Shown piece after piece: positions 1-64,000 of a stretch of DNA of 64,000 nt. The notes under the pieces are model-generated. The model was not told where the DNA came from, ran no database searches, and was given only the letters and a program-made list of their open reading frames with translations. This stretch comes from Collimonas arenae (GTDB lineage: Bacteria > Pseudomonadota > Gammaproteobacteria > Burkholderiales > Burkholderiaceae_D): assembly GCF_000786695.1 (NCBI RefSeq), contig NZ_CP009962.1:2728001-2792000 (forward strand). The letters are read 5' to 3'. The translations under genes were made by a program, and so were the position numbers. Each line of letters starts with the position of its first letter. Position 1 is the first letter of the stretch.

Positions 1-188
1 TAATTTACAATCAAATATTGTTGGACATTCATGAATTCGAGGTAGCATACGTTGCTGCATAGCAATCGTCAAGCGCGCGAAAATTGCTCATGAGAACCGC
101 GCAACACAATTGTTGAAACACTGATTAAACGAAATCGAGTCGTCCATGAAGGCGGTCTTGAATACTAAAAAAATGTCAGGGAGGTTTC

Positions 189-3100
189 ATGTTGCACAGT
201 CCATGCGGTCGTGTCGGCGCTCGTTTATTTTCATCGCCCAAGTCAATTTCAGCATTTGATAATGTTTCGAATCAGCGCTGTAAGCAGGGCTTGGTTTTGG
301 CGTGGTTTGCCCACCTTCTGCGGGGCTTTGCCTATGCGGCGATTTTCGGCTGGTCGAGTTTTGCCTACGCCTTCAGCCCCAGCACCGAATGTCCGCCAAT
401 TCAGTCAATAACGGTTGCCTCCGGCGGCACCTCGACTACCGACTTGTCCGGCTGTTCGGTATTCGGCCTGGACGGGATGCCGACCGCGCCTTCGCACGGC
501 ACGCTGTCAGACATGAATCCAACCACCGGCAATGGCGACAGCAAGGTCATATACGTCAACAATGGTGACGGTGCGCTCTCCGACAGTTTTGTCGTGCTAG
601 ACGATTTGAATGGAACAATCACCTTCACGGTCACGGTCTTGCCGGCAGCCTCGCCGATTACGGTAACGCCAGCCACCTTGCCGGCGCCATCCATCGGCAA
701 CGCCTATAGCCAGAGCCTGAGCGCCTCAGGCGGGGTTGCACCGTATACCTACTCCCTCTCATCAGGCAGCCTGCCGGCCGGCTTGAGCATATCCGCAGCC
801 GGCTTGATTTCCGGCACGCCAACGGCCGCAGGGGCATTTACGTTCACCGTAGGCGTGCTCGATTCGACCACTCCGACGGCATTGAGCACGACCAAGACCT
901 ATTCGATGACGGTTGCCGTTCCGACGATGGTGCTGGCTCCCGCCAGTCCGCCGGCGGGAACGATATCGCTGCCGTACAGCCAGCAAATGAGCACGACCGG
1001 CGGGACCGCGCCCTACAGCTATGCGATACAGGTTGGCCTGGGAACGCTGCCGCCGGGATTGACCTTGTCGCCCAGCGGCCTGATTTCGGGAACCCCGACT
1101 ACTGCCGGCAGTTCTACTTTCTCACTCAAATACACCGATAGCACCTCTGGCACCGGGCCATTTTCCCAAGCACAGAATGTGACGATCGTGATCAACGCGT
1201 CGCCGGTGATTGTCATCACCCCAACCGTGCTACCGGCCGCCACAGTCGCCGCGGCGTTTAGCCAAAGCCTGTCTGCCAGCGGCGGCACTGCGCCGTATAC
1301 CTTTGCAATTAGTGCAGGGGCGCTGCCTGCTGGACTGACCTTATCAAGTGCTGGCCTCTTGTCGGGTACGCCAACCGCAGGCGGTACTTTCAATTTCACG
1401 GTCAGGGGAACTGATCAGAGCTCCTTTAGCGGCACGCAAGCCTATACGCTGACGGTCAATGCGCCGACCATCGCGATAACGCCTACGACATTGCCCGCGG
1501 CGACCGTCGCTACGGCGTATAGCCAGACTGCGGTAGCCAGTGGCGGTACAGCCGGATATACCTATGCGATCTCTGCCGGCGCTTTGCCGGCGGGGGTGAC
1601 TTTGTCTGGCGGCGGGACGATATCCGGTACGCCAACTGCGGGCGGCACCTTTAATTTTACGGTGCGCGCGACGGATAGTTCGACCGGCACCGGCCCATAT
1701 ATTGGCGCGAGGGCTTATTCCATGACGGTCAATGCGCCGACCATCGCGATCACCCCCGTCAGCCTGCCGGCCATGACGGTTGCCAGCAGCTTTACGCAAA
1801 ACCTGACGGCCAGCGGCGGCATTGCCTCTTACACCTATACTGTTAGCGCCGGCGCACTGCCGAATGGATTGACATTGGCTGCAAACGGAACCTTGTCTGG
1901 TACGCCGACTGTATCGGGGCCATTCAATTTCACAGTCACAGCGACCGATAGTTCGACAGGCAGCGGCCCGTATACAGGTTCACGGGCTTATTCGGTCAAC
2001 GTTAGTGCCGGTTTGCCGGTGACTGGCGCCGTCAGTGTGACAGTCGCTTACGGCAGCTCCGCCAACCCGGTCACCTTGAATCTGAGCGGCGGCACAGCCA
2101 CCTCGGTTGCGGTTGCATCGGCGGCAGCACACGGCACTGCCACCGCTTCTGGGACCAGCATCACTTACACACCAACTTCGGGATACGCCGGTGGCGATTC
2201 GTTCACCTACACGGCAACCAACACGGCCGGAACTTCCAGTCCAGCTACGGTAACGGTAACGGTCTCGTCGCCGACCTTGACGATTACGCCTTCGGGTTCA
2301 TGGTCTGTGACAGACGGCGGCAGCTATAGCCAAACCTTGACCTGGGCCGGTGGCGCGGCGCCTTACAGCGGTATAACGGTCACCGGCTTGCCAGCCGGAT
2401 TGTCCGTCACGGCGACCAGTTCTACCGGAGCGACAATTTCCGGCACGCCGACCGCCGTCGGCAGTTTCACGGTCACGGCTTCTGCCACCGATAGCAGCAC
2501 CGGCACCGGTCCATTTACGAAATCGCAGGGTTTTACATTGACGGTGGCTGCACCCACCGTCAGTTTGACGCCGCCTGGTCCAACCTTGACGCCAAGCTAC
2601 GGCAGCGCATTTTCGCAAGCTTTCACGGCTAGCGGCGGTGTTGCGCCCTATGCGTATGTGTTGACTGGCAGCCTGCCGAGCGGTCTTAGCTGGAATGCGG
2701 CGACAGCAACACTTTCCGGTACCCCGACCCAAAGCGGCAGCTTCCCGATCTCGGTCAGTGCGACCGACCACTCGACCGGTACCGGTGCGCCGTTCAGCAC
2801 ATCGGTCAACTACACATTGACGGTCAGCGCGCCGACCATCGCTATCTCGCCGGTCAGCGCGCCGGGTGGCGCTATTGGCCAATCGTATTCGACTACCATC
2901 AGCGCCAGCGGCGGCGTTGCGCCCTATAGCTTTACGATATCGGCAGGCGCCTTGCCATCAGGCGTTGCGCTTAACGGCGCAACCGGCGCTCTGACCGGAA
3001 CGCCGACGGCTGCAGGTAGCTTCAACTTCACCGTGAACGCCAGCGACGCTAACAGCTTTAGCGGAACCCGTGCATATACCGTTGCGATCGGCGCGCCTGG

Positions 3101-6100
3101 CATGACATTGACGCCGGCATCGCTTCCTGCTGCGGCGGTCGCGACGGCTTATAGCGCGGCCTTTAGCGCCGGCGGCGGTACTGCGCCTTACACCTATGCC
3201 CTGACCGCAGGCAGCTTGCCATCGGGGATCAGCCTGAATACCGCTACCGGCGTACTTTCCGGGACCACGGTCCAGGCCGGCAGTTTCCCGATTACGGTGC
3301 GCGCCACCGACAGCAGCACCGGGGCGGGTGCGCCATTTACGGCGCAAGGCAGTTATACCTTAGTGGTCGCGGCGCCAACCATCAGCCTGGCGCCAAGTTC
3401 AGTGTCGGGCGGTTCCGTGGCGACCAGCTATGCTGCCGTCATCAGCGCCAGCGGCGGCGTATCGCCTTATATTTACAGTATTTCCAGCGGCTCGTTGCCG
3501 ACAGGAGTAACGCTGAATGCATCGACTGGCGCGGTGAGCGGCACGCCGACTGCGGCGGGGACATTTAATTTCACTGTGAGGGCGCAAGACGCCAATAGCT
3601 TCAGTGGCGTCCAGTCCTATAGCCTGGCCATTGCTGCGGCTACCGTGACCTTAAATCCCGCGACGCTGCCCGGCGCCACAGCGGAAGCGGCGTACAGCAC
3701 CACGCTGGTCGCCGGCGGCGGCACTGCGCCTTACACTTACGCGCTCACTGCTGGCTCCCTCCCGAGCGGCATCAGCCTGAATGCTGCGACCGGCGTATTG
3801 TCGGGGACCACCGTCGTGAGCGGCAGTTTCCCGATCACTGTGCGCGCTACCGATAGCAGCACCGGAACCGGGGCGCCGTTCAACGCCTCAAGAAGCTATA
3901 CGTTGACAGTTGCCGCTCCGGCGATCAGCCTTGCGCCGAGCAGCGTGGCAGGCGGTACCGTTGCCGCCAGCTATGCGGCCAGCATCAGCGCCAGCGGCGG
4001 CACCGCGCCTTATACCTACAGCGTTAGCGCAGGTGCGTTGCCGGCAGGGATAAGCCTGAATACCGCCAGTGGCGCGCTGAGCGGCACCCCGACTGCCGCA
4101 GGCACTTTCAACGTGACCGTTAAAGCACTCGACGTCAATGGTTTCAACGGCACCCAGGCATATAGCCTGGTGATTGGTTCGGCGACGCTGACGCTCAATC
4201 CGGCCACGCTGCCCAACCCGACAGCCGAAGCTGCCTATAGCGCCACATTGACGGCAGGCGGCGGTACTGCGCCGTACAGCTTTGCGGTCAGCGGCGGTGC
4301 CTTGCCCACCGGATTGACGCTTAATGCTGCAACCGGTGTGCTGTCCGGCACCACCAACCTGAGCGGCACGTTCAACGTGACGATTAGCGCGACCGATAGC
4401 AGCACCGGCGTCGGTGCGCCATTCGTGGCTTCACATGCCTACGTATTGACTGTCGGTGCGCCGAATATTACTTTGACGCCGAGTACGCTGGTCGGCGCCA
4501 AGGCCAGCGTCGCGTATAGCCAGCAGTTCACGGCTAGCGGCGGTATAGCGCCGTATGCCTACACGATCAGCGCTGGCAGTTTGCCGGCAGGACTGGCATT
4601 GAATGCAGCTACCGGCCTGCTGAGCGGCACGCCGACGGCGGCCGGCAGCTTTACTTTCACCGTGCGCGCCACCGATGCGCAGAACTTTACGGCGCAGCAA
4701 GCGGAGACATTGAGCGTCGCTCAGGCACAGCCGGTGGCGGTGAACGATAGCGCCAGCACCCCGGCTAACCAGCCGGTGACGGTGAATGTCACGGCCAACG
4801 ACAGCGGTCCGATTACGAGTATTGCGGTCAGTACGCCGCCAGCCCATGGCAGTGCGGCTGTGAGCGGCCTGAATGTGGTCTACACGCCAGCCGCTAATTA
4901 CTTCGGCAGTGATAGTTTGAGTTATGTCGCCACAGGCCCGGGCGGTAGTTCCGCCCCAGCTACGGTAACGGTGACCGTGACGGCGCTCGCGGTGCCGGTT
5001 GCGGTAGCCCAGAATGCCACTATCCTGGCGGGCCAGCCTGTGACGTTGCATGGCGCTAGCGGCGCTAGCGGCGGGCCATTTACCGCAGTCGCGATTGTCA
5101 GTCCGCCGAGCGTCGGCACCGCCGCCGTCAGCGGCACCGACATCATCTATACCTCGGTAATCGGCAGCAGCGGTGACATCAAGTTCAGTTACACCCTGGC
5201 CAATGCCTTTGGTGTATCTGCTCCGGTGACGGCGACCGTCAGTGTCAATCCGATGCCGGTAGTCGGCGCCCATAGCGCCACGGTGGCTGCCGGTGCGGCG
5301 GTCAGCGTCGATCTGATGGCGGGCGCCAGCGGCGGCCCATTCACGGCCGCCAATCTGGTGACGGTGTCGCCAACGGCTGCCGGCAGCGCGGTGATCCGCG
5401 ATGTGGGCAGCGCTGGCAAGCCGTCGTATCAGATGACATTTACTGCATCCAGCAAGTTCGCCGGCGCGGCGGCAATCAGTTACACACTGAGCAATGCCTA
5501 CGCGACTTCAGCGCCAGGTACTGTCACAGTGACCGTCACGGCAAGGCGCGACATGTCGACCGATCCGGAAGTGATCGGCTTGCTGTCGGCGCAGGCGGAT
5601 AGCGCAAGACGCTTCGCCAGCGCGCAGATTTCCAACTTCACGCGGCGACTGGAAAGCCTCCACGGCGACGGCTGGGGTACTTCCGGGTTCGGCGTCAGCC
5701 TGACGCCGCCGAGCGCGCCAACCGGCCGGCCGGGTTCCGGCACAGAAGCCGCGCCTTGGCTAAGCGCTGATGTCGACCGCATGTATGGCTCACCGCTGCA
5801 ACCTAACATGCGCAAGGTAGGTTGGATGCCGCAAGCAGGAGGCGGGCAGGGCGGTAGCAACTATGGTGGCGGCACCGGGTCAGCTTTTGGTAGCGGATCA
5901 GGTGCGGCTAGCGGTAGCGGCACCGGCAACGGTCCGGTATTGGCGGCCAATGATACGCAGTCAACCATCACCGGCTTGCCCGACCTGCCGGCGCGTCAGG
6001 GCAATTCTAAACAGCCGTTGTCATTGTGGATGGGCGGGGCGGTGGACTTTGGCCAGCAGTATGTCAATGGTCACCAGGCCGGTTTCCGTTTCCACACCGA

Positions 6101-6851
6101 TGGCGTGAGTATCGGCGGTGACTATCGCATCAACGACTTCGCCACCTTCGGTATCGGCGGCGGATTTAGTCGCGACAGCAGCGACGTCGGCAATAACGGC
6201 ACCAAGAGCACCGCAGAAAGCGTGGTCGGTGCGATGTACGGCAGCTTGCGGCCGGCGAAGGACGTATTCATCGACGGCGTACTGGGCTACGGCACGCTGA
6301 ACTTCAATTCCAACCGTTACATTACCGGCGACGGCGGTTTCGCCACCGGCTTGCGCCATGGCGACCAGGTATTCGGCGCGATTGTCAGCGGCGTCGAATT
6401 CCATCGCGAAGGCTGGATGTGGTCGCCATATGGCCGGTTAGAGTTGATGTCTGCCACGCTGGATCAATATACGGAAACCGCCAGCGGGTTGAATGCGCTG
6501 ACTTACTTCAAGCAGACCGTGCGCACCACCAGCGGCTCTTTGGGAGTACGTGCAGAAGGCCAGTACCTGACCAGCATCGGCACCTGGGTGCCGCGGGCTC
6601 GCGTTGAGTTCCGTCATCAGTTCCAGGGGCAGGATGATGCCGGGCTGGCGTACGCCGACCTGGCATCGGCGGGGCCGGCGTATATCGTGCACACCACCAG
6701 CCAGGATACCGGCAACTGGTTCGCCGGCATCGGCGCAAGACTGGTGATGCGCAACGGCGTGATGTTTACCATCGACTACAACAGCAACATCAATGTCGGC
6801 AACGGCCGCAGCCAGTCAATCATGTTCGGATTGGAAGTGCCGTTGCAATAA
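189..6851 (+). CDS. Giant autotransporter with Ig-like repeats
   Basis: Predicted outer-membrane autotransporter of 2220 residues. A strong ribosome site (AGGGAGG) lies just before the ATG. The N-terminus has a long signal region whose hydrophobic core spans roughly residues 35-61. The passenger is built of putative-Ig (He_PIG-type) repeats of about 85-90 residues, marked by 14 copies of a SGTPT/SGTT signature. A cadherin-like domain sits after the fifth repeat and further such domains lie near residues 1515-1790. A Gly/Ser-rich linker precedes a C-terminal autotransporter beta-barrel from about residue 1940 to the end. Such proteins usually act in adhesion or aggregation; the ligand cannot be read from sequence. 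The chain ends in Leu-Gln rather than the usual terminal aromatic residue. Repeats 8-14 alternate between two subtypes, implying expansion by a two-repeat unit. It appears monocistronic. Confidence 0.9.
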   Translation: MLHSPCGRVGARLFSSPKSISAFDNVSNQRCKQGLVLAWFAHLLRGFAYAAIFGWSSFAYAFSPSTECPPIQSITVASGGTSTTDLSGCSVFGLDGMPTAPSHGTLSDMNPTTGNGDSKVIYVNNGDGALSDSFVVLDDLNGTITFTVTVLPAASPITVTPATLPAPSIGNAYSQSLSASGGVAPYTYSLSSGSLPAGLSISAAGLISGTPTAAGAFTFTVGVLDSTTPTALSTTKTYSMTVAVPTMVLAPASPPAGTISLPYSQQMSTTGGTAPYSYAIQVGLGTLPPGLTLSPSGLISGTPTTAGSSTFSLKYTDSTSGTGPFSQAQNVTIVINASPVIVITPTVLPAATVAAAFSQSLSASGGTAPYTFAISAGALPAGLTLSSAGLLSGTPTAGGTFNFTVRGTDQSSFSGTQAYTLTVNAPTIAITPTTLPAATVATAYSQTAVASGGTAGYTYAISAGALPAGVTLSGGGTISGTPTAGGTFNFTVRATDSSTGTGPYIGARAYSMTVNAPTIAITPVSLPAMTVASSFTQNLTASGGIASYTYTVSAGALPNGLTLAANGTLSGTPTVSGPFNFTVTATDSSTGSGPYTGSRAYSVNVSAGLPVTGAVSVTVAYGSSANPVTLNLSGGTATSVAVASAAAHGTATASGTSITYTPTSGYAGGDSFTYTATNTAGTSSPATVTVTVSSPTLTITPSGSWSVTDGGSYSQTLTWAGGAAPYSGITVTGLPAGLSVTATSSTGATISGTPTAVGSFTVTASATDSSTGTGPFTKSQGFTLTVAAPTVSLTPPGPTLTPSYGSAFSQAFTASGGVAPYAYVLTGSLPSGLSWNAATATLSGTPTQSGSFPISVSATDHSTGTGAPFSTSVNYTLTVSAPTIAISPVSAPGGAIGQSYSTTISASGGVAPYSFTISAGALPSGVALNGATGALTGTPTAAGSFNFTVNASDANSFSGTRAYTVAIGAPGMTLTPASLPAAAVATAYSAAFSAGGGTAPYTYALTAGSLPSGISLNTATGVLSGTTVQAGSFPITVRATDSSTGAGAPFTAQGSYTLVVAAPTISLAPSSVSGGSVATSYAAVISASGGVSPYIYSISSGSLPTGVTLNASTGAVSGTPTAAGTFNFTVRAQDANSFSGVQSYSLAIAAATVTLNPATLPGATAEAAYSTTLVAGGGTAPYTYALTAGSLPSGISLNAATGVLSGTTVVSGSFPITVRATDSSTGTGAPFNASRSYTLTVAAPAISLAPSSVAGGTVAASYAASISASGGTAPYTYSVSAGALPAGISLNTASGALSGTPTAAGTFNVTVKALDVNGFNGTQAYSLVIGSATLTLNPATLPNPTAEAAYSATLTAGGGTAPYSFAVSGGALPTGLTLNAATGVLSGTTNLSGTFNVTISATDSSTGVGAPFVASHAYVLTVGAPNITLTPSTLVGAKASVAYSQQFTASGGIAPYAYTISAGSLPAGLALNAATGLLSGTPTAAGSFTFTVRATDAQNFTAQQAETLSVAQAQPVAVNDSASTPANQPVTVNVTANDSGPITSIAVSTPPAHGSAAVSGLNVVYTPAANYFGSDSLSYVATGPGGSSAPATVTVTVTALAVPVAVAQNATILAGQPVTLHGASGASGGPFTAVAIVSPPSVGTAAVSGTDIIYTSVIGSSGDIKFSYTLANAFGVSAPVTATVSVNPMPVVGAHSATVAAGAAVSVDLMAGASGGPFTAANLVTVSPTAAGSAVIRDVGSAGKPSYQMTFTASSKFAGAAAISYTLSNAYATSAPGTVTVTVTARRDMSTDPEVIGLLSAQADSARRFASAQISNFTRRLESLHGDGWGTSGFGVSLTPPSAPTGRPGSGTEAAPWLSADVDRMYGSPLQPNMRKVGWMPQAGGGQGGSNYGGGTGSAFGSGSGAASGSGTGNGPVLAANDTQSTITGLPDLPARQGNSKQPLSLWMGGAVDFGQQYVNGHQAGFRFHTDGVSIGGDYRINDFATFGIGGGFSRDSSDVGNNGTKSTAESVVGAMYGSLRPAKDVFIDGVLGYGTLNFNSNRYITGDGGFATGLRHGDQVFGAIVSGVEFHREGWMWSPYGRLELMSATLDQYTETASGLNALTYFKQTVRTTSGSLGVRAEGQYLTSIGTWVPRARVEFRHQFQGQDDAGLAYADLASAGPAYIVHTTSQDTGNWFAGIGARLVMRNGVMFTIDYNSNINVGNGRSQSIMFGLEVPLQ

Positions 6852-6918
6852 TCTGTCATGACCAGGGCGGCGGCAATCTCGCCAGAGGTGCCGCCTGCCG
6901 TGTGTTGTCGAGAACTGC

Positions 6919-7818
6919 TTAAGCGATGGTTTTCGGATGCAGCAGATCTGCAAGGCCGATACGACGCAACATCTCGCTGCGCACCCGGTCGGCGACGCCA
7001 TTGACGATCTCGCAGCCATCCTGCGATGGATCGACATGGGTGCGAAAAGGACGGCTGCCGAAAGGCATGCCGATCACACCGACGATGGCTGCAGCCACGG
7101 AGCCGGCGTCGGCATCGGCAGGCTCCAGCGCGGCTAACCCTGCCAATGCCAGCTCGGCCACGCCGGCATAAGGGCCGTCGTTATACTCTGCTGCGCGAAG
7201 CTGGTCGGCCGGGGCTCCGGAATGGACGAAGTGATTAGTGCCCTTGGTGAACGCGCCCGGCACGATGATCGAAGTTTCGATCCCCCAGCGCGCCAGTTCT
7301 CCCGCATATGAAACCGCCAGCGAATCCATTGCCGCCTTCGCCGCAAAATAGGGCGACAGGAAGGGCGGCGTGCCTCCGCGCGCGCTGCTGGACGAAATCC
7401 ACATGACCAGTCCCTTGCCTTGTTTGCGTAGTTGAGGCAAGGCGGCGCGATTCACTCTCTGAGTGCTGAGCACGTTGATATCGTAGAGCTGGGCAAACTG
7501 TTCCGGCGTGAAAGCCTCGGCCGGGCCGAATGACATGTGGCCAGCGTTATGAATCACGACATCCAGCCGGCCGCATTCAGCAATGACGCTGGAAATGCCT
7601 GCCTCCACCGAGTCGCTCGCGGCGACATCCAGTTCTACGGTGCGCAGATCAACCTTGTGTTCGGCGGCATAACGCAGCAGTTCGGCGACCTGTGGGGCGT
7701 TGCGGCAGGTAGTTTCGCGCATGCTGGCGTAGACAGTGTGTCCAGCATGCGCCAGTGCGCGGGCGGCGAGGGCGCCGAAGCCGCTGGAGGCGCCGCTAAT
7801 GAGGATGACTTGTTTCAT
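6919..7818 (-). CDS. SDR family oxidoreductase
   Basis: Classical short-chain dehydrogenase/reductase of 299 residues. The N-terminal Rossmann motif GASSGFG binds NAD(P), followed by NAG and a catalytic YFAAK with an upstream serine cluster (ISSSSA). An AAGGAA ribosome site precedes the ATG. It lies just downstream of a second SDR gene on the same strand, with about 50 bases between them, so the two are probably cotranscribed. The LysR regulator that starts divergently upstream is a likely controller. The substrate cannot be deduced; at about 300 residues it is longer than the minimal SDR and resembles broad-specificity carbonyl reductases. Confidence 0.88.
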   Translation of the reverse strand: MKQVILISGASSGFGALAARALAHAGHTVYASMRETTCRNAPQVAELLRYAAEHKVDLRTVELDVAASDSVEAGISSVIAECGRLDVVIHNAGHMSFGPAEAFTPEQFAQLYDINVLSTQRVNRAALPQLRKQGKGLVMWISSSSARGGTPPFLSPYFAAKAAMDSLAVSYAGELARWGIETSIIVPGAFTKGTNHFVHSGAPADQLRAAEYNDGPYAGVAELALAGLAALEPADADAGSVAAAIVGVIGMPFGSRPFRTHVDPSQDGCEIVNGVADRVRSEMLRRIGLADLLHPKTIA

Positions 7819-7872
7819 GATATTTCCTTGGTTTGATGCGGGTTGGAAAGTACATGCATGGAGATGGTTGGA

Positions 7873-8613
7873 TCAGACCATGCCGCCGTTGGCGCGCAGC
7901 GTCTGACCATTGATCCAGCTACCTTCTGCGCCAGCCAGGAAGGCGACCGTGGCGGCGATGTCCTGTGGCTGGCCGAGCCGTTCCAGCGGAGCGATCTTGG
8001 CCAGGCGATCGATCAGCTCTTGCGATTTGCCATTGAAAAACAGGTCAGTGGCGGTCGGACCCGGAGCTACGGCATTGACGGTGATATTGCGGCCACGCAA
8101 TTCCTTCGCCAGTACGCTGGTCAGGGCTTCCACGCCAGCCTTGGTGGCGGCGTATATTCCATATGAAGGTTGCAGCGTGCCGACCACGCTTGAAGAGAAA
8201 TTGATGATGCGACCGCCGTTGCGCAGGCGCTTGCCCGCTTCGCGCATGGTGTTGAAGCTGCCTTTGAGATTGATCGCAATCTGGCGCTCGAAGCTGGCGT
8301 CGTCGGTCTCGGCGATCGTGGTATTTGCCATGATGCCGGCATTGTTGACCAAGATGTCGACGCCGCCGAATGCCTGTTCGGTGTTGTCGAACAGGGCGCG
8401 CACTGCTGCCGGGTCGCTGACATCGGCTTGCAGCGCCAGCGCTTTGCCACCTTCCCGCACAATCTGCTGCGTCAGTGCTTCCGCCGGCGCAGCGTTGCCG
8501 GAATAGTTGATGACGACTGCAAAGCCGTCTCCAGCCAGGCGTTGCGCCACAGCTGCACCGATGCCGCGGGAAGATCCGGTGATGATTGCTACCTGTTGAG
8601 TTTCCTTGTTCAT
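7873..8613 (-). CDS. SDR family oxidoreductase (FabG-like)
   Basis: Short-chain dehydrogenase of 246 residues, like 3-oxoacyl-ACP reductase and glucose dehydrogenase. It has the cofactor motif TGSSRGIGAAVA, NNAGIM, and the catalytic pair in FSSSVVG and YAATKAG. The C-terminal GQTLRANGG is typical of the family. The start at 8613 is chosen because AAGGAG lies six bases upstream and the protein then begins MNKETQQVAIITGSS; the open frame extends 24 codons further but without family similarity. It is the first gene of a two-gene minus-strand unit with the neighbouring SDR and is divergent from the LysR gene. The substrate is unknown. Confidence 0.9.
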   Translation of the reverse strand: MNKETQQVAIITGSSRGIGAAVAQRLAGDGFAVVINYSGNAAPAEALTQQIVREGGKALALQADVSDPAAVRALFDNTEQAFGGVDILVNNAGIMANTTIAETDDASFERQIAINLKGSFNTMREAGKRLRNGGRIINFSSSVVGTLQPSYGIYAATKAGVEALTSVLAKELRGRNITVNAVAPGPTATDLFFNGKSQELIDRLAKIAPLERLGQPQDIAATVAFLAGAEGSWINGQTLRANGGMV

Positions 8614-8788
8614 TTGATGCTCCTTGAGGATTGGTTTAGGTGTTGCCCCGAGTACTTGAATCCACCCTGGCGCTTCTGAGTCCACGTTCGCAGGACAGTG
8701 ACACCATCATGAAGGTTAATTAAATTTGGATAAAGTAGCCGTATATGCTTAGACTGTTCTATATGGATTAACAATTGGAGCAATCACC

Positions 8789-9706
8789 ATGGATAAATTT
8801 GAAGCCATGCGGATTTTCACCAGGATTGTCGAGTTGAAAAGTTTTACCCGCGCTGCGGAGGATCTCGGCTATCCGAAATCCACGGTGACTAACGCCATCA
8901 AGCAAATGGAGGCGCGTTTGCGGGTCCGTCTGCTGCACCGGACCACGCGCCAAGTAACGCCGACCCTGGACGGCGACGCGTATTACATACGCTGCGCACG
9001 CCTTTTGGCCGACTTGGAAGACGCTGAGAATGTGTTTTCGGAAGCGGCGATCAATCCGAGCGGCAAACTCAGGATCGATATGCACGGTACGCTGGGGCGG
9101 CATTTTGTGCTGCCGCTGCTGGATCAGTTTTGTGCGCGCTATCCGAATATCGAACTGCAGATCGGCATGGGCGACCGCTTGGTCGATCTGGTCGCGGAAA
9201 GCGTCGATTGCGTGCTGCGCGTGGGCGAGTTGCGGGATTCATCGATGGTGGCGAGACGCCTGGCTAGCCTGGAGCAAGTGACATGCGCCAGCCCGGCCTA
9301 TCTGGAACGCCATGGCGAACCGCACAGCGTGGATGAGCTTGCACGGCATCGCGCAGTTAATTTTTTCTCGCCGCAAACGGGAAAACATTATCCGTTTGAA
9401 TTCAATGTCGATGGAGAACTGCGCGAATTTTATATCGGCGGCTCGATATCGGTAAATAATGCCGATGCGTACAAGCTGTGCTGCCAATCCGGTTTTGGCT
9501 TGATCCAGCTGCCGCGTTACGGCGTTGCCCAGATGCTGGCGACAGGTGAGTTGCGCGAGGTGCTTGCCGCCTACCGGCCGCATCCGTCTACGGTATCGGT
9601 GCTGTATCCGCATCATCGGCAATTGTCGCCCAGAGTACGTGTGTTCGTTGACTGGTTGGTGACGATATTCTCTGCAGCCCAGTTAGATCCCTCAAGCGCG
9701 CGGTAG
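8789..9706 (+). CDS. LysR family transcriptional regulator
   Basis: LysR-type regulator of 305 residues. The N-terminal winged helix-turn-helix spans about residues 1-60, with the recognition region SFTRAAEDLGYPKSTVTNAI, and is followed by a periplasmic-binding-like effector domain from about residue 90. The sequence resembles the CrgA/DsdC-like branch that often controls adjacent oxidoreductases. GGAG precedes the ATG. It is transcribed away from the two SDR genes, the usual arrangement for a LysR protein controlling its neighbour, so those genes are the probable targets. Confidence 0.93.
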   Translation: MDKFEAMRIFTRIVELKSFTRAAEDLGYPKSTVTNAIKQMEARLRVRLLHRTTRQVTPTLDGDAYYIRCARLLADLEDAENVFSEAAINPSGKLRIDMHGTLGRHFVLPLLDQFCARYPNIELQIGMGDRLVDLVAESVDCVLRVGELRDSSMVARRLASLEQVTCASPAYLERHGEPHSVDELARHRAVNFFSPQTGKHYPFEFNVDGELREFYIGGSISVNNADAYKLCCQSGFGLIQLPRYGVAQMLATGELREVLAAYRPHPSTVSVLYPHHRQLSPRVRVFVDWLVTIFSAAQLDPSSAR

Positions 9707-9744
9707 CACGCTACGCAATCGCCGTTGTATCTGTTGAGCGGAGT

Positions 9745-9905
9745 TTATCTTTGTAAATAGCTGCGCAGGGTGGCACCCTGATAGCCGAGTTGGAACTGGC
9801 CGCGTCTTTGCAGTTTCGGCATCATTTGGTCGAAAAATCCTCGAATCCGTGCGGCAGATGCAAATGGGCCGGCGTGATGACAAAGCCGTCGTCGCCATGG
9901 CGGGC
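9745..9905 (-). pseudogene. Remnant of an NtaA/DszA-type flavin monooxygenase
   Basis: Only the C-terminal end of a luciferase-like flavin monooxygenase (NtaA/SnaA/DszA family) remains. On the minus strand one frame reads HARHGDDGFVITPAHLHLP and the next frame continues FFDQMMPKLQRRG and YQGATLRSYL, ending at a stop. This matches the family ending of the type GFDDFVDLVVPELQRRGLFR..YEG.TLR. A frameshift near 9840 separates the two parts, and no upstream portion is present because the O-methyltransferase gene begins there. It is a decayed fragment, not an expressed gene. The identification rests on remembered family similarity. Confidence 0.6.
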
Positions 9906-9944
9906 ATGGTAAATTGTTCCTCTCCGCCAAAAGGATTGCAAACC

Positions 9945-10604
9945 ATGTCCAGTCGCACACTCAATCTTGACGACACGCTATACGACTATCTGCTAAGCCA
10001 TTCGCTACGCGAGCATCCGGCTCAAACCGCGTTGCGGGCGGCAACCAGCAGTCATGCACGCGGCGGCATGCAGATTTCGCCCGAACAGGGCCAGTTCATG
10101 GCGCTTCTGGTCAAGCTGACGGGTGCTCGCCAGACTATAGAAATCGGCGTTTTTACCGGTTATAGCGCGCTGTCAGTGGCGCTCGCCTTGCCGGAAGACG
10201 GCCACATCCTGGCGTGTGACATCAGTGATGAATACACGCGTATAGCGCGCCCTTACTGGGAGCAAGCAAAGGTTGCACACAAGATCGATCTGCAGCTCGC
10301 ACCGGCGCTGACGACGCTCGATGCCAGGCTAGCCGCCGGCGCAGCTGGACAATATGATTTCGCTTTTATCGATGCCGATAAAAGCGCTTACGACGGTTAC
10401 TACGAACGCTGCCTGCAACTGGTGCGGCGCGGCGGCCTGATTGCCATCGACAATGTCTTATGGAGCGGTAGCGTGGCTGCGCCAGCGGAAGATGCCGATA
10501 CGGCAGCGCTACAGCAGCTCAACCTCAAATTGCACGACGACGAACGCATCGACTTGTCGATGCTGCCAATTGGAGATGGTTTGACGCTAGCGCGTAAACG
10601 CTAA
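9945..10604 (+). CDS. SAM-dependent O-methyltransferase (family 3)
   Basis: Class I O-methyltransferase of 219 residues, in the caffeoyl-CoA O-methyltransferase-like family. Motifs include the SAM-binding IEIGVFTGYSALSVALALP, the acidic ILACDIS, and the metal-binding FAFIDADKSAYDGYYE. NVLWSGSV follows. The start at 9945 is chosen because AAGGA lies upstream and the protein then begins MSSRTLNLDD; a longer frame from 9849 runs through the monooxygenase remnant. The methyl acceptor is unknown. It has no clear operon partner. Confidence 0.9.
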   Translation: MSSRTLNLDDTLYDYLLSHSLREHPAQTALRAATSSHARGGMQISPEQGQFMALLVKLTGARQTIEIGVFTGYSALSVALALPEDGHILACDISDEYTRIARPYWEQAKVAHKIDLQLAPALTTLDARLAAGAAGQYDFAFIDADKSAYDGYYERCLQLVRRGGLIAIDNVLWSGSVAAPAEDADTAALQQLNLKLHDDERIDLSMLPIGDGLTLARKR

Positions 10605-10648
10605 GCGTTCGGCGCTGGCGTGTCAGGATGACGAGAGTACCGTCAGCG

Positions 10649-10933
10649 TCATGCACCGGTATAAATCGAGGCTCCGGTTTCTGTCTTTGCCGCTTCACGC
10701 ATTTGCGCCATCATCGGTTTTTGACCGTGTATGGCAGGAGTAGTTACCAGCGGATAGCTGGCATCGCTTTGCAGTAGTACTCCCGCGGTCTGGGCCTTGG
10801 CGACTTCTTGCTCGACTTGTGCTCTGGTCAAGGTCGATGTGAAAGCCGGTTCAGGCGGATAGCTTGCTTCTGCAAATGCTGAAGCGGTTGCGCTGAAGGC
10901 CAAGAGTGTGAAAATGGTTTTTAGGGTACGCAT
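10649..10933 (-). CDS. DUF4148 domain-containing exported protein
   Basis: Small exported protein of 94 residues. It has a signal peptide (MRTLKTIFTLLAFSATASAFA) followed by the DUF4148 pattern LTRAQVEQEVAKAQTAG and a Y-P-containing tail. DUF4148 proteins are abundant in Burkholderiales and have no assigned function. The gene stands alone, with its 3' end facing the methyltransferase. An upstream tract at about 11111-11135 holds three copies of TTCTTG on the plus strand. Confidence 0.8.
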   Translation of the reverse strand: MRTLKTIFTLLAFSATASAFAEASYPPEPAFTSTLTRAQVEQEVAKAQTAGVLLQSDASYPLVTTPAIHGQKPMMAQMREAAKTETGASIYTGA

Positions 10934-11233
10934 GATGGTTTCCTGGAAAGTTGACGGGTAACGACAGCGTTCCCTGTTTTCTCCGGTCAGCTTGAAGCGT
11001 CGCGTGTGAAACAGATATCTGCCATCGCTGAAAACAGTCTAGGCCGCCATTGCAAACGATCAGATGACGAAGGCATGACAAGTTTGTCATGTCGCTTTTC
11101 GGGCTGAAATTATTGTTTGTTCTTGTTCTTGTTCTTGTTGTCGAGTCAGGGCGCGTCATTCGTATGAATTAATACAGTAAGTGGTTGGCTGGAAAAACAT
11201 TTCAATTTCGCATGGCCGTGCTAATATGCGAAC

Positions 11234-11854
11234 ATGATGATTCAATCCAGCAAAAGCGAACTTACCTACACGGCAATCGTGAATGCGGCTTTGCAGATTG
11301 CCGCAGCTGAAGGGGTAGGAAAATTGTCTCTGGGAGAGGTCGCAAAACATCTCGGCATCAGCAAGAGCGGGGTGTTTTCGCGCGTGGGCTCGCTGGAGGC
11401 GCTGCAAGAAGCAGTTCTTGATGAGTTCGATCGCCGGTTTAGCGCAGAAGTGTTCCTGCCGTCCACGGCATTGTCGCGTGGTTTGCCCAGGCTGAACTCG
11501 CAAGTGATGGCCTGGATTGCAAGGGCCAGCGACCCACGGGAAATCGCCGGTTGCCTGTATATTGCCGGCGCCTTTGAATACGACGATATTGAGGGGCCGC
11601 TGCGGGATCGCATCCAGTACGGAGTGACCCGCTGGCGCGCAACCATGCGACGGACGGTAATCCAGGCGATGGAAGCAGGGCATTTGCGGCCGGATACCGA
11701 CCCCGAGCAGTTGATCTTCGAAATTTACAGCCTGATCGTAGGTCTTACCCACGACATTCGCCTTATGCGCGATAGGGCGGCGGTACAGCGGGTGCATAAC
11801 GCTTATAACCGGCTAATTTCTACCTATCGGAGCTTTAATTATCAGGGCGCTTGA
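11234..11854 (+). CDS. TetR family transcriptional regulator
   Basis: TetR/AcrR-type repressor of 206 residues. The N-terminal helix-turn-helix includes KLSLGEVAKHLGISKSGVFS at about residues 34-53, followed by an all-helical ligand domain. The C-terminal half resembles the TetR_C family containing WRATMRRTVIQAMEAGHL. Possible starts lie at 11234 or one codon later. Its targets are unknown; no efflux pump is adjacent, although an MFS gene lies convergently downstream. Confidence 0.9.
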   Translation: MMIQSSKSELTYTAIVNAALQIAAAEGVGKLSLGEVAKHLGISKSGVFSRVGSLEALQEAVLDEFDRRFSAEVFLPSTALSRGLPRLNSQVMAWIARASDPREIAGCLYIAGAFEYDDIEGPLRDRIQYGVTRWRATMRRTVIQAMEAGHLRPDTDPEQLIFEIYSLIVGLTHDIRLMRDRAAVQRVHNAYNRLISTYRSFNYQGA

Positions 11855-11900
11855 TTCATCAGCCTGCCTGGTTTATGCGAGTGGTGTTTTTTAAATCAAA

Positions 11901-11918
11901 TTCGCACCATCGTGCGAA
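11901..11918. other. Hairpin TTCGCAC-CATC-GTGCGAA
   Basis: A perfect 7-bp inverted repeat with a 4-base loop lies about 50 bases after the TetR stop codon. It is followed by AAAAA on the plus strand and preceded by AAATCAAA. It could be a terminator read on the minus strand or an operator; the sequence does not decide. Confidence 0.4.
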
Positions 11919-11929
11919 AAAGGATCGTA

Positions 11930-12043
11930 ATGATTTATTTCGTGATAGCTGGCGTCGTAGCCGGTGCGTTTGTATTGGGTAATTGCACAAGGCGACTAAT
12001 GAAGTGTATTCCCGAGTGCAATGATGACTTTGGCTTTTTCTAA
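11930..12043 (+). CDS. Candidate 37-residue membrane peptide
   Basis: Short open frame beginning at an ATG with AAGGA six bases upstream. It reads MIYFVIAGVVAGAFVLGN and then a basic, Cys-containing tail (TRRLMKCIPEC) ending in NDDFGFF. Residues 2-17 form one hydrophobic helix, and the positive residues directly after it suggest a single-pass membrane peptide. It lies in the gap between the TetR regulator and the MFS gene, with a hairpin on each side. No family is recognised. Support is limited to the ribosome site and the helix, so a chance frame is possible. Confidence 0.4.
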   Translation: MIYFVIAGVVAGAFVLGNCTRRLMKCIPECNDDFGFF

Positions 12044-12100
12044 TTTGCCGGGGAGGGAGGGGGAGTCAATGGAGAGGTATGACGCTCGTTGTGGGAGAGC

Positions 12101-12137
12101 TATTGCCAGGATGGTCGGGGCGACCATCCTGGCAATA
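12101..12137. terminator. 16-bp perfect hairpin between convergent genes
   Basis: The arms TATTGCCAGGATGGTC and GACCATCCTGGCAATA are exactly complementary around a GGGGC loop. It sits between the plus-strand small ORF/TetR gene and the end of the minus-strand MFS gene. Neither side has a strong T-tract (ATCAAATTT follows on the plus strand). It probably acts as a bidirectional terminator or mRNA 3' stabiliser. Confidence 0.65.
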
Positions 12138-12165
12138 TCAAATTTATGCCAGATGAATTTCTTGT

Positions 12166-13518
12166 TTAGTCGCGAATTTCAAGTGCCCGATTAAGGCTCA
12201 GAGCCGCCAGCGAGCAGGCTGCGCCCGACAACAGGTAGAAGCTGACATAAGCCAGGCCAAAATGCGCGGACAGGCCGAGTGCTACCAACGGTGCGAAACC
12301 AGCACCGACCAGCCATGACAGATCGGAGGTCAGGGCGGCGCCGGTGTAGCGATATTTGGCAGGGAAATTGGCGGTCACCGCACCGGCTGCCTGGCCATAC
12401 GACAAGCCCAGCAAGCTGAAACCCAGCAGAATGAAGATATTCTGGCCGATTTCGCCGCCGTTCATCAGCGTAGGCACGAATGCGCTGAGTATCGCAATCA
12501 GTATCGCGCAGCTGCCAAGCGTGGTGCGGCGGCCCAGTTTGTCTGCAATCAGGCCGGAGGCAACCACGCCCACCGCCATCAGGGCGGCGCCGACGACCTG
12601 GATGATCAGAAAGTCGCTGACCGAACGCATCGAATACAGGCTAATCCATGATAACGGGAATACGGTCACCAGATGGAACAGGGCGTAACTGGCCAAAGCC
12701 GCCAAGGCGCCGATCAGCAAGTTACGGCCCTGCGAGCGCGTCATTTCGATGACTTTGGTCGGTTCCAGTTCACGCTCGTCCAGCAGGCGTGCATATTCCG
12801 GTGTCGAGACCAGGCGCAAGCGTGCAAACAGCGCCACGACGTTGATGGCGAATGCTACGTAGAACGGATAGCGCCAGCCCCAGTCCAGGAAATCTTCCGT
12901 GGTCAGATTGGAGAGCAGGTAAGCGAACAGGGCGCCTGCGATCATGAAGCCCATCGGCGCGCCGAGCTGGCCCAGCATGGCGTACCAGCCGCGCTTGTTT
13001 TGCGGCGCATTGAGCGCCAGCAATGACGGCAAGCCATCCCAGGAGCCGCCGAGGGCAATGCCTTGGCCGATGCGCAACAACGACAGCAAGACTATCGAAT
13101 AAAAGCCAAGGTGTTCGAAAGTCGGCAGGAACGCCATGCCGGCGGTGGATATACCTAATATGAAGAGGGCGGCAGTCAGCTTCACCTCGCGGCCAAAACG
13201 GCGCTGGATGGTCATGAAGGCAACGGTGCCGAACGGTCGTGCCAGGAAGGCAAAGGAAAAAATCACAAAGGAGTACAGCGTACCTTCCAGCTGTTGCTCA
13301 AACGGAAAGAACACTGCCGGAAACACCAGTACCGAAGCCATCGCATAGACGAAGAAGTCGAAATATTCCGAGGCGCGGCCGATGACCACGCCAATGGCTA
13401 TCTCGCCCGGGGCGACTTCAGGGTGGTCGGAATTTGCACTGCGGACGTCATTGGCTGACGCATGCGACGAGAGATTAGCGGAAAGATCGCCATTATGGCT
13501 ATGGGTGCTGGTCATCAT
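12166..13518 (-). CDS. MFS transporter (metabolite:H+ symporter type)
   Basis: Membrane transporter of 450 residues with 12 predicted helices, of the sugar/metabolite:proton symporter branch. The N-terminal 35 residues are hydrophilic and His/Ser/Asn-rich. The family motif between helices 2 and 3 is altered here (FGTVAFMTIQRRFGREVKL), and the helix 8-9 loop GLIADKLGRRTTL is typical. Relatives move organic acids or osmolytes such as citrate, shikimate or proline betaine; the substrate here is not evident. It is divergent from cyoA, with about 170 bases between the starts, and ends at a strong hairpin. Confidence 0.85.
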   Translation of the reverse strand: MMTSTHSHNGDLSANLSSHASANDVRSANSDHPEVAPGEIAIGVVIGRASEYFDFFVYAMASVLVFPAVFFPFEQQLEGTLYSFVIFSFAFLARPFGTVAFMTIQRRFGREVKLTAALFILGISTAGMAFLPTFEHLGFYSIVLLSLLRIGQGIALGGSWDGLPSLLALNAPQNKRGWYAMLGQLGAPMGFMIAGALFAYLLSNLTTEDFLDWGWRYPFYVAFAINVVALFARLRLVSTPEYARLLDERELEPTKVIEMTRSQGRNLLIGALAALASYALFHLVTVFPLSWISLYSMRSVSDFLIIQVVGAALMAVGVVASGLIADKLGRRTTLGSCAILIAILSAFVPTLMNGGEIGQNIFILLGFSLLGLSYGQAAGAVTANFPAKYRYTGAALTSDLSWLVGAGFAPLVALGLSAHFGLAYVSFYLLSGAACSLAALSLNRALEIRD

Positions 13519-13690
13519 AATTTTGTCTCTAGTGGGTTTCAGGTCTCTATTAATTATGGCCTTGCCTTACTGGCATGGCGAACCCTTCCCGACGTTGCTA
13601 GCAAGGGTAGGACAAAACGTCCAATCGCCAACACATACCAGTCAGTGCTACATTAGCACGATCTGATAGCTTCGACTGGACTTTTACTTC

Positions 13691-14611
13691 ATGGTTTCCC
13701 TAATTTCTCGTCGCGGATTGCTTCTGCTGCCCGTCTTTTTACTGGCCGGCTGTAATACAGTAGTCATGAATCCGTCTGGCGATATCGCCTCTCAGCAGGG
13801 ACGCCTGATCGTCGTCTCCACCTTATTGATGCTATTGATCATCGTTCCGGTGATCGCATTGACCATCTGGTTTGCCTGGCGCTACCGTAAAAACAATACC
13901 GCCGCGCGCTACGAGCCGGATTGGGACCACTCCACACAACTCGAACTGGTGATCTGGGGCGCGCCGCTGTTGATCATCATTGCACTCGGCCTGCTGACCT
14001 GGATCAGCACCCACACTCTGGATCCGTATCGGCCGTTGTCGCGCCTGGATGCGGACCGTCCGATTCCTGCCGATGTCAAGACCTTGACGGTTGAAGTCGT
14101 GGCGCTGGACTGGAAATGGCTGTTCATCTATCCGGAACAAGGCATCGCCACAGTGAACGAACTGGCAGCGCCGGTTGATGTTCCGATCCGCTTCAAGATC
14201 ACGTCATCGACCATCATGAACTCTTTCTTCATCCCGGCGCTGGCCGGCCAGATCTACGCTATGCCGGGCATGCAGACATCGCTCAACGCGGTGATCAACA
14301 AGCCGGGCGAATTTGAAGGTTTCTCGGCCAACTACAGCGGTGCCGGTTTTTCCGACATGCGCTTCAAGTTCCACGGTTTGAGCCAGGAGAATTTCGATCA
14401 GTGGGTGCAGGCGCGTAAAGCCGCCAGCGGCCATCTGAACCGCCCTGACTATCTGCAGCTGGAAAAGCCAAGCGAGAAAGAACCTGTGCGCTACTACGGC
14501 ACAGTCGACAAGGACCTGTATCACGCCATCCTCAACCGCTGCATCGAACCGGGCCAGATGTGCATGGACCAGATGATGAGCGGCCACAAGATGGAACAGC
14601 ACCATGAATAA
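13691..14611 (+). CDS. cyoA: Cytochrome bo-type ubiquinol oxidase subunit II
   Basis: Subunit II of a heme-copper quinol oxidase, 306 residues. It has a lipoprotein signal (LLLPVFLLAGC), two membrane helices (about residues 36-60 and 87-108) and a periplasmic cupredoxin domain. The CuA ligands of cytochrome c oxidases are absent: where those have a Cys-x3-Cys motif this protein reads SANYSGAGFSDM, which marks it as a quinol oxidase. The C-terminal tail is Cys/Met/His-rich (CIEPGQMCMDQMMSGHKMEQ). It is first in the cyoABCD operon, separated from cyoB by a tandem-repeat spacer. Confidence 0.95.
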   Translation: MVSLISRRGLLLLPVFLLAGCNTVVMNPSGDIASQQGRLIVVSTLLMLLIIVPVIALTIWFAWRYRKNNTAARYEPDWDHSTQLELVIWGAPLLIIIALGLLTWISTHTLDPYRPLSRLDADRPIPADVKTLTVEVVALDWKWLFIYPEQGIATVNELAAPVDVPIRFKITSSTIMNSFFIPALAGQIYAMPGMQTSLNAVINKPGEFEGFSANYSGAGFSDMRFKFHGLSQENFDQWVQARKAASGHLNRPDYLQLEKPSEKEPVRYYGTVDKDLYHAILNRCIEPGQMCMDQMMSGHKMEQHHE

Positions 14612-14632
14612 AGGCTGGCAAAGCCTGCAACG

Positions 14633-14676
14633 AATGCAATAAATGCAATAAATGCAACAAATGCAACAAACGCAAG
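14633..14676. repeat. 9-bp tandem repeat between cyoA and cyoB
   Basis: Five consecutive units of 9 bases: AATGCAATA twice, AATGCAACA twice, then a degraded AACGCAAG. It occupies the untranslated spacer between cyoA and cyoB. Loss or gain of units would change the spacer length without affecting coding. Confidence 0.9.
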
Positions 14677-14752
14677 CAGCGCTCCGCTCTGCAAGCAGTG
14701 GCGCAATGGTATCTGCGATATGCGCCACGTTTCCCTTTTTCACCGGAAAGTA

Positions 14753-16759
14753 ATGATGCTAGACCATATCGATCTGACGAAGCTGATCTTCGGCCGTCTT
14801 ACCTGGGAAGCGATTCCCTATCACGAACCGATTCTTATCGCGACCTTCATCATGGTCGCCCTCGGCGGCGCAGTGGTGCTTGGCGCACTGACCTATTTCA
14901 AGGTCTGGGGCATTTTGTGGCGCGACTGGTTTACCAGTATCGACCATAAAAAAATCGGCATCATGTACGTCGTCCTCGGCCTGGTCATGCTGTTGCGCGG
15001 CTTTGCTGACGCCCTGATGATGCGTGCCCAGCAGGCGTTTGCCTTCGGCGGCTCGGAAGGCTTCTTGCCTGCGCATCACTACGACCAGATCTTCACGGCG
15101 CATGGCGTCATCATGATCTTCTTCGTAGCGATGCCGCTGGTGACCGGTTTGATGAACTACGTGGTGCCGCTGCAGATCGGCGCGCGCGACGTGGCTTTCC
15201 CGTTCTTGAACAACTTCAGCTTCTGGATGACCACTTTCGGCGGCATGCTGGTGATGGCTTCGCTGTTCGTCGGTGAATTTGCGCGTACCGGCTGGCTGGC
15301 GTATCCGCCGCTGTCGGGCATATTGGCGAGTCCGGATGTGGGGGTGGATTACTATATCTGGGCCTTGCAGATTGCCGGGGTAGGGACGCTGCTCTCGGGG
15401 ATCAACCTGATCGCCACCATCGTCAAGATGCGTGCGCCAGGCATGAACATGATGAAGATGCCGGTGTTCACCTGGACTGCACTGTGCACCAACGTCCTGA
15501 TCGTCGCCGCTTTCCCGGTATTGACCGCCGTGCTCGGCATGCTGTCGCTGGACCGTATCTTCGACACCAACTTCTTCACCAACGACATGGGCGGCAACGC
15601 CATGATGTATGTCAACCTGATCTGGATCTGGGGTCATCCTGAAGTCTACATCCTGATCCTGCCGGCATTCGGTATCTTCTCTGAAGTGGTTTCAACCTTC
15701 AGCAGCAAGCGCCTGTTCGGTTATACCTCGATGGTTTACGCCACCGTGGTGATCACCATCCTGTCCTACCTGGTGTGGCTGCATCACTTCTTCACCATGG
15801 GCTCGGGAGCAAGCGTCAACTCGTTCTTCGGGATCACCACGATGATCATCTCGATCCCGACCGGCGCCAAGATTTTCAACTGGCTGTTCACCATGTACCG
15901 CGGCCGTATTCGTTTCGAGCTGCCAATGCTGTGGACCATCGGCTTCATGATCACCTTCGTTATCGGCGGCATGACAGGCGTGCTGCTGGCGGTACCGCCA
16001 GCCGACTTCGTGCTGCATAACAGTTTGTTCCTGATCGCCCACTTCCATAACGTGATTATCGGTGGCGTGTTGTTCGGTATGTTCGCCGGTATCAATTACT
16101 GGTTCCCGAAAGCTTTCGGCTACAAGCTGGACGATTTCTGGGGCAAGTGCTGCTTCTGGTTCTGGACCATCGGTTTCTACGTTGCCTTCATGCCGTTGTA
16201 CGTGCTGGGCCTGATGGGCGTGACCCGCCGCATGGGCCACTTCGAAGATCCGTCGCTGCAGATCTGGTTCCAGATCGCTGCCTTTGGCGCCGTGCTGATT
16301 GCACTCGGTATCGCTTCGTTCGTGGTGCAGCTGGTGGTGAGTTATATCCGTCGCGAATCGCTGCGCGACACTACCGGTGACCCATGGGGTGCGCGTACGC
16401 TGGAATGGTCGACATCGTCGCCACCACCAGACTACAACTTCGCCTTCACGCCAGTGATACACGACAACGATGCGTGGACCGACATGAAAGCCAACGGCTA
16501 CACCCGTCCGCTGAAAGATTTCGTGGCGATCCACATGCCGAAGAACACCGCAGCCGGCTTCATCATCGCCGCGCTCAGCGCAGCGATCGGCTTTGCCCTG
16601 ATCTGGCACATGTGGCTGGTGGCAGTGGTTGGCTTCGTAGCGATGCTGGCCGCCATCATCACCCACACCTTCAACTACAACCGCGATTACCACATCTCTG
16701 AGGACGAAGTCGTCCGCACAGAAGGTGAACGCACACGATTGCTGGCTAGCCATGTCTGA
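14753..16759 (+). CDS. cyoB: Cytochrome bo-type ubiquinol oxidase subunit I
   Basis: Catalytic, proton-pumping subunit of 668 residues. All metal ligands are visible: [12 protein letters not shown] (low-spin heme His), [12 protein letters not shown] (CuB His and cross-linked Tyr), WLHHFFTMG (CuB His pair), and [11 protein letters not shown] (His ligands of both hemes). It aligns closely with E. coli CyoB throughout, including the [17 protein letters not shown] segment near the C-terminus. The start is either of two adjacent ATGs (14753 or 14756) after GGAAAG. It overlaps cyoC by eight bases. No cyoE heme O synthase follows, so heme O or A must be supplied from elsewhere. Confidence 0.96.
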
Positions 16760-17381
16760 TATCACTATGAACACTAACAGCGCGGCCGACCCGAGCGCGC
16801 GCTACTACGTCCGCGAACACCATCCGGAAAACGGCACTTTGCTGGGTTTCTGGCTGTACCTGATGAGCGATTGCCTGATTTTCGCCTGTCTGTTTGCGAC
16901 CTACGCCGTATTGGGCCGTAACTACGCAGGTGGCCCGACAGGCGCCGAGCTGTTCGACTTGCCGCTGGTGGCAATCAATACTTCGCTGCTGCTGCTGTCG
17001 TCGATCACTTATGGCTTTGCAATGCTGGAAATGCAACGCAAGCGTGTCCGCGCCACCCTGATCTGGCTGGCGGTTACCGGCATCCTCGGCGCCTGCTTTA
17101 TCGGCTTCGAACTGTACGAATTCGCCCACCTGATCCATGAAGGCTACGGACCGCAACGCAGCGGCTTTTTGACGTCGTTCTTCGCCCTGGTATCAACCCA
17201 CGGCTTGCACGTCAGTTTCGGCATCGTCTGGCTGGTCACATTGATGTTCCAGGTAAAGCGCCACGGCCTTACTCCTGAAAACGGCCGTCGCCTGATGTGC
17301 CTGTCAATGTTCTGGCACTTTCTGGACGTGGTCTGGATCGGCGTCTTCACCTTTGTCTATCTGATGGGAGTTTTGCCATGA
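16752..17381 (+). CDS. cyoC: Cytochrome bo-type ubiquinol oxidase subunit III
   Basis: Integral membrane subunit of 209 residues with five predicted helices, as in E. coli CyoC. It shows the conserved [19 protein letters not shown] opening, the FELYEF segment, and the C-terminal [15 protein letters not shown]. The start at 16752 overlaps the cyoB stop, and the cyoC stop overlaps the cyoD start (ATGA), indicating translational coupling. Confidence 0.95.
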
Positions 17382-17902
17382 GCGGCGGACATCAACAACA
17401 CCCGGCGCGTGTCATCGGACACGGCCACGATGATCATGGCCACGACGGCCACATGCATGCCGACCACGGCAGCCTGAAAAGCTACACCACCGGTTTCATC
17501 CTGGCAGTCATCCTGACAGCGATTCCTTTCTGGCTGGTGATGGGCAAGGTCATCGACAAGTCCAGCACCCTCGGATTGGTGCTGCTGGCCTTCGCCGCCG
17601 TGCAGATCGTGGTGCACATGATCTATTTCCTCCACATGAACACCAAGTCCGAAGGCGGCTGGTCGATGCTGGCGCTGATCTTCACGATCATGCTGGTATT
17701 CATCATGTTGAGCGGTTCTTTGTGGGTCATGTATCACCTGAACCATAATATGATGCCGGGAATGATGACCGATTCGTCGATGCACGAAACGGTTCCTGAG
17801 TCGATGCAGAACATGCCGGGCATGTCACCTATGTCCAATATGCCTGCTCCGCACGAAATGCATGACATGTCCACCATGCCGAAAAACCACGACATGCCAT
17901 GA
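17378..17902 (+). CDS. cyoD: Cytochrome bo oxidase subunit IV with Met-rich extension
   Basis: Subunit IV, 174 residues, against roughly 110 in E. coli. The core of about residues 35-122 has the usual three membrane helices (including VVHMIYFLHMN). The first 30 residues hold nine histidines (such as GHGHDDHGHDGHMHADH). After about residue 123 there is a tail of about 50 residues rich in methionine and histidine (HNMMPGMM, MQNMPGMSPMSNMP, MHDMSTMPKNHDMP), similar in style to Met motifs of periplasmic copper-handling proteins. CyoD is known to help CuB loading during assembly, so the extensions may bind copper. It overlaps its neighbours by four bases on each side. Confidence 0.93.
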   Translation: MSGGHQQHPARVIGHGHDDHGHDGHMHADHGSLKSYTTGFILAVILTAIPFWLVMGKVIDKSSTLGLVLLAFAAVQIVVHMIYFLHMNTKSEGGWSMLALIFTIMLVFIMLSGSLWVMYHLNHNMMPGMMTDSSMHETVPESMQNMPGMSPMSNMPAPHEMHDMSTMPKNHDMP

Positions 17903-18786
17903 ACTCTGCGCCGCGAGGCCCGGTGATACAAGCAAACAAGAACGCGGCGCCGGAAACGGCGCCGCGTTCTTGCTCCAGCACAGCAAAGCTGGCGCTGCTG
18001 GTTTGCGCCGTGCTCATGTTTGCGGGTTTCTTTGCCCTTGGCACTTGGCAGCTCAAGCGCCTGCAATGGAAACTGGATCTGATTCAACGGGTTGATGCGC
18101 GCGTACATGCGCCAGCCGTAGCTGCTCCCGGTCCTGAACAGTGGCCGCAGGTCACAGCCGAATCCGATGAGTACCGGCATGTACGATTGAGCGGCAACTA
18201 TCTCTACGCATTGACTACCCGGGTCCAGGCATCCACCGAGCTTGGCAGTGGTTTCTGGCTGCTGACGCCGCTGCGCACTGCCGATGGCAGCGTGGTGCTG
18301 GTCAACCGCGGCTTTGTTCCAAGCGCCGCACCTGAACAGCCCGCGCCTGGCGCCATACCTGTCTCCAGCACGGTGGTGGTGAATGGATTGCTGCGCATTA
18401 GCGAGCCGGGAGGTGGTTTTTTACGCCATAACGATCCCGCCGGAAACCGCTGGTATTCGCGCGACGTACAAGCGATTGCGGCTGCCCACGGCTTGTCGCA
18501 AGTTGCCCCTTATTTTGTCGATGCCGATGCAAAAAAAATGCCAGTCGACGATGATGCCGGAGACGGCTCGTCTGTGCGTCCGGTTGGCGGCCTGACGGTA
18601 ATTGCCTTTCACAACAGCCACTTGGTTTATGCTCTCACTTGGTATGCTCTCGCTCTGATGGTCGTCGGAGGCTGCTACTGGGGCGTCCGCGAAGAACGAA
18701 AATTACCGCGCAGCGCTGCGGAAATCAGCAACGCCGCCAGCAATGACCAAAGTGACAGTGAAAGCGAAGATGGCAAGCAAAATTGA
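17899..18786 (+). CDS. SURF1 family oxidase assembly protein
   Basis: SURF1/Shy1 family protein of 295 residues, needed in relatives for heme insertion into heme-copper oxidases. A first membrane helix (about residues 30-47) leads into the family motif LGTWQLKRLQWK. A periplasmic domain includes VVLVNRGFVP, and a second helix follows HNSHLVYALTWYALA. The ATG overlaps the cyoD stop. The region before the first helix is unusually long and is encoded across a perfect 15-bp inverted repeat, so a later start is conceivable, but no good alternative start precedes the helix. Its operon position fits an assembly role. Confidence 0.9.
   Translation: MNSAPRGPVIQANKNAAPETAPRSCSSTAKLALLVCAVLMFAGFFALGTWQLKRLQWKLDLIQRVDARVHAPAVAAPGPEQWPQVTAESDEYRHVRLSGNYLYALTTRVQASTELGSGFWLLTPLRTADGSVVLVNRGFVPSAAPEQPAPGAIPVSSTVVVNGLLRISEPGGGFLRHNDPAGNRWYSRDVQAIAAAHGLSQVAPYFVDADAKKMPVDDDAGDGSSVRPVGGLTVIAFHNSHLVYALTWYALALMVVGGCYWGVREERKLPRSAAEISNAASNDQSDSESEDGKQN
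17937..17972 (+). other. Perfect 15-bp hairpin inside the SURF1 gene
   Basis: The arms CAAGAACGCGGCGCC and GGCGCCGCGTTCTTG are exactly complementary around GGAAAC. It has the form of an intrinsic terminator stem but lacks a T-tract. It lies 35 bases after the cyoD stop and within codons 13-25 of SURF1. It may reduce read-through or translation from cyoABCD into the SURF1-regBA part. Confidence 0.7.
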
Positions 18787-20119
18787 TCTTCTTGCAAATA
18801 CAGAAGAGTTAAAGCAACGGTGGACAGTGGCAACGGGCGTGGAAAACGCCGCCGGTCACAAGAACATGCTGCAGCTGATCCAGCTACGCTGGATTGCTGT
18901 GATCGGGCAGATCACCACGATCGCCGTCGTCATCGTCGGCTTCGGCATTCAGCTGCCATTGCCGCACATGCTCAAAGTGCTGGCTTGCCTGGTGGCGTTC
19001 AATATCGCCAGTCATTTGCGCTGGCACGAACGCCGCGTCGCCACCAATGGTGAATTGTTCCTGGCATTGTTGGTCGATGTCGGCATCCTGACTGCACAGC
19101 TTTACCTGAGCGGCGGCACCACCAATCCTTTCGCCTTCCTGTTTCTGCTGCAGGTGATTCTCAGTGCTGTGCTGCTGGAAACCTGGTCGACCTGGAGCAT
19201 GGTCGCCATCACCAGCCTGTGCCTGGCTGGCCTGTCGCTGTTTTCCGAGCCGCTGGCGTTCCCGGCCGATCACGGCGACGGCTTATCCAGCCTGTACGTC
19301 GAAGGCCTGCTGATGTGCTTCGTGATGAATGCCGCTTTGCTGGTGTTTTTCGTCACCCGCATCAATCGCAACCTGCGCGCGGGCGATGCACAGCTGGCCG
19401 AATTGCGGCAGCGCGCAGCAGAGGAAGATCACATCGTCCGTATGGGCTTGCTGGCCTCAGGCGCCGCGCACGAACTTGGGACGCCACTGGCGACCTTGTC
19501 GGTGATCTTGGGCGATTGGCGCCGTATGCCCGAGTTCAGCCAGAATCCTGAACTGCTGGAAGAAATCGGCGACATGCAAACCCAGCTGCAACGCTGCAAG
19601 AGCATCGTCAGCGGGGTCTTGCTTTCGGCTGGCGAAGCGCGCGGCGAATCATCGGTAAAGACCACCATTAATACTTTTTTGAACGAGCTGGCGAAGGAAT
19701 GGGGCGCGACCCGTCCGGTCGCCTCGTTTGCCTATGAAAACCGCATTGAACAAGATATTCCGGTGGCGTTCGACTCAGCGCTCAAGCAGATGATTTGCAA
19801 TGTGCTGGATAATGCCCTGGAAGCATCGCCGCAATGGGTCAGCATGGAAGCCACGCGCGACGGCGACTCGCTGATCCTGACTGTCACCGATGCCGGTCCC
19901 GGTTTCATACCCTCCATGCTGCCCCAGATCGGCAAGCCGTACCAGTCGAGCAAAGGCCGCCCGGGCAGCGGCCTGGGACTGTTTTTTGTGGTCAATGTGG
20001 CCCGCAAACTGGGCGGAACCGTCACCGCCAGCAACCGTCCGGAGGGTGGGGCGCTGGTGCAGCTGACATTGCCGCTGGCGGCCATCAGCCTTGAGGAGGA
20101 ACCAGAACATGCCGGCTGA
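18743..20119 (+). CDS. regB: RegB/PrrB-type redox sensor histidine kinase
   Basis: Membrane sensor kinase of 458 residues. Six membrane helices occupy about residues 45-205. The heptapeptide GGTTNPF at about 123-129 matches the GGxxNPF quinone-binding motif of RegB, PrrB and RoxS. The phosphoacceptor box GAAHELGTPLATL (His near 242) is the RegB-type H-box, followed by the N-box VLDNALEAS and the G-boxes DAGPGF and GSGLGLFFV. RegB proteins autophosphorylate when quinones are reduced and tune respiratory genes. The start overlaps the end of SURF1; an ATG at 18770 is an alternative. Position after cyoABCD suggests that the oxidase is a target, which is inference. Confidence 0.9.
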   Translation: MTKVTVKAKMASKIDLLANTEELKQRWTVATGVENAAGHKNMLQLIQLRWIAVIGQITTIAVVIVGFGIQLPLPHMLKVLACLVAFNIASHLRWHERRVATNGELFLALLVDVGILTAQLYLSGGTTNPFAFLFLLQVILSAVLLETWSTWSMVAITSLCLAGLSLFSEPLAFPADHGDGLSSLYVEGLLMCFVMNAALLVFFVTRINRNLRAGDAQLAELRQRAAEEDHIVRMGLLASGAAHELGTPLATLSVILGDWRRMPEFSQNPELLEEIGDMQTQLQRCKSIVSGVLLSAGEARGESSVKTTINTFLNELAKEWGATRPVASFAYENRIEQDIPVAFDSALKQMICNVLDNALEASPQWVSMEATRDGDSLILTVTDAGPGFIPSMLPQIGKPYQSSKGRPGSGLGLFFVVNVARKLGGTVTASNRPEGGALVQLTLPLAAISLEEEPEHAG

Positions 20120-20645
20120 TCGTCTGCTGCTGATTATTGAAGACGACGCAACTTTCGCACGTACGCTCGGCCGTTCATTTGAACGGCGCGACTATACCGT
20201 ACTGCTTGCCGCCAATCTGGATGAAGCAGCGCTGCTGTTGCAGCAGCATTCGCCCGGCTATGCCGTGGTCGATCTCAAGCTGAGTGACAATACTTCCGGC
20301 CTGGCTTGCGTGCAAATGCTGCACAAGCACGATCCGGCGATGCTGATCGTGGTGTTGACCGGTTTCGCCAGCATTACCACGGCGGTGGAAGCAATCAAGC
20401 TCGGCGCATGCCAATACCTGGCCAAGCCGTCCAATACCGACGATATCGAAGCCGCATTTGGCCACGTTGCAGGAATCGCAGAAGTTGAACTGACCACGCG
20501 TTCAACGTCAATCAAGACCCTGGAATGGGAACGGATCCACGAAGTACTGGTGGAGACCGGCTTCAATATATCCGAGACAGCGCGCCGACTTGGAATGCAC
20601 CGACGTACACTAGCACGCAAGCTGGAAAAACAGCGCATCAAGTAG
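20109..20645 (+). CDS. regA: RegA/PrrA-type response regulator
   Basis: Response regulator of 178 residues. The receiver domain has the acidic pair EDD at 11-13, phosphoacceptor Asp55 (YAVVDLKLSD), Thr in VVLTGFAS, and the Lys of YLAKPSN. A short linker leads to a Fis-type helix-turn-helix (NISETARRLGMHRRTLARKL) that is nearly identical to the highly conserved RegA DNA-binding motif. The ATG at 20109 is chosen because GAGGAGG lies upstream. It overlaps the kinase stop, so kinase and regulator are coupled. Confidence 0.92.
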   Translation: MPADRLLLIIEDDATFARTLGRSFERRDYTVLLAANLDEAALLLQQHSPGYAVVDLKLSDNTSGLACVQMLHKHDPAMLIVVLTGFASITTAVEAIKLGACQYLAKPSNTDDIEAAFGHVAGIAEVELTTRSTSIKTLEWERIHEVLVETGFNISETARRLGMHRRTLARKLEKQRIK

Positions 20646-20689
20646 TTTTTTTTGTCATCAATCGTGCGGCTCACAATAGAGGTTTGCAT

Positions 20690-21169
20690 ATGGAGCAAGT
20701 GGGATCGGAGTTGGAATACGTCGGATTCTGGCCGCGCATGTTGGCCAGCCTGGTCGATTCTGTGTTGCAGTTGCTGGTGATCATCCCGGCAATGCTGGCA
20801 ATTTACGGTAGTGCATACTGGCAAGACGATCGTATTTTCAAAGGCAACGGCGGCTTTTTATTTGAATGGGTGTTTCCAGCCATCGCCACCCTGGCATTCT
20901 GGCTGTTGACCCAAAGCTCGCCGGGAAAAATGATGATCGGCGCCAAAATCGTCAATGCAAAAACCGGAAGAGATCCAGCGCCAGTACAGCTGGCTGTACG
21001 CTATATCGGCTATTTTGTTTCCGCATTCGGGCTGTGCCTGGGATTCATATGGATTGCCTTTGACAAGAAAAAACAAGGTTGGCATGACAAGATGGCAGGC
21101 ACCGTTGTCGTGCGCAGGAAGGACCATGGAAAAAAGGAAAGCGTCAGCTTTAGCAAGGGAACGACCTGA
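20690..21169 (+). CDS. RDD family membrane protein
   Basis: Membrane protein of 159 residues with an RDD domain. The opening GFWPRMLASLVDSVLQLLVI carries the Arg and Asp of the family signature, and there are three or four membrane helices with TQSSPGKMMIGAKIV between them. RDD proteins have no single known role; some are linked to ion or solute transport. The start is the ATG at 20690. It follows regA by 45 bases and ends at a clear terminator, so it may be the last gene of the respiratory transcript. Confidence 0.85.
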   Translation: MEQVGSELEYVGFWPRMLASLVDSVLQLLVIIPAMLAIYGSAYWQDDRIFKGNGGFLFEWVFPAIATLAFWLLTQSSPGKMMIGAKIVNAKTGRDPAPVQLAVRYIGYFVSAFGLCLGFIWIAFDKKKQGWHDKMAGTVVVRRKDHGKKESVSFSKGTT

Positions 21170-21194
21170 GAACGCTCCAAAAAACGCTTGTTTG

Positions 21195-21220
21195 ACGGCT
21201 CCCTTTGCGGAGCCGTTTTT
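21195..21220 (+). terminator. Intrinsic terminator after RDD gene
   Basis: The stem ACGGCTCC/GGAGCCGT around CTTTGC is followed directly by TTTT. It lies 25 bases after the RDD stop codon and is a standard rho-independent terminator for the preceding plus-strand genes. Confidence 0.88.
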
Positions 21221-21226
21221 ATATGC

Positions 21227-21457
21227 CCCCATTGCGACAGCGCGATTGATGCATACCACGATGGAATCGGTGAGGCGGAGGAGCGCGTCGCACAAGTGCA
21301 CAATCGCATGCCAGTCGGTGCGGTCAGTCAGACGCCGTGCCGCATGTACAGGCTGGACTGCGGCTTCAAGCTGGAAACGGCCGGGCGTCTGCATACGGCT
21401 AGCACGCAACAACAACGCTTCCGCCTCGGCAATCAGTGCGGGTCCCAACAGCCGGGA
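21227..21457 (-). pseudogene. Remnant of an ECF sigma factor (DUF6596 type)
   Basis: A minus-strand frame reads LLGPALIAEAEALLLRAS, then GRFQLEAAVQPVHAAR, then DWHAIVHLCDALL and VVCINRAVAMG. This matches the C-terminal helical extension of large ECF sigma factors (ECF42 type), whose members read ALIAEG.ALLERA, GPYQLQAAIAAVHA, DW..I..LYD.LL and VV.LNRAVA. The sigma-2 and sigma-4 DNA-binding regions are absent on the upstream side, and the frame runs into the neighbouring terminator. It is a decayed fragment. Confidence 0.6.
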
Positions 21458-21575
21458 TCCTGTCACACAGGGGCGGATAACCCGTAACGACCAAAAATGG
21501 CGAAAAACGAAAGCTATCTGTAAGCTTTGTAAGAGTATTGTCGCTAAAAATAATGACAAGTAGGGGAGACCAGGC

Positions 21576-22694
21576 ATGAAAGTGTTTATCAGCTTTCTGT
21601 TGTTTGCGGCTATCGGAATGGCTCGGGCGGGAGAGCCAGCCGCTCATGAACCGATCGTCATCGGCCAGTCGGTGGAACTGTCGGGCGAGGCGACCGGAAA
21701 AGAAAACATGGAAGGCGCACTGGCTTATTTCGGCTGGGTCAACGCCCAAGGCGGCGTCTACGGACGAAAAATCGAACTCAAGTCCTATGACGACAAACGC
21801 AAACCTGAAACGACCCGGCTCAATACTGAGAAACTGCTGAAGGAAGACAATGCACTGGCGTTGTTTGGTTACCGCAGCACGCCGACGGTAGAAGCTGTGT
21901 TGCCATTGCTGTTGTCGGAGAAAGTGCCGCTGATAGCTCCTTTCTCGGGTGGCCTGAGTTTGCATCAGCCATTCAATCCTTATCTGTTCAATTTGCGCGC
22001 CAGCTATCAGGCTGAAACCGCAAAAATGATCGAGCTGTTCGGTTCGCTCGGCATCAAGAAAGTGGCGATCCTGTACCAGGACGATAGCTTCGGCAGGGAC
22101 GGACTGGCTGGATTCGAGCGCAATCTGGCCGCGCACAAACTGGGCGCGGTGGTGACCGCAAGCTACGATCGCAAGGATTTGAAGATTGACAAGGCGGTCA
22201 ACGCCATCGCCGCAGCCAATCCGCAGGCGGTGCTGATGGCTTGCACGCCGTCTGCCTGCGCCGATTTTGTCAAGCAAATGCACAAGAAGGGCGCCCATCC
22301 GACATTCATGATGCTCTCCAATGTGAGTTCGGAAACCTTCTTCGAGTCGCTGGGCGACGACGGCCGCGGGGTCAGCGTTATGCAAGTGATGCCTTATCCC
22401 AAAGACTTTGCCGCCCCCGCGACAAGGGAATTCCAGAGCGTGTTGAAAGGAATGGCCAAGCCCCCGCCTAGTTCCTATTCGACATTCGAAGGTTTTGTGG
22501 CGGCAAAATTGCTGACTGAGGGATTGCGCAGGGCCGGGCCGAATCCGACCCGGCCGAAACTGATGGCGGCGTTAGAAACGATCCATGATTACGATCTGGG
22601 CGGCGTCAGGGTGTCATATAGCCCGACCAATCATGACGGCTCCAAATTCGTGGAAATGATCATGATTGGCAAGCAAGGTGCAATCCTGCATTGA
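21576..22694 (+). CDS. ABC transporter substrate-binding protein (Leu/Ile/Val type)
   Basis: Periplasmic type I binding protein of 372 residues. It has a signal peptide (MKVFISFLLFAAIGMARAG) and the family opening IVIGQSVELSGEATGKENMEGA. Further marks are NAQGGVYGRKIELKSYDD, and KVAILYQDDSFGRDGLAGFE near the hinge. GGGGAGA precedes the ATG. No permease or ATPase for branched-chain amino acids is nearby, so it is an orphan that may serve a distant transporter or a sensor. The genes downstream form an unrelated exporter. Confidence 0.88.
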   Translation: MKVFISFLLFAAIGMARAGEPAAHEPIVIGQSVELSGEATGKENMEGALAYFGWVNAQGGVYGRKIELKSYDDKRKPETTRLNTEKLLKEDNALALFGYRSTPTVEAVLPLLLSEKVPLIAPFSGGLSLHQPFNPYLFNLRASYQAETAKMIELFGSLGIKKVAILYQDDSFGRDGLAGFERNLAAHKLGAVVTASYDRKDLKIDKAVNAIAAANPQAVLMACTPSACADFVKQMHKKGAHPTFMMLSNVSSETFFESLGDDGRGVSVMQVMPYPKDFAAPATREFQSVLKGMAKPPPSSYSTFEGFVAAKLLTEGLRRAGPNPTRPKLMAALETIHDYDLGGVRVSYSPTNHDGSKFVEMIMIGKQGAILH

Positions 22695-22868
22695 GGTCTG
22701 CCGAAGATCAGCAAAGCAAGATTGCAAATAAAACAATTTTACGCCAGCGAACTCCGGCGGCGGATAATTGCCTGAAGAGTTCGCCAGCAGGCATTAGTCC
22801 ACTCGCCAGCAGCAAATGCAAAGCCCCTTTAGAATGCATGACTATGCAGATTTTTAGAGGGACGCCGA

Positions 22869-23789
22869 GTGCAATCCATCATTTCAGTCAACAACCTAAC
22901 CAAGACCTACGCATCGGGCCACAGCGCGCTGAAAGGCATCAACCTGGAAATCCGGCGCGGCGAGATCTTTGCGCTGCTAGGCCCGAATGGCGCCGGTAAA
23001 ACCACCCTGATCAATATCATCTGCGGCATCGTCAACCCCAGCCAGGGCCATGTCCTGGCCGATGGCCACGACGTGGTGCGCGAATACCGAGCCGCGCGTT
23101 CGCGCATCGGCCTGGTGCCGCAGGAGCTTTCCACGGATGCCTTCGAAAGCGTCTGGGCTACGGTGAGCTTTAGCCGCGGCTTGTTCGGCAAGGCCGCAAA
23201 TCCCGCACTGGTTGAAAAAATCCTGCGAGACCTGTCGCTGTGGGACAAGAAGGATGCAAAAATTCGCACTTTGTCCGGCGGTATGAAGCGCCGCGTCATG
23301 ATCGCGAAGGCGCTCTCGCATGAACCGCAGATCCTGTTCCTGGACGAACCCACCGCTGGCGTTGACGTCGAATTGCGCCGTGATATGTGGGAGATGGTGC
23401 GTGGTTTGCGCGAAAACGGCGTCACCATCATTCTCACTACCCACTATATCGAAGAGGCCGAGGAAATGGCCGACCGCATCGGCGTCATCAGGAAGGGCGA
23501 GATCATCCTGGTCGAGGACAAAGCGGTGTTGATGGCGAAACTCGGCAAGAAGCAGCTGACGCTGCACTTGCAACGATCGCTGGCCAGTATTCCTGACAGT
23601 TTAGGCGGCAATCAGCTGGAGCTCTCCGCCGACGGCAACGAGCTGGTCTACACATTTGACGCCCAGAGCGAACAAACCGGGATTGCCGGCCTGTTGCGGC
23701 AACTTAGCGAGCACGGCATCGACTTCAAGGATCTGCAGTCCAGCCAAAGCTCGCTGGAAGAGATTTTCGTCAACCTGGTGAAAGCATAA
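22869..23789 (+). CDS. ABC transporter ATP-binding protein (YadG-like)
   Basis: ATPase subunit of 306 residues. It has Walker [11 protein letters not shown]-loop VPQE, signature LSGGMKRR, Walker [13 protein letters not shown] and the H-loop [11 protein letters not shown]. Similarity to E. coli YadG extends over its whole length, including a C-terminal extension of about 90 residues. The start is GTG at 22869 with AGAGGG eight bases upstream. With the permease gene 11 bases downstream it forms an ABC-2 exporter whose substrate is unknown. Confidence 0.92.
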
Positions 23790-23800
23790 GAAAGAAAAAC

Positions 23801-24562
23801 ATGAATCTTCACTCTATCCGCGCGATCTACATGTTCGAGATGGCGCGCACCGGGCGCACCCTAATGCAAAGCATCGCTTCGCCGGTGATTTCTACTGCGC
23901 TGTATTTCGTGGTGTTCGGCGCCGCCATCGGCGCCCACATGGTCAGCATCAACGGCGTCAGCTACGGCGCCTTCATCATTCCCGGCCTGATCATCATGTC
24001 GCTGATGACGCAAAGCACCGCGAATGCCTCGTTCGGTATCTACATGCCGAAATTCTCCGGCACCATTTACGAAGTGCTCTCTGCACCGATTTCCAGCGTT
24101 GAAATTGTCTGTGGCTATGTCGGCGCCGCCGCGACCAAATCGGTGATTCTCGGCCTGCTGATCCTGGCCACGGCGCGGGTCTTCATTTCTTTCGAGATTG
24201 CGCATCCGTTCTGGATGCTGGGGTTCCTGGTGCTGATCGCCGTCACCTTCAGCCTGTTCGGTTTCATTATCGGGGTCTGGGCCGACGGCTTCGAAAAGCT
24301 CCAGTTGATTCCATTGATGATCGTGACGCCATTGTCTTTCCTCGGCGGTAGTTTTTATTCGATCAACATGCTGCCGCCGTTCTGGCAAAAGGTCGCCTTG
24401 TTCAATCCGGTGGTCTACCTGATCAGCGGTTTCCGCTGGAGTTTCTATGACGTTGCCGACGTCAACGTCCTGGTCAGCGCCGGCATGACGCTGGCGTTCC
24501 TGGCGTTGTGCATGGGCGTCCTCTGGTGGATTTTCAAGACCGGCTATCGTCTCAAGGGGTAA
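23801..24562 (+). CDS. ABC-2 type permease (YadH-like)
   Basis: Membrane subunit of 253 residues with about six helices, paired with the preceding ATPase. It matches E. coli YadH in length and in segments such as [20 protein letters not shown] and [12 protein letters not shown]. The start ATG lies 11 bases after the ATPase stop. The physiological substrate is unknown. Confidence 0.92.
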
Positions 24563-24718
24563 TGCAAGGCAGCCGCTCTTCCTGTTATTGATAAAGGGGG
24601 AGGGCGGTCTGCGGATTCATCATGGGGTCATATTTGGGATACATAATCCCAACAATGCGTTACTGGATTGTTACAAACATCCAGAAAGACGCCTGGTTTT
24701 ACTGACCCCCATCGTGAC

Positions 24719-24747
24719 GAACGCGCCATACCCGGCGCGTTCTTATT
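24719..24747 (+). terminator. GC hairpin just before the nucleotidase gene
   Basis: The arms GAACGCGCC and GGCGCGTTC around ATACCC are perfect, with TTATTT after. It ends only about 20 bases before the next start codon and lies 155 bases after the YadH-like gene. It is either the terminator of that operon or a leader hairpin of the next gene. Confidence 0.6.
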
Positions 24748-24762
24748 TCCGGAGACTGTTTA

Positions 24763-26853
24763 ATGCATAAGAAATTTGGCAAGCCGGCACTGGTTGCCGC
24801 CACCTCAATCGCCTTGGCCGCCTGCGGCAGCAGTTCTGCACCCCTGACGGCGCAGATCCAGGAAGGCAGCGTACTGAAGATGGCGATTCTCGAGACCACC
24901 GATATCCATTCGAATGTGCTGGGATATAACTACTATGCACTGGCGCCGGATACCAGCCTCGGCCTCGATCGCACCTCGACCCTGATCCAGGGTGCGCGTG
25001 CAGAAAATCCGAACAACGTGCTGTTCGACGACGGCGATGTCATCCAGGGCACCTTGCTTGGCGATTACCAGGCGCAGGCAACGCCGGTCACCTGCAACGG
25101 CACGCTGGCCGTGCACAAAGTGATGAACGCGCTTAAATATGACGGCGGCGGCATCGGCAACCATGAATTCAACTATGGCTTGAACTTCCTCAGCCAGATC
25201 ACCAACTCCGACCTGGGCGTCACCGGCATCGCCAAGCCGGCCGGCGCCTGCGGCGCGCCGGCATTCCCGCTGGTGCTCTCCAACGTCAACAGCGTCGCCA
25301 GCCAGAAACCGATTTTCAATCCCTATGCAGTGATTCCCAAGCAGTTTTCCGCCACCACGCCGGATGGCAAGACCATCGACGTCAGGCTCAACGTCGGCAT
25401 TCTAGGCTTCGTGCCGCCGCAAATCATGGACTGGGACCAGAAAAACCTGGCCGGTAAAGTGTATGTCAACGGCGTGCAGGAAAGCGCCAACAAGTACGTG
25501 CCGCAATTGCGCAGCGCCGGTGCCGACGTCATCGTCGCCTTGTCGCACGGCGGTCTGGACGCTTCGCCATATAGTCCAAAGATGGAAAACGGCAGCCTGT
25601 ACCTGTCTACCACCGGCATCGATGCATTGCTGGTAGGCCACTCGCATTTGATTTTCCCGCAAGCCAAGGAAGCCAAGGCGCCGGCGCTGGACGCTTCGCT
25701 GGCTGCGCTGCCGGCAAATATCGTCGACAGCAAAAATGGTTTCGTCAACAACGTACCGACCGTAATGGCGCAAAGCTGGGGCCGCCGTCTTGGCATCATC
25801 AAGCTGACTTTGCAATATACCGGCGGCAAATGGGTGATCCAGAAACCGCAAACAACGGTAGAGGCGCGTGGATTCAAATACACCGATGGCGTCACTAACG
25901 TCTCTGCAGATCCTGCCATTGCAGCCTTGGTGGATAGCGAACACAAGGCCACGATTGCCTACGCGCAGCAACCGCTGGGCACTACGACGGATTTCGAGAT
26001 GTCCTCGTATTTCTCGCTGGCGGGCGATGTCGGAGCGATCCAGATCGTCAACCAGGCGCAAATCGATTACGTGAAAAATTTCATCGCGAACTCCACCGAT
26101 GCTACGCTGTCCAGCTACAAGAACATCCCGGTGATCTCTTGCAGCGCGCCGTTCAAGGCCGGCCGCAACGGACCCTCGGATTTCACCGATGTAGCGCCGA
26201 CCGCATCCAAGGCCAGTCCGTTCGCGCTGCAGGTACGCAATCCGGGCGATCTCTACCTGTACAGCAACAATAACCTCCAGGCCGTAAAGATCAAAGGCTC
26301 CGACCTGAAGAACTGGCTGGAAACCTCAGCTTCGCAATTCGGCAAAATCGATCCGAGCGTGACTGCAGAACAAGACCTGGTGCCGTCGTATTCAACGATC
26401 TACAACTATGACGTCTTTTACGCTGAAGGCAATGCGATGCAATACCAGATCGACGTCACCCAGCCGGTCGGTAGCCGCATCGTCAATTTGACTTACCAGG
26501 GCAAGCCGGTGGCCGCCACCGACGATTTTATCGTCGCTACCAATGATTACCGCGCCGGTGGCGGCGGTAACTTCCCGGGCATCGATGGCAGCAAAACCAT
26601 CATCAAGTCACCCGACGCCAGCCAGGCAGTGGTCAGCAGTTATCTGCAAAAGCTGGGCAAAGTCACGCAGGCCAACAACGGCAGCGGCCAGAGCTGGAGT
26701 TTCGTCAAGGTCGCGACCAATGGTCCGGTGATACTACGTTCCACTCCCGGCAAGCTGGCAGTGGCGCAGGCGCTCGACCTCAGTCGCGTCACAGCTGAAG
26801 GCGCGCTTGATCCAAGCGGCTTTTCCAAATACGCAATTGACCTGAGCAAATAA
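24763..26853 (+). CDS. 5'-nucleotidase / 2',3'-cyclic phosphodiesterase lipoprotein
   Basis: CpdB/UshA-type metallophosphatase of 696 residues. A lipoprotein signal (TSIALAACGSS) implies a membrane anchor, unlike soluble E. coli CpdB. The dimetal motifs are present in order: LETTDIHSN, FDDGDVIQGT, GIGNHEFNYG, VALSHGGLD and LVGHSHLIF. The C-terminal nucleotide-binding domain contains VRNPGDLYLYSNNNL and ATNDYRAGGGGNFPG. The enzyme hydrolyses extracytoplasmic nucleotides so that nucleosides and phosphate can be taken up. GGAGA precedes the ATG. The chain is a little longer than E. coli CpdB. Confidence 0.9.
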   Translation: MHKKFGKPALVAATSIALAACGSSSAPLTAQIQEGSVLKMAILETTDIHSNVLGYNYYALAPDTSLGLDRTSTLIQGARAENPNNVLFDDGDVIQGTLLGDYQAQATPVTCNGTLAVHKVMNALKYDGGGIGNHEFNYGLNFLSQITNSDLGVTGIAKPAGACGAPAFPLVLSNVNSVASQKPIFNPYAVIPKQFSATTPDGKTIDVRLNVGILGFVPPQIMDWDQKNLAGKVYVNGVQESANKYVPQLRSAGADVIVALSHGGLDASPYSPKMENGSLYLSTTGIDALLVGHSHLIFPQAKEAKAPALDASLAALPANIVDSKNGFVNNVPTVMAQSWGRRLGIIKLTLQYTGGKWVIQKPQTTVEARGFKYTDGVTNVSADPAIAALVDSEHKATIAYAQQPLGTTTDFEMSSYFSLAGDVGAIQIVNQAQIDYVKNFIANSTDATLSSYKNIPVISCSAPFKAGRNGPSDFTDVAPTASKASPFALQVRNPGDLYLYSNNNLQAVKIKGSDLKNWLETSASQFGKIDPSVTAEQDLVPSYSTIYNYDVFYAEGNAMQYQIDVTQPVGSRIVNLTYQGKPVAATDDFIVATNDYRAGGGGNFPGIDGSKTIIKSPDASQAVVSSYLQKLGKVTQANNGSGQSWSFVKVATNGPVILRSTPGKLAVAQALDLSRVTAEGALDPSGFSKYAIDLSK

Positions 26854-26861
26854 ACCGATGC

Positions 26862-26895
26862 GCCGGGCACCGTTCCGCGGTGCCTGGCCGGTTTG
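26862..26895 (+). terminator. Hairpin after the nucleotidase gene
   Basis: An 11-bp stem (GCCGGGCACCG/CGGTGCCTGGC, one G-T pair) with loop TTCCG is followed by CGGTTT. It begins eight bases after the stop codon and ends about 14 bases before the next start, so it may both terminate and restrict access to the next gene. Confidence 0.6.
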
Positions 26896-26901
26896 ATAAA
26901 A

Positions 26902-27639
26902 ATGAAGAGATATTTGAAATTCCCAGCGGTGCTAGCCCTCGTTTTGTCGCTTGCCGCATGTGGCCAGCAGCAAACAATGCCAGGCAGCGCGCAGCTGGAA
27001 AGCCTCGGCGTGCTGGCCAAACAAGGTCGGCAGACGCATGCGCTTGAAGAGCTCCAGACATGGGCCAGGCAAGGCTCCGCGGTAGCGCAGCGAGAACTGG
27101 CGCTAGCCTATGCAGACCAGGCCGCACATGCGAAGGACGCCGTGTTCTGGTTCACAAAAGCGGCGCAGGGCGGTGATAAGGAAGCGGCTTATGTGCTTGC
27201 CGGCGCCTACTATAACGGCAAGCTGGAGCTGGACAAAAATCCGGAGTTCGCCGTGCAATGGTACAAAAAGGCGGCAGCGCAAGATGACGAAAGGGCGCAG
27301 TTGATGTTGTCGCGCATGGCCAAGTATGGCGAGGGTATGCAAAAAGACTTGGCGCAATCGGTGTCCTGGCTGCAGCAAGCCAGCGCCAATGGCAATGCGC
27401 AGGCGATGTTCCTGCTCTCGAACGCGTATGAGGCTGGCGACGGCGTACAACGCGATCTGACGATGGCGCGCAGCTGGCTTGAAAAATCCGCGCAAGGCGA
27501 TTTCCCTCCGGCCCTGCAGTCATTGGCGCTGGCGATGGATACAGGTGGATCGACGACGGAGAGCAATCCGGAGCGCTCCTACCACTTGCTCAAGGAGGCG
27601 ACTGAAGAGCGGCGGATGCACTGGGATAAGGCCCAATGA
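26902..27639 (+). CDS. Sel1-repeat lipoprotein
   Basis: Predicted lipoprotein of 245 residues; the signal ends in LVLSLAACGQQ. Four or five Sel1-like (TPR-related) repeats follow, each of the form AVxWFxKAAxxGDxxAxxxLxxxYxxG; examples are AVQWYKKAAAQDDERAQLML and SVSWLQQASANGNAQAMFLL. Such repeats mediate protein contacts in the envelope. The ATG at 26902 is chosen from the signal peptide; no good ribosome site precedes it because a hairpin occupies that space. The partner is unknown. Confidence 0.85.
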   Translation: MKRYLKFPAVLALVLSLAACGQQQTMPGSAQLESLGVLAKQGRQTHALEELQTWARQGSAVAQRELALAYADQAAHAKDAVFWFTKAAQGGDKEAAYVLAGAYYNGKLELDKNPEFAVQWYKKAAAQDDERAQLMLSRMAKYGEGMQKDLAQSVSWLQQASANGNAQAMFLLSNAYEAGDGVQRDLTMARSWLEKSAQGDFPPALQSLALAMDTGGSTTESNPERSYHLLKEATEERRMHWDKAQ

Positions 27640-27787
27640 TAATCTTTGATCATGTCGGACATAATTTGGCAGTAGGGTGCATTCGGAATGCTTACTGTTC
27701 AATTCAAAACATCAAAAGTCGCTAACTATTTTCTCTTTAATTGTTTCCTCGTTCAGCATATCGTCGACCCTCCAGCGCGCATTGTGA

Positions 27788-28138
27788 CTGCCCCTGATAA
27801 TCGACCGCGTCGTAGCGGCCATCGGCCTGGCATCCCGGCTGGAGTTGGCGTGCAAGGCCGGATTGTTTGTCGGCCGCGGGATTGTCACCAACGCCTGGCT
27901 CTACACCAGCGCTTATGATGTCTATGCCTTGGGTGATTGTGAGGAAGTCAACGGCTTGGTGCCGCCGATAGATTTGACCAGCCAATGGGAAGCGGCGGAG
28001 AAGCTGCAGGAAGAGGGCGCGTTCAAGGGTATGCGGGCGGTGTACACCAATGGCAAGGAGGAAATATGCGGCTTTGCGCTGATGGGCAATTGCATCAAAG
28101 AGAAAGGCGCCATGCTGAAAACGCTGGAACCATGGTGG
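27788..28138 (+). pseudogene. Remnant of a rubredoxin reductase
   Basis: This frame reads DRVVAAIGLASRLELACKAG, then GRGIVTN, TSAYDVYALGDCEEVNGL, and later ICGFALMGNCIKEKGAML. These match the second half of FAD-dependent rubredoxin-NAD reductases (SAIGLRP.TELARAAGL, GRGIVVD, TSAPGVYALGDCAEV, LLGFALTG....KQ.L). The N-terminal FAD-binding half is missing, an in-frame TGA lies just upstream, and about 40 residues between the two conserved parts appear deleted. It is a truncated, non-functional copy. Confidence 0.7.
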
Positions 28139-28197
28139 CTTGAAGTACTTTGGTTGACATTACCGGCTACCGTCGATGCGCAATGCCGGCAGCCGGT

Positions 28198-28992
28198 TTA
28201 CCATTCGGCCAAGCCGTCTCTGGCAGTTTGTTCTGCCTTGGCGGCGCAGATACGATAATCCTCTTGATCGAGGGCGGAAAAGCCGCTGATACGCATCGCT
28301 TGGAGAGTTTGCGTCAGTTCCGGCATCCGGCTACAGGTCGCCAGCGCCTGGCGCAGTTGCGCCACAGCGGCGGCCGGCGTGGCCTGAGAGGTAATCAGAG
28401 GCAAGCCGGGCATCGGGCTGGTGAAGTCGATAGAGGCAAGCCGGTCGAAAGTAGCCGGTTCTTGCTGACGCAGCAGAAAGGCGCTGACGCAATCGATAGC
28501 TGCAATATCTGCTTCGCCGCTAGCGATCATTTGCGCTGAACGGCGATGCGCACCGCTAAACAGCACTCTTGAAAAAAATCGTCCATCGACCGCTAGCGGC
28601 GCAACCGCGCTACGCAGTGCGTGATATCCGGATTGCGAATGCCGCTCATTGCAGACGGCAACCGCGTCGCGAAACCCGGCCAGCGGCTTGTTGCAGTCTT
28701 CTTTGCGCACCAGCAGGCTGCTGCTGTAAGCGCTTTGCTGGCAGCCTGGTACATCGAAATGAAAAGCGCCGAGGACCTGCACCTTGCCGCGTAGCAAGGT
28801 GGAAACGGGAAAGCCGCAAGACTGGCTCAGCAGCAAATCGTTGCGCTGCCAGTGCTGCAGCAGATCGTCGGGCTGGTCGAGCGTCAGCGGCACATCATGT
28901 ATGCCGGTGCGTTGTAACGTCTGCCTCAATGTGCTCCAGAAGATACGCAAGTGATCCTCTGGAAACGGATACATCGGCAGCGCGCAGATCAT
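28198..28992 (-). CDS. PhnD-like substrate-binding family protein
   Basis: Protein of 264 residues resembling the phosphate/phosphonate ABC transporter substrate-binding family. Typical segments are [40 protein letters not shown] and [14 protein letters not shown]. No signal peptide is seen: the family motif starts at residue 4, so the protein may be cytoplasmic. GCAGGAG precedes the ATG by six bases. Its start overlaps the stop of yehW (ATGA), making it the last gene of the osmF-yehYXW operon. Whether it contributes to that transporter is unknown. Confidence 0.75.
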
Positions 28993-29774
28993 GCACTGCT
29001 CCTGCTTTGTACACGATTGTCCGACTGTGGAGACAACTTTTGCGCCAGCAATTCGAATAACTGGTCGGCGACAATGGCCTGCAACCCGACCAGCAGCGCG
29101 CCCTGGATCACATAAGCGGTATTGAAGCCGCTGAGGCCGACGATAATCGGCAAGCCCAGCGTTTTGGCGCCCACAGTGGAAGCAATCGCCGCTGTGCCGA
29201 TATTGATCACCATCGAGGTCCGTACCCCGGCCAGTATCACCGGCGCCGCCAGCGGCAACTCCACTCGCCACAAAATCTGGGCGCGGCTCATGCCGATGCC
29301 GCGCGCCACTTCCAGGATCGGTTGGGGAATCGAGGACAGGCCCGTCATGGCGCCTTGCGCAATCGGCAAGATGCCATACATGACCAGCGCTATCAGTGCG
29401 GGAGTCTCGCCAAAACCGACCAATGGCACCGCCACTGCTAGCACCGCCACTGGCGGGAACGACTGGCTGATGGCCAGCACCGTTTCAAGCAGGGAACGGA
29501 ACGCCTTTCCTGCAGGCCGGGTCACCAGCAATCCGGCGCCAATACCTGCCAGCACAGCGATGCCGCCTGATATCGACACAATGTACAGATGGGCCAGCAC
29601 CAGTCCGAAAAAGGATTCTTGCATGTAAAGCGGCCGCTCCAGATCCGGGAAAACAGCGCGAAACAGCGGGGCAGCCAACGGCATGCCAAAGGTAAGGCCG
29701 GCCAGCAGCAGGCTGCTTATGGCGAGCCAGCGATGGCGCCCCAGGCTGCTACGTAGTTGGCTGGCCAGGCTCAT
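28989..29774 (-). CDS. yehW: Glycine betaine ABC transporter permease
   Basis: Permease of 261 residues with six or so helices, of the binding-protein-dependent osmoprotectant type. The coupling loop is [20 protein letters not shown]. It corresponds to YehW of the E. coli YehZYXW importer, and gene order is the same. Start and stop both overlap the neighbours in ATGA form, so translation is coupled. Confidence 0.85.
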
Positions 29775-30703
29775 GTCGGTGCGCCCAGCAAGTCGGAGAA
29801 ATGCAGTACGCCTGCGGACTGGCCATGTTCATCCACGACCGGCAGGATGTCTACCTTGCGGGTAATGAAAGCGGACAGCGCTTCGCGCAAAGTGTCGTTG
29901 CTGCGAATCGGCTCGCCGGCGATGGTATCTCCAGCGCGAACGCGGTCTGCGACCTTGTCCAATCCAAGCAAGCGGATACCGACATCGCTCTGGCCGACAA
30001 AACCGCGCACAAAATCGCTGGCGGGGGCGAGCAGGAAATCACGTGGCGTTCCTTGTTGCGCAATCCGGCCCTGATCCATCAATACAATCCGTTCGCCCAA
30101 TGCCAGCGCTTCGTCGATATCGTGGGTGACAAGCACAATGGTCTTGCCTGACATGGCGTGGATGCTGGCAAGTTCCTGCTGCAAACTGGCGCGGGTGACC
30201 GGATCCAGCGCGCCGAACGGCTCGTCCATCAACAACACTTCCGGATCCGCCGCCAATGCGCGCGCAACGCCGACTCTTTGCTGCTGGCCGCCGGAGAGCT
30301 GGTGTGGATAGCGCTGAAGAAACACCTCCGGCGGCAGATGGAGCAGCGACAGCAGTTCGCTCACACGTTCCCGGATCCGTGCTTTTGGCCATTTCAGCAA
30401 AGTCGGTACGGCGGCGATATTCTGTTCCACGGTCCAGTGCGGAAACAAGCCGACCGACTGGATCGCGTAGCCGATACGCCGCCGCAGCTGCTCCGGCGAA
30501 TAGTCGGCAATGTCTTTTCCATGCAACTGGATGTTGCCGCTATCGGGTTCCAACAGACGGTTAAGCAATTTCAGAAAGGTGGATTTGCCGGAGCCTGAGC
30601 TACCGATCAACACTATCAGTTCACCGGCCTTGATCGTCAGCGACATTTCGCTGACTGCCGCACGGCCGTCGAAGGATTTGCAGATGTTGTCGATTTCAAT
30701 CAT
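29771..30703 (-). CDS. yehX: Glycine betaine ABC transporter ATP-binding protein
   Basis: ATPase of 310 residues, OpuCA/YehX type. It has Walker [11 protein letters not shown], signature [15 protein letters not shown], Walker [12 protein letters not shown] and H-loop [11 protein letters not shown]-terminal region of about 70 residues resembles a CBS domain ([20 protein letters not shown]), which in OpuA senses ionic strength. It energises the two flanking permeases YehY and YehW and overlaps both genes. Confidence 0.9.
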
Positions 30704-31910
30704 CGATTTTCCTGACTAACAATGAAATTACCACCTTGAAGGCAGTATCGACGGCAATTGCCAACAAAACGACCGGAATCACGCCTAGCAGCACCAGATC
30801 CAGCGCGCTGCTGGCCATGCCTTGAAACATCAGCGTGCCGAAGCCGCCGGCGCCGATCAGCGCCGCCACTTCCACTAGTCCCACGGCCTGCACAGTGGTG
30901 ACGCGGACGCCGTTCAGGAATACCGGCAGGGCCAGCGGCAGCTCGACCTTGAAAAAAAGTTGCGATGGCGACATGCCGATGCCGCGCGCAGCTTCGCGCA
31001 CCGAAGCCGGCACCTGTTCCAGCCCGGCCAGGGCGCTACGGGTCATCGGCAGCAGCGAGTACAGCACCAGCGCCAGCAATGCCGGCGACATACCGATCCC
31101 GCTAATCCCGGAGCCTGGCAGCAAGACGCCGAGCAAGGTCAGCGGCCCGATCAACAGGCCGAACATCGCAATCGATGGGATGGTCTGTATCACATTCAAG
31201 ACTGGAAACAATAACTTGTGCAGACGTCGGCTGCGGAACGACAAGACGCCGAGGGTTGTGCCGATCAGGATTGCAGGCAGCACCGAAAAGAACACCAGTT
31301 GCAAATGGCGCAACAGAGCCAGGTCGAAGGTGTCCAGATGGTTGTGATATTCCTTGAGCAGAGAAAGGCTGTCCGATTGGCCCGTCAGCAGCAAACCGGC
31401 GGCAGGCAACGCCGCCGTCATGACCACCGCGACCCGGGCCGGCACGGGAAGCGACAGGCCGCGCAATGCTTCGGTCAGTTGCAGCCAGGCAGTCAGGGCA
31501 AGGACCCAGAAAGCGCCGCCAAACGAAACCCGCGCCAGCGAATCGGCGCCGCCGCTACGCAGCTGGGCTTCCTGGCCGGCCACTGCCAGCAAGCCGGCGC
31601 TGAACAACGCCACTGAAATCACCAGCAATATCCGGCTTATGCGATTAGCGCGCAACCAGGGCGCGGCTAGCAAGGGCAGCGCCGGAATCGCCAGCAGCCA
31701 ATTTGGCCCAGGGCGGCTGAACAGCTCGCCTAGATATATACCGTGGCCGCTGAGCAGGCGGTTAGGGGCAAACGTGAGCAGCGGCAGGGTCACGGCGGCG
31801 AGCACCGCCAACGCCGCGAGCAGCAGATGTACAGGGTTTTGCAGCTTGATGGACGATGGCGCCAGTTTGACAGACCGCGGCGGCAGGTTTGCAAGGCGCT
31901 CCGCCGTCAT
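30696..31910 (-). CDS. yehY: Glycine betaine ABC transporter permease (large)
   Basis: Permease of 404 residues, larger than YehW because it has extra N-terminal helices, as in E. coli YehY. The coupling loop is VPASVREAARGIGMSPSQLF. It begins at an ATG overlapping the osmF stop by four bases and overlaps yehX by eight. Together with YehW it forms the membrane channel of the importer. Confidence 0.87.
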   Translation of the reverse strand: MTAERLANLPPRSVKLAPSSIKLQNPVHLLLAALAVLAAVTLPLLTFAPNRLLSGHGIYLGELFSRPGPNWLLAIPALPLLAAPWLRANRISRILLVISVALFSAGLLAVAGQEAQLRSGGADSLARVSFGGAFWVLALTAWLQLTEALRGLSLPVPARVAVVMTAALPAAGLLLTGQSDSLSLLKEYHNHLDTFDLALLRHLQLVFFSVLPAILIGTTLGVLSFRSRRLHKLLFPVLNVIQTIPSIAMFGLLIGPLTLLGVLLPGSGISGIGMSPALLALVLYSLLPMTRSALAGLEQVPASVREAARGIGMSPSQLFFKVELPLALPVFLNGVRVTTVQAVGLVEVAALIGAGGFGTLMFQGMASSALDLVLLGVIPVVLLAIAVDTAFKVVISLLVRKIDD

Positions 31911-32836
31911 TTAATAAAGCCTTTGCTGCGCAGATAGTCACCAGCGATTTTGCGGGCGTCGCGGCCCTCGATGGCGATGCCAGCGTTGAGTTTTTGCAGG
32001 GTCACGCTATCGAGCGAGTTGAAGACCGGTTTCAGCAGCTCGGCGATCTTGGGCTGCCTCGTCAGCGCATCGCTACGTATTACCGGAGTCGGCGCATAGA
32101 CCGGCTGCACCGCCTTGACGTCATCCAGCGTAACCAGATCCAGCGCCGCCACCGCGCCATCTGTGCCGTAGACCATCGCAGCGTTGACGCCGGAAGTCTG
32201 TTCCGCAGCGGCCTTGATGGTGGCGGCTGTATCGCCGCCAGCGAGAGTCAGCAACTGGTCCTGCTTCAGCTTGAAACCGTAAGCGCCTTCAAAGGCCGGC
32301 AAAGCATCCGGGCGCTCGATGAATTCTGCCGAAGCCGCCAGCTTGATCTTGCCGCCCTGGCTGATCCAGCGCCCCAGGTCCGCCATGGTTTTGAGCTTGT
32401 TCGCCTGCGCGATTTCCTTGCGGATCGCAATCAGCCAGGTATTGTTGGCTGGCGAAGGCGTCAGCCAGACCACGTGGTTTTTGTCGAAATCCAGCTTTTT
32501 TACCAGCTGATAGCCGTTGCCGGCATTCTTCCAGGCCGGGTTGTTACCATCGGAAAAGAAAAAAGCGCCGTTGCCGGTGTATTCCGGATAAATATCGATG
32601 TCGCCTGCCAGCAATGCGCCACGCACGACCTTGGTGGTGCCCAGTTGTTGTCGATTGACTGTCTTGATGCCGTTTGCTTCGAGCACCAGCTGGATCATGT
32701 TGCCCAGCAGCGCGCCTTCAGTGTCGATCTTGGAGCCTACCCGGATCGGATCGGCCGCCTGCGCGTTGCAGGCCAGCAAGGAAGTGAACAATGTAAATGT
32801 GAGAACGGCGGTCAGCTGGCGGATGAACTGGTTCAT
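31907..32836 (-). CDS. osmF: Osmoprotectant ABC transporter binding protein
   Basis: Periplasmic binding protein of 309 residues, OpuAC/YehZ (OsmF) type. The start at 32836 gives a clean signal peptide (MNQFIRQLTAVLTFTLFTSLLACNAQA) followed by IRVGSKIDTEGALLGNMIQL. Later segments DIDIYPEYTGNGAFFF and VYAPTPVIRSD are typical of the family. It is the first gene of the minus-strand operon with yehY, yehX and yehW in the same order as E. coli yehZYXW, a low-affinity betaine importer induced by stress in that species. Confidence 0.9.
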   Translation of the reverse strand: MNQFIRQLTAVLTFTLFTSLLACNAQAADPIRVGSKIDTEGALLGNMIQLVLEANGIKTVNRQQLGTTKVVRGALLAGDIDIYPEYTGNGAFFFSDGNNPAWKNAGNGYQLVKKLDFDKNHVVWLTPSPANNTWLIAIRKEIAQANKLKTMADLGRWISQGGKIKLAASAEFIERPDALPAFEGAYGFKLKQDQLLTLAGGDTAATIKAAAEQTSGVNAAMVYGTDGAVAALDLVTLDDVKAVQPVYAPTPVIRSDALTRQPKIAELLKPVFNSLDSVTLQKLNAGIAIEGRDARKIAGDYLRSKGFIK

Positions 32837-32862
32837 ATTGCTTTCGTTGTTGTGACGCAAAT

Positions 32863-33828
32863 TCAGGCAAACGGGTGAACATCGGCAATCACCGGCGTGT
32901 TGCGATAGCGCCACAGCAAAGGCAGATAACCGTGTTCGACGAACCCTTCGGACTGCTCCAGGTAACTATCGCGTTTGGCCAGGTAGGCTAGCCGCAGATG
33001 AAACCAGGGCAGTCGGGGATGAAGGTGATGTACCAGATGATAATTCAGATTCAGAAATAATAGGCGCCATGGCCATGCCGCCTCGTTGATGACGGAGCGC
33101 GCATGTTCGGCGGTCTCCGCCCGATGTTCAAACAAGGAGCGCACCATGGTCAGGCTTAACGCCGGGTAGGCAATCATCAGTACATAGAAGAATGGCGATA
33201 TGCCTGCACGCTGAAGAAATGCCAGCATCCCGGCCAGCAAGAAGGCGTGGCCGCCCCAGGTAATTGCGGTTTTACGGTTGCGCGACAGCCAGGCTGTACG
33301 AATGGTTTGCGACCACGCATATGCCGGACCGATCAGCAGGCGGCCAGCCGACGTGTTGCGAAAACGTCGCCATTGCAAGCGGCGGTCGCTATGGGGTGGC
33401 AGCATTTGAGACACATAATAGGTTTCCGGATCGACGCCAGGCAGCGTCAGGGTCTCGTTATGGTGATGACCGAGATGGCTGTCGCGGTATACCGCATACG
33501 GATACCACACTGCCAGCGGCAACTGGCCAAGCAGGGCGTTGAAGCGCGTGTTGGCTGTCGGATGGCCGTGAATCAGCTCATGTTGCAGCGACATGTACCA
33601 GGCAGTCAGGATAATGAGCAGAGGTGTTCCCAGCCAGGGACCAAGCGCCTGCCAATGCAGCACGCAAACTAGCCAGCCGCCGTAGATTATGAAGATCAAT
33701 CCCCATGTCGGCAGCTCTAGCCGCGACCACCAGGCTGCGGCTGGAAATAGGTTGTTTCCGGCGGTAGCGGTATTCGGACCGGTGTGGACAGGCAGACGCG
33801 CAGCCGCGCTCTGGAAGAAAGAGTACAT
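32863..33828 (-). CDS. Fatty acid desaturase
   Basis: Membrane di-iron desaturase or hydroxylase of 321 residues. The three histidine boxes are visible: HELIHGH (about residue 83), HLGHHH, and NYHLVHHLHP near residue 270, with membrane helices between them. The enzyme uses oxygen to modify acyl chains; its exact substrate is not evident. The gene lies just upstream of the osmF operon on the same strand, with about 26 bases between. An octanucleotide repeat array lies 130-225 bases upstream of its start and could affect its promoter. Confidence 0.88.
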   Translation of the reverse strand: MYSFFQSAAARLPVHTGPNTATAGNNLFPAAAWWSRLELPTWGLIFIIYGGWLVCVLHWQALGPWLGTPLLIILTAWYMSLQHELIHGHPTANTRFNALLGQLPLAVWYPYAVYRDSHLGHHHNETLTLPGVDPETYYVSQMLPPHSDRRLQWRRFRNTSAGRLLIGPAYAWSQTIRTAWLSRNRKTAITWGGHAFLLAGMLAFLQRAGISPFFYVLMIAYPALSLTMVRSLFEHRAETAEHARSVINEAAWPWRLLFLNLNYHLVHHLHPRLPWFHLRLAYLAKRDSYLEQSEGFVEHGYLPLLWRYRNTPVIADVHPFA

Positions 33829-33956
33829 GGGCGGCTCTCCATTGGTTTTTCACCAATATAGAGCGCTTAAGCCGGATAGCGGAACGAATCATTTTGAGTA
33901 TGCATATGCAAATTCGGAGGATGCGAGCGCAGTCTCTTTTTGCCTGTTTTAAACTG

Positions 33957-34053
33957 GAAAACAAAGAAACAAAAAAACAAAAAAACAAAAAAACAAAAAA
34001 ACAAAAAAACAAAAAAACAAAAAAACAAAAAAACAAAGAAACAAAGAAACAAA
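33957..34053. repeat. Octanucleotide tandem repeat (CAAAAAAA)n
   Basis: Twelve cytosines spaced exactly eight bases apart (33962 to 34050) define 11 units of C plus seven A; three units carry a G (CAAAGAAA), one at the left end and two at the right. The array lies between the end of the uracil-DNA glycosylase-like gene and the start of the desaturase, both on the minus strand. It is a simple-sequence repeat prone to slippage and also a strongly A-tracted, possibly bent segment. Confidence 0.95.
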
Positions 34054-34118
34054 TGCAGCTGGTTGCATTTCTGCCGCAAACCATATTCCCCGGATAAAAT
34101 CTCAAAATGCGCAGGAAC

Positions 34119-34712
34119 TCAGATATTGGCCTGCAAGATCCGGGTAATGCGTTGTTGCAAGACCGGTATCAATTCGGTTTCAAACCACGGATTACGTTTG
34201 ACCCACAGATTGTTCCGCGGACTCGGATGCGGCAGCACCATGATGTCCTTCGCTCGATTCGGCCAATCTTGGACGGCTTCGGTAAGAGAGCTGTATTTAT
34301 CAGGGAAATGGTAGGCCAGCGCGTACTGGCCGATCACCAGGGTCAGCTCGACATGCGCCAGCTGAGACAGGATCCTGGCCCGCCATTTTGGCGCGCATTC
34401 GGGACGAGGCGGTAAATCTCCGGACTTTCCAGTGCCAGGGTAGCAAAACCCCATAGGCAAGATGGCCAACATTTTTTCATCATAAAAAACCTCTCTGTCG
34501 ATCCCCATCCAGTCGCGCAGCCTGTCGCCACTGGCGTCGTCGAAGGGTACGCCTGACAAATGCACCTTTTTACCAGGAGCCTGGCCAGCAATGAGGATCC
34601 GCGCAGCCGGATGCGCCTGAAGCACCGGATTGGGGCCGAGCGGCAGGAATTCGGCGCAGACATCGCATTGATGGACGTCTTTCAGCAAGGACCTGAACTG
34701 AGGAGAGATCAT
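34119..34712 (-). CDS. Uracil-DNA glycosylase family protein
   Basis: Protein of 197 residues of the uracil-DNA glycosylase-like superfamily. It begins with a CxxC-containing segment (HQCDVCAEFLPLG), followed by ILIAGQAPGKK (the catalytic motif region), ILPMGFCYPGTG, VIGQYALAYHF and LPHPSPRNN. The family includes glycosylases that excise uracil and related bases, but this small branch is mostly uncharacterised and activity is inferred only. It ends about 65 bases before the octanucleotide array. Confidence 0.85.
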   Translation of the reverse strand: MISPQFRSLLKDVHQCDVCAEFLPLGPNPVLQAHPAARILIAGQAPGKKVHLSGVPFDDASGDRLRDWMGIDREVFYDEKMLAILPMGFCYPGTGKSGDLPPRPECAPKWRARILSQLAHVELTLVIGQYALAYHFPDKYSSLTEAVQDWPNRAKDIMVLPHPSPRNNLWVKRNPWFETELIPVLQQRITRILQANI

Positions 34713-34953
34713 ACAGTCTTTCTTATTTCAAAAAATGGCATACGCATGCAGCAAATAATGCGCTGGCAATGACCATTGATCAAGGCATATGAGGTGCTGC
34801 CATGCCAGTTGGCATTGCTGTAACCTTCACTTCTTGAGCAGCCGCCAATCGCAAAACACCTGTTTCTACGGTGACTAGAACCCGTCTGCAGGAAGACGGC
34901 GCCAAGATAAGATATGCTCTTTTCACCCGTCCACAACAAAGCGGAAGACACCA

Positions 34954-35505
34954 ATGATTACCTTCGAGATGAGCGACAAGATCGGCGATCTGGAACGTAT
35001 TGTTGAGCTACAGCAGATCAATCTTCCGGATGCTGTTGCTTCCGACCAGCGGCTGACGGAAGGCTTCGTCACCATGCAATACACGGTCCAAGAGTTGCAA
35101 CTCATGTGCGGCGCGTACCGGCATGCCGTAGCAAAATCCGACGGCATCGTCATCGGTTATGCCCTGACCATGATGAAGGATTGCCGGACTTCTTTCCCAT
35201 TTCTCGACAGCATGTTCGATGACGCCGAGGCTGCCGTTTTTGACGGCAGGCCGCTGCGAGATCATCCTTATTTTTTCATGGGGCAAATCTGTGTCGACAA
35301 GGCGTTCCGCGGCAAGGGTGTTTTCAGGAGGCTCTACGAAACGCTGAGAGAGCACATGCGCACTGAATGTGATTTTATTGTTACAGAGGTGTCGGTCAAT
35401 AATCCCCGATCCCTGGGGGCGCACCGGCAAATCGGATTCACGGATATCGCACATGGCGGCGCGGGAAGCACGGAATGGCGCGTGATTGCATGGGACTGGC
35501 GTTGA
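34954..35505 (+). CDS. GNAT family N-acetyltransferase
   Basis: Acetyltransferase of 183 residues. The acetyl-CoA-binding motif is ICVDKAFRGKGVFRRLYETL (about residues 112-131), followed by FIVTEVSVNNPRSLGAHRQI typical of the GNAT fold. The acceptor substrate is unknown. It is preceded by an untranslated stretch of about 240 bases and is not obviously in an operon. Confidence 0.87.
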   Translation: MITFEMSDKIGDLERIVELQQINLPDAVASDQRLTEGFVTMQYTVQELQLMCGAYRHAVAKSDGIVIGYALTMMKDCRTSFPFLDSMFDDAEAAVFDGRPLRDHPYFFMGQICVDKAFRGKGVFRRLYETLREHMRTECDFIVTEVSVNNPRSLGAHRQIGFTDIAHGGAGSTEWRVIAWDWR

Positions 35506-35629
35506 TGACCCTGGTCTTGGCATATTTATTGCGTAAGATTGTATGCGCGCCAGTCCGGCACGATCGCGGTTACACTGCTTGAAGCGCCGCGACTATCCCT
35601 CCATCAATATCTTCATTCAGGTGAATCTG

Positions 35630-36427
35630 ATGAGACTTGCAAAACTGCTGCTTCTGCTGTCCCTCAATGCATTCCTTGTGTGTGCACAGAGTGCACGCGC
35701 CGACGGTTTGAGCGATGTCCAGAAACGCGGCATCCTGCGGGTAGCCGTGCCGCAGGATTTCGCGCCGTTCGGCTCCGTCACGCCAGGCCTGAAACTGCAA
35801 GGACTGGACATTGATGTCGCAGCGCTGATCGCCAAGAACATGGGTGTGAAGCTGGAATTGGTGCCGGTCAGCAGCGCTAACCGCATCGCCTATCTGCAGA
35901 CGCACAAGGCCGATCTGGTGATATCCACCTTGGGCAAGAACGCCGAGCGTGAAAAAGTCATCGCGTTTTCGCAGCCGTATTCGCCCTATAACAATAGCGT
36001 TTTCGGTCCGGCCGGGATTAAGGTCTCAGGTCCTGCCGATTTGGCAGGCAAGACCATCGGCGTGGCGCGGGGCACTTTCCAGGATAGCCAGCTTACCGAT
36101 ACCGCACCGGCGAGCGCCACCATCAAACGCTATGAAGATAACAACGGCATGATCTCCGCATATTTGGCTGGGCAGGTGCAACTGGTCGGCACCGGCGATT
36201 TCGTCGCTGTAGCGCTGGCGGGAAAGGCGGCCGGCAACAAGCCGCAAATGAAATACATCATCCAGGAATCAGCCTGCTATGTGGGTTTGTTGAAGGAAGA
36301 ACCGGCGTTGATGGCGAGCGTCAACGCCGCGCTGACGCAAGCGAAGAAAGATAATGCGCTGAATGGCATCGTGCAAAAATGGCTGAATGTGCCGTTGCCC
36401 GGAAAGCTGGCGAAACAGCTTGAATGA
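35630..36427 (+). CDS. Polar amino acid ABC transporter binding protein
   Basis: Family 3 periplasmic solute-binding protein of 265 residues. The start at 35630 gives a signal peptide (LAKLLLLLSLNAFLVCAQSARA), then VQKRGILRVAVPQDFAPFG, LQGLDIDVAALIAKNM, and the ligand-contact region LVISTLGKNAEREKVIAFS. CAGGTGA precedes the ATG. No permease or ATPase gene is adjacent, so it is an orphan. The ligand is probably an amino acid. Confidence 0.9.
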   Translation: MRLAKLLLLLSLNAFLVCAQSARADGLSDVQKRGILRVAVPQDFAPFGSVTPGLKLQGLDIDVAALIAKNMGVKLELVPVSSANRIAYLQTHKADLVISTLGKNAEREKVIAFSQPYSPYNNSVFGPAGIKVSGPADLAGKTIGVARGTFQDSQLTDTAPASATIKRYEDNNGMISAYLAGQVQLVGTGDFVAVALAGKAAGNKPQMKYIIQESACYVGLLKEEPALMASVNAALTQAKKDNALNGIVQKWLNVPLPGKLAKQLE

Positions 36428-36463
36428 ACTGCCTTTAGTGATTTTCCAATAGTAGAACGCCCA

Positions 36464-38236
36464 TTACCGCTGCGGATAAGGCGACTTGCCGCCATCGCTG
36501 ATGAATTGATCGATCCGCGCATTCAGTACCGGCAGCGGGACCGAACCGGTGGACAGCACGGCATCGTGGAAGGCCCGGATGTCGAATTTTGTCCCAAGGG
36601 CTTGCTCGGCGCGGGTGCGGTCATCACGTATCGCCATCTCGCCCAGGTAATAGGACAAGGCCTGGGCCGGCCAGCTGATATAGCGATCAACTTCGGTTTC
36701 GATTTCATGATCGGCCAGCGCGGTGTTCTCGCGCAGGTAATCCTGCGCTTGTTCGCGCGTCCAATGCAGATGATGCAGGCCGGTGTCGACTACCAGTCGC
36801 GCCGCACGCCAAGCCTGGTAGCTCAGGTAACCGAAACGTGCGTAGGGCGTGGTGTACATGCCCATTTCCTGGCCCAGGTATTCGCTATACAGCGCCCAGC
36901 CTTCACCGTAGGCCGAGATGTAGTTGCGGCGACGGAAGTCGGGCAAGCCATCCATCTCGGCGGCCAGCGGCATCTGCAAGGCATGGCCGGGTGAAGATTC
37001 GTGCAGCGTCAGTGCCGGCAACGAGTAAGTCGGGCGGGAAGGCAGGTCATACGTATTGACCAGGTAGGTGCCCGGGCCGCCCCGGCCACTGGTATAGATC
37101 GGCGCCAGCTCTGCCGGCACCGGTTCGATCGCAAAGCGACGTCGCGGCAGGCGGCCGATGTAGTCGCCAACCTTACCATCAACCTGCTTGGCGATCCATG
37201 CAGCGTCCTTGAGCAATTCGTCCGGTGTCTTGGCGTAGAACTGCGGGTCGGTACGCAGGAAATGCAGGAAATCGGCAAAGCTGCCCTTGAAGCCGGTCTC
37301 CTTGATGGTGTCCAGCATCTGCTGATGAATGCTGGTCATTTCCTGAAGCCCCAGCGCGTGGATCGCATCGGGGTTCATGTCCAGCGTGGTGTATTCGAGA
37401 ATCTGTGAGCGATAGAACGCTTTGCCGTCAGGCAGGTCTTCAGCGGCGAGACTGTCGCGCGCTTTGGGGATGTACTCGTTGCGCATGAAGGCGAGTAGCT
37501 TGGCGTAGGCGGGGATGACATCATGCTTGATTGCAGCGAGTGCTTCGGCGCGAAGCCGGGCTTGTTCCTCTGCCTGAATGACTGTGGGCATTTTCTTGTA
37601 AGGCGTGTAGAACAGGTTCTGCTCGCCGATGGCGTCGGCGATGGTCGCGATCGCCTCATCACGTCCCTTGAGGATGATCTTCGGCTGGACGAAGCCGTGC
37701 GCCAGGCCTAAACGCATATTGGCGATCTGCTCGTCGAAATAGCGCGGCATATCATGCAGCTGGCCGAGATAGTCCTGATAGCTCTTCAGAGAAGTAAACG
37801 TGCCGCGTGCGGTAAAGCCGAGATCGCTCCAAAACGCCGAATCGCTGTTGAACGGCATTTCCCACATGCGGAATTTCTGTCTTGCCAGCAGTACTTCGAT
37901 CTGTTGTTTGTAGACGGCGTAATTGACCGGGTCCTCGCCTTTCAACCGATTCTTGGGGATCGCATTGAGCCGATTGAGCACCTTGGTCCAGTACTGCTCG
38001 CGCATGGTTTGGGCAGCGGCGTCCACTTTGGGCAGATGGTCGGCTGGAGACCCCTGGCTGTCCTCATCGTCAGCGCCGGCAAACTGTTGCTGACGCCACA
38101 GCCATTCCTGCGTGTACAGCGCATGGAACTGCTGGCTGGCGTCGGTCACGGGTGGTGCGGTAGCAGCAAGCGCGGCAGCCGCTGAGAAGATGTACAGTCC
38201 AAACAAGCAGGCAAAGCGTGCGCGCGAAGATATCAT
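36464..38236 (-). CDS. DUF885 family secreted hydrolase
   Basis: Protein of 590 residues of the DUF885 family, distant relatives of zinc metallopeptidases. The start at 38236 gives a signal peptide (RFACLFGLYIFSAAAALAA); 38269 is an alternative start. A metal-binding-type motif LHESSPGHALQ lies at about two thirds of the length, followed by AYGEGWALYSEYLGQE, which supplies a further glutamate. The C-terminus reads GSVPLPVLNARIDQFI. Activity is unproven in most members. It converges on the binding-protein gene. Confidence 0.82.
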   Translation of the reverse strand: MISSRARFACLFGLYIFSAAAALAATAPPVTDASQQFHALYTQEWLWRQQQFAGADDEDSQGSPADHLPKVDAAAQTMREQYWTKVLNRLNAIPKNRLKGEDPVNYAVYKQQIEVLLARQKFRMWEMPFNSDSAFWSDLGFTARGTFTSLKSYQDYLGQLHDMPRYFDEQIANMRLGLAHGFVQPKIILKGRDEAIATIADAIGEQNLFYTPYKKMPTVIQAEEQARLRAEALAAIKHDVIPAYAKLLAFMRNEYIPKARDSLAAEDLPDGKAFYRSQILEYTTLDMNPDAIHALGLQEMTSIHQQMLDTIKETGFKGSFADFLHFLRTDPQFYAKTPDELLKDAAWIAKQVDGKVGDYIGRLPRRRFAIEPVPAELAPIYTSGRGGPGTYLVNTYDLPSRPTYSLPALTLHESSPGHALQMPLAAEMDGLPDFRRRNYISAYGEGWALYSEYLGQEMGMYTTPYARFGYLSYQAWRAARLVVDTGLHHLHWTREQAQDYLRENTALADHEIETEVDRYISWPAQALSYYLGEMAIRDDRTRAEQALGTKFDIRAFHDAVLSTGSVPLPVLNARIDQFISDGGKSPYPQR

Positions 38237-38323
38237 CGGAACCGTTTCTGTCGATAGTGATGCGATCATGCATAGGCGCAGACCGCCAGGATAAAAAGCC
38301 TGGAAAAAGGCCACAGACCGTCT

Positions 38324-38803
38324 TCAGGTCGGCTTGACCTCTTCAAAGCGGCGTGCCAGTTCCTGGCGCAACTGCTTGCGCAGGATGGCGCCTTCAAAGC
38401 GCCGTTTCTCCTCAGCGCTGAACGGCCGCAACGGTGGTACGGCGATCGGCCGCCGTTCGTGATCCACGGCCACCATCGTGAAAAAACAACTGTTCACATG
38501 ACGCACCACTTGGGTGCGGATGTCCTCGGCCACGACCTTGATGCCGACTTCCATCGATGAAGTGCCTGTGTGGTTGACGCTGGCCAGGAAGCTGACCAGC
38601 TCGCCGACATGAATCGGCTGGCGGAAAGTGACCTGGTCCACACTCAGGGTCACCACGTATTGCGCCGCATAGCGGCTGGCGCAGGCATACGCCACCTGGT
38701 CGAGCAGCTTGAGAATGGCGCCGCCATGGACGTTACCGGAAAAATTAGCCATATCGGGCGACATCAGTATGGTCATGGTGAGCTGGTGAGATGGCATATC
38801 CAT
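38324..38803 (-). CDS. Acyl-CoA thioesterase (hotdog fold)
   Basis: Thioesterase of 159 residues of the YciA/BACH group. The hotdog signature is MSPDMANFSGNVHGGAILKL with the catalytic Asn/Asp-region and central helix, and VTFRQPIHVGELVSFLASV follows. It hydrolyses acyl-CoA to free acid and CoA; chain-length preference is unknown. It lies about 85 bases upstream of the DUF885 gene on the same strand. Confidence 0.9.
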   Translation of the reverse strand: MDMPSHQLTMTILMSPDMANFSGNVHGGAILKLLDQVAYACASRYAAQYVVTLSVDQVTFRQPIHVGELVSFLASVNHTGTSSMEVGIKVVAEDIRTQVVRHVNSCFFTMVAVDHERRPIAVPPLRPFSAEEKRRFEGAILRKQLRQELARRFEEVKPT

Positions 38804-39072
38804 AGTTGACGGTGTTCTCTTTGTTCTAAAAGTGGGAAAGGGCGGCTACAAGCCTATCCTAAAATGCCCGGCGCGGGCAAGGCACGGGGCCGATATCATG
38901 GACAAAACCCAGGATCGGCGACGGTATTATAATGAGATCCGTTGCTGGCCGGCATTGCCCTGGACGATACCGGCGCATTCACTCGCGGTGCGATGAAAAG
39001 CCTCCCCGGTGAAAATTGGCAAATTCCGAAAAACGAATAAAACATTTTGCCAGGTCAAAAAGGAGTCGGTCC

Positions 39073-39252
39073 ATGCGGTATTTACTAGCATTACCTTTCA
39101 TCGGCCTTTTGTGGGTGCCATTTTATAACCATGAATTGCCCGCCTTGTTCGGCTTTCCCTTCTTTTACTGGTATCAATTTCTCTGGGTGCCGTTGACTGC
39201 GCTCATCATCTGGCTGGTCTATCGCAACGACCTGAAAAAGGGAGTCGAATAA
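39073..39252 (+). CDS. DUF3311 small membrane protein
   Basis: Membrane protein of 59 residues with two helices, matching DUF3311 (LPFIGLLWVPFYNHELPALF and FPFFYWYQFLWV). These proteins are regularly encoded next to MctP-type symporters and are thought to be accessory subunits. The ATG at 39073 follows AAAGGAG by seven bases; the frame upstream is not conserved. Its stop codon shares a base with the start of the symporter. Confidence 0.87.
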   Translation: MRYLLALPFIGLLWVPFYNHELPALFGFPFFYWYQFLWVPLTALIIWLVYRNDLKKGVE

Positions 39253-40754
39253 TGGATGGCCAGATCAACTGGACCGCGCTGTCGGTTTTTGTATTTTTCT
39301 TCGCACTCGTCACGGTGATGGGTTTCTGGGCCTCGCGCTGGCAAAGCGGCAAAAGCAACAAGGGGCAGCATCTGGATGAATGGGGCCTGGGCGGCCGTAA
39401 CTTCGGCACCTGGATCACCTGGTTTCTGGTCGGCGGCGATTTCTATACCGCCTATACCGTGATTGCCGTCCCAGCGCTGGTCTATGCGGTGGGCGCTTAC
39501 GGCTTCTTCGCCTTGCCCTATACGATCCTGGTGTATCCGATCGTGTTCGTGATCATGCCCAAGCTCTGGCATGCCGCCCATAAGGCGGGTCATGTGACCG
39601 CTGCCGATGTCGTCTACGGGCGCTACTCCTCGCGCAAGCTGGAATTCGCGATTGCGCTGACCGGCGTGTTTGCCACCATGCCTTACATCTCGCTGCAGCT
39701 GATCGGTATGGAAGTCGTGATCAAGGCGCTCGGCATCAGCGGCGAGCTGCCATTGCTGGCGGCCTTCGTGATACTGGCCCTGTACACCTATTCGGCCGGG
39801 TTGCGGGCACCGGCGCTGATCGCTTTCGTCAAGGATCTGATGATCTATATCGTGGTCCTCGTCGCAGTGGTGCTGGTGCCGATGAAACTGGGCGGGTACG
39901 GCGTGGTGTTCGCTTCCGCCAGCGATGCTTTCGCCGCCAAAGGCGGTGCAACCGGGCTGACCTTGAAATCTGCGCAAATCCTGCCGTTTGCCACCTTGGC
40001 GCTGGGTTCGGCCATGGCGGCGTTCATGTATCCGCACACGCTGACCGGTATTTTTGCCGCCAAGAGCGCCGACACCATCCGCAAGAATGCCGTTTTCCTG
40101 CCAGCCTATACCGTGCTGCTTGGACTGATCGCCTTGCTGGGTTTCATGGCATATGCAGCGCATATCAAGGTGGAAAACAATAACGACGTAGTGCCGGCCC
40201 TGTTCAATGCACTGTTTCCAAGCTGGTTCAGCGGCTTTGCGTTTGCGGCTATCGCCATCGGCGCGCTGGTGCCGGCTGCGGTGATGTCGATCGGCGCAGC
40301 CAATCTGTTCACCCGCAATTTCTGGAAACCGTACGTCAATCCGGAGGTCACGCCCGCCGGCGAGGCCAAGGTTGCCAAGATCGTTTCGCTGGCGGTCAAG
40401 CTCGGCGCGGTAGTGTTCATTCTTTTCTTGCCGACCAAGTTCGCGCTTGATCTTCAACTGCTGGGCGGCGTCTGGATCCTGCAAACCTTTCCTGCCGTGG
40501 TCTTCGGGCTATTCTTCGGCTGGTTCGGACCGAATGCCTTGCTCGCCGGTTGGGCGGTGGGTATTGCCGGTGGCAGTTGGCTTGCCTATGCGGACGGCAT
40601 CAAGCCTGTGCATACCTTGCACTTCGGCGGCGACAGTTATACCGTCTACACGGGTCTTCTGGCGCTGTTGCTCAATGTTGCGGTCGCGGTTGTGATTCAG
40701 CTATTGTCGGGCGGACGCTCCAAACAACAACTGTCGGCTGATGCGGCATCTTGA
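39252..40754 (+). CDS. mctP: Sodium:solute symporter, MctP-like
   Basis: Transporter of 500 residues with about 13 helices, sodium:solute symporter family. Typical segments are GGRNFGTWITWFLVGGDFYT and VTAADVVYGRYSSRKLEFAI. Pairing with a DUF3311 protein is characteristic of the monocarboxylate permease MctP (lactate, pyruvate, acetate, alanine), but substrate identity is inferred from this pairing and should be read as likely. The start overlaps the upstream gene by one base. Confidence 0.85.
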   Translation: MDGQINWTALSVFVFFFALVTVMGFWASRWQSGKSNKGQHLDEWGLGGRNFGTWITWFLVGGDFYTAYTVIAVPALVYAVGAYGFFALPYTILVYPIVFVIMPKLWHAAHKAGHVTAADVVYGRYSSRKLEFAIALTGVFATMPYISLQLIGMEVVIKALGISGELPLLAAFVILALYTYSAGLRAPALIAFVKDLMIYIVVLVAVVLVPMKLGGYGVVFASASDAFAAKGGATGLTLKSAQILPFATLALGSAMAAFMYPHTLTGIFAAKSADTIRKNAVFLPAYTVLLGLIALLGFMAYAAHIKVENNNDVVPALFNALFPSWFSGFAFAAIAIGALVPAAVMSIGAANLFTRNFWKPYVNPEVTPAGEAKVAKIVSLAVKLGAVVFILFLPTKFALDLQLLGGVWILQTFPAVVFGLFFGWFGPNALLAGWAVGIAGGSWLAYADGIKPVHTLHFGGDSYTVYTGLLALLLNVAVAVVIQLLSGGRSKQQLSADAAS

Positions 40755-40775
40755 TCGCCAGGTGAAAAACGCTTG

Positions 40776-40812
40776 TGCATGCCGGGCTTTCCAGAAGAAA
40801 GCCCAGCATGCA
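40776..40812. terminator. Bidirectional hairpin between convergent genes
   Basis: The stem TGCATGC-C-GGGCTTT pairs with AAAGCCC-A-GCATGCA with a single mismatch. It lies between the ends of the symporter gene (plus) and the TonB receptor gene (minus) and probably serves both, although no T-tract is present on either side. Confidence 0.65.
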
Positions 40813-40828
40813 GACCCATCAACCGGAT

Positions 40829-43246
40829 TTATGAAAAATCAGCCTTCAAAGTGAGAAAAGCCTGGCGCGGCGGAATCGGATAGGTGTTGTAAGTACCGCT
40901 GGCGGCGCCGACTACTACTTCCAATACCCCCTGGCGGTTAGCCAGGTTGGCCACGTTGAAATTCCAGCGCGGATTTTTCAGCAAACTACCCATGTACGGC
41001 AGCTTGCCTGACAGGTTCAAGCCCATCAGGAAATAGCTGGAGACATGCAAGTCGTTGGTATAGGTCGCATAACGCTTGCCGACGAAATCGCCGATCAGCT
41101 GGACTTCAACTCCGGCCACGGTCGCAGTGGCGACGAATTTATTCATCCAGGTAGGCGCCCCTGGCACAGTCTTGCCCGCAGTCTGCACCACGCTCGTGCC
41201 CGACGTGTAGTTGTCTTCGTATTGGGAGTGATTGTAAGAGATGGCGTCGTAGAACGAGACGTTGTTGCCGAAGTGCAGGGTGCCTGCCAGGTCGACGCCA
41301 TCGGTTTTGACGCTGCCGACGTTGGCCAAAATAGCGTTACCGCCGATGATCGAACTGATGACCGGAGTAGGGCTGATCGATAGCAGGCGGTTGCTGAAAT
41401 CCACATGGTAGAGGTCGATCTGGCCGTCGAATGCTTTGACGACGCCCCAGTCCAGTTGTCGCGTATCGCGCAAGCCTAGCTCATAGGTAATCGACGTTTC
41501 CGGTTTGGCCGTGGACTTGAACAGGTCGAACGCCTGTTGGCTGGCCAGGCTCCATGGCGATGCGCCGCCTGCGCCGTAAGTAACGAACTGGCGCATGTTC
41601 TTCTGGATATTGGCGAATATCTGGTCTTGTTTCGACAAATCCCAGCGCACACCCACACCCGGCAGGAACCAGCTCTTGGTCACGATTTCCCCGACCGGCA
41701 AGGCTTGCGATCCGTTACCGATTGCCGCCGGCGCTTCCTGCACCGGGAACTGGCCGTCGGCGAATTGCAGGCTGGACTTGAAGCCGGCTTGCAGCGCCAG
41801 GTTCGGCCGCAATTTCCATTCATCCTGCAAGTGGAACTGGGCCACCTTGTTGTCAATGCCGCTGCCATATTGGGTAATCAGCGGATTCGATGGACGGGTG
41901 TAAGGCGAGCTCGGATTGTTGACATCCAAGGCGTACCAGCGGCGATAGGCCTCCGAACGGTTGTGCTCCAGCCAGATACCGGTCTCGATCTGATGGTTGC
42001 CAAGGTCCCAGTGCAGCGTCGAGATATAGCCGTCGCGGTTGATGGTGTATTCGGTGGTGCGGGTGGCGTAGCCGGAATTGCCAAAGACCTGCTTCAGGTT
42101 CTGGTTCGGATAGTACACCGCGAACAGCGCCGGCAAGCCCGCCACGCCGATCGGGCCGGCAACCACGCCGACGCCATCGTCATGATGGAAATAGATCTGG
42201 TTGGTCCAGGTCAGATCAGGACTGATATTGGCTTCGTATTTGGCGTAGGTCAAAAAATCGGTACGCTGCGCATCGCTGTAATAGTTGTGGTAGTTGTTGC
42301 CATCGGCCGCCGGCGTGGCTCCGGTCGGCGACAGATACGCTTGCGCCGCAGCGAAATTCGGGTACAGGAAGGAACGCGTGTAGGGCGCGCTGGTTTCGCC
42401 TGCCACATGCACGGTCGAATCTTCGTTGGGTTCAGTCTTGTCGGAATAATCGGCAAACAGGGTCAGCCTGCCCGCGCTGCTATCGTGCACGAATTTGGCG
42501 TTGAACTGGTCGTTGCTCTGGCGGCCGTTGAAATCCCAGGCACGGGCTTCATGGTGCAGCGCTGAAAAATAGGCGCTGTTGCCATCGCCGAATTCACCGG
42601 TATCGACACGGATAAAGGTTCGCGACGTATTGTGGCTGCCGACGGTTTGCTGGACGTTGACGTTGTACTTCTGCAGCGGATCGCTGGAAAAGGTGTCGAT
42701 GGTGCCGCCCAGGTTGCTGGTGGATGCCGTGCCCAGATCGCCGGCGCCAGTCGACAGGACCACGCTGCGCACGTTTTCGCTCGTGACGGCGCGTTGCGGC
42801 GACAAGCCGTTGTAGTTACCGTACTGCTGGTCGCCGAGCGGCACGCCATCCATGGTGTAGCCGAGCTGCTGGCCGTTGAAGCCATGCACGAACAGCGACA
42901 GGTTCTGTTCATTGTTGCCCCAAGGGTCGGCCGTCTGGAAGCTGACGCCAGGCAGCGTTTCCAATGCCTTCAGAGGATTCACGCCAGGCAGGATTTTCTG
43001 GATTTCATTGCCGCTCATGGATACCGTTGAACGCGTCTTGCGTGTTGAAATTTCGACGGTGGTTATCTGGCCGCCGTCTTTATCCGGCGCAGCCTCTGTT
43101 CCGCCGGTAGTGGTAGCGCTAACGTCTTGAGCAACAGTTTGTGCAGCTGCGTGGCCGCCGGCCAAGCTGGCGCAAAGCGCGGAAACAGCGAAAGCGATGC
43201 GCGCAGATTTACGGCGCACTACGGGATGCGAATGCTTGTTCATCAA
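40829..43246 (-). CDS. TonB-dependent outer-membrane receptor
   Basis: Receptor of 805 residues. A signal peptide (residues 1-36) is followed by a plug domain from about residue 50 (TVEISTRKTRSTVSMSGNEI), including LSLFVHGFNGQQLGYTMDGV and the LGGTIDTFSS segment, then a 22-strand barrel. The C-terminus FLTLKADFS ends one residue after the usual Phe. The ligand is unknown; no iron- or cobalamin-related genes are adjacent and no Fur box was recognised. A nitrilase-type gene lies upstream on the same strand and a lactate-type symporter faces it convergently. Confidence 0.9.
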   Translation of the reverse strand: MMNKHSHPVVRRKSARIAFAVSALCASLAGGHAAAQTVAQDVSATTTGGTEAAPDKDGGQITTVEISTRKTRSTVSMSGNEIQKILPGVNPLKALETLPGVSFQTADPWGNNEQNLSLFVHGFNGQQLGYTMDGVPLGDQQYGNYNGLSPQRAVTSENVRSVVLSTGAGDLGTASTSNLGGTIDTFSSDPLQKYNVNVQQTVGSHNTSRTFIRVDTGEFGDGNSAYFSALHHEARAWDFNGRQSNDQFNAKFVHDSSAGRLTLFADYSDKTEPNEDSTVHVAGETSAPYTRSFLYPNFAAAQAYLSPTGATPAADGNNYHNYYSDAQRTDFLTYAKYEANISPDLTWTNQIYFHHDDGVGVVAGPIGVAGLPALFAVYYPNQNLKQVFGNSGYATRTTEYTINRDGYISTLHWDLGNHQIETGIWLEHNRSEAYRRWYALDVNNPSSPYTRPSNPLITQYGSGIDNKVAQFHLQDEWKLRPNLALQAGFKSSLQFADGQFPVQEAPAAIGNGSQALPVGEIVTKSWFLPGVGVRWDLSKQDQIFANIQKNMRQFVTYGAGGASPWSLASQQAFDLFKSTAKPETSITYELGLRDTRQLDWGVVKAFDGQIDLYHVDFSNRLLSISPTPVISSIIGGNAILANVGSVKTDGVDLAGTLHFGNNVSFYDAISYNHSQYEDNYTSGTSVVQTAGKTVPGAPTWMNKFVATATVAGVEVQLIGDFVGKRYATYTNDLHVSSYFLMGLNLSGKLPYMGSLLKNPRWNFNVANLANRQGVLEVVVGAASGTYNTYPIPPRQAFLTLKADFS

Positions 43247-43346
43247 AGACCTTTGGAAGGAAACAGGGGACGGAAAGTCGTCGTGCGAGAGACTAGCCTG
43301 CTGTCGTTACAGGGGAATGACGAACAATCCATGATGTGCAAGGCAT

Positions 43347-43430
43347 GTGGCTTTTACGCCACTCGCTTCGCATTTCCAGAGGAGATGGAGATACAGTGCC
43401 GGTTGTCAGAGACCGGCTTTTTAAAGCAGC
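43347..43430. other. Leader of the TonB receptor gene with two hairpins
   Basis: The gap of about 230 bases upstream of the receptor gene holds GTGGC-TTTTAC-GCCAC (43347-43362) and GCCGGT-TGTCAGAG-ACCGGC (from about 43401), the latter followed by TTTTT on the plus strand. Read on the minus strand the hairpins lie in the presumed leader. No known riboswitch consensus, including cobalamin, was found. Confidence 0.4.
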
Positions 43431-43474
43431 TTTCGATTGCTTTTTACCGCTCCGCTGTTTGCATATCAATAATC

Positions 43475-44263
43475 TTACGAAAGCTGCGGCGTTTCAAACC
43501 GGCGGTTTTCAAGCACCGGTAAAACACTCCTTGCATAGGCGATGCGCAGCGGGTCGATCTCGGCGAAAATCAGCGCCGGTCCTTCTGCGGCGCGCGCCAC
43601 GGCCACTCCCAGGGGATCTACCACCATGCTATTGCCGATATTGCGCGGTCCGCATTCGCCGGCAGCAGCGACATAACAGGTGTTTTCCAATGCCCGAGCG
43701 GTAACCAGTACCTCCCAATGCGCTTCCTTCAGCGGTCCTCTGAGCCAGGCGGATGGAAGAACCAGCAACTCGGCGCCGTCCAGCACCAGGCGGCGCGCCA
43801 GTTCTGGGAAACGGACATCGTAGCAAGTCATCAAGCCAACCTTGAGACCCGCAACCTCCAGCAAAGGAGGAATCGCATCGCCGGGGCTGACGTTGGTCGA
43901 CTCTTTCACGGAAAACGCGTCGTACAGATGCAGTTTGCGATATTGCGCAATGATTTCTCCGTTGCGCATCGCGATGAGCAGGTTGAAGACCCGTTCATGC
44001 CCGGCCGGGACGTGGACGCACATGACCACGGTAAGGGCAGAACCACGGCTGGCGGCCAGAAGCTGGGTCACGAACGGACCGTCCAGCGGTTGCGCCGACT
44101 TGAGCACAATATCGGGATCGGCAATGTCCCGCGCCAACACGCCTTCCGGCAACACCAGCAGATCAGCGGCGGCCTGTTGTGCTTGCGCCATCAAATCGAT
44201 GCAAGTCTTTACATTTTCCTGCCATTCCCGCCTGACGGCAAACTGTCCGAGAGCAACTTTCAT
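43475..44263 (-). CDS. Carbon-nitrogen hydrolase (nitrilase superfamily)
   Basis: Hydrolase of 262 residues with the Glu-Lys-Cys triad: Glu in LLVLPEGVL, Lys in QYRKLHLYDAF, and Cys in GLMTCYDVRFPEL. It belongs to the branch that includes omega-amidase, deaminated glutathione amidase and similar amidases; the substrate here cannot be chosen. The C-terminal DPLRIAYARSVLPVLENRR is typical. It is the gene upstream of the TonB receptor on the same strand, about 230 bases away. Confidence 0.9.
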   Translation of the reverse strand: MKVALGQFAVRREWQENVKTCIDLMAQAQQAAADLLVLPEGVLARDIADPDIVLKSAQPLDGPFVTQLLAASRGSALTVVMCVHVPAGHERVFNLLIAMRNGEIIAQYRKLHLYDAFSVKESTNVSPGDAIPPLLEVAGLKVGLMTCYDVRFPELARRLVLDGAELLVLPSAWLRGPLKEAHWEVLVTARALENTCYVAAAGECGPRNIGNSMVVDPLGVAVARAAEGPALIFAEIDPLRIAYARSVLPVLENRRFETPQLS

Positions 44264-44542
44264 AATACGCGTCCGTTTGTATGCTTGAATAGAAGTCTAC
44301 ACCCGCTTGGCGAGAAACGGCTTTGCCCGATGTGCCACGACACTGGGGCGTATCGGACGCTTGGCCATATGCCGGCAAGGCCGGGCTGTTCCTGACGTTC
44401 GATAATGACGCGCCCATGGTTTTCAATATCGTCTTTGCACGTAGAATGGGTGATAGTAAAGAGGTAGCGCAGGATTGCGTTATCTCTCAGCGGCAATCTG
44501 CATGATGCAACTTCCTTTGATCAACGCGAAGGCGGAGGACAC

Positions 44543-45925
44543 ATGAACCAGCGATACGACGCAATTGTCATCGGCACCGGGCAGTCCGGTCCATCCCTGG
44601 CGGTACGGCTGGCGCAAGCCGGCCGCAAGACCGCCATCATAGAACGCAAGCGATTTGGCGGCACCTGCGTCAATAACGGCTGCATACCGACCAAGACCCT
44701 GATCGCCAGCGCTCGGGTGGCGCACATGGCGCGGCGCAGCGCCGAATTCGGTGTGCTGATCGACAGCCCCGTAAATGTCGACATGGCGCTCGTCAAAGCG
44801 CGCAAGGATTTGATCGTCAAGCAATCCAATGAAGGCGTCGCCACATGGCTCAGGAACACGCAAAACCTGACGGTGATCGAGGGACATGCCCGCTTTGAGG
44901 GACCACACACGATACGCGTCAACGGTGACTTGCTGGAAGCGGATGAAATTTTCATCAATGTCGGTGGCCGCGCCGCGGTACCTGATCTGCCGGGCCTGAC
45001 AGAGATCGACTACCTGACCAATTCCGGCATGATGGAGGTGGATTTCCTGCCGCAGCACTTGCTGATTGTCGGCGGCAGCTACATCGGACTGGAATTCGCC
45101 CAAATGTATCGCCGCTTCGGCAGCGAGGTCACTGTGATAGAGGGCGGCCCGCGTCTGATTGGCCGTGAAGACGAGCAGGTGTCGGCACGCATCCGAGACA
45201 TACTGGAAGGTGAAGGTATACACATCAAGCTCGCTGCCAGGATCCAGCGTGTCGAAAAGCGCGACGGCGCGTTGGTGCTGACGGTGGACGACAATGAGAC
45301 TCTGCACGAGATATCGGGCTCGCATTTGCTGCTGGCGACTGGCCGCGTCCCCAATACTGGTGATCTCGGCCTGGAAACAACCGGCATCCAGACCGATGCG
45401 CGCGGCTATATCGTGGTGGATGACAAGCTATCCACCAGCGTAGCCGGGATCTGGGCCATGGGTGACGTCAATGGCCGCGGCGCTTTTACCCATACCTCTT
45501 ACAACGATTATGAAATTGTGGCGTCCAATCTGCTCGATCATGCATCGCGCAGCGTCGCCGACCGTATCCCGGCCTATGCGCTGTTCATCGACCCGCCGCT
45601 TGCCAGGATCGGCATGACCGAGCGCGAAGTAATCGCCAGCGGCCGCCGGGCGCTGGTCGGCACCATGCAAATGGCAAGGGTAGGGCGCGCGCGTGAACGC
45701 GGTGAAACCCAGGGATACATGAGCGTGCTGGTGGATGCGGAGACCAGGAAAATCCTTGGTGCGATGCTACTCGGGATTGAGGGCGATGAGGTGATCCATT
45801 CGCTTCTCGACATCATGTATGCCGGCGCGCCTTACACGACTATCCAGCGCGCAATGCACATTCATCCCACCGTTTCCGAGCTGGTGCCGACGCTGCTGGG
45901 AGATCTCAAGCCCTTACAAGCTTAA
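44543..45925 (+). CDS. FAD-dependent pyridine nucleotide-disulfide oxidoreductase
   Basis: Flavoprotein of 460 residues. It has the FAD motif IGTGQSGPSLAVRLA, the redox-active disulfide GGTCVNNGCIPTK, the NAD(P) Rossmann motif IVGGSYIGLEFAQ, and the FAD-contact GIWAMGDVNG. The C-terminal dimer domain contains MHIHPTVSEL. Similar proteins are annotated as mercuric-reductase-like or dihydrolipoamide-dehydrogenase-like. The N-terminal HMA domain and vicinal C-terminal cysteines of true MerA are absent, so mercury reduction is unlikely. The physiological substrate is unknown. Confidence 0.9.
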   Translation: MNQRYDAIVIGTGQSGPSLAVRLAQAGRKTAIIERKRFGGTCVNNGCIPTKTLIASARVAHMARRSAEFGVLIDSPVNVDMALVKARKDLIVKQSNEGVATWLRNTQNLTVIEGHARFEGPHTIRVNGDLLEADEIFINVGGRAAVPDLPGLTEIDYLTNSGMMEVDFLPQHLLIVGGSYIGLEFAQMYRRFGSEVTVIEGGPRLIGREDEQVSARIRDILEGEGIHIKLAARIQRVEKRDGALVLTVDDNETLHEISGSHLLLATGRVPNTGDLGLETTGIQTDARGYIVVDDKLSTSVAGIWAMGDVNGRGAFTHTSYNDYEIVASNLLDHASRSVADRIPAYALFIDPPLARIGMTEREVIASGRRALVGTMQMARVGRARERGETQGYMSVLVDAETRKILGAMLLGIEGDEVIHSLLDIMYAGAPYTTIQRAMHIHPTVSELVPTLLGDLKPLQA

Positions 45926-45946
45926 ACGGTCGTGGCTGGCCCATTT

Positions 45947-47638
45947 TCAGGCGGCGCGCGTAGGGACATCAAGCGCTTGTGCGGCAGAGGATGGTTCAGC
46001 AACACAATCTCCGGTCTCCTCGTCAAACAGACAAAACTGGTTTTTGCCTGCCCGTTTGGCTTGATACATCGCCATGTCCGCTTGCGACAATATCTGCGAA
46101 CCGGAGAGTGAGGGGCCTTGCGGCAAGGCGATGCCAATCGATATGCTCAAGGTGAAAGTAATGCCGCCGACATCGTAAGGAGCACCGATCGTCGCCAGAT
46201 AATGCCGCGCCACGCTAACCGCATCGAGGTGCGCATCGTCGAGGTCTGCGAGCAAAATCACGAACTCATCGCCACCCAGGCGCGCCACCGTGTCGATTTG
46301 CCTGCGCCCTTCGGAAAAGCGCGTAGCAACTTGAACCAGCACCGCATCGCCGACATTGTGGCCGTATCTGTCGTTGACTGGCTTAAAGCCGTCGAGGTCG
46401 CAAAACAAGAGCGCGAAGCGCGTGCCGTTGTGTTCGGCGCGCGCCACAGCCTGTTGCAAACGATCCTCCAGCATCGGCCGATTAAACAAACCGGTTAATG
46501 CATCGTGATGCGCCATGAATTCCATGCGGTCCTGGCTTGCCCTGAGCGCAGCTTCTTTCTCTCTCAGGCGCGCCACCAGATAGTTAAAGCCAAGCGCAAG
46601 GCTGCCAACCTCGTCATTGCGTCGCACCGGCAAGGGTCGCAGCTCGAACTCGCCGTCAGCCATTTCACGCATGGCTTGCGCAGCCTCGGTGAGCGGACGC
46701 AGTATGCGTGGCAACATGAACAACAAGATCGCCAAGGTAACGACCAGAACCAGCAGGGTGGATTTCAACCAGAAACCGCGTAGCGCTGCGATAGGACGAA
46801 ATGCCTCCGCCGTCGGCATGCGGGCGACGACGAACCAGCCGGTACTGGGTACGCTCGCCATGGCCGATAATTCCTCTACACCCTCCGCATTGACGGTGAC
46901 GCCGACGCCGCGATAACCGGCCATGGCGCGGTCGTGCAGCAAATTCACACCTTGCGGAGGAGTCGGCTTGAGTATCATGGAAGGGTCGCTGGCGCCGACA
47001 AACAGCTTGTCCGCCGGCGAAATCAGCAAGAAACCGCCGGTCGCGCCAAGCTGGTTTTCTTGCAGTCGATCGAGAAAGCCGGGGGCATCAAGCGACGCCA
47101 CGCCCGCCAGCACGGCAACGACACGCATGCTGGCGTCGCGTACCGGCGCGGCCATGATAATGATCGGATCGCCGCCCGCTTGCTCACGCTGCGGCCGGCT
47201 CATTACCGGAGCATCGGCCTTCAAGGCCGCCTGGAACCACTCCCGCCCGGAAAAATCCAGATCCTCGCGACCGGTCGCAGCGGGATAACTTGCCAGCGTG
47301 CCATTGCCATCGGGATGGATCACCAGCAGTCCGCCATTGAATAGCGGATTCAGGCGCTCTCGCTCCTTTAGCCATGCAGTGAGTTCGTCCGGGCGCCGCA
47401 CCAAAGCGGGCGGTAATATCCCGGCCAGTTCACCAATCAGCGTCTGGCGCGCGACGATGCTGTGGTCGATATCGTGAGCAATATAGGAAGCAATCGACAA
47501 TTGCTGGGATGCGGCCAGATCGCGCAACTGGTCTTGTGCGAAAGGCAGGGCAAAAACAAGGCGCAAACCGATACCGAGGACGACTAGCGTAACGCCCAAC
47601 GCGATGATACGGAACTTTAGGCTTTGAAAATTCATCAT
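45947..47638 (-). CDS. Diguanylate cyclase with periplasmic Cache sensor
   Basis: Signalling protein of 563 residues. A first membrane helix (about residues 10-30) is followed by a periplasmic dCache-like domain, a second helix (about 285-305), a HAMP segment, and a C-terminal GGDEF domain. The active site LGGDEFVILLADL is intact. An RQID I-site five residues before it suggests product inhibition by c-di-GMP. MAHHDALTGLFNRPML is the typical domain start. The ligand of the sensor is unknown. Starts at 47638 and 47635 are equally possible. Confidence 0.9.
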   Translation of the reverse strand: MMNFQSLKFRIIALGVTLVVLGIGLRLVFALPFAQDQLRDLAASQQLSIASYIAHDIDHSIVARQTLIGELAGILPPALVRRPDELTAWLKERERLNPLFNGGLLVIHPDGNGTLASYPAATGREDLDFSGREWFQAALKADAPVMSRPQREQAGGDPIIIMAAPVRDASMRVVAVLAGVASLDAPGFLDRLQENQLGATGGFLLISPADKLFVGASDPSMILKPTPPQGVNLLHDRAMAGYRGVGVTVNAEGVEELSAMASVPSTGWFVVARMPTAEAFRPIAALRGFWLKSTLLVLVVTLAILLFMLPRILRPLTEAAQAMREMADGEFELRPLPVRRNDEVGSLALGFNYLVARLREKEAALRASQDRMEFMAHHDALTGLFNRPMLEDRLQQAVARAEHNGTRFALLFCDLDGFKPVNDRYGHNVGDAVLVQVATRFSEGRRQIDTVARLGGDEFVILLADLDDAHLDAVSVARHYLATIGAPYDVGGITFTLSISIGIALPQGPSLSGSQILSQADMAMYQAKRAGKNQFCLFDEETGDCVAEPSSAAQALDVPTRAA

Positions 47639-47859
47639 TGACGCAATCATACCGAGAACTGGTATCACCGCGTTAATGCAGTTTCAGGGTGGCGTTGCTT
47701 TTTGTTCCCTTTGTTTTCAACGCTTAATTCGTATTTCTACGTTTAATTAATATTTCAATATTTTTTTGCTGCAGACGGATATTTTTGCTCTTCATTGCAG
47801 GTGATGGAGGAGCAGGGCGATTAATTGCTAGCCGCCCTGTTTCAATCTTGCTACTGAAA

Positions 47860-49116
47860 TTAAAGAGCGGTTGCTCCCTGGAGCGCCGCCGTGTTGCTGA
47901 TGCTACGCTGAAGGCGCCAGAGCAGGAGCAAGGCTGTCAGCGAGGTTGCCACCAGCACGTAGCCGAGCACGTCGAAGTGCTGCAGCTTGCCATCCACCCC
48001 GATTGTGACAATGTGACCGGCAACGACTGATGCGATGCCTCCGGACAGCTGCTGGATAGAGGCGCTGATGGCGCTGAACGAGCCGCGCTGGGTCGCCGTA
48101 GGCACCGACGACACCAGCGCCTGGTAAGGAATCATGCGCGAGAAGATACCGACGAACAAAACGGAGTTGACGACGATCAGGACCGGCAAGGAGGTCGGCC
48201 CCAGGTGGGTATAGATCAACACCATCAGGATCGACAGCGCCGTGCCGAATATGAACACCCGAAATTTTCCGAAGGCGTCCGCGGCCTTGCCGATCATAGG
48301 TCCAATGAAGATGGTGCACAGTCCGGTGACAAGGTAGACCGTCGGCAAGTCATGCAGGCCGATGCCGAGGTTGTTGACCGCATAGGCGCTGCCGAAGGGC
48401 ATCAGCATGAAACCGCCGGTGGTCAGCAGCGAAGTCGTGGCGAAGGCCATCAGGTAACGCCGCTCCGTCAGCGTGTGGAACAGATGCATCCACGGGCTAT
48501 GTTCCTGCGGCAGCCCAAGATGCGCGGCGACAGGCTGCATGCGCCAGGCCACGAAGAGACCGCCGAACAGGCCGAGACCGGCCATCGCCAGGAACGGCAC
48601 ATGCCAGTTCCAGCGGTTGGACAGATACAGGCCGACAGGGATGCCCAGCACCTGGCTGGCGGCGAAGGCAGTCTGGATCAGCCCCATCACGCGACCACGC
48701 ATCTGAGGTGGAAACAGGTCTGTCGATATCGCCAGCACGATAGAGCCGATGACGCCGCCGAACAGTCCCGTAACGATACGCGCCAGCAGCAGCATCTCGA
48801 AGCTTTGCGCCAGGCCGCACCACAATGTACCGACGATGAAACCGGTATAAAAGAACAACAGGATCTTCTTGCGGTCGAAGCGGTCGGCAAAACCCGCCGT
48901 CAGCAGCCCCGAGACGCCGGCACTGAAAGCATAGGCAGAAACCACCAGCCCAAACTGCTTCGGACTGATTGCCAGGGCCGGCATGATCACCGCGCCCAGC
49001 GGCGACATCAGCATGAAATCAAGGATGACTGCAAATTGCAGGAAGGCCAGCATCCCGACCACAAATTTCTGGTAGCGGGAGAACTGCGCGGGTAGGGTGG
49101 GGGATATTGGGTTCAT
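47860..49116 (-). CDS. MFS transporter (drug/sugar efflux type)
   Basis: Transporter of 418 residues with 12 predicted helices, of the DHA1 (arabinose efflux-like) branch. The helix 2-3 motif is GFADRFDRKKILLFFYTGF, and GLFGGVIGSIVLAISTDLFP lies in helix 4. The start at 49116 is chosen by family length; a few codons are open upstream. No substrate can be assigned and no regulator is adjacent. Confidence 0.87.
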   Translation of the reverse strand: MNPISPTLPAQFSRYQKFVVGMLAFLQFAVILDFMLMSPLGAVIMPALAISPKQFGLVVSAYAFSAGVSGLLTAGFADRFDRKKILLFFYTGFIVGTLWCGLAQSFEMLLLARIVTGLFGGVIGSIVLAISTDLFPPQMRGRVMGLIQTAFAASQVLGIPVGLYLSNRWNWHVPFLAMAGLGLFGGLFVAWRMQPVAAHLGLPQEHSPWMHLFHTLTERRYLMAFATTSLLTTGGFMLMPFGSAYAVNNLGIGLHDLPTVYLVTGLCTIFIGPMIGKAADAFGKFRVFIFGTALSILMVLIYTHLGPTSLPVLIVVNSVLFVGIFSRMIPYQALVSSVPTATQRGSFSAISASIQQLSGGIASVVAGHIVTIGVDGKLQHFDVLGYVLVATSLTALLLLWRLQRSISNTAALQGATAL

Positions 49117-49319
49117 GGCACTGGAGACGTTTGACAACAAGGAATATTGTGGTGCTACGAAAATATTCCTGCAAAGTTATCAGGGATATAAACATTGGCC
49201 TCGGCAGCATTAACCGTCGCGGGCTATCGATGTTGCAAGAGCGGCGGCGCAGACCGAATCTGGCCGCCGTCAAACAGGCGCTACAGGAGCTTGTTATATA
49301 TGTATGCTACAGGTGCTTG

Positions 49320-50018
49320 TTACAGATGATCACTCAGGAAAGTCAGGGAGTTGCCATGCGCCTCCGCCGCTGCGCGCTGGTTATAGCTGGAACGGTGCGA
49401 GCAGTTGAAGCCGTGTTCCGCGCCTGGATAGACGTGGACTTCTACATCATCATTGTCTTCGAAGCGTTCGGCAATGCTTTGTACCGCGTCCAGCGCAATG
49501 TGCTTGTCGGCGGCGCCGAAATGCATGAGCAGAGGCACCGTGATCTCGTCGGCGCGTTGCAGCTGGTTCTGGATGCCGCCGCCGTAATAGGCAATCGCCG
49601 CATCCACCAAGCCGTTGGCCGCAGTGTTATACGCCAGCATGCCGCCGAAACAATAACCGATCACCGCCATCTTGCCTTCCAGGCCGGGCTGCGTCTTCAG
49701 CGCAGCAACGGTCAGCGCGATGTCGGCCAGCGCCTTGGCGACGTCGGTCGCATTCATCAGTTCGACCGCGCGCTTCCAGCCGGCGTCGTCATAGGCCAGT
49801 TCAATGTGCTTCCCGACGCGCCAGAACAGGTCTGGCACCAGCACCATATAGCCGTCGGCGGCATATTGCTCGGCAACCGAGCGAATGTGTTCGTTGACGC
49901 CGAAGATTTCCTGTAGCAGCACAATGCCCGGGCCCTTGCCTGTGTGCGGGATAGCCAGGTAAGCGCCGAACGTACCGTCGCCAGATTCGATGTCTATCCA
50001 TTTAGTGGTCACGCTCAT
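49320..50018 (-). CDS. Dienelactone hydrolase family protein
   Basis: Alpha/beta hydrolase of 232 residues with a Cys-Asp-His triad: Cys in VIGYCFGGML, Asp in FGAADKHIAL, and His in YPGAEHGFNC. The N-terminal GPGIVLLQEIFGVNEHI holds the family glutamate. Such enzymes open dienelactones in aromatic degradation, but many members act elsewhere, and no other catabolic genes are nearby. Confidence 0.9.
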   Translation of the reverse strand: MSVTTKWIDIESGDGTFGAYLAIPHTGKGPGIVLLQEIFGVNEHIRSVAEQYAADGYMVLVPDLFWRVGKHIELAYDDAGWKRAVELMNATDVAKALADIALTVAALKTQPGLEGKMAVIGYCFGGMLAYNTAANGLVDAAIAYYGGGIQNQLQRADEITVPLLMHFGAADKHIALDAVQSIAERFEDNDDVEVHVYPGAEHGFNCSHRSSYNQRAAAEAHGNSLTFLSDHL

Positions 50019-50829
50019 GGGTGTTTCTCTCCGTATCAGATGTCAATGCCTAGGTGTCCGACATGCTACCAGAAGCCGGCTGCAACGGTTGGAAGGGAGA
50101 AAGAACCGTCTTCGGCGCATGAGAACAAGGCGACCTGCCAAAATCAGCGTCAGGTATTTTGAGATCGGTTACAAAGCGATACAAAAAATTTTAAACGCCG
50201 ATAAACAGAAATTGAACATTGGTTTACTCAGTTAGACATTTCAATTGCACTCTTTTTGGTAATGGAGGTTTGGAAAAACTCATGCGTAACATTTGGCGGT
50301 ATTGCATTTGATTCCAATGGCATTTATTGAATGTCAAATGGATGAAGCACGCTTCGTTTACATCTGGAAATAACCGTCATATTATTTACTCGCAGTGACT
50401 GTACAGACCTGTCTAGGCTGTGATGTTGAATGCAATTCGAATGCAATCATTGTTGAAGCTGGCGCTGATATTTTTCTTGTGGTCAGTGCGCAAAAAAATA
50501 GAAATGTGAATATTGTTTTTACACGCTATTACTTCAAAAGAGTAAATGCTGCAGTTAGTCCTCAAAAGGGAAAGCAAGATGATTCGCACCAGACTCAATC
50601 AAATTCTCACTCCCCCGAACGCGTCTTCAGACGAAGCCGCCATGCCACCGCCCTCCAATTTCCGGCGCAGACAGCGTTAGCGCTGCCGCCATCCCGTTAA
50701 CGGACTGACATCCGTTATTCACTGCATCACGGCAGGTGATGCAGATCCTAGCGTCCCTCAACCCACATTGCTGATTGCCGTGCGGGGCTGTGGCGTCCTT
50801 TGTTTGTTCCAATCAGGAGGAGTAAGCAT
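50019..50829. other. Long AT-rich intergenic region
   Basis: About 800 bases without a convincing gene, upstream of the secreted protease. It is richer in A and T than its surroundings. It holds a direct repeat GAATGCAA-TTC-GAATGCAA (50428-50446), a small CAGCG-TTAG-CGCTG hairpin, and the perfect hairpin listed separately. A frame at 50395-50700 lacks a ribosome site and family similarity and was not called. Confidence 0.6.
50722..50744 (+). other. Hairpin CTGCATCAC-GGCAG-GTGATGCAG
   Basis: A perfect 9-bp stem with a 5-base loop lies 86 bases before the protease start codon. It has no T-tract. It may be an operator or part of the mRNA leader. Confidence 0.5.
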
Positions 50830-52695
50830 ATGTACTCGAAAAAACAAGTAGAAAATTTTGCTGTCCGCAAGGCTTCGACATTGTCAGTTGCATTGTCTCT
50901 GGCGCTTGTATCCATGTCCGTACATGCCGTTGCTACAAGCAACGACACGTGGGTCGGCACCAAAACCCAAGCGTTTTTGCCACATGTGATAGCCAAGCAA
51001 AAAATCCTGGCGGCCAGTGCCAACGTAGTAACGCCGGCGGAATCAGCAGTGCCGCTGGCGCAAGGCGAACCGGTACATGTCACCGTCAGTTTGAATTTGC
51101 ATAACGAAGCAATGCTGGACCAGTTTCTGAAGGACCAGCATACGCCTGGCACCGCGTCCTATGGCAAATTCCTGACACCAGCTCAGTTCGCAGAAAAATA
51201 TGCTCCCACGGAAAAAGACGTGGCCACAGTGGTTGCGCACCTGCGCAAATCGGGTTTCATCAATATCGTGGTTTCAGACAATCGGCAATTGATATCGGCC
51301 GACGGCACGGCAGCTACAGTACAGAACGGTTTCCACACTGGGTTGAAGAGCTTTCAGCATAACGGCCGAAAGGTTTTTGCAAATACAGATGCAGCGCAAG
51401 TGCCCTCAGCGTTGGGTGGCATTGTTAACGCGGTTCTTGGACTGCAAAGCGTTGAGATTGCGCATAAATACAGTTCCTTACTTCCCAACGCAAAAGCTGG
51501 TGTGACACCTCAGGCAACAGCAACGCCAAATGCGAGTCCAATCGAGGCAACACCCGCTCCGATGCAGTTATCCGCAATCTACAACGCCGGTAGCACGCCA
51601 ACGGCGGCCAATACGACAGTTGCCATTATTGTCGTAGGAAGTGTGGTTCCGACGCTTGCCGATTTGAATACATTTACCACGAATAATCAGCTTGCCAGTG
51701 TAAATACCAATGTTGTACAAACCGGTCCGGTGGGCAGCAATTATAGCGACACGAGTGGGCAGGATGAATGGAGTCTGGATAGCCAGGCTATTGTCGGATC
51801 TGCCGGTGGTGCGGTGAAACAGATGATATTCTATGCGTCCCCGGATTTTAGTTACAACGGCCTTACTGCTGCTTTCAACAAAGCGGTGACTGACAACCAG
51901 GCCAAAGTAATCAACGTGTCGATTGGCGGTTGCGAATCAGGAGCCAATGTCAGTGGGATCATGGCGGCTACAGACCAAGTGTTCAAACAGGCTATTGCGC
52001 AAGGTCAGACTTTCTCGATCGCAGCAGGCGATGCCGGAGCCTATAACTGCCAAACCAGCTATGTTTCGGGCTCGCCAGGCGTTGCAGCAAATCCAGCTGC
52101 CTATGATGTCAGCTGGCCGGCGAACTCTTCCTCCGCGATTGCGGTTGGCGGGACTACCTTGTACACATCAGCGGGGGCGTATAGCAGTGAAACGGTCTGG
52201 AACGATGGGCTGAGCACGATCGGAAGCTATGGCACTCAGGGTGGTTATGATTACACGCAGCGCTTGTGGGCTACTGGCGGTGGCTTTAGCAGTTATGAGC
52301 CGGCGCCCGCCTGGCAGGCTGGGGTCATCGGCAACTCAGCTACTCGCGGTCTGCCGGACATTGCTTTTGATGCTGCGAGGTTTTCCATAACGATGAACGG
52401 TCAAAGCGTAGCTCTCCGTGGCACAAGCATCGCCGCTCCAATTTTTGCCGGCATCTGGGCACGTTTGCAATCGGCCAACAATAATGGATTAGGTTTTCCT
52501 GCTGCGAGTTTTTACAAATACTTTAAGTTATCAACTAACTCGTCGCTGTTGCATGACGTGACTTCTGGCAATAATGGCGTATCTGGTTATGGCCGTCAGG
52601 CGGCTATAGGTTGGGACGCAACTACAGGCTTCGGTAGTCTGAACATTGCCAATCTGAATACCTTCATCAAGAACACTTCAGATTTCGCACGTTAA
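50830..52695 (+). CDS. Secreted S53 (sedolisin) peptidase
   Basis: Pro-kumamolisin/sedolisin family peptidase of 621 residues. It has a signal peptide (residues 1-35, ending SMSVHA) and an activation propeptide (PVHVTVSLNLHNEAMLDQFL, GTASYGKFLTPAQFAEKYAP). The catalytic domain follows, with Glu and Asp in GQDEWSLDSQ near residue 311, the oxyanion Asp in SIAAGDAGAYN near 397, and the nucleophile in RGTSIAAPIFAG near 530. The calcium site HDVTSGNNG and GWDATTGFGS closes the chain. These enzymes are active at acid pH. CAGGAGGAG precedes the ATG at 50830. It appears monocistronic. Confidence 0.93.
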   Translation: MYSKKQVENFAVRKASTLSVALSLALVSMSVHAVATSNDTWVGTKTQAFLPHVIAKQKILAASANVVTPAESAVPLAQGEPVHVTVSLNLHNEAMLDQFLKDQHTPGTASYGKFLTPAQFAEKYAPTEKDVATVVAHLRKSGFINIVVSDNRQLISADGTAATVQNGFHTGLKSFQHNGRKVFANTDAAQVPSALGGIVNAVLGLQSVEIAHKYSSLLPNAKAGVTPQATATPNASPIEATPAPMQLSAIYNAGSTPTAANTTVAIIVVGSVVPTLADLNTFTTNNQLASVNTNVVQTGPVGSNYSDTSGQDEWSLDSQAIVGSAGGAVKQMIFYASPDFSYNGLTAAFNKAVTDNQAKVINVSIGGCESGANVSGIMAATDQVFKQAIAQGQTFSIAAGDAGAYNCQTSYVSGSPGVAANPAAYDVSWPANSSSAIAVGGTTLYTSAGAYSSETVWNDGLSTIGSYGTQGGYDYTQRLWATGGGFSSYEPAPAWQAGVIGNSATRGLPDIAFDAARFSITMNGQSVALRGTSIAAPIFAGIWARLQSANNNGLGFPAASFYKYFKLSTNSSLLHDVTSGNNGVSGYGRQAAIGWDATTGFGSLNIANLNTFIKNTSDFAR

Positions 52696-52728
52696 TTTTT
52701 GACATGCATTACTGAGATTTTTATGATG

Positions 52729-52759
52729 TAGCAGGGTGGGGAGCATGCTCACCCTGCTA
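52729..52759 (+). terminator. Terminator after the protease gene
   Basis: The arms TAGCAGGGTG and CACCCTGCTA enclose a GC-rich loop that contains the palindrome GAGCATGCTC. It begins about 35 bases after the protease stop and is followed by GAAATTTC. The minus-strand small gene also ends near here, so it may act in both directions. Confidence 0.65.
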
Positions 52760-52815
52760 GAAATTTCATCACGTTGTTGTTGCCACGCTGGCGTAGTATG
52801 CAGAACACATAACAT

Positions 52816-53118
52816 TCAATCTCCTCGAACGTAGTGATCACACATAGCCACTAATTTGGACAGCTGGGTAGCGTCAGGTCTTTCCTGTAAAACCAGCTTT
52901 ACTTCAGTTATTTGAGCACGGCTTGGAATAATCTCCACCGGACTGTGACACATCCATCCAGTCAAAATATTGGTGATTTCCTTCACCCCGAGAGTTGCCA
53001 CTTCATGTCGCGTAGGGACATATGCGTGGAGCTCATATTTGTTTGGTTTTTTTACAGACTCTTCAGCTGCCCGCAAATTTTCGTCAGGTACGCCAAAACG
53101 ATCAAATTTCGGTCTCAT
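52816..53118 (-). CDS. Hypothetical protein
   Basis: Frame of 100 residues with no recognised family. It starts MRPKFDRFGVPDENLRAAEE, is mostly hydrophilic and lacks a signal peptide or membrane helix. An AGGA ribosome site lies seven bases before the ATG. It sits between the S53 protease and an unrelated secreted protein, its start being divergent from the latter. It is probably a real small gene, but only the ribosome site and open frame support it. Confidence 0.5.
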   Translation of the reverse strand: MRPKFDRFGVPDENLRAAEESVKKPNKYELHAYVPTRHEVATLGVKEITNILTGWMCHSPVEIIPSRAQITEVKLVLQERPDATQLSKLVAMCDHYVRGD

Positions 53119-53434
53119 ATAGCATCCTGAATTTGCGGGTTTTTATCTTCGCTCAACCTGGAATTTTTAGCAACAACCCAATCCGAGCGTCGTCCGCTAT
53201 TTTTTCCGCAATCTCGGGACAACACCAGCAGGGCAATAGATGGCGTGTTCATTATTTTTGCCCGGATTTCTCTGAACTATATATAGTGCGATAATGTTTT
53301 CTTTTGGAAACATCTAATGCATCCTGTTCGAGTACGGACGGCTTAACCTGGATCCAGCTCGGAATGGACAACCGGTGTATTACTTATTTGCCGGTTTCTG
53401 TAGCGTGCTGACTATCAATCGGAGAAAACAATCG
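53119..53434. promoter_or_regulatory. Divergent intergenic region
   Basis: About 315 bases between a minus-strand small gene and a plus-strand secreted protein. It contains the palindrome CTATATATAG (53277-53286) followed by GCGATAATG, a plausible promoter -10 region. No hairpin terminator or gene was seen. Confidence 0.35.
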
Positions 53435-54688
53435 ATGCTGAAAAATATGCTGTCCGGCCTGTTCGCATGCGCCGCAATCCTTCCCGCAGTCGCTTATACG
53501 GCTAATCTCGCCGCCAGCCCCGGCATGGTTGTCGAAAGCTTCAGTGGGCCGGTCACAGCTAAGGAGATGGTTTCCTTCAAGTCGTATATCCAGCCGTTGG
53601 TGCCTGCGACAGACAACATTGGCAACCAGTGGGCCCAGGGCGCCAGCGGTGAGCAGACCAAGGCAATGGGGCTGGTCTATGAAATCAACGGCGACCGTAC
53701 CGTCCTCGACAAAATGCTGGTGTTTTGCGACAGCGTACTGTCAGAACGTAACGACCTGGCGCCGGCGCCGGTCGGCCAGCACAAGATCTGGACCGGTAGG
53801 ATAGATCCGGTCTGGCCGAACGATCTCTCCACGACGCCGATCGGCACTGGCGGCGAGCAAGGCGATCCGGTCGGACACCTCGGTTACTGCGCCAGACTGA
53901 TCCTGGCGACGCCATCGATCTGGCACCTGAAAGTCGGCAGCGGCGATCCGAAAAACTATGGCGCGGACTACTACAGCCGGGCAAAAAAATATGTGACCGA
54001 AGCCGATTACAGCCTGGACCGGCACATTTTCAAATCCTTGCTCAACCTCACGCGTGGCAACCTGTATTATTTTTCGGCCGCATCGCCTTACAAGTCCGGA
54101 CTGCCGGTACCGTGGAACCAGCAGATGATGTTCAACTACGCCCTGCAAAACCTGGCCGCCTGCCATGAAATTCTTGGCGACGACCCGGCCAGGGCCACAA
54201 AATACAACGCCATTGTCAGCGCTAGCATCGCTTCTTTTTTTGCGACAGGCGTGACCTCGTATAAGAGCAAGAAGGGCAACGATGTCTATGACTGGGGCTA
54301 TACCTTGCCCGACAGAAGCGGCGAAGACAACAACCACGGCAGTCTCGATATAGCCGGCTTTTACCGGGCGTATGCGACCGGCCGCTACGGCATCACAAGT
54401 CTGGAGATGACAAAATTCGCCAATACCTTTGTCGATGTGGTGACGCGCGGGCCGAAAGACTATGCGGGAAGAATCAATGGCAGCGATGGCGCAGGCAACA
54501 GTGCACCGACCACCATGGTCAGAGGCGGCTATCTATTCCTGGCAGAGTTCTTGCCGCAGCAATACAACAACATGATGGGGGCGGATTTCACCATCGGCAA
54601 AGCGACAGGCAGGATCGACCAGTTCTCTCGTTTCCTTTGGGTTAAAAACCAGCGCAATAGCAACGCCCGGAAAATCGCTGATAACTGA
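53435..54688 (+). CDS. Secreted protein of unknown family
   Basis: Protein of 417 residues with a signal peptide (MLKNMLSGLFACAAILPAVAYT). It is rich in amphipathic helices. Segments such as HIFKSLLNLTRGNLYYFSAA, NYALQNLAACHEILGDDP and EDNNHGSLDIAGFYRAYATG suggest an alpha/alpha-toroid like polysaccharide lyases or six-hairpin glycosidases, but no known catalytic signature is certain. The acidic DRSGEDNNHGSLD stretch would be the best active-site candidate. GGAGAAA precedes the ATG at 53435. It follows the S53 protease locus, so both may act outside the cell, but they are not one operon. Confidence 0.7.
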   Translation: MLKNMLSGLFACAAILPAVAYTANLAASPGMVVESFSGPVTAKEMVSFKSYIQPLVPATDNIGNQWAQGASGEQTKAMGLVYEINGDRTVLDKMLVFCDSVLSERNDLAPAPVGQHKIWTGRIDPVWPNDLSTTPIGTGGEQGDPVGHLGYCARLILATPSIWHLKVGSGDPKNYGADYYSRAKKYVTEADYSLDRHIFKSLLNLTRGNLYYFSAASPYKSGLPVPWNQQMMFNYALQNLAACHEILGDDPARATKYNAIVSASIASFFATGVTSYKSKKGNDVYDWGYTLPDRSGEDNNHGSLDIAGFYRAYATGRYGITSLEMTKFANTFVDVVTRGPKDYAGRINGSDGAGNSAPTTMVRGGYLFLAEFLPQQYNNMMGADFTIGKATGRIDQFSRFLWVKNQRNSNARKIADN

Positions 54689-54967
54689 GACACATCTCTC
54701 CATGCCAGTTCTTGATTGAAAACTTGATTGAAAAGCAGCTAGCCGCCGGGAAGCAAATAAGCGACCCGGGGGCGGTCGGCTCTGGCATTTCGGACCGGAG
54801 AAACGCCCGTTCCTTGTCTCCCAGGCATGTTCCATGGCCTCCTGCCAACTATCAAATCTGACAGTTGAAAACACCGGATTTTCCCCTAGGCTTAGGACAA
54901 GCAAATGACCGAGTTTGCTTGCACTAAACAGTGTTGTTGATATGTACCCCTATTGGGAGAATATGAC

Positions 54968-55429
54968 ATGCCTGACAAAAGTGTCGTTGCAGAATTACCA
55001 GCAGGCCCCACGGATAACGGTGGCGGCGTCTATCGCCCGCCGCATTTTCCTGGTCCCGCCGAGTTGCCGGTGGCATCCAGCTTTGGAACTGGTCGCGAAG
55101 CCTTAACCGAGCTGTTCCGCCTGCGTGACCGGGTGCATTCCCTGGAATCCCAGTTTCTTGCTAGTAAGCTCAAATTTGGCGCGCATAACCCCAATATTCA
55201 TGAATTGCCAACGCATCTGGAGGCACTTTTCCGCGGCGGCTGGCCAAACGAATTACCTGAAGGCGGGGAAGGCGGCGGGGGCGGCGTTTTTCATCCACGC
55301 CCCGAAATCGCAGAGCTGCCTCCAGAGGTGCTTTCCGGTTTGACGCAGACGCTGGCTGCCTTCACGCAGCGCCTGAGCGCCATCGAAACCAGTATTGCGG
55401 CATTGAACGCCAAAGTTAACACGCGGTAA
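54968..55429 (+). CDS. ELP-repeat small protein
   Basis: Protein of 153 residues without a recognised family. ELP tripeptides occur at residues 9-11, 32-34, 79-81, 95-97 and 116-118, three of them as AELP. Two halves resemble each other: GGGVYRPPHFPGPAELP at 18-34 and GGGVFHPRPEIAELP at 104-118, each followed by an amphipathic helix (about 43-68 and 119-150) that could form a coiled coil. A Gly-rich stretch lies at 99-106. No signal peptide is seen. GGGAG lies eight bases before the ATG. It ends 19 bases before the large fusion gene, so the two are probably cotranscribed, and it may be substrate, scaffold or partner of that enzyme. Confidence 0.7.
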   Translation: MPDKSVVAELPAGPTDNGGGVYRPPHFPGPAELPVASSFGTGREALTELFRLRDRVHSLESQFLASKLKFGAHNPNIHELPTHLEALFRGGWPNELPEGGEGGGGGVFHPRPEIAELPPEVLSGLTQTLAAFTQRLSAIETSIAALNAKVNTR

Positions 55430-55448
55430 ATCGCTAGCTTCGGCATGC

Positions 55449-58313
55449 ATGAACGATAAACGCGAGGCGCTGGCGGAGCATTTGCGCGAGCATGGAATTT
55501 TAGTCGCTTCGGCGGAACAACCGATCCGCCATCGCGACGGCACGCTCGCGCCCTGGGCGTTTTACAGCTGGAATTCAACGCTGACGGAGGAAGGATTGCG
55601 GCTGGCGGCGTTGTGCATTCTTGATCGCTTGAAGGGTTTCCGCTCGACCCAGTTGGCCACCGTCGGCTACACGGGCATGCCGTTGCTGTCGGCCTGCGTG
55701 CTGCTTGGCGAGGGGCGCTATACCGGACTATGCATCCGCGAGCAACGCAAGACCTACGTCTCGTGCCGAAGGATAGAAGGGCCTTTCGACAAGCACGCAC
55801 CGGTGGTGATCATCGACGACTCCATCAGTTCCGGCACGTCGCTCGGCAAAGCAATCCGCGCTATCGAAGACGAAGGCGCGGAGGTGGAGGGCGCGATTGT
55901 GCTTGCGCAATTTCCACATCGCGGCGGTTTCGATTGGGCGAACGCCAACGGCTATCGCACGGAAGCGATCTTCGACATCTGGTCTGATCTCGGCATGGCG
56001 CACACCCTCCCGCACCCACTGCCTCCCTATGCGCCGCCAACCGGCAGCGTGCCGGCCCCGGAAGGCTTGCATCCGGCAGCCTTGGCGCGATTCGCCGCAA
56101 CCACCTATCTGACCACAGGCGTCGCACCGCTGGCGCCACGATCGATGGATCGCAGTTATGAAGATCCGGGCGGCGTGTTTGTGAGCTTTCGTGAGCGGGC
56201 CAACGAACATCGCATCGCCCGCAGCGGATTCTGGCATTTCAATCCTGCTGCCGCGCAGCCATGCAGCGACGTAATTGCCGCCACCATCGACACATTGTGT
56301 GTGGCGAATGGTCAGATCACCATACAGAATCTGGCGCAGCTGAAAATTGCCGTCAGTTTCTTTTCCGCCCTTGAATCGATCGCACCGCGTTACCTGGATT
56401 TCGACCGTTATGGGATCGTCGCACAAAGCCGTGTTTTCCCGATGAAACGCGGCGGCGCGTTGCCCAATACCGAGGTGTTCATCAGCGACGTCGAACAATA
56501 TCGCCACGCGCGCAAAACCAATGCCGGTATCGTACGCAACGAGCCGCACGATATATTCCGCCACGACGTGCATAAATATATCGAGCCGGGCGAAAGCTGG
56601 CTGCCGTATGGTACCCGCGAAAATGACGAGACCAGTTGGTGGCGCAATGCAGCGCTGGGCCATCGCCTCGTTGCGTTTGTCCGGGGATTACTTGCACAGG
56701 CGCTCACGCCCGGCAGCGTAGAACCGGCGGACTTGCAGGATAGCGCCATACCATGCGCCATCGCAGGCGTCGCCGTGCGGCTGTACCATTCCGGGCTGAT
56801 TGGTTATGGTCTTTGCAACGGTCCAGCGTTGGGTGCAGGACTGCGCGAGGCAGTAGCGCAAGTTCTTGCCGACCCAAGACTGAAACGCGAATCACGTGAT
56901 TCACGCGAATTAGAGCGCAATACAAACCTTGCAAGCTGCACAATCGTTGTCTCTGTCCTGCATCACCCGGAGCCGTTAGGGGCGGCACCGATCTCAATGG
57001 TGGCGCGCAAGCTGCGGCGCGGGCTGGACGCGCTCTGTATCGACTACGCAGGTCGGACGACAATCCTGTTGCCAAGCGCCTTGCCCTATAACAACCTGTC
57101 ACGCGAAGCTTTTGTGCGCACAACAGCACAACTGGCGCACGCCGAAACGGCTGCAGAAACCAGGCAAGCAGAATGGCGCACTTTGCAATGCGCCGAATGG
57201 ACGGAATTCGAGGGGCGGGGGCGGCCAATGCGTTTCGGCTTTCCGGACCGTTCTGCGGATGACGAAAAGTGCGCAGATGCCGCCGCGCTGATTCGCCTGC
57301 TTGGCAGCTATATCGCCGGCTCGCTGGATGTCGATGGCATGCCGCGTTACTTGTTGCTGCCTGTTTCCGGTGAAGCGCAAGCGCGCGGCACAGCGGCAAG
57401 GGCAATTCATGCATTGATGGCGCTGGATCTGGCAGGGAGCTTACTCAATGAACGCACCTGGTGCAACGCCGCGCAGACTGGATTACGTCACTGCCTCGTG
57501 CATGTCAGGGACGGAGCGCTGATACTGCCCGGGTGGACCGGTGGCTCGCTGGCCGACGCGGTATTGCTACGCGCAGTTGCCGACCATCCAGCGCTGAGCG
57601 CAAGCGCCGCGGCGCTTTCAATTGCCCGCCGCCTCAGTGGCATGCTGCGTGTGGACGGCCGTATCGGCAGGCCAATCAAACGACTCGACCTGCAAGACGA
57701 TCACGAATATTTTCCAGGCGCAACGCTAGCCGCACTGGGACGCTTCGCGATCGTAGATCCTACAGTGTTGCCGGCTTCGCTTGATGCGCAGATCTCCTGG
57801 TATGCACACCGTTTCAATACTTGCCCGAGCTGGGGATCGGCCGGCTGGTTGCCGCAAGGCTTGCAAGCCTTGCACCGGATCACAGCAGATCCCAAGATGG
57901 CGGAGCTGGCTTTCAAAGCGACCGATTGGGGTATTCAGCAGCAATTGGTGAAGAACGGCGCCTTTCTCGAAGACTTAAGTCCGGACGAGCCAAGCTTCAA
58001 CACCGGTTTCATCGCCGAGGGCGTTGCCGCTTCCCGGGCAATAGCGCTAGACATCGGCGACTCCGAACGCGCGGCGCGCTACGCCGCGTCCTGGTCTGAT
58101 GCAATGCGGTTCATGTCGCGCTTGATTGTTTTTCCCGAAGACGTGTTCGCCATGCCCGTCGGGCTGGCCGCAGTGGGAGGCGTTCGATGCACGCTTTCAC
58201 GCTCGGATATCCGCATCGACCAGGTCAGCCATTGCCTGCATGCGCTGGTGGAAGGCGCACGGCTTGAACAACTGATGCTACGCAACGAGGAAATAGTCGA
58301 ATACGTAAAGTAA
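55449..58313 (+). CDS. Phosphoribosyltransferase-AMMECR1-like-toroid fusion
   Basis: Protein of 954 residues with no full-length match known to me. Residues 1-190 resemble a type I phosphoribosyltransferase of the OPRTase kind: VVIIDDSISSGTS at 119-131 is the PRPP loop, with TVGYTGMPLL upstream. Residues 205-360 and about 430-570 each resemble AMMECR1. The first has DPGGVFVSFRE; the second has IPCAIAGVAV, LREAVAQVLADPRL, IVVSVLHHPEPLG, LRRGLDALCIDYAGR and ILLPSALPYNN, close to the family's VSVL-PE and LLP pattern. Residues 605-954 look like an alpha/alpha toroid (LDLQDDHEYFPGATLAALGR, PSFNTGFIAEG). No signal peptide and no good ribosome site at this ATG, so coupling to the upstream gene is likely. 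Domain assignments are by eye; the PRTase is most certain. Confidence 0.75.
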   Translation: MNDKREALAEHLREHGILVASAEQPIRHRDGTLAPWAFYSWNSTLTEEGLRLAALCILDRLKGFRSTQLATVGYTGMPLLSACVLLGEGRYTGLCIREQRKTYVSCRRIEGPFDKHAPVVIIDDSISSGTSLGKAIRAIEDEGAEVEGAIVLAQFPHRGGFDWANANGYRTEAIFDIWSDLGMAHTLPHPLPPYAPPTGSVPAPEGLHPAALARFAATTYLTTGVAPLAPRSMDRSYEDPGGVFVSFRERANEHRIARSGFWHFNPAAAQPCSDVIAATIDTLCVANGQITIQNLAQLKIAVSFFSALESIAPRYLDFDRYGIVAQSRVFPMKRGGALPNTEVFISDVEQYRHARKTNAGIVRNEPHDIFRHDVHKYIEPGESWLPYGTRENDETSWWRNAALGHRLVAFVRGLLAQALTPGSVEPADLQDSAIPCAIAGVAVRLYHSGLIGYGLCNGPALGAGLREAVAQVLADPRLKRESRDSRELERNTNLASCTIVVSVLHHPEPLGAAPISMVARKLRRGLDALCIDYAGRTTILLPSALPYNNLSREAFVRTTAQLAHAETAAETRQAEWRTLQCAEWTEFEGRGRPMRFGFPDRSADDEKCADAAALIRLLGSYIAGSLDVDGMPRYLLLPVSGEAQARGTAARAIHALMALDLAGSLLNERTWCNAAQTGLRHCLVHVRDGALILPGWTGGSLADAVLLRAVADHPALSASAAALSIARRLSGMLRVDGRIGRPIKRLDLQDDHEYFPGATLAALGRFAIVDPTVLPASLDAQISWYAHRFNTCPSWGSAGWLPQGLQALHRITADPKMAELAFKATDWGIQQQLVKNGAFLEDLSPDEPSFNTGFIAEGVAASRAIALDIGDSERAARYAASWSDAMRFMSRLIVFPEDVFAMPVGLAAVGGVRCTLSRSDIRIDQVSHCLHALVEGARLEQLMLRNEEIVEYVK

Positions 58314-58363
58314 CCGCACAGCGCCCGCTTATTGAACTATTTTTTGTGTGATTTTTTGTGCGA

Positions 58364-58819
58364 CTAAGCGCTTTCCGAACCAGGCTCTTCCAGCAAAATT
58401 TTAAGGCGAGCCAGGTCGGCAAGATTGGCTCGTCGCATCGCCTTGGCCATGAACGGGGCCATCAATGCTGAAAAGCCGGTGGGTTCGCCGCGATTACGCA
58501 AAGTCATATGTGTGCCGCCAAACAGAGTTGATGCCCAGATATAGGTCGTTTCCATAGGAAACGGCCCTTGGGCTGTGCGCATGACCAGCCGCTCGCCGGC
58601 GACAAATTCGATAATTTCATAGGTATAGCGCAAGCGCCGGCCAAGAAATCGGGCAACGAAAGCGATGCGTGCGCCAACATTGAGCGGAGGAGCAGATTGC
58701 CACTCCACCGCCTTGATATTCACATACCACGATGGAGCATTGTCTGGATTGGCAGCATAAGCCGATACCTCATCACGCGCACGCGCGATGAAGATCTCTG
58801 TGCATACATCGACACGCAT
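58364..58819 (-). CDS. SRPBCC family protein
   Basis: Protein of 151 residues of the START/SRPBCC (polyketide cyclase/dehydrase-like) fold. The opening VCTEIFIARARDEVSAYAAN leads to ALRNRGEPTGFSALMAPFMA near the end, typical of coenzyme-free ligand-binding members. Its ligand is unknown. It lies 15 bases after the stop of the GST gene on the same strand, so they are probably cotranscribed. It converges on the fusion gene. Confidence 0.82.
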   Translation of the reverse strand: MRVDVCTEIFIARARDEVSAYAANPDNAPSWYVNIKAVEWQSAPPLNVGARIAFVARFLGRRLRYTYEIIEFVAGERLVMRTAQGPFPMETTYIWASTLFGGTHMTLRNRGEPTGFSALMAPFMAKAMRRANLADLARLKILLEEPGSESA

Positions 58820-58834
58820 GGCAGGCTCGGCAGC

Positions 58835-59482
58835 TTACGCGGACTTGTTCTGCGCCAGCAGCATGCCTTCCCAGATCGGGACAAACTCCTCCATGACGCG
58901 GGCGTAGCTTGGACGCAGCCTGGCGCGTTCGTAGTAACGCACGATGTTGGGGTAGGCGGCAAACGGGGCAACGACCTGACAATAAAAGAGTGGAGGAATG
59001 GCTGCGCAGTCGGCCATGGAGAACTCACCGCACAACCAGTCTTGATTTGCCAGACGCTTATCGAAATGCTCGTACGTGATGCGCAGATAATTGCTAGCCT
59101 TCGCCAGTTCTTCCTCGCTGTATTTCTGAAAGCCAAAGCGCTCAAACAGCAGGGTGCCTGCAGGATTGCCCAGGTACAGATCGCTCATGCGATCGATGAA
59201 GCGCACCTGGCGTGCTGCGTCCACGTCATTTGGGATCAGCTGAGTACCGCTTGCATGGTGACCTTCCAGATATTCAATAATGATGGTCGATTCCGGAATC
59301 ATGTGATCGTCGCTCGGCTTGAGCAACGGCAACTTGCCGATCGGATAGATCTTGGCATAAGCCGCTTTGCCTTCCGGCGACATCAGGCTGACTACTTCCG
59401 GTTCGAATGCAACGCCTTTTTCATAGAGGGCGATCAGCGTCTTTTGCGAATAGGTGGAGAGTGGATTGTAGTAGAGCTTCAT
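58835..59482 (-). CDS. Glutathione S-transferase family protein
   Basis: GST of 215 residues. The N-terminal thioredoxin-like domain begins MKLYYNPLSTYSQKTLIALYE with serine residues at the catalytic position, and the glutathione gamma-glutamyl contact is in PESTIIIEYLE. The C-terminal helical domain contains LCGEFSMADCAAIPPLFYCQ. The substrate is unknown. The ATG follows AAGGAAG on the minus strand. Confidence 0.9.
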   Translation of the reverse strand: MKLYYNPLSTYSQKTLIALYEKGVAFEPEVVSLMSPEGKAAYAKIYPIGKLPLLKPSDDHMIPESTIIIEYLEGHHASGTQLIPNDVDAARQVRFIDRMSDLYLGNPAGTLLFERFGFQKYSEEELAKASNYLRITYEHFDKRLANQDWLCGEFSMADCAAIPPLFYCQVVAPFAAYPNIVRYYERARLRPSYARVMEEFVPIWEGMLLAQNKSA

Positions 59483-59527
59483 GACAGGCTTCCTTGGTGA
59501 ATGAAAGTGAATCAGTGAATCAATGGA

Positions 59528-59788
59528 TTACATCGAGCCTGACCAGGCTGATTTTCCGGCCGGATTGGTCGTTGTTACGCGATTCGCCGACGTAACATTG
59601 GCGGCTACCTCCCGCATATACATCTGAAACGTGTTGCCGTCGCTAGTCGTCAATTTCGCCAGCTTACTTGCCCGTTTACAGGAAGTGCAATTGACCCTCT
59701 GGTCCTGAATCGGACGCGCTCCCGGGGCAAGTTGAGTAACGGTGTGCCTGCAATGTGGGCAGGCAAGGGCGATTCCATCCGGGTTCAT
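59528..59788 (-). CDS. Zinc-ribbon hypothetical protein
   Basis: Small protein of 86 residues with two Cys pairs (CPHC at about 11-14 and CTSC at about 35-38) that would form a zinc ribbon. The rest is polar with no known family. The start at 59788 is chosen because AGGAGA lies about ten bases upstream. The frame continues upstream to 59899 and there contains another CQKC, so a longer protein of 123 residues is possible. It lies about 45 bases upstream of the GST gene on the same strand. Confidence 0.6.
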   Translation of the reverse strand: MNPDGIALACPHCRHTVTQLAPGARPIQDQRVNCTSCKRASKLAKLTTSDGNTFQMYMREVAANVTSANRVTTTNPAGKSAWSGSM

Positions 59789-59977
59789 AACAGCGGTGTC
59801 TCCTATTGGAGCGCTGATTGTATCCAAGTTGCGAGTCTTTGATGACCCGTGAATCATTTGTTCACATTTCTGGCAATAGCCTGGATGGAACGTCGCCAAA
59901 AAGTTGAGCTGACAGCGGCGACTGGATCAACAAGACAAGACCAACTCTGCAAAAAAACACACAACGATTTTTATATT

Positions 59978-59991
59978 TAGGACTAGTCCTA
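59978..59991. promoter_or_regulatory. Operator-like palindrome upstream of pilin 1
   Basis: TAGGACTAGTCCTA is a perfect 14-bp palindrome 203 bases before the first pilin gene. A related sequence occurs at the same distance before pilin 2. The TAGGA-N4-TCCTA form resembles sites of LuxR-type regulators such as RcsB, which is a suggestion only. TTGTCA and TAATAAATA at 60017-60052 look like -35 and -10 boxes downstream of it. Confidence 0.6.
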
Positions 59992-60071
59992 CATTACCCA
60001 TTGCAACTATCTGACTTGTCAAATTGTTATGGGTCGATGTAATAAATATACTTCTTCATGTCGCATCGAAG

Positions 60072-60087
60072 CCCAGCGAAGGTTGGG
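60072..60087 (+). other. Leader hairpin of pilin 1
   Basis: CCCAGC-GAAG-GTTGGG forms a 6-bp stem with a tetraloop in the untranslated leader. The pilin 2 leader has CCCAGC-GAAG-GCTGGG, where the G-T pair becomes G-C, so the pairing is kept in both copies. Confidence 0.5.
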
Positions 60088-60180
60088 ACCACATCAGAAG
60101 TGAAGTGGCATTAGTTCGTGAGGCATTGCATTTAACTTTGCTCAAGTTAATTTCATTTTTTATTTTTATAAGGTGTTTAT

Positions 60181-60735
60181 ATGAAAAAGAATCTTATCGT
60201 TGCCGCTATCGCTGCTGCTTCCGCCTTCGCCGCTTTTGCTCCTGCTGCTCACGCCGCTGACGGCAAAATCGAGTTCACAGGTCTCGTCAAGGCACAGACT
60301 TGCGTCATCAACGGCGGCGAGGCTAACAACGATTTCACAGTCGCTTTGCCGCCTGTAGCAACTGGCACACTGGCAGAAGCAGGCGCCTGGGCTGGCCGTA
60401 CTCCGTTCTCCATCAAGCTGACTGAGTGCTCGCCGGACACCGGCGAGGTGGCTACGTACTTCGAGCCAGGTTCAACAGTGGACCAAGGGACCGGTGCTCT
60501 GATCGTGGATGCTTCTGATGACAATTCCACCGCCAAAAACGTTCAAATCCGTCTGCTGAACAACGCATTTGCACCTATCAAGGCAGGTGCAGAAGGTGCT
60601 GCGCAGAATTCGCAAATTGCTAAGATCGCAAGCGGCAAGGCAGACCTGAACTACTTTGCGCAATATGAATCGCAGGGCGAAGCAACAGCTGGTATCGCTA
60701 ACTCGCGCGTTCACTACACAATGATGTATCAATAA
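60181..60735 (+). CDS. Type 1 fimbrial major subunit (pilin 1)
   Basis: Pilin of 184 residues of the chaperone-usher class. The signal peptide (MKKNLIVAAIAAASAFAAFA) ends at AHA-ADG. The mature part has the two disulfide cysteines (AQTCVINGG and LTECSPDTG) and the C-terminal penultimate tyrosine region VHYTMMYQ used as the chaperone-binding strand. Pilin 2, 350 bases downstream, is a close paralogue. A stem-loop directly follows the stop. The adhesion target is unknown; no tip adhesin is visible within the window. Confidence 0.92.
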   Translation: MKKNLIVAAIAAASAFAAFAPAAHAADGKIEFTGLVKAQTCVINGGEANNDFTVALPPVATGTLAEAGAWAGRTPFSIKLTECSPDTGEVATYFEPGSTVDQGTGALIVDASDDNSTAKNVQIRLLNNAFAPIKAGAEGAAQNSQIAKIASGKADLNYFAQYESQGEATAGIANSRVHYTMMYQ

Positions 60736-60751
60736 TCGATAAAGTCTCAGT

Positions 60752-60779
60752 TGACCTTTCTCTGGTGAGGGAAAGTTCA
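60752..60779 (+). terminator. Post-stop stem-loop of pilin 1
   Basis: TGACCTTTCTCT pairs with AGGGAAAGTTCA around GGTG (12 positions, one mismatch, one wobble), 17 bases after the stop. Pilin 2 has the same element, and base changes between the copies keep pairing. It probably stabilises the pilin mRNA or limits read-through. A second hairpin (AAGCAGC/GCTGCTT, 60802-60835) lies downstream. Confidence 0.6.
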
Positions 60780-60887
60780 GCATAGTTCTTGCCGTATTTT
60801 CAAGCAGCTTCGACCTCGCGGGGCAGAGGCTGCTTCTGAAGCGATGTCGAGAACGATTCGCGCAAATCCACGCAAGTTTATCTGTTT

Positions 60888-60901
60888 TAGGATCAGTCCT
60901 A
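60888..60901. promoter_or_regulatory. Operator-like palindrome upstream of pilin 2
   Basis: TAGGATCAGTCCTA keeps the arms TAGGA and TCCTA of the pilin 1 site with a different centre. It lies 199 bases before the start of pilin 2. The following leader is conserved with that of pilin 1 for most of its length. Confidence 0.6.
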
Positions 60902-60981
60902 CTCTACCGGTGGCCATTTCCTGACTTGTCTAATTGTCATGGCATGCCGCCATAAATATACTCAGTTTTGCCGTATCGAAG

Positions 60982-60997
60982 CCCAGCGAAGGCTGGG
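60982..60997 (+). other. Leader hairpin of pilin 2
   Basis: CCCAGC-GAAG-GCTGGG, a perfect 6-bp stem at the position matching the pilin 1 leader hairpin. ACATCAGAAGTG follows in both leaders. Confidence 0.5.
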
Positions 60998-61086
60998 GTC
61001 ACATCAGAAGTGGCATTCGCTCGTGAGGCATTTCATCTAACTTTGTTTAAGTTAATTTCATTGTTTATTTTTAAGGTATTTTCTAA

Positions 61087-61626
61087 ATGAAAAAGAATCT
61101 TATCGTTGCCGCTATCGCCGCTGCTTCCGTCTTTGTCGCTTTTGCTCCTGCTGCTTATGCGGCTGACGGTGAAATCAGCATCGAAGGTAACATCACATCA
61201 AAAACTTGCACCATCAACGGCGGTAACAAAAATTTTACAGTCACTTTGCCGACTGTATCGGCTGGAACACTGGCAGTTGCAGGCACCTGGGCTGGCCGTA
61301 CCCCGTTCACCATCAAGCTGACCAACTGCTCACCGACCGGCGGCCAGGTGGCCACGTACTTTGAACCAGGCCCAACAGTGAATAAAGATACCGGTCGTTT
61401 GAGAGTTGATACCGGTGGCGCCACCAAAGTTGAAATCGGTCTGCTGACCGACGCATTTGCGTCAATCGATGCAGCTGCGGCAGTCGGTTCGCAAAAATCG
61501 CAAGTTGTTAGCATCTCAACAGCTGGCGCTGCAGAGCTGAACTACTACGCGCAATATGAATCGACGGGCGGCACAACAGAAGGCAGGGTTAGAACGCGCG
61601 TTAACTACACGATGATGTATCAATAA
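61087..61626 (+). CDS. Type 1 fimbrial subunit (pilin 2)
   Basis: Paralogue of pilin 1, 179 residues, with almost the same signal peptide (MKKNLIVAAIAAASVFVAFA). Shared blocks include the Cys-containing SKTCTINGG, AGTWAGRTPFTIKLTNCSP, VATYFEPG and the C-terminus VNYTMMYQ. The two copies arose by duplication of a unit of about 900 bases that includes leader and 3' hairpins. They have diverged in the middle, so they may be alternative or mixed shaft subunits. Confidence 0.92.
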   Translation: MKKNLIVAAIAAASVFVAFAPAAYAADGEISIEGNITSKTCTINGGNKNFTVTLPTVSAGTLAVAGTWAGRTPFTIKLTNCSPTGGQVATYFEPGPTVNKDTGRLRVDTGGATKVEIGLLTDAFASIDAAAAVGSQKSQVVSISTAGAAELNYYAQYESTGGTTEGRVRTRVNYTMMYQ

Positions 61627-61640
61627 TCGATAAAACCTCA

Positions 61641-61672
61641 GTTGATCCTTCTCTGCTGAGGGAAGGGTCAAC
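61641..61672 (+). terminator. Post-stop stem-loop of pilin 2
   Basis: A 14-bp stem from GTTGATCCTTCTCT and AGGGAAGGGTCAAC with loop GCTG. Compared with pilin 1, a C-T mismatch becomes T-G and a T-A pair becomes C-G. A second hairpin AAGCAGC/GCTGCTT lies at 61718-61752, again as after pilin 1. Confidence 0.65.
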
Positions 61673-61802
61673 GGGCGTTCTTGCTGTATTTTTTGCTGTA
61701 TTTCTTGCCGTATTTTCAAGCAGCTTCGACCTTGCCGTGGCAGAGGCTGCTTCTGAAGCGAGTTCAAGAATTTTTCAATCATTTCTATTCAGGAGCGACA
61801 CG

Positions 61803-62546
61803 ATGAAAAAAGTCCTTCAAAAAGTCATGCTGGTGGCCGCGATGGCTTCAGGTTTCTTCGCTGCACATGCACAAGCGAGTGTGGTCATAGCAGGTACACG
61901 GGTTGTTTTTCCGTCTCAAGAGCGGGAGGTAACCATCAAGGTCACGAACGACGGCAAGGCGCCGGCGCTGGTGCAGACGTGGATCGACAAGGGCATCGCC
62001 GATGCATCTCCGGACACGATCGACGTGCCGTTCACCTTGACGCCAACCATGTTTCGCCTGGACCCAAAAAAAGGGCAGACCTTGCGCCTGATGTATACGA
62101 AAGAGCCGCTCGCCAAGGACAAGGAAACACTGTTCTGGCTCAATGTACTGGAAATTCCGCCAAAGCCGACAGCAGAAGCCGATGCGAACCGGATTCAGCT
62201 GGCATTTCGTACCCGTATCAAGATCATGTTCCGGCCGCAAGAGTTGACGGGCAAGGCCGAAGAGTCGCCGGCCAAAGTGACGTGGCAAGTGGTCCATGCT
62301 GCCGATGGCAAGGGTTACCAGTTAAAGGCGAGTAATCCAACGCCTTATTTCGTGAACCTGGGCAATGTGGATGTGAAGATCGGCGATAAAACATTCGATG
62401 CAGGGAGCGGGTTTGTGAAGCCCGGTGAATCGGAGTTGTTTAACATCGCTGATTTGACCGCGCTGCCTGCAGCAGGCGCAGAAGTGCTTTACAACGCCAT
62501 CAACGATTGGGGCGCTGGCGTCAAAGGCAAGGCAGTGACGCAATAA
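61803..62546 (+). CDS. Periplasmic fimbrial chaperone
   Basis: Pilus assembly chaperone of 247 residues (PapD/FimC family). The start at 61803 gives a signal peptide (MLVAAMASGFFAAHAQA). Family features follow: VVIAGTRVVFPSQEREVTIKV with the conserved Arg of the subunit-anchoring cleft, ALVQTWIDKG, PTMFRLDPKKGQTLRLMY, ETLFWLNVLEIPP, and LAFRTRIKIMFRP. The second Ig domain contains NPTPYFVNLG. It carries pilin subunits to the usher. It lies 176 bases after pilin 2. Confidence 0.95.
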   Translation: MKKVLQKVMLVAAMASGFFAAHAQASVVIAGTRVVFPSQEREVTIKVTNDGKAPALVQTWIDKGIADASPDTIDVPFTLTPTMFRLDPKKGQTLRLMYTKEPLAKDKETLFWLNVLEIPPKPTAEADANRIQLAFRTRIKIMFRPQELTGKAEESPAKVTWQVVHAADGKGYQLKASNPTPYFVNLGNVDVKIGDKTFDAGSGFVKPGESELFNIADLTALPAAGAEVLYNAINDWGAGVKGKAVTQ

Positions 62547-63038
62547 CGCCGGCAATGCGCCAGCGTCCGACGTAACTTACTGAGTCCACTAAGTCCACTG
62601 AAGTAAAAGCCAGGGCCACTCTGGCTAGCATGCTGCCTCCCTCGTGAGGCGGCAGGGAATTTTTTTGCTCATTTTTTTGCGCATTTCCCCCACAAATCTG
62701 AAATGCAATGCTCCCGCGTGACGACGTTATCAGCGTTATTCGCGGTCTTTTTCAAAAGACGTCGATTGGGATCGCTTCACCATTACCAATAAGAAGACAA
62801 ATTCACGCGGGCAGCCTGAAGTCGAATCCGACGAGTTTTTTTAATTCCAAATTAAATAATTTCGGGTGGGTAGAAGCACGCTTTCGTACAAGTCCTATGT
62901 TAGCGGTTCGGGTTATCAGACGCGTCTAATTGTTGCGATACACCGCAATAAATACACTTGATCTTGCTCCATCAGGCACAGCGAGAGTTGCACGGAATCT
63001 CCACAAAAAGCAGTCACATAGTCAGGGTATTCAACAAA
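62547..63038. other. Gap between chaperone and usher genes
   Basis: About 490 bases without a convincing gene. It contains a terminator-like hairpin (listed) and, at 62891-62897, AGTCCTA, followed by TCTAATTGTTGCG and CAATAAATACACT, which resemble the pilin leaders. It is therefore probably a third, diverged copy of the pilin promoter region serving the usher gene. Confidence 0.5.
62633..62667 (+). terminator. Terminator between chaperone and usher genes
   Basis: CTGCCTC and GAGGCGGCAG form an imperfect stem around CCTCGT, followed by GGAA and a run of seven T. It should limit transcription from the pilin-chaperone unit into the usher gene. Confidence 0.7.
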
Positions 63039-64000
63039 ATGAAACACTCAAATCAAACACCACCATTCAAGCTCAAGCCACTCTGCGTGCTGATCCTGGC
63101 CGCTTTCTCGATGATCGAGACGGTTGCTTACGCGCAGGCAGGTCAGGCTGAATCGCTGCAAGTGGCGCAGGTGGAGTTTGAGAGTGGCTTCCTGCCAGCC
63201 GGCAGCGGTAAAGCCGTTGATTTGTCGCGCTTTGAAAAAGGCAACAACGTGGTCCCGGGCAACTACAGCGTTGATGTGTTCGTGAATCAGAACTGGGCAG
63301 GCCGTATGCAGCTTCCCTTCAAGGAGCAGGTGGGGTTGGCGAATGCGCAGCCTTGCTTCAATAAGAAAGCCCTTGAGCAGGCCGGCGTCGCCGTGACCAA
63401 GCTGCCGCCAGAGATCGGCATGCAACTGGCGGACGCCAGTGTGTGTCTGCCCATCGCCGAGATCGTCAGCGATGCTTTTGCAACCTTCGATTTCGGCGAG
63501 CAACGGCTCGACCTGAGCATGCCGCAAGTTGCCTTGAGCCGCACTGCGCGTGGCTATGTCAGCCCGGAATACTGGGATTCCGGCGTGAATGCCGGCATTC
63601 TCGGTTATGACTTCAACGCGTATCGCTACAACAACAAGCAGTTTGGCGGCGCGCAAAATACTTATCACCTGGGGTTGAATGGCGGCTTTAATGTGGACGA
63701 ATGGCGCTTTCGCCATAACGGCTCTTTCAATTGGGCTGCCGACGGCACACGGAAATACCAGAGCATCACCACCTATGTGCAGCGTGACCTGACGGCCCTG
63801 AAGAGCCAGCTTGTCATCGGCGATGCATACACCAGCGGCGAGCTGTTTGATTCCACCGGCTTTCGCGGAGTGCAGATCGCCTCGGACGACCGCATGCTGC
63901 CCGATTCCATGCGCGGCTACGCGCCGACGGTGCGTGGTGTAGCGAGCAGCAACGCCAAGGTCACTATCAAACAAAACGGTACCGTTATTTATGAGACGAC
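63039..64000 (+). CDS. Fimbrial outer-membrane usher (5' part)
   Basis: The frame opens at an ATG at 63039 and runs to the window end without a stop, giving the first 320 residues of a FimD/PapC-type usher. After a signal peptide (LCVLILAAFSMIETVAYAQA) come the N-terminal chaperone-binding domain (VEFESGFLPAGSGKAVDLSR, VVPGNYSVDVFVNQNW) with its CFNKKALEQAG segment, and the start of the barrel (FNAYRYNN, YHLGLNGGFN, VGDAYTSGE-like IGDAYTSGELFDS, MRGYAPTVRGVA). It would assemble the pilins encoded upstream. The C-terminus lies outside the window. Confidence 0.95.
   Translation, partial: MKHSNQTPPFKLKPLCVLILAAFSMIETVAYAQAGQAESLQVAQVEFESGFLPAGSGKAVDLSRFEKGNNVVPGNYSVDVFVNQNWAGRMQLPFKEQVGLANAQPCFNKKALEQAGVAVTKLPPEIGMQLADASVCLPIAEIVSDAFATFDFGEQRLDLSMPQVALSRTARGYVSPEYWDSGVNAGILGYDFNAYRYNNKQFGGAQNTYHLGLNGGFNVDEWRFRHNGSFNWAADGTRKYQSITTYVQRDLTALKSQLVIGDAYTSGELFDSTGFRGVQIASDDRMLPDSMRGYAPTVRGVASSNAKVTIKQNGTVIYET

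Follow-up and report, generated by a model that had tools for sequence, protein, structure and literature searches.

The window, that is, the whole stretch of 64,000 nucleotides of Collimonas arenae DNA analysed here, carries a small gene for a protein with ELP tripeptides followed by a large gene whose product joins several enzyme-like domains, and the question that this locus raises is what the two proteins do together. A preliminary description had proposed that the small protein is substrate, carrier or scaffold for the large one, a phosphoribosyltransferase (PRTase)/AMMECR1-like/toroid fusion. We examined the cassette itself and a total of 16 fusion loci; loci L025-L038 were left out as repeats of loci already in the set.

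The ELP-repeat protein and the domains of the fusion

Both genes lie on the + strand, as do all features given below. The ELP-repeat protein (153 aa, 54968..55429) and the downstream 954-aa ORF (55449..58313) are separated by 19 bp, and the adjacency of the two ORFs, the five ELP tripeptides and the internal duplication of the small protein, all previously described, were found again, the duplication being real. The small protein has 51 relatives, itself excluded, and its gene is under purifying selection; it is a putative precursor or substrate. Alignment A1 comprised 52 of 68 hits, and the ELP-family alignment A2 comprised 32 of 52 sequences, the window protein being counted in the 52. In the 32 aligned sequences, E9 and P11 of motif 1 (residues 9-11, 54992..55000) were invariant, and E32 and P34 of motif 2 (residues 32-34, 55061..55069) were at least 90% conserved. 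Motif 3 (residues 79-81, 55202..55210) is present in only part of the family. At least 90% conservation was also observed for P93, E95, P97, E98 and G99 around motif 4 (residues 95-97, 55250..55258), which opens the NELPEGGEGGGG core, and for E116, L117 and P118 of motif 5 (residues 116-118, 55313..55321). The family alignment further contains conserved helix-like segments, and no NCBIfam model matched the window's small ELP protein.

Profile searches and a confident structural model (pLDDT 92.5, pTM 0.90) show the 954-aa protein to be a fusion in which an orotate phosphoribosyltransferase (OPRTase) fold is followed by a pair of AMMECR1 domains and then by an (alpha/alpha)6 toroid, in line with the domain order first proposed; the VIA list for the full fusion model consisted mainly of toroid and PRTase matches. 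The N-terminal OPRTase-like domain (residues 1-183, 55449..55997) has a type I PRTase fold and contains a PRPP loop with its acidic pair and a catalytic Lys/Arg loop. In the PRPP-binding loop VVIIDDSISSGTS (residues 119-131, 55803..55841), D123, S125, S128 and G129 were identical in 67 of 67 rows of the fusion alignment and D124 was conserved in at least 93%. R97 and K101, which delimit what we take, by transfer from OPRTases, to be the catalytic loop (55737..55751), were likewise identical in all 67 rows, two of which are duplicates (L012 = P0005, L013 = P0008); the L021 and L024 ORFs were trimmed to their last 925 residues in this alignment because their upstream frames ran on. The domain shares about 20-23% identity with PyrE proteins (5hkl, 2p1z and the human UMPS domain 2wns), from which the fusion differs by its three additional domains. 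Since it reached 43.4 bits with the pyrE equivalog model, whose cut-off is 106.8, the fusion was not filed as PyrE.

Similarity to AMMECR1 was found in both middle regions, as the preliminary description had suggested. With Pfam AMMECR1 (PF01871), the whole fusion scored 36.8 against a gathering score of 25, with its best stretch (491-574) in domain 2 (about residues 396-590, 56634..57218), which also matched 1zq7 by profile with an E-value of 1.9e-15. Domain 1 of the window's protein (about residues 205-385, 56061..56603), taken alone, scored 22.6, slightly under 25; 15 of the 16 aligned first copies matched at E up to 1, and the AMMECR1 fold was present in this copy, also in the copy's own model. 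As hhalign of the two copies gave a probability of only 6% (E 0.006), the AMMECR1 calls rested on structure and Pfam. Both copies match the AMMECR1 family (PF01871; 1vaj, 1zq7, 1wsc) by profile, but unlike that family they are arranged in tandem, divergent and joined to a PRTase and a toroid. The conserved Cys motif of AMMECR1 is of the RGCIG type; at this site of copy 2 several relatives keep GC and the window has GYGLCNG. We know of no established molecular role for AMMECR1, and the usual companions of bacterial AMMECR1 proteins are Memo and a radical SAM protein. The radical SAM protein of Memo-Ammecr1 systems is mentioned in PMC7159879, and PMC5502304 links the family to a human developmental disorder. 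The fusion scored 32.4 bits with the AmmeMemoRadiSam protein A model TIGR04335, below its cut-off of 99.

The C-terminal domain (about residues 603-950, 57255..58298) has an (alpha/alpha)6 fold similar to that of sugar epimerases and of glycosidases (cellobiose 2-epimerase, GH76, GH88-like, AprG), with terpene cyclases ranking nearly level with the sugar enzymes among the fold matches. E857, R913, D924 and H928 of this domain were conserved in all 17 of 17 toroids aligned. Toroid folds serve many different reactions. No named Pfam family of that fold matched the window's toroid, a profile search of the PDB with it gave chance-level matches only, and the GH88 model matched one of 17 toroid members (the Thioclava plasmid protein P0121, 18.9 bits, cut-off 26.6).

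Glu/Pro repeat proteins and RiPP-type enzymes beside the fusion

The preliminary description made its cassette idea depend on an ELP-type protein always lying next to the fusion. This was the case in only six of the 16 loci, one of them frame-broken, and the rule was dropped in favour of a wider one, as in the other ten a repeat protein of another kind, built on recurring Glu–hydrophobic–(x)–Pro units, directly adjoins the fusion (eight loci) or lies one gene away (two loci). A Glu/Pro repeat protein is present in 16/16 loci. Repeat units in the ten non-ELP loci include PELPERPE, GPEIGPE, DHSEVP, IEAPEP, VEIAGP and PEIAPE. An ORF with at least five E-hydrophobic-(x0-2)-P units was found within 200 bp of the fusion in 13/16 loci, compared to 9/135 control genes of the same loci (Fisher 1e-10), the test being post hoc since the motif was picked after the data had been seen. 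With at least six units the figures were 8/16 and 3/135, and a looser motif with at least eight units gave a smaller contrast (8/16 versus 16/135, p 7e-4); in this count L039 was exchanged for its longer form L042. By a density rule 12 of the 16 loci qualified, L011, L014, L021 and L022 failing. As for the three loci outside the 13, the ELP-family gene of L011 is split between frames, the repeat ORF of L015 lies at 1460 bp, and that of L020 lies at 923 bp with an ATP-grasp gene in between. For L014, L018, L021 and L023, the count of the repeat ORF began at the earliest start codon in its frame and therefore takes in upstream, maybe untranslated residues; the repeat ORFs of L015 and L017 were cut by contig ends.

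Repeat gene and fusion are interlocked in some loci: in L012, L016, L017, L021, L024 and L042 the fusion has its first in-frame start within the repeat gene, and in L019 the repeat gene lies downstream and overlaps the fusion's end. No leader common to the repeat proteins was visible. BLAST connected L016 with L019 (1e-25), L015 with L019 (6e-10) and L021 with L024, and judged by these alignments some of the repeat groups may be related; the first two matches perhaps come from composition. Matches to an IgA-binding or a FliH model were also obtained with several repeat proteins, most likely due to composition.

RiPP-type enzymes were recognised among the selected neighbours scanned in four of the 16 loci (L020, L022, L023, L042). 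The repeat protein of L020 passed NF033738, the NCBI model for microviridin/marinostatin RiPP precursors, with 32 bits against a cut-off of 26; nine other repeat proteins scanned with it matched no precursor model. It is followed by a gene for an MvdC-like ATP-grasp protein (1.1e-48), which at 166 bits was below the MvdC equivalog cut-off of 425. L020 thereby resembles graspetide clusters in both repeat protein and ligase, but such a ligase was recognised in only one of the 16 loci, again among the selected neighbours scanned. Graspetide precursors that contain repeats are described in PMC8939145 and PMC13097080, and in the main texts neither phosphoribosyl nor AMMECR1 occurs.

In L022, L023 and L042, a gene above the cut-off of TIGR03975 (RiPP radical-SAM C-methyltransferase) lies no more than 1 kb from the fusion, making these three loci similar to TIGR03975 clusters; this B12 radical-SAM enzyme is of a different type from that of AmmeMemoRadiSam. 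In Mycobacterium sp. OAS707 there are two fusions, each next to a TIGR03975 gene of its own, whereas across its genus 6 of 287 genomes had a TIGR03975 gene above cut-off. A dense Glu/Pro repeat ORF was present within about 5 kb in both OAS707 loci and in none of five other Mycobacterium TIGR03975 genes, one of whose flanks (L054) was shortened by a contig end. In contrast to these loci, the window's whole genome had no TIGR03975 gene above cut-off, and no known RiPP enzyme was recognised in the three cassette neighbours scanned (E 1e-10). Hence the absence of radical-SAM proteins noted earlier holds for the window in respect of TIGR03975 and fails for the family. In L021 and L024 the gene immediately downstream of the fusion encodes an MFS transporter, and distant matches to MFS proteins were obtained in L018 and the window's flank.

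A possible maturation cassette and its alternatives

These neighbours suggest chemical decoration of the repeats by the large enzyme, and we consider the chances about even that the two genes form a RiPP-like maturation cassette whose fusion enzyme modifies the small protein at or near its Glu–hydrophobic–(x)–Pro repeats. The small protein would be a ribosomally made multi-repeat substrate; the OPRTase-like domain would activate PRPP and pass ribose 5-phosphate on to the repeat itself or to whatever is bound there, the toroid may then rearrange or trim the attached sugar, as proposed from its likeness to sugar epimerases and glycosidases, and the two AMMECR1 domains might hold the chain or contribute to the reaction. 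A graspetide-type ligase, a B12 radical-SAM C-methyltransferase or a SAM methyltransferase could perform further steps in some relatives. We infer the repeat as substrate, Glu as the site and the ribosyl chemistry alike: the comparison of loci gives the substrate role good support and strengthens the earlier suggestion that the small protein is substrate, carrier or scaffold, while the ribosyl step, probably a ribosylation that uses PRPP and precedes a rearrangement of the sugar by the toroid, is read from the modelled fold. Low-complexity repeats can also act as spacers, which counts against a substrate role.

Alternatively, the repeat protein may be an unmodified scaffold or multivalent tether, its Glu-Pro units docking the fusions and their radical-SAM or ligase partners in a metabolic assembly for the synthesis of a small molecule from PRPP. 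We regard this as possible but doubtful: low-complexity repeats are multivalent, the ELP family has conserved helix-like segments, the genes are tightly coupled and PRTases usually act on small molecules, but a scaffold does not fit easily with an L020 repeat protein that a curated model takes for a RiPP precursor and that precedes an MvdC-like ligase, nor with RiPP-type C-methyltransferases in three loci, and more sequence kinship would be expected than was observed. A PRTase combined with a sugar-active toroid suggests a metabolite, and the MFS genes and matches agree with one that the repeat protein, as in the carrier-peptide pathways known from PMC9303977, carries while it is built and then cut off (pearlin-like logic), the fusion adding a ribose-derived part. 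This is unlikely, as all-against-all BLAST of the flank ORFs revealed no aminoacyl-ligase-like gene beside the repeat genes and long tandem repeats are better suited to many sites used in parallel than to a single carrier end.

Very unlikely, in our view, is a role of the fusion as an enzyme of nucleotide salvage or of regulation, with the neighbouring repeat ORFs arising incidentally from low-complexity DNA of GC-rich genomes. Although the PRTase domain is OPRTase-like and GC-rich repeats are open in several frames (15/16 loci have 57-76% GC), a PE repeat also occurs at L015, with 42% GC, and the enrichment (13/16 versus 9/135), the purifying selection on the ELP gene, the fusion starts inside repeat genes and the RiPP-precursor match all argue against chance ORFs.

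Coming back to the maturation cassette, decoration of repeats by the fusion would be an undescribed way to modify a gene-encoded protein. No account of the fusion, and no paper on AMMECR1 together with orotate phosphoribosyltransferase, was found in searches of the open-licence PMC literature. If correct, a PRPP-using, AMMECR1-containing enzyme would join RiPP-type biosynthesis, AMMECR1 would gain a substrate context testable in E. coli, and the repeat proteins would offer modification sites that are both numerous and regular. In its fullest form, which we put forward as rather improbable, a single enzyme would transfer ribose 5-phosphate from PRPP onto tandem Glu-Pro repeats and isomerise or trim the sugar in its own toroid, yielding a sugar-bearing repeat polymer, and the repeat protein paired with this enzyme, like the added tailoring of graspetide or radical-SAM type, would differ between bacteria.

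Distribution of the fusion

The fusion is rare, yet scattered over unrelated bacteria; Dyella and Hamadaea are among those with a pair of repeat gene and fusion. It was found in none of 14 other genomes of the window's genus, and nine other hits among 60 genomes were weak (E 3.5e-7 or worse) and confined to residues 6-189, in the PRTase domain. Searches near known carriers at E 1e-60, with few candidates scored per genome, matched 1/248, 2/249, 1/144, 1/233, 2/249, 1/300 and 1/200 genomes, all of them known carriers, and yielded no new locus; the second fusion of Mycobacterium sp. OAS707 came from a separate search. No relative was found in phages, and a viral origin was rejected as none of 47 pattern matches in a scan of viral contigs was a relative. 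On plasmids, only the toroid part was found, in the Thioclava protein P0121, which is encoded beside a MurF-like ligase, has neither a PRTase nor a recognisable AMMECR1 domain and differs in its neighbours from the fusion loci. It shares the toroid with the fusion at 137 bits, and reached 362 bits when P0121 itself belonged to the query alignment.

The gene pair and the occurrence of the fusion

The small open reading frame of the window (54968-55429) encodes 153 residues and the large one (55449-58313), separated from it by 19 bases, encodes the 954-residue fusion of a phosphoribosyltransferase (PRTase), two AMMECR1 domains and a toroid; both correspond to the preliminary description. The five ELP tripeptides of the small protein (residues 9, 32, 79, 95 and 116) were likewise recovered, as was its twofold duplication, since the alignment of one half with the other scored 58, a value equalled in 0 of 2000 shuffles. 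The order repeated in the two halves is ELP, a Gly-rich stretch, V-Y/F, ELP and a helix-like segment. When 32 of the 52 listed relatives were aligned, conservation was highest at the Glu and Pro of ELP units 1, 2, 4 and 5, at the PEG core that follows unit 4, and at E48, R53, R55 and E60 in a helix-like segment. The small gene evolves as a protein-coding one: in each of 10 pairs compared from five loci, dN was 0.28-0.76 and dS was either saturated or no lower than 1.16.

Three degenerate patterns, run against 84,980 species with one genome each, located at least 14 fusion loci. The carriers were two Acetobacteraceae, Dyella, Paraburkholderia, Caulobacteraceae, Hamadaea, Intrasporangiaceae, Cellulomonas, two Actinomycetospora, Mycobacterium, Syntrophobacteraceae and two unclassified bacteria. 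The fusion was found in 0 of 14 further genomes from the window's genus, and family or genus searches round seven carriers gave 1-2 carriers per 144-300 genomes, none of them new. The fusion gene is rare and scattered, an occurrence that suggests horizontal transfer. A toroid profile search of the protein database listed 117 proteins among its 8000 best candidates, and 38 of the 63 new identifiers had at least 780 residues, the size expected of the fusion. Clusters of the small protein and of the fusion had longest contigs of equal length in seven cases (the window's own included, one short value of 1235 bases excluded), which points to further linked pairs beyond the loci examined.

Repeat proteins encoded near the fusion

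Sixteen fusion loci were examined: the window, L011 to L024 from other genomes, and L039, with L042 as its longer form, which is the second copy of the Mycobacterium genome. The ELP family was present near the fusion in only six of them (window, L011, with its gene broken between frames, L012, L013, L014 and L018), so that the constant ELP neighbour on which the two-gene cassette had been made to depend was not found. The other ten encode a different low-complexity repeat protein in its place, with the repeats PELPERPEFPE (L016), GPEIGPETGPE (L017), PDHSEVPDHSEV (L019), GIEAPEPGPRP (L020), DVVEIAGPIHHGPG (L021), GGVVEFAGPDPHP (L024), RVEARPKTPQYKPP (L022), HPEVAPQHPG (L023), HPEIAPEISETEP (L042) and PETPELPETPEIPE (L015). 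Common to all is a Glu, usually a hydrophobic or small residue, and then a Pro within about two residues; L022 is an exception in that Arg precedes Pro (EARP, EMRP). The first in-frame start of the fusion falls inside the repeat gene in six loci, and in L042 the repeat gene, the fusion and a radical-SAM gene overlap successively by 1-4 bases when the nearest starts are used. The repeat ORFs upstream of the fusion in L021 and L024 end in a His-rich C-terminal tail, whose composition suggests metal binding.

This Glu/Pro motif was defined after the sequences had been viewed, and the following enrichment is descriptive. Five units or more were present in an ORF no farther than 200 bp away for 13 of 16 fusions and for 9 of 135 control genes drawn from the same loci (Fisher 1e-10), compared with 13/16 and 13/135 for at least four units, and 8/16 and 3/135 for at least six. 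With a looser motif, the corresponding values were 13/16 vs 26/135, 8/16 vs 16/135 and 7/16 vs 9/135. A density rule (at least five units and 2.5 per 100 residues, within 5 kb) picked out an ORF in 12 of the 16 loci, in each the repeat gene alone. The five-unit test at 200 bp failed in L011, with its broken frame, in L015, where the repeat ORF lies 1460 bp from the fusion past a methyltransferase gene, and in L020, where it lies 923 bp away past an ATP-grasp gene. That a repeat ORF stands next to the fusion by coincidence seems to us very improbable.

BLAST matched the ELP proteins to one another and L021 to L024; L016 and L015 each matched L019, possibly through composition, and L017, L020 and L022 matched no other repeat protein. 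By eye, L023 and L042 have HPEVAP-type units in common. These comparisons settle the mutual relatedness of the repeat proteins in part.

RiPP-type genes and the proposed role of the repeats

The L020 repeat protein (7692-8378, +) scored 32 bits with the NCBI microviridin/marinostatin precursor model, above its cut-off of 26. It carries two marinostatin-like TMAYPSDSDADGG cores among IEAPEP repeats and is a putative hybrid, graspetide-type precursor; next after its gene comes an MvdC-like ATP-grasp gene (1.1e-48 to TIGR04185, under the equivalog cut-off). A gene matching TIGR03975, the model of RiPP maturation radical SAM C-methyltransferases, lies at most 1 kb from the fusion in L022 (past the repeat gene), L023 and L042 (516-550 bits, cut-off 281.85). 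The distant bacteria of L015 (673-1920, -) and L020 (12224-13303, -) have in common, at 37% identity, a SAM methyltransferase whose N-terminus is rich in Cys.

Within the genus of the Mycobacterium carrier, TIGR03975 exceeded its cut-off in 6 of 287 genomes, and in the one genome with two copies, each adjoined one of its two fusions. Flanks of about 5 kb contained a dense Glu/Pro-repeat ORF at both fusion-linked loci and at 0 of the genus's 5 other TIGR03975 loci; in this genus, therefore, the repeats accompany the fusion rather than the radical SAM gene. The two cassettes of repeat protein, fusion and TIGR03975 gene in Mycobacterium sp. OAS707 (L058 and L042) differ in their repeat units.

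We read the fusion, as the best explanation, as an enzyme that matures gene-encoded repeats. One conserved enzyme paired with varied repeat proteins that have one short motif in common is the pattern expected if the Glu/Pro motif is its substrate or docking site. Judging from the folds, all domains would be used most simply if the PRTase domain made a modification from PRPP that a sugar-active toroid then reshaped. Against maturation weigh the post hoc choice of the motif, the absence of a common leader across the repeat proteins, and the recognition of RiPP-type enzymes in only 4 of the 16 loci. Among the alternatives, which we ranked by likelihood with coincidence last, a repeat protein acting as a scaffold comes foremost and is nevertheless unlikely; one acting as a carrier peptide is more doubtful still. 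In the open-licence PMC literature we found no paper that treats AMMECR1 together with orotate phosphoribosyltransferase, and the main texts of PMC8939145 and PMC13097080 mention neither phosphoribosyl nor AMMECR1.

Other neighbours and a relative of the toroid

Directly downstream of the fusion, the syntenic loci L021 (12781-14697, +) and L024 (12825-14762, +), both from Actinomycetospora, carry genes that resemble MFS transporters by eye; L018 and the window (47860-49140) have weaker matches, as is to be expected for a large family. A large ORF of the window (50800-52695, +) has by eye the look of a secreted sedolisin-type (S53) protease; it had no NCBIfam match at 1e-10 and weakly matched an ORF in the L016 flank (27%, 1.5e-9). 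Farther on (60181-62546, +), a fimbrial-chaperone-like protein follows two secreted proteins that resemble each other and share their N-terminus, and by eye the segment looks like a pilus locus. On plasmid pTElox9 of Thioclava electrotropha, the segment L040, 3298-6648 includes the gene of a 552-residue protein with the toroid domain of the fusion (137 bits). This gene adjoins that of a MurF-like Mur ligase and is surrounded by Tad-pilus genes, so that the toroid family occurs in a second setting, different from the first.
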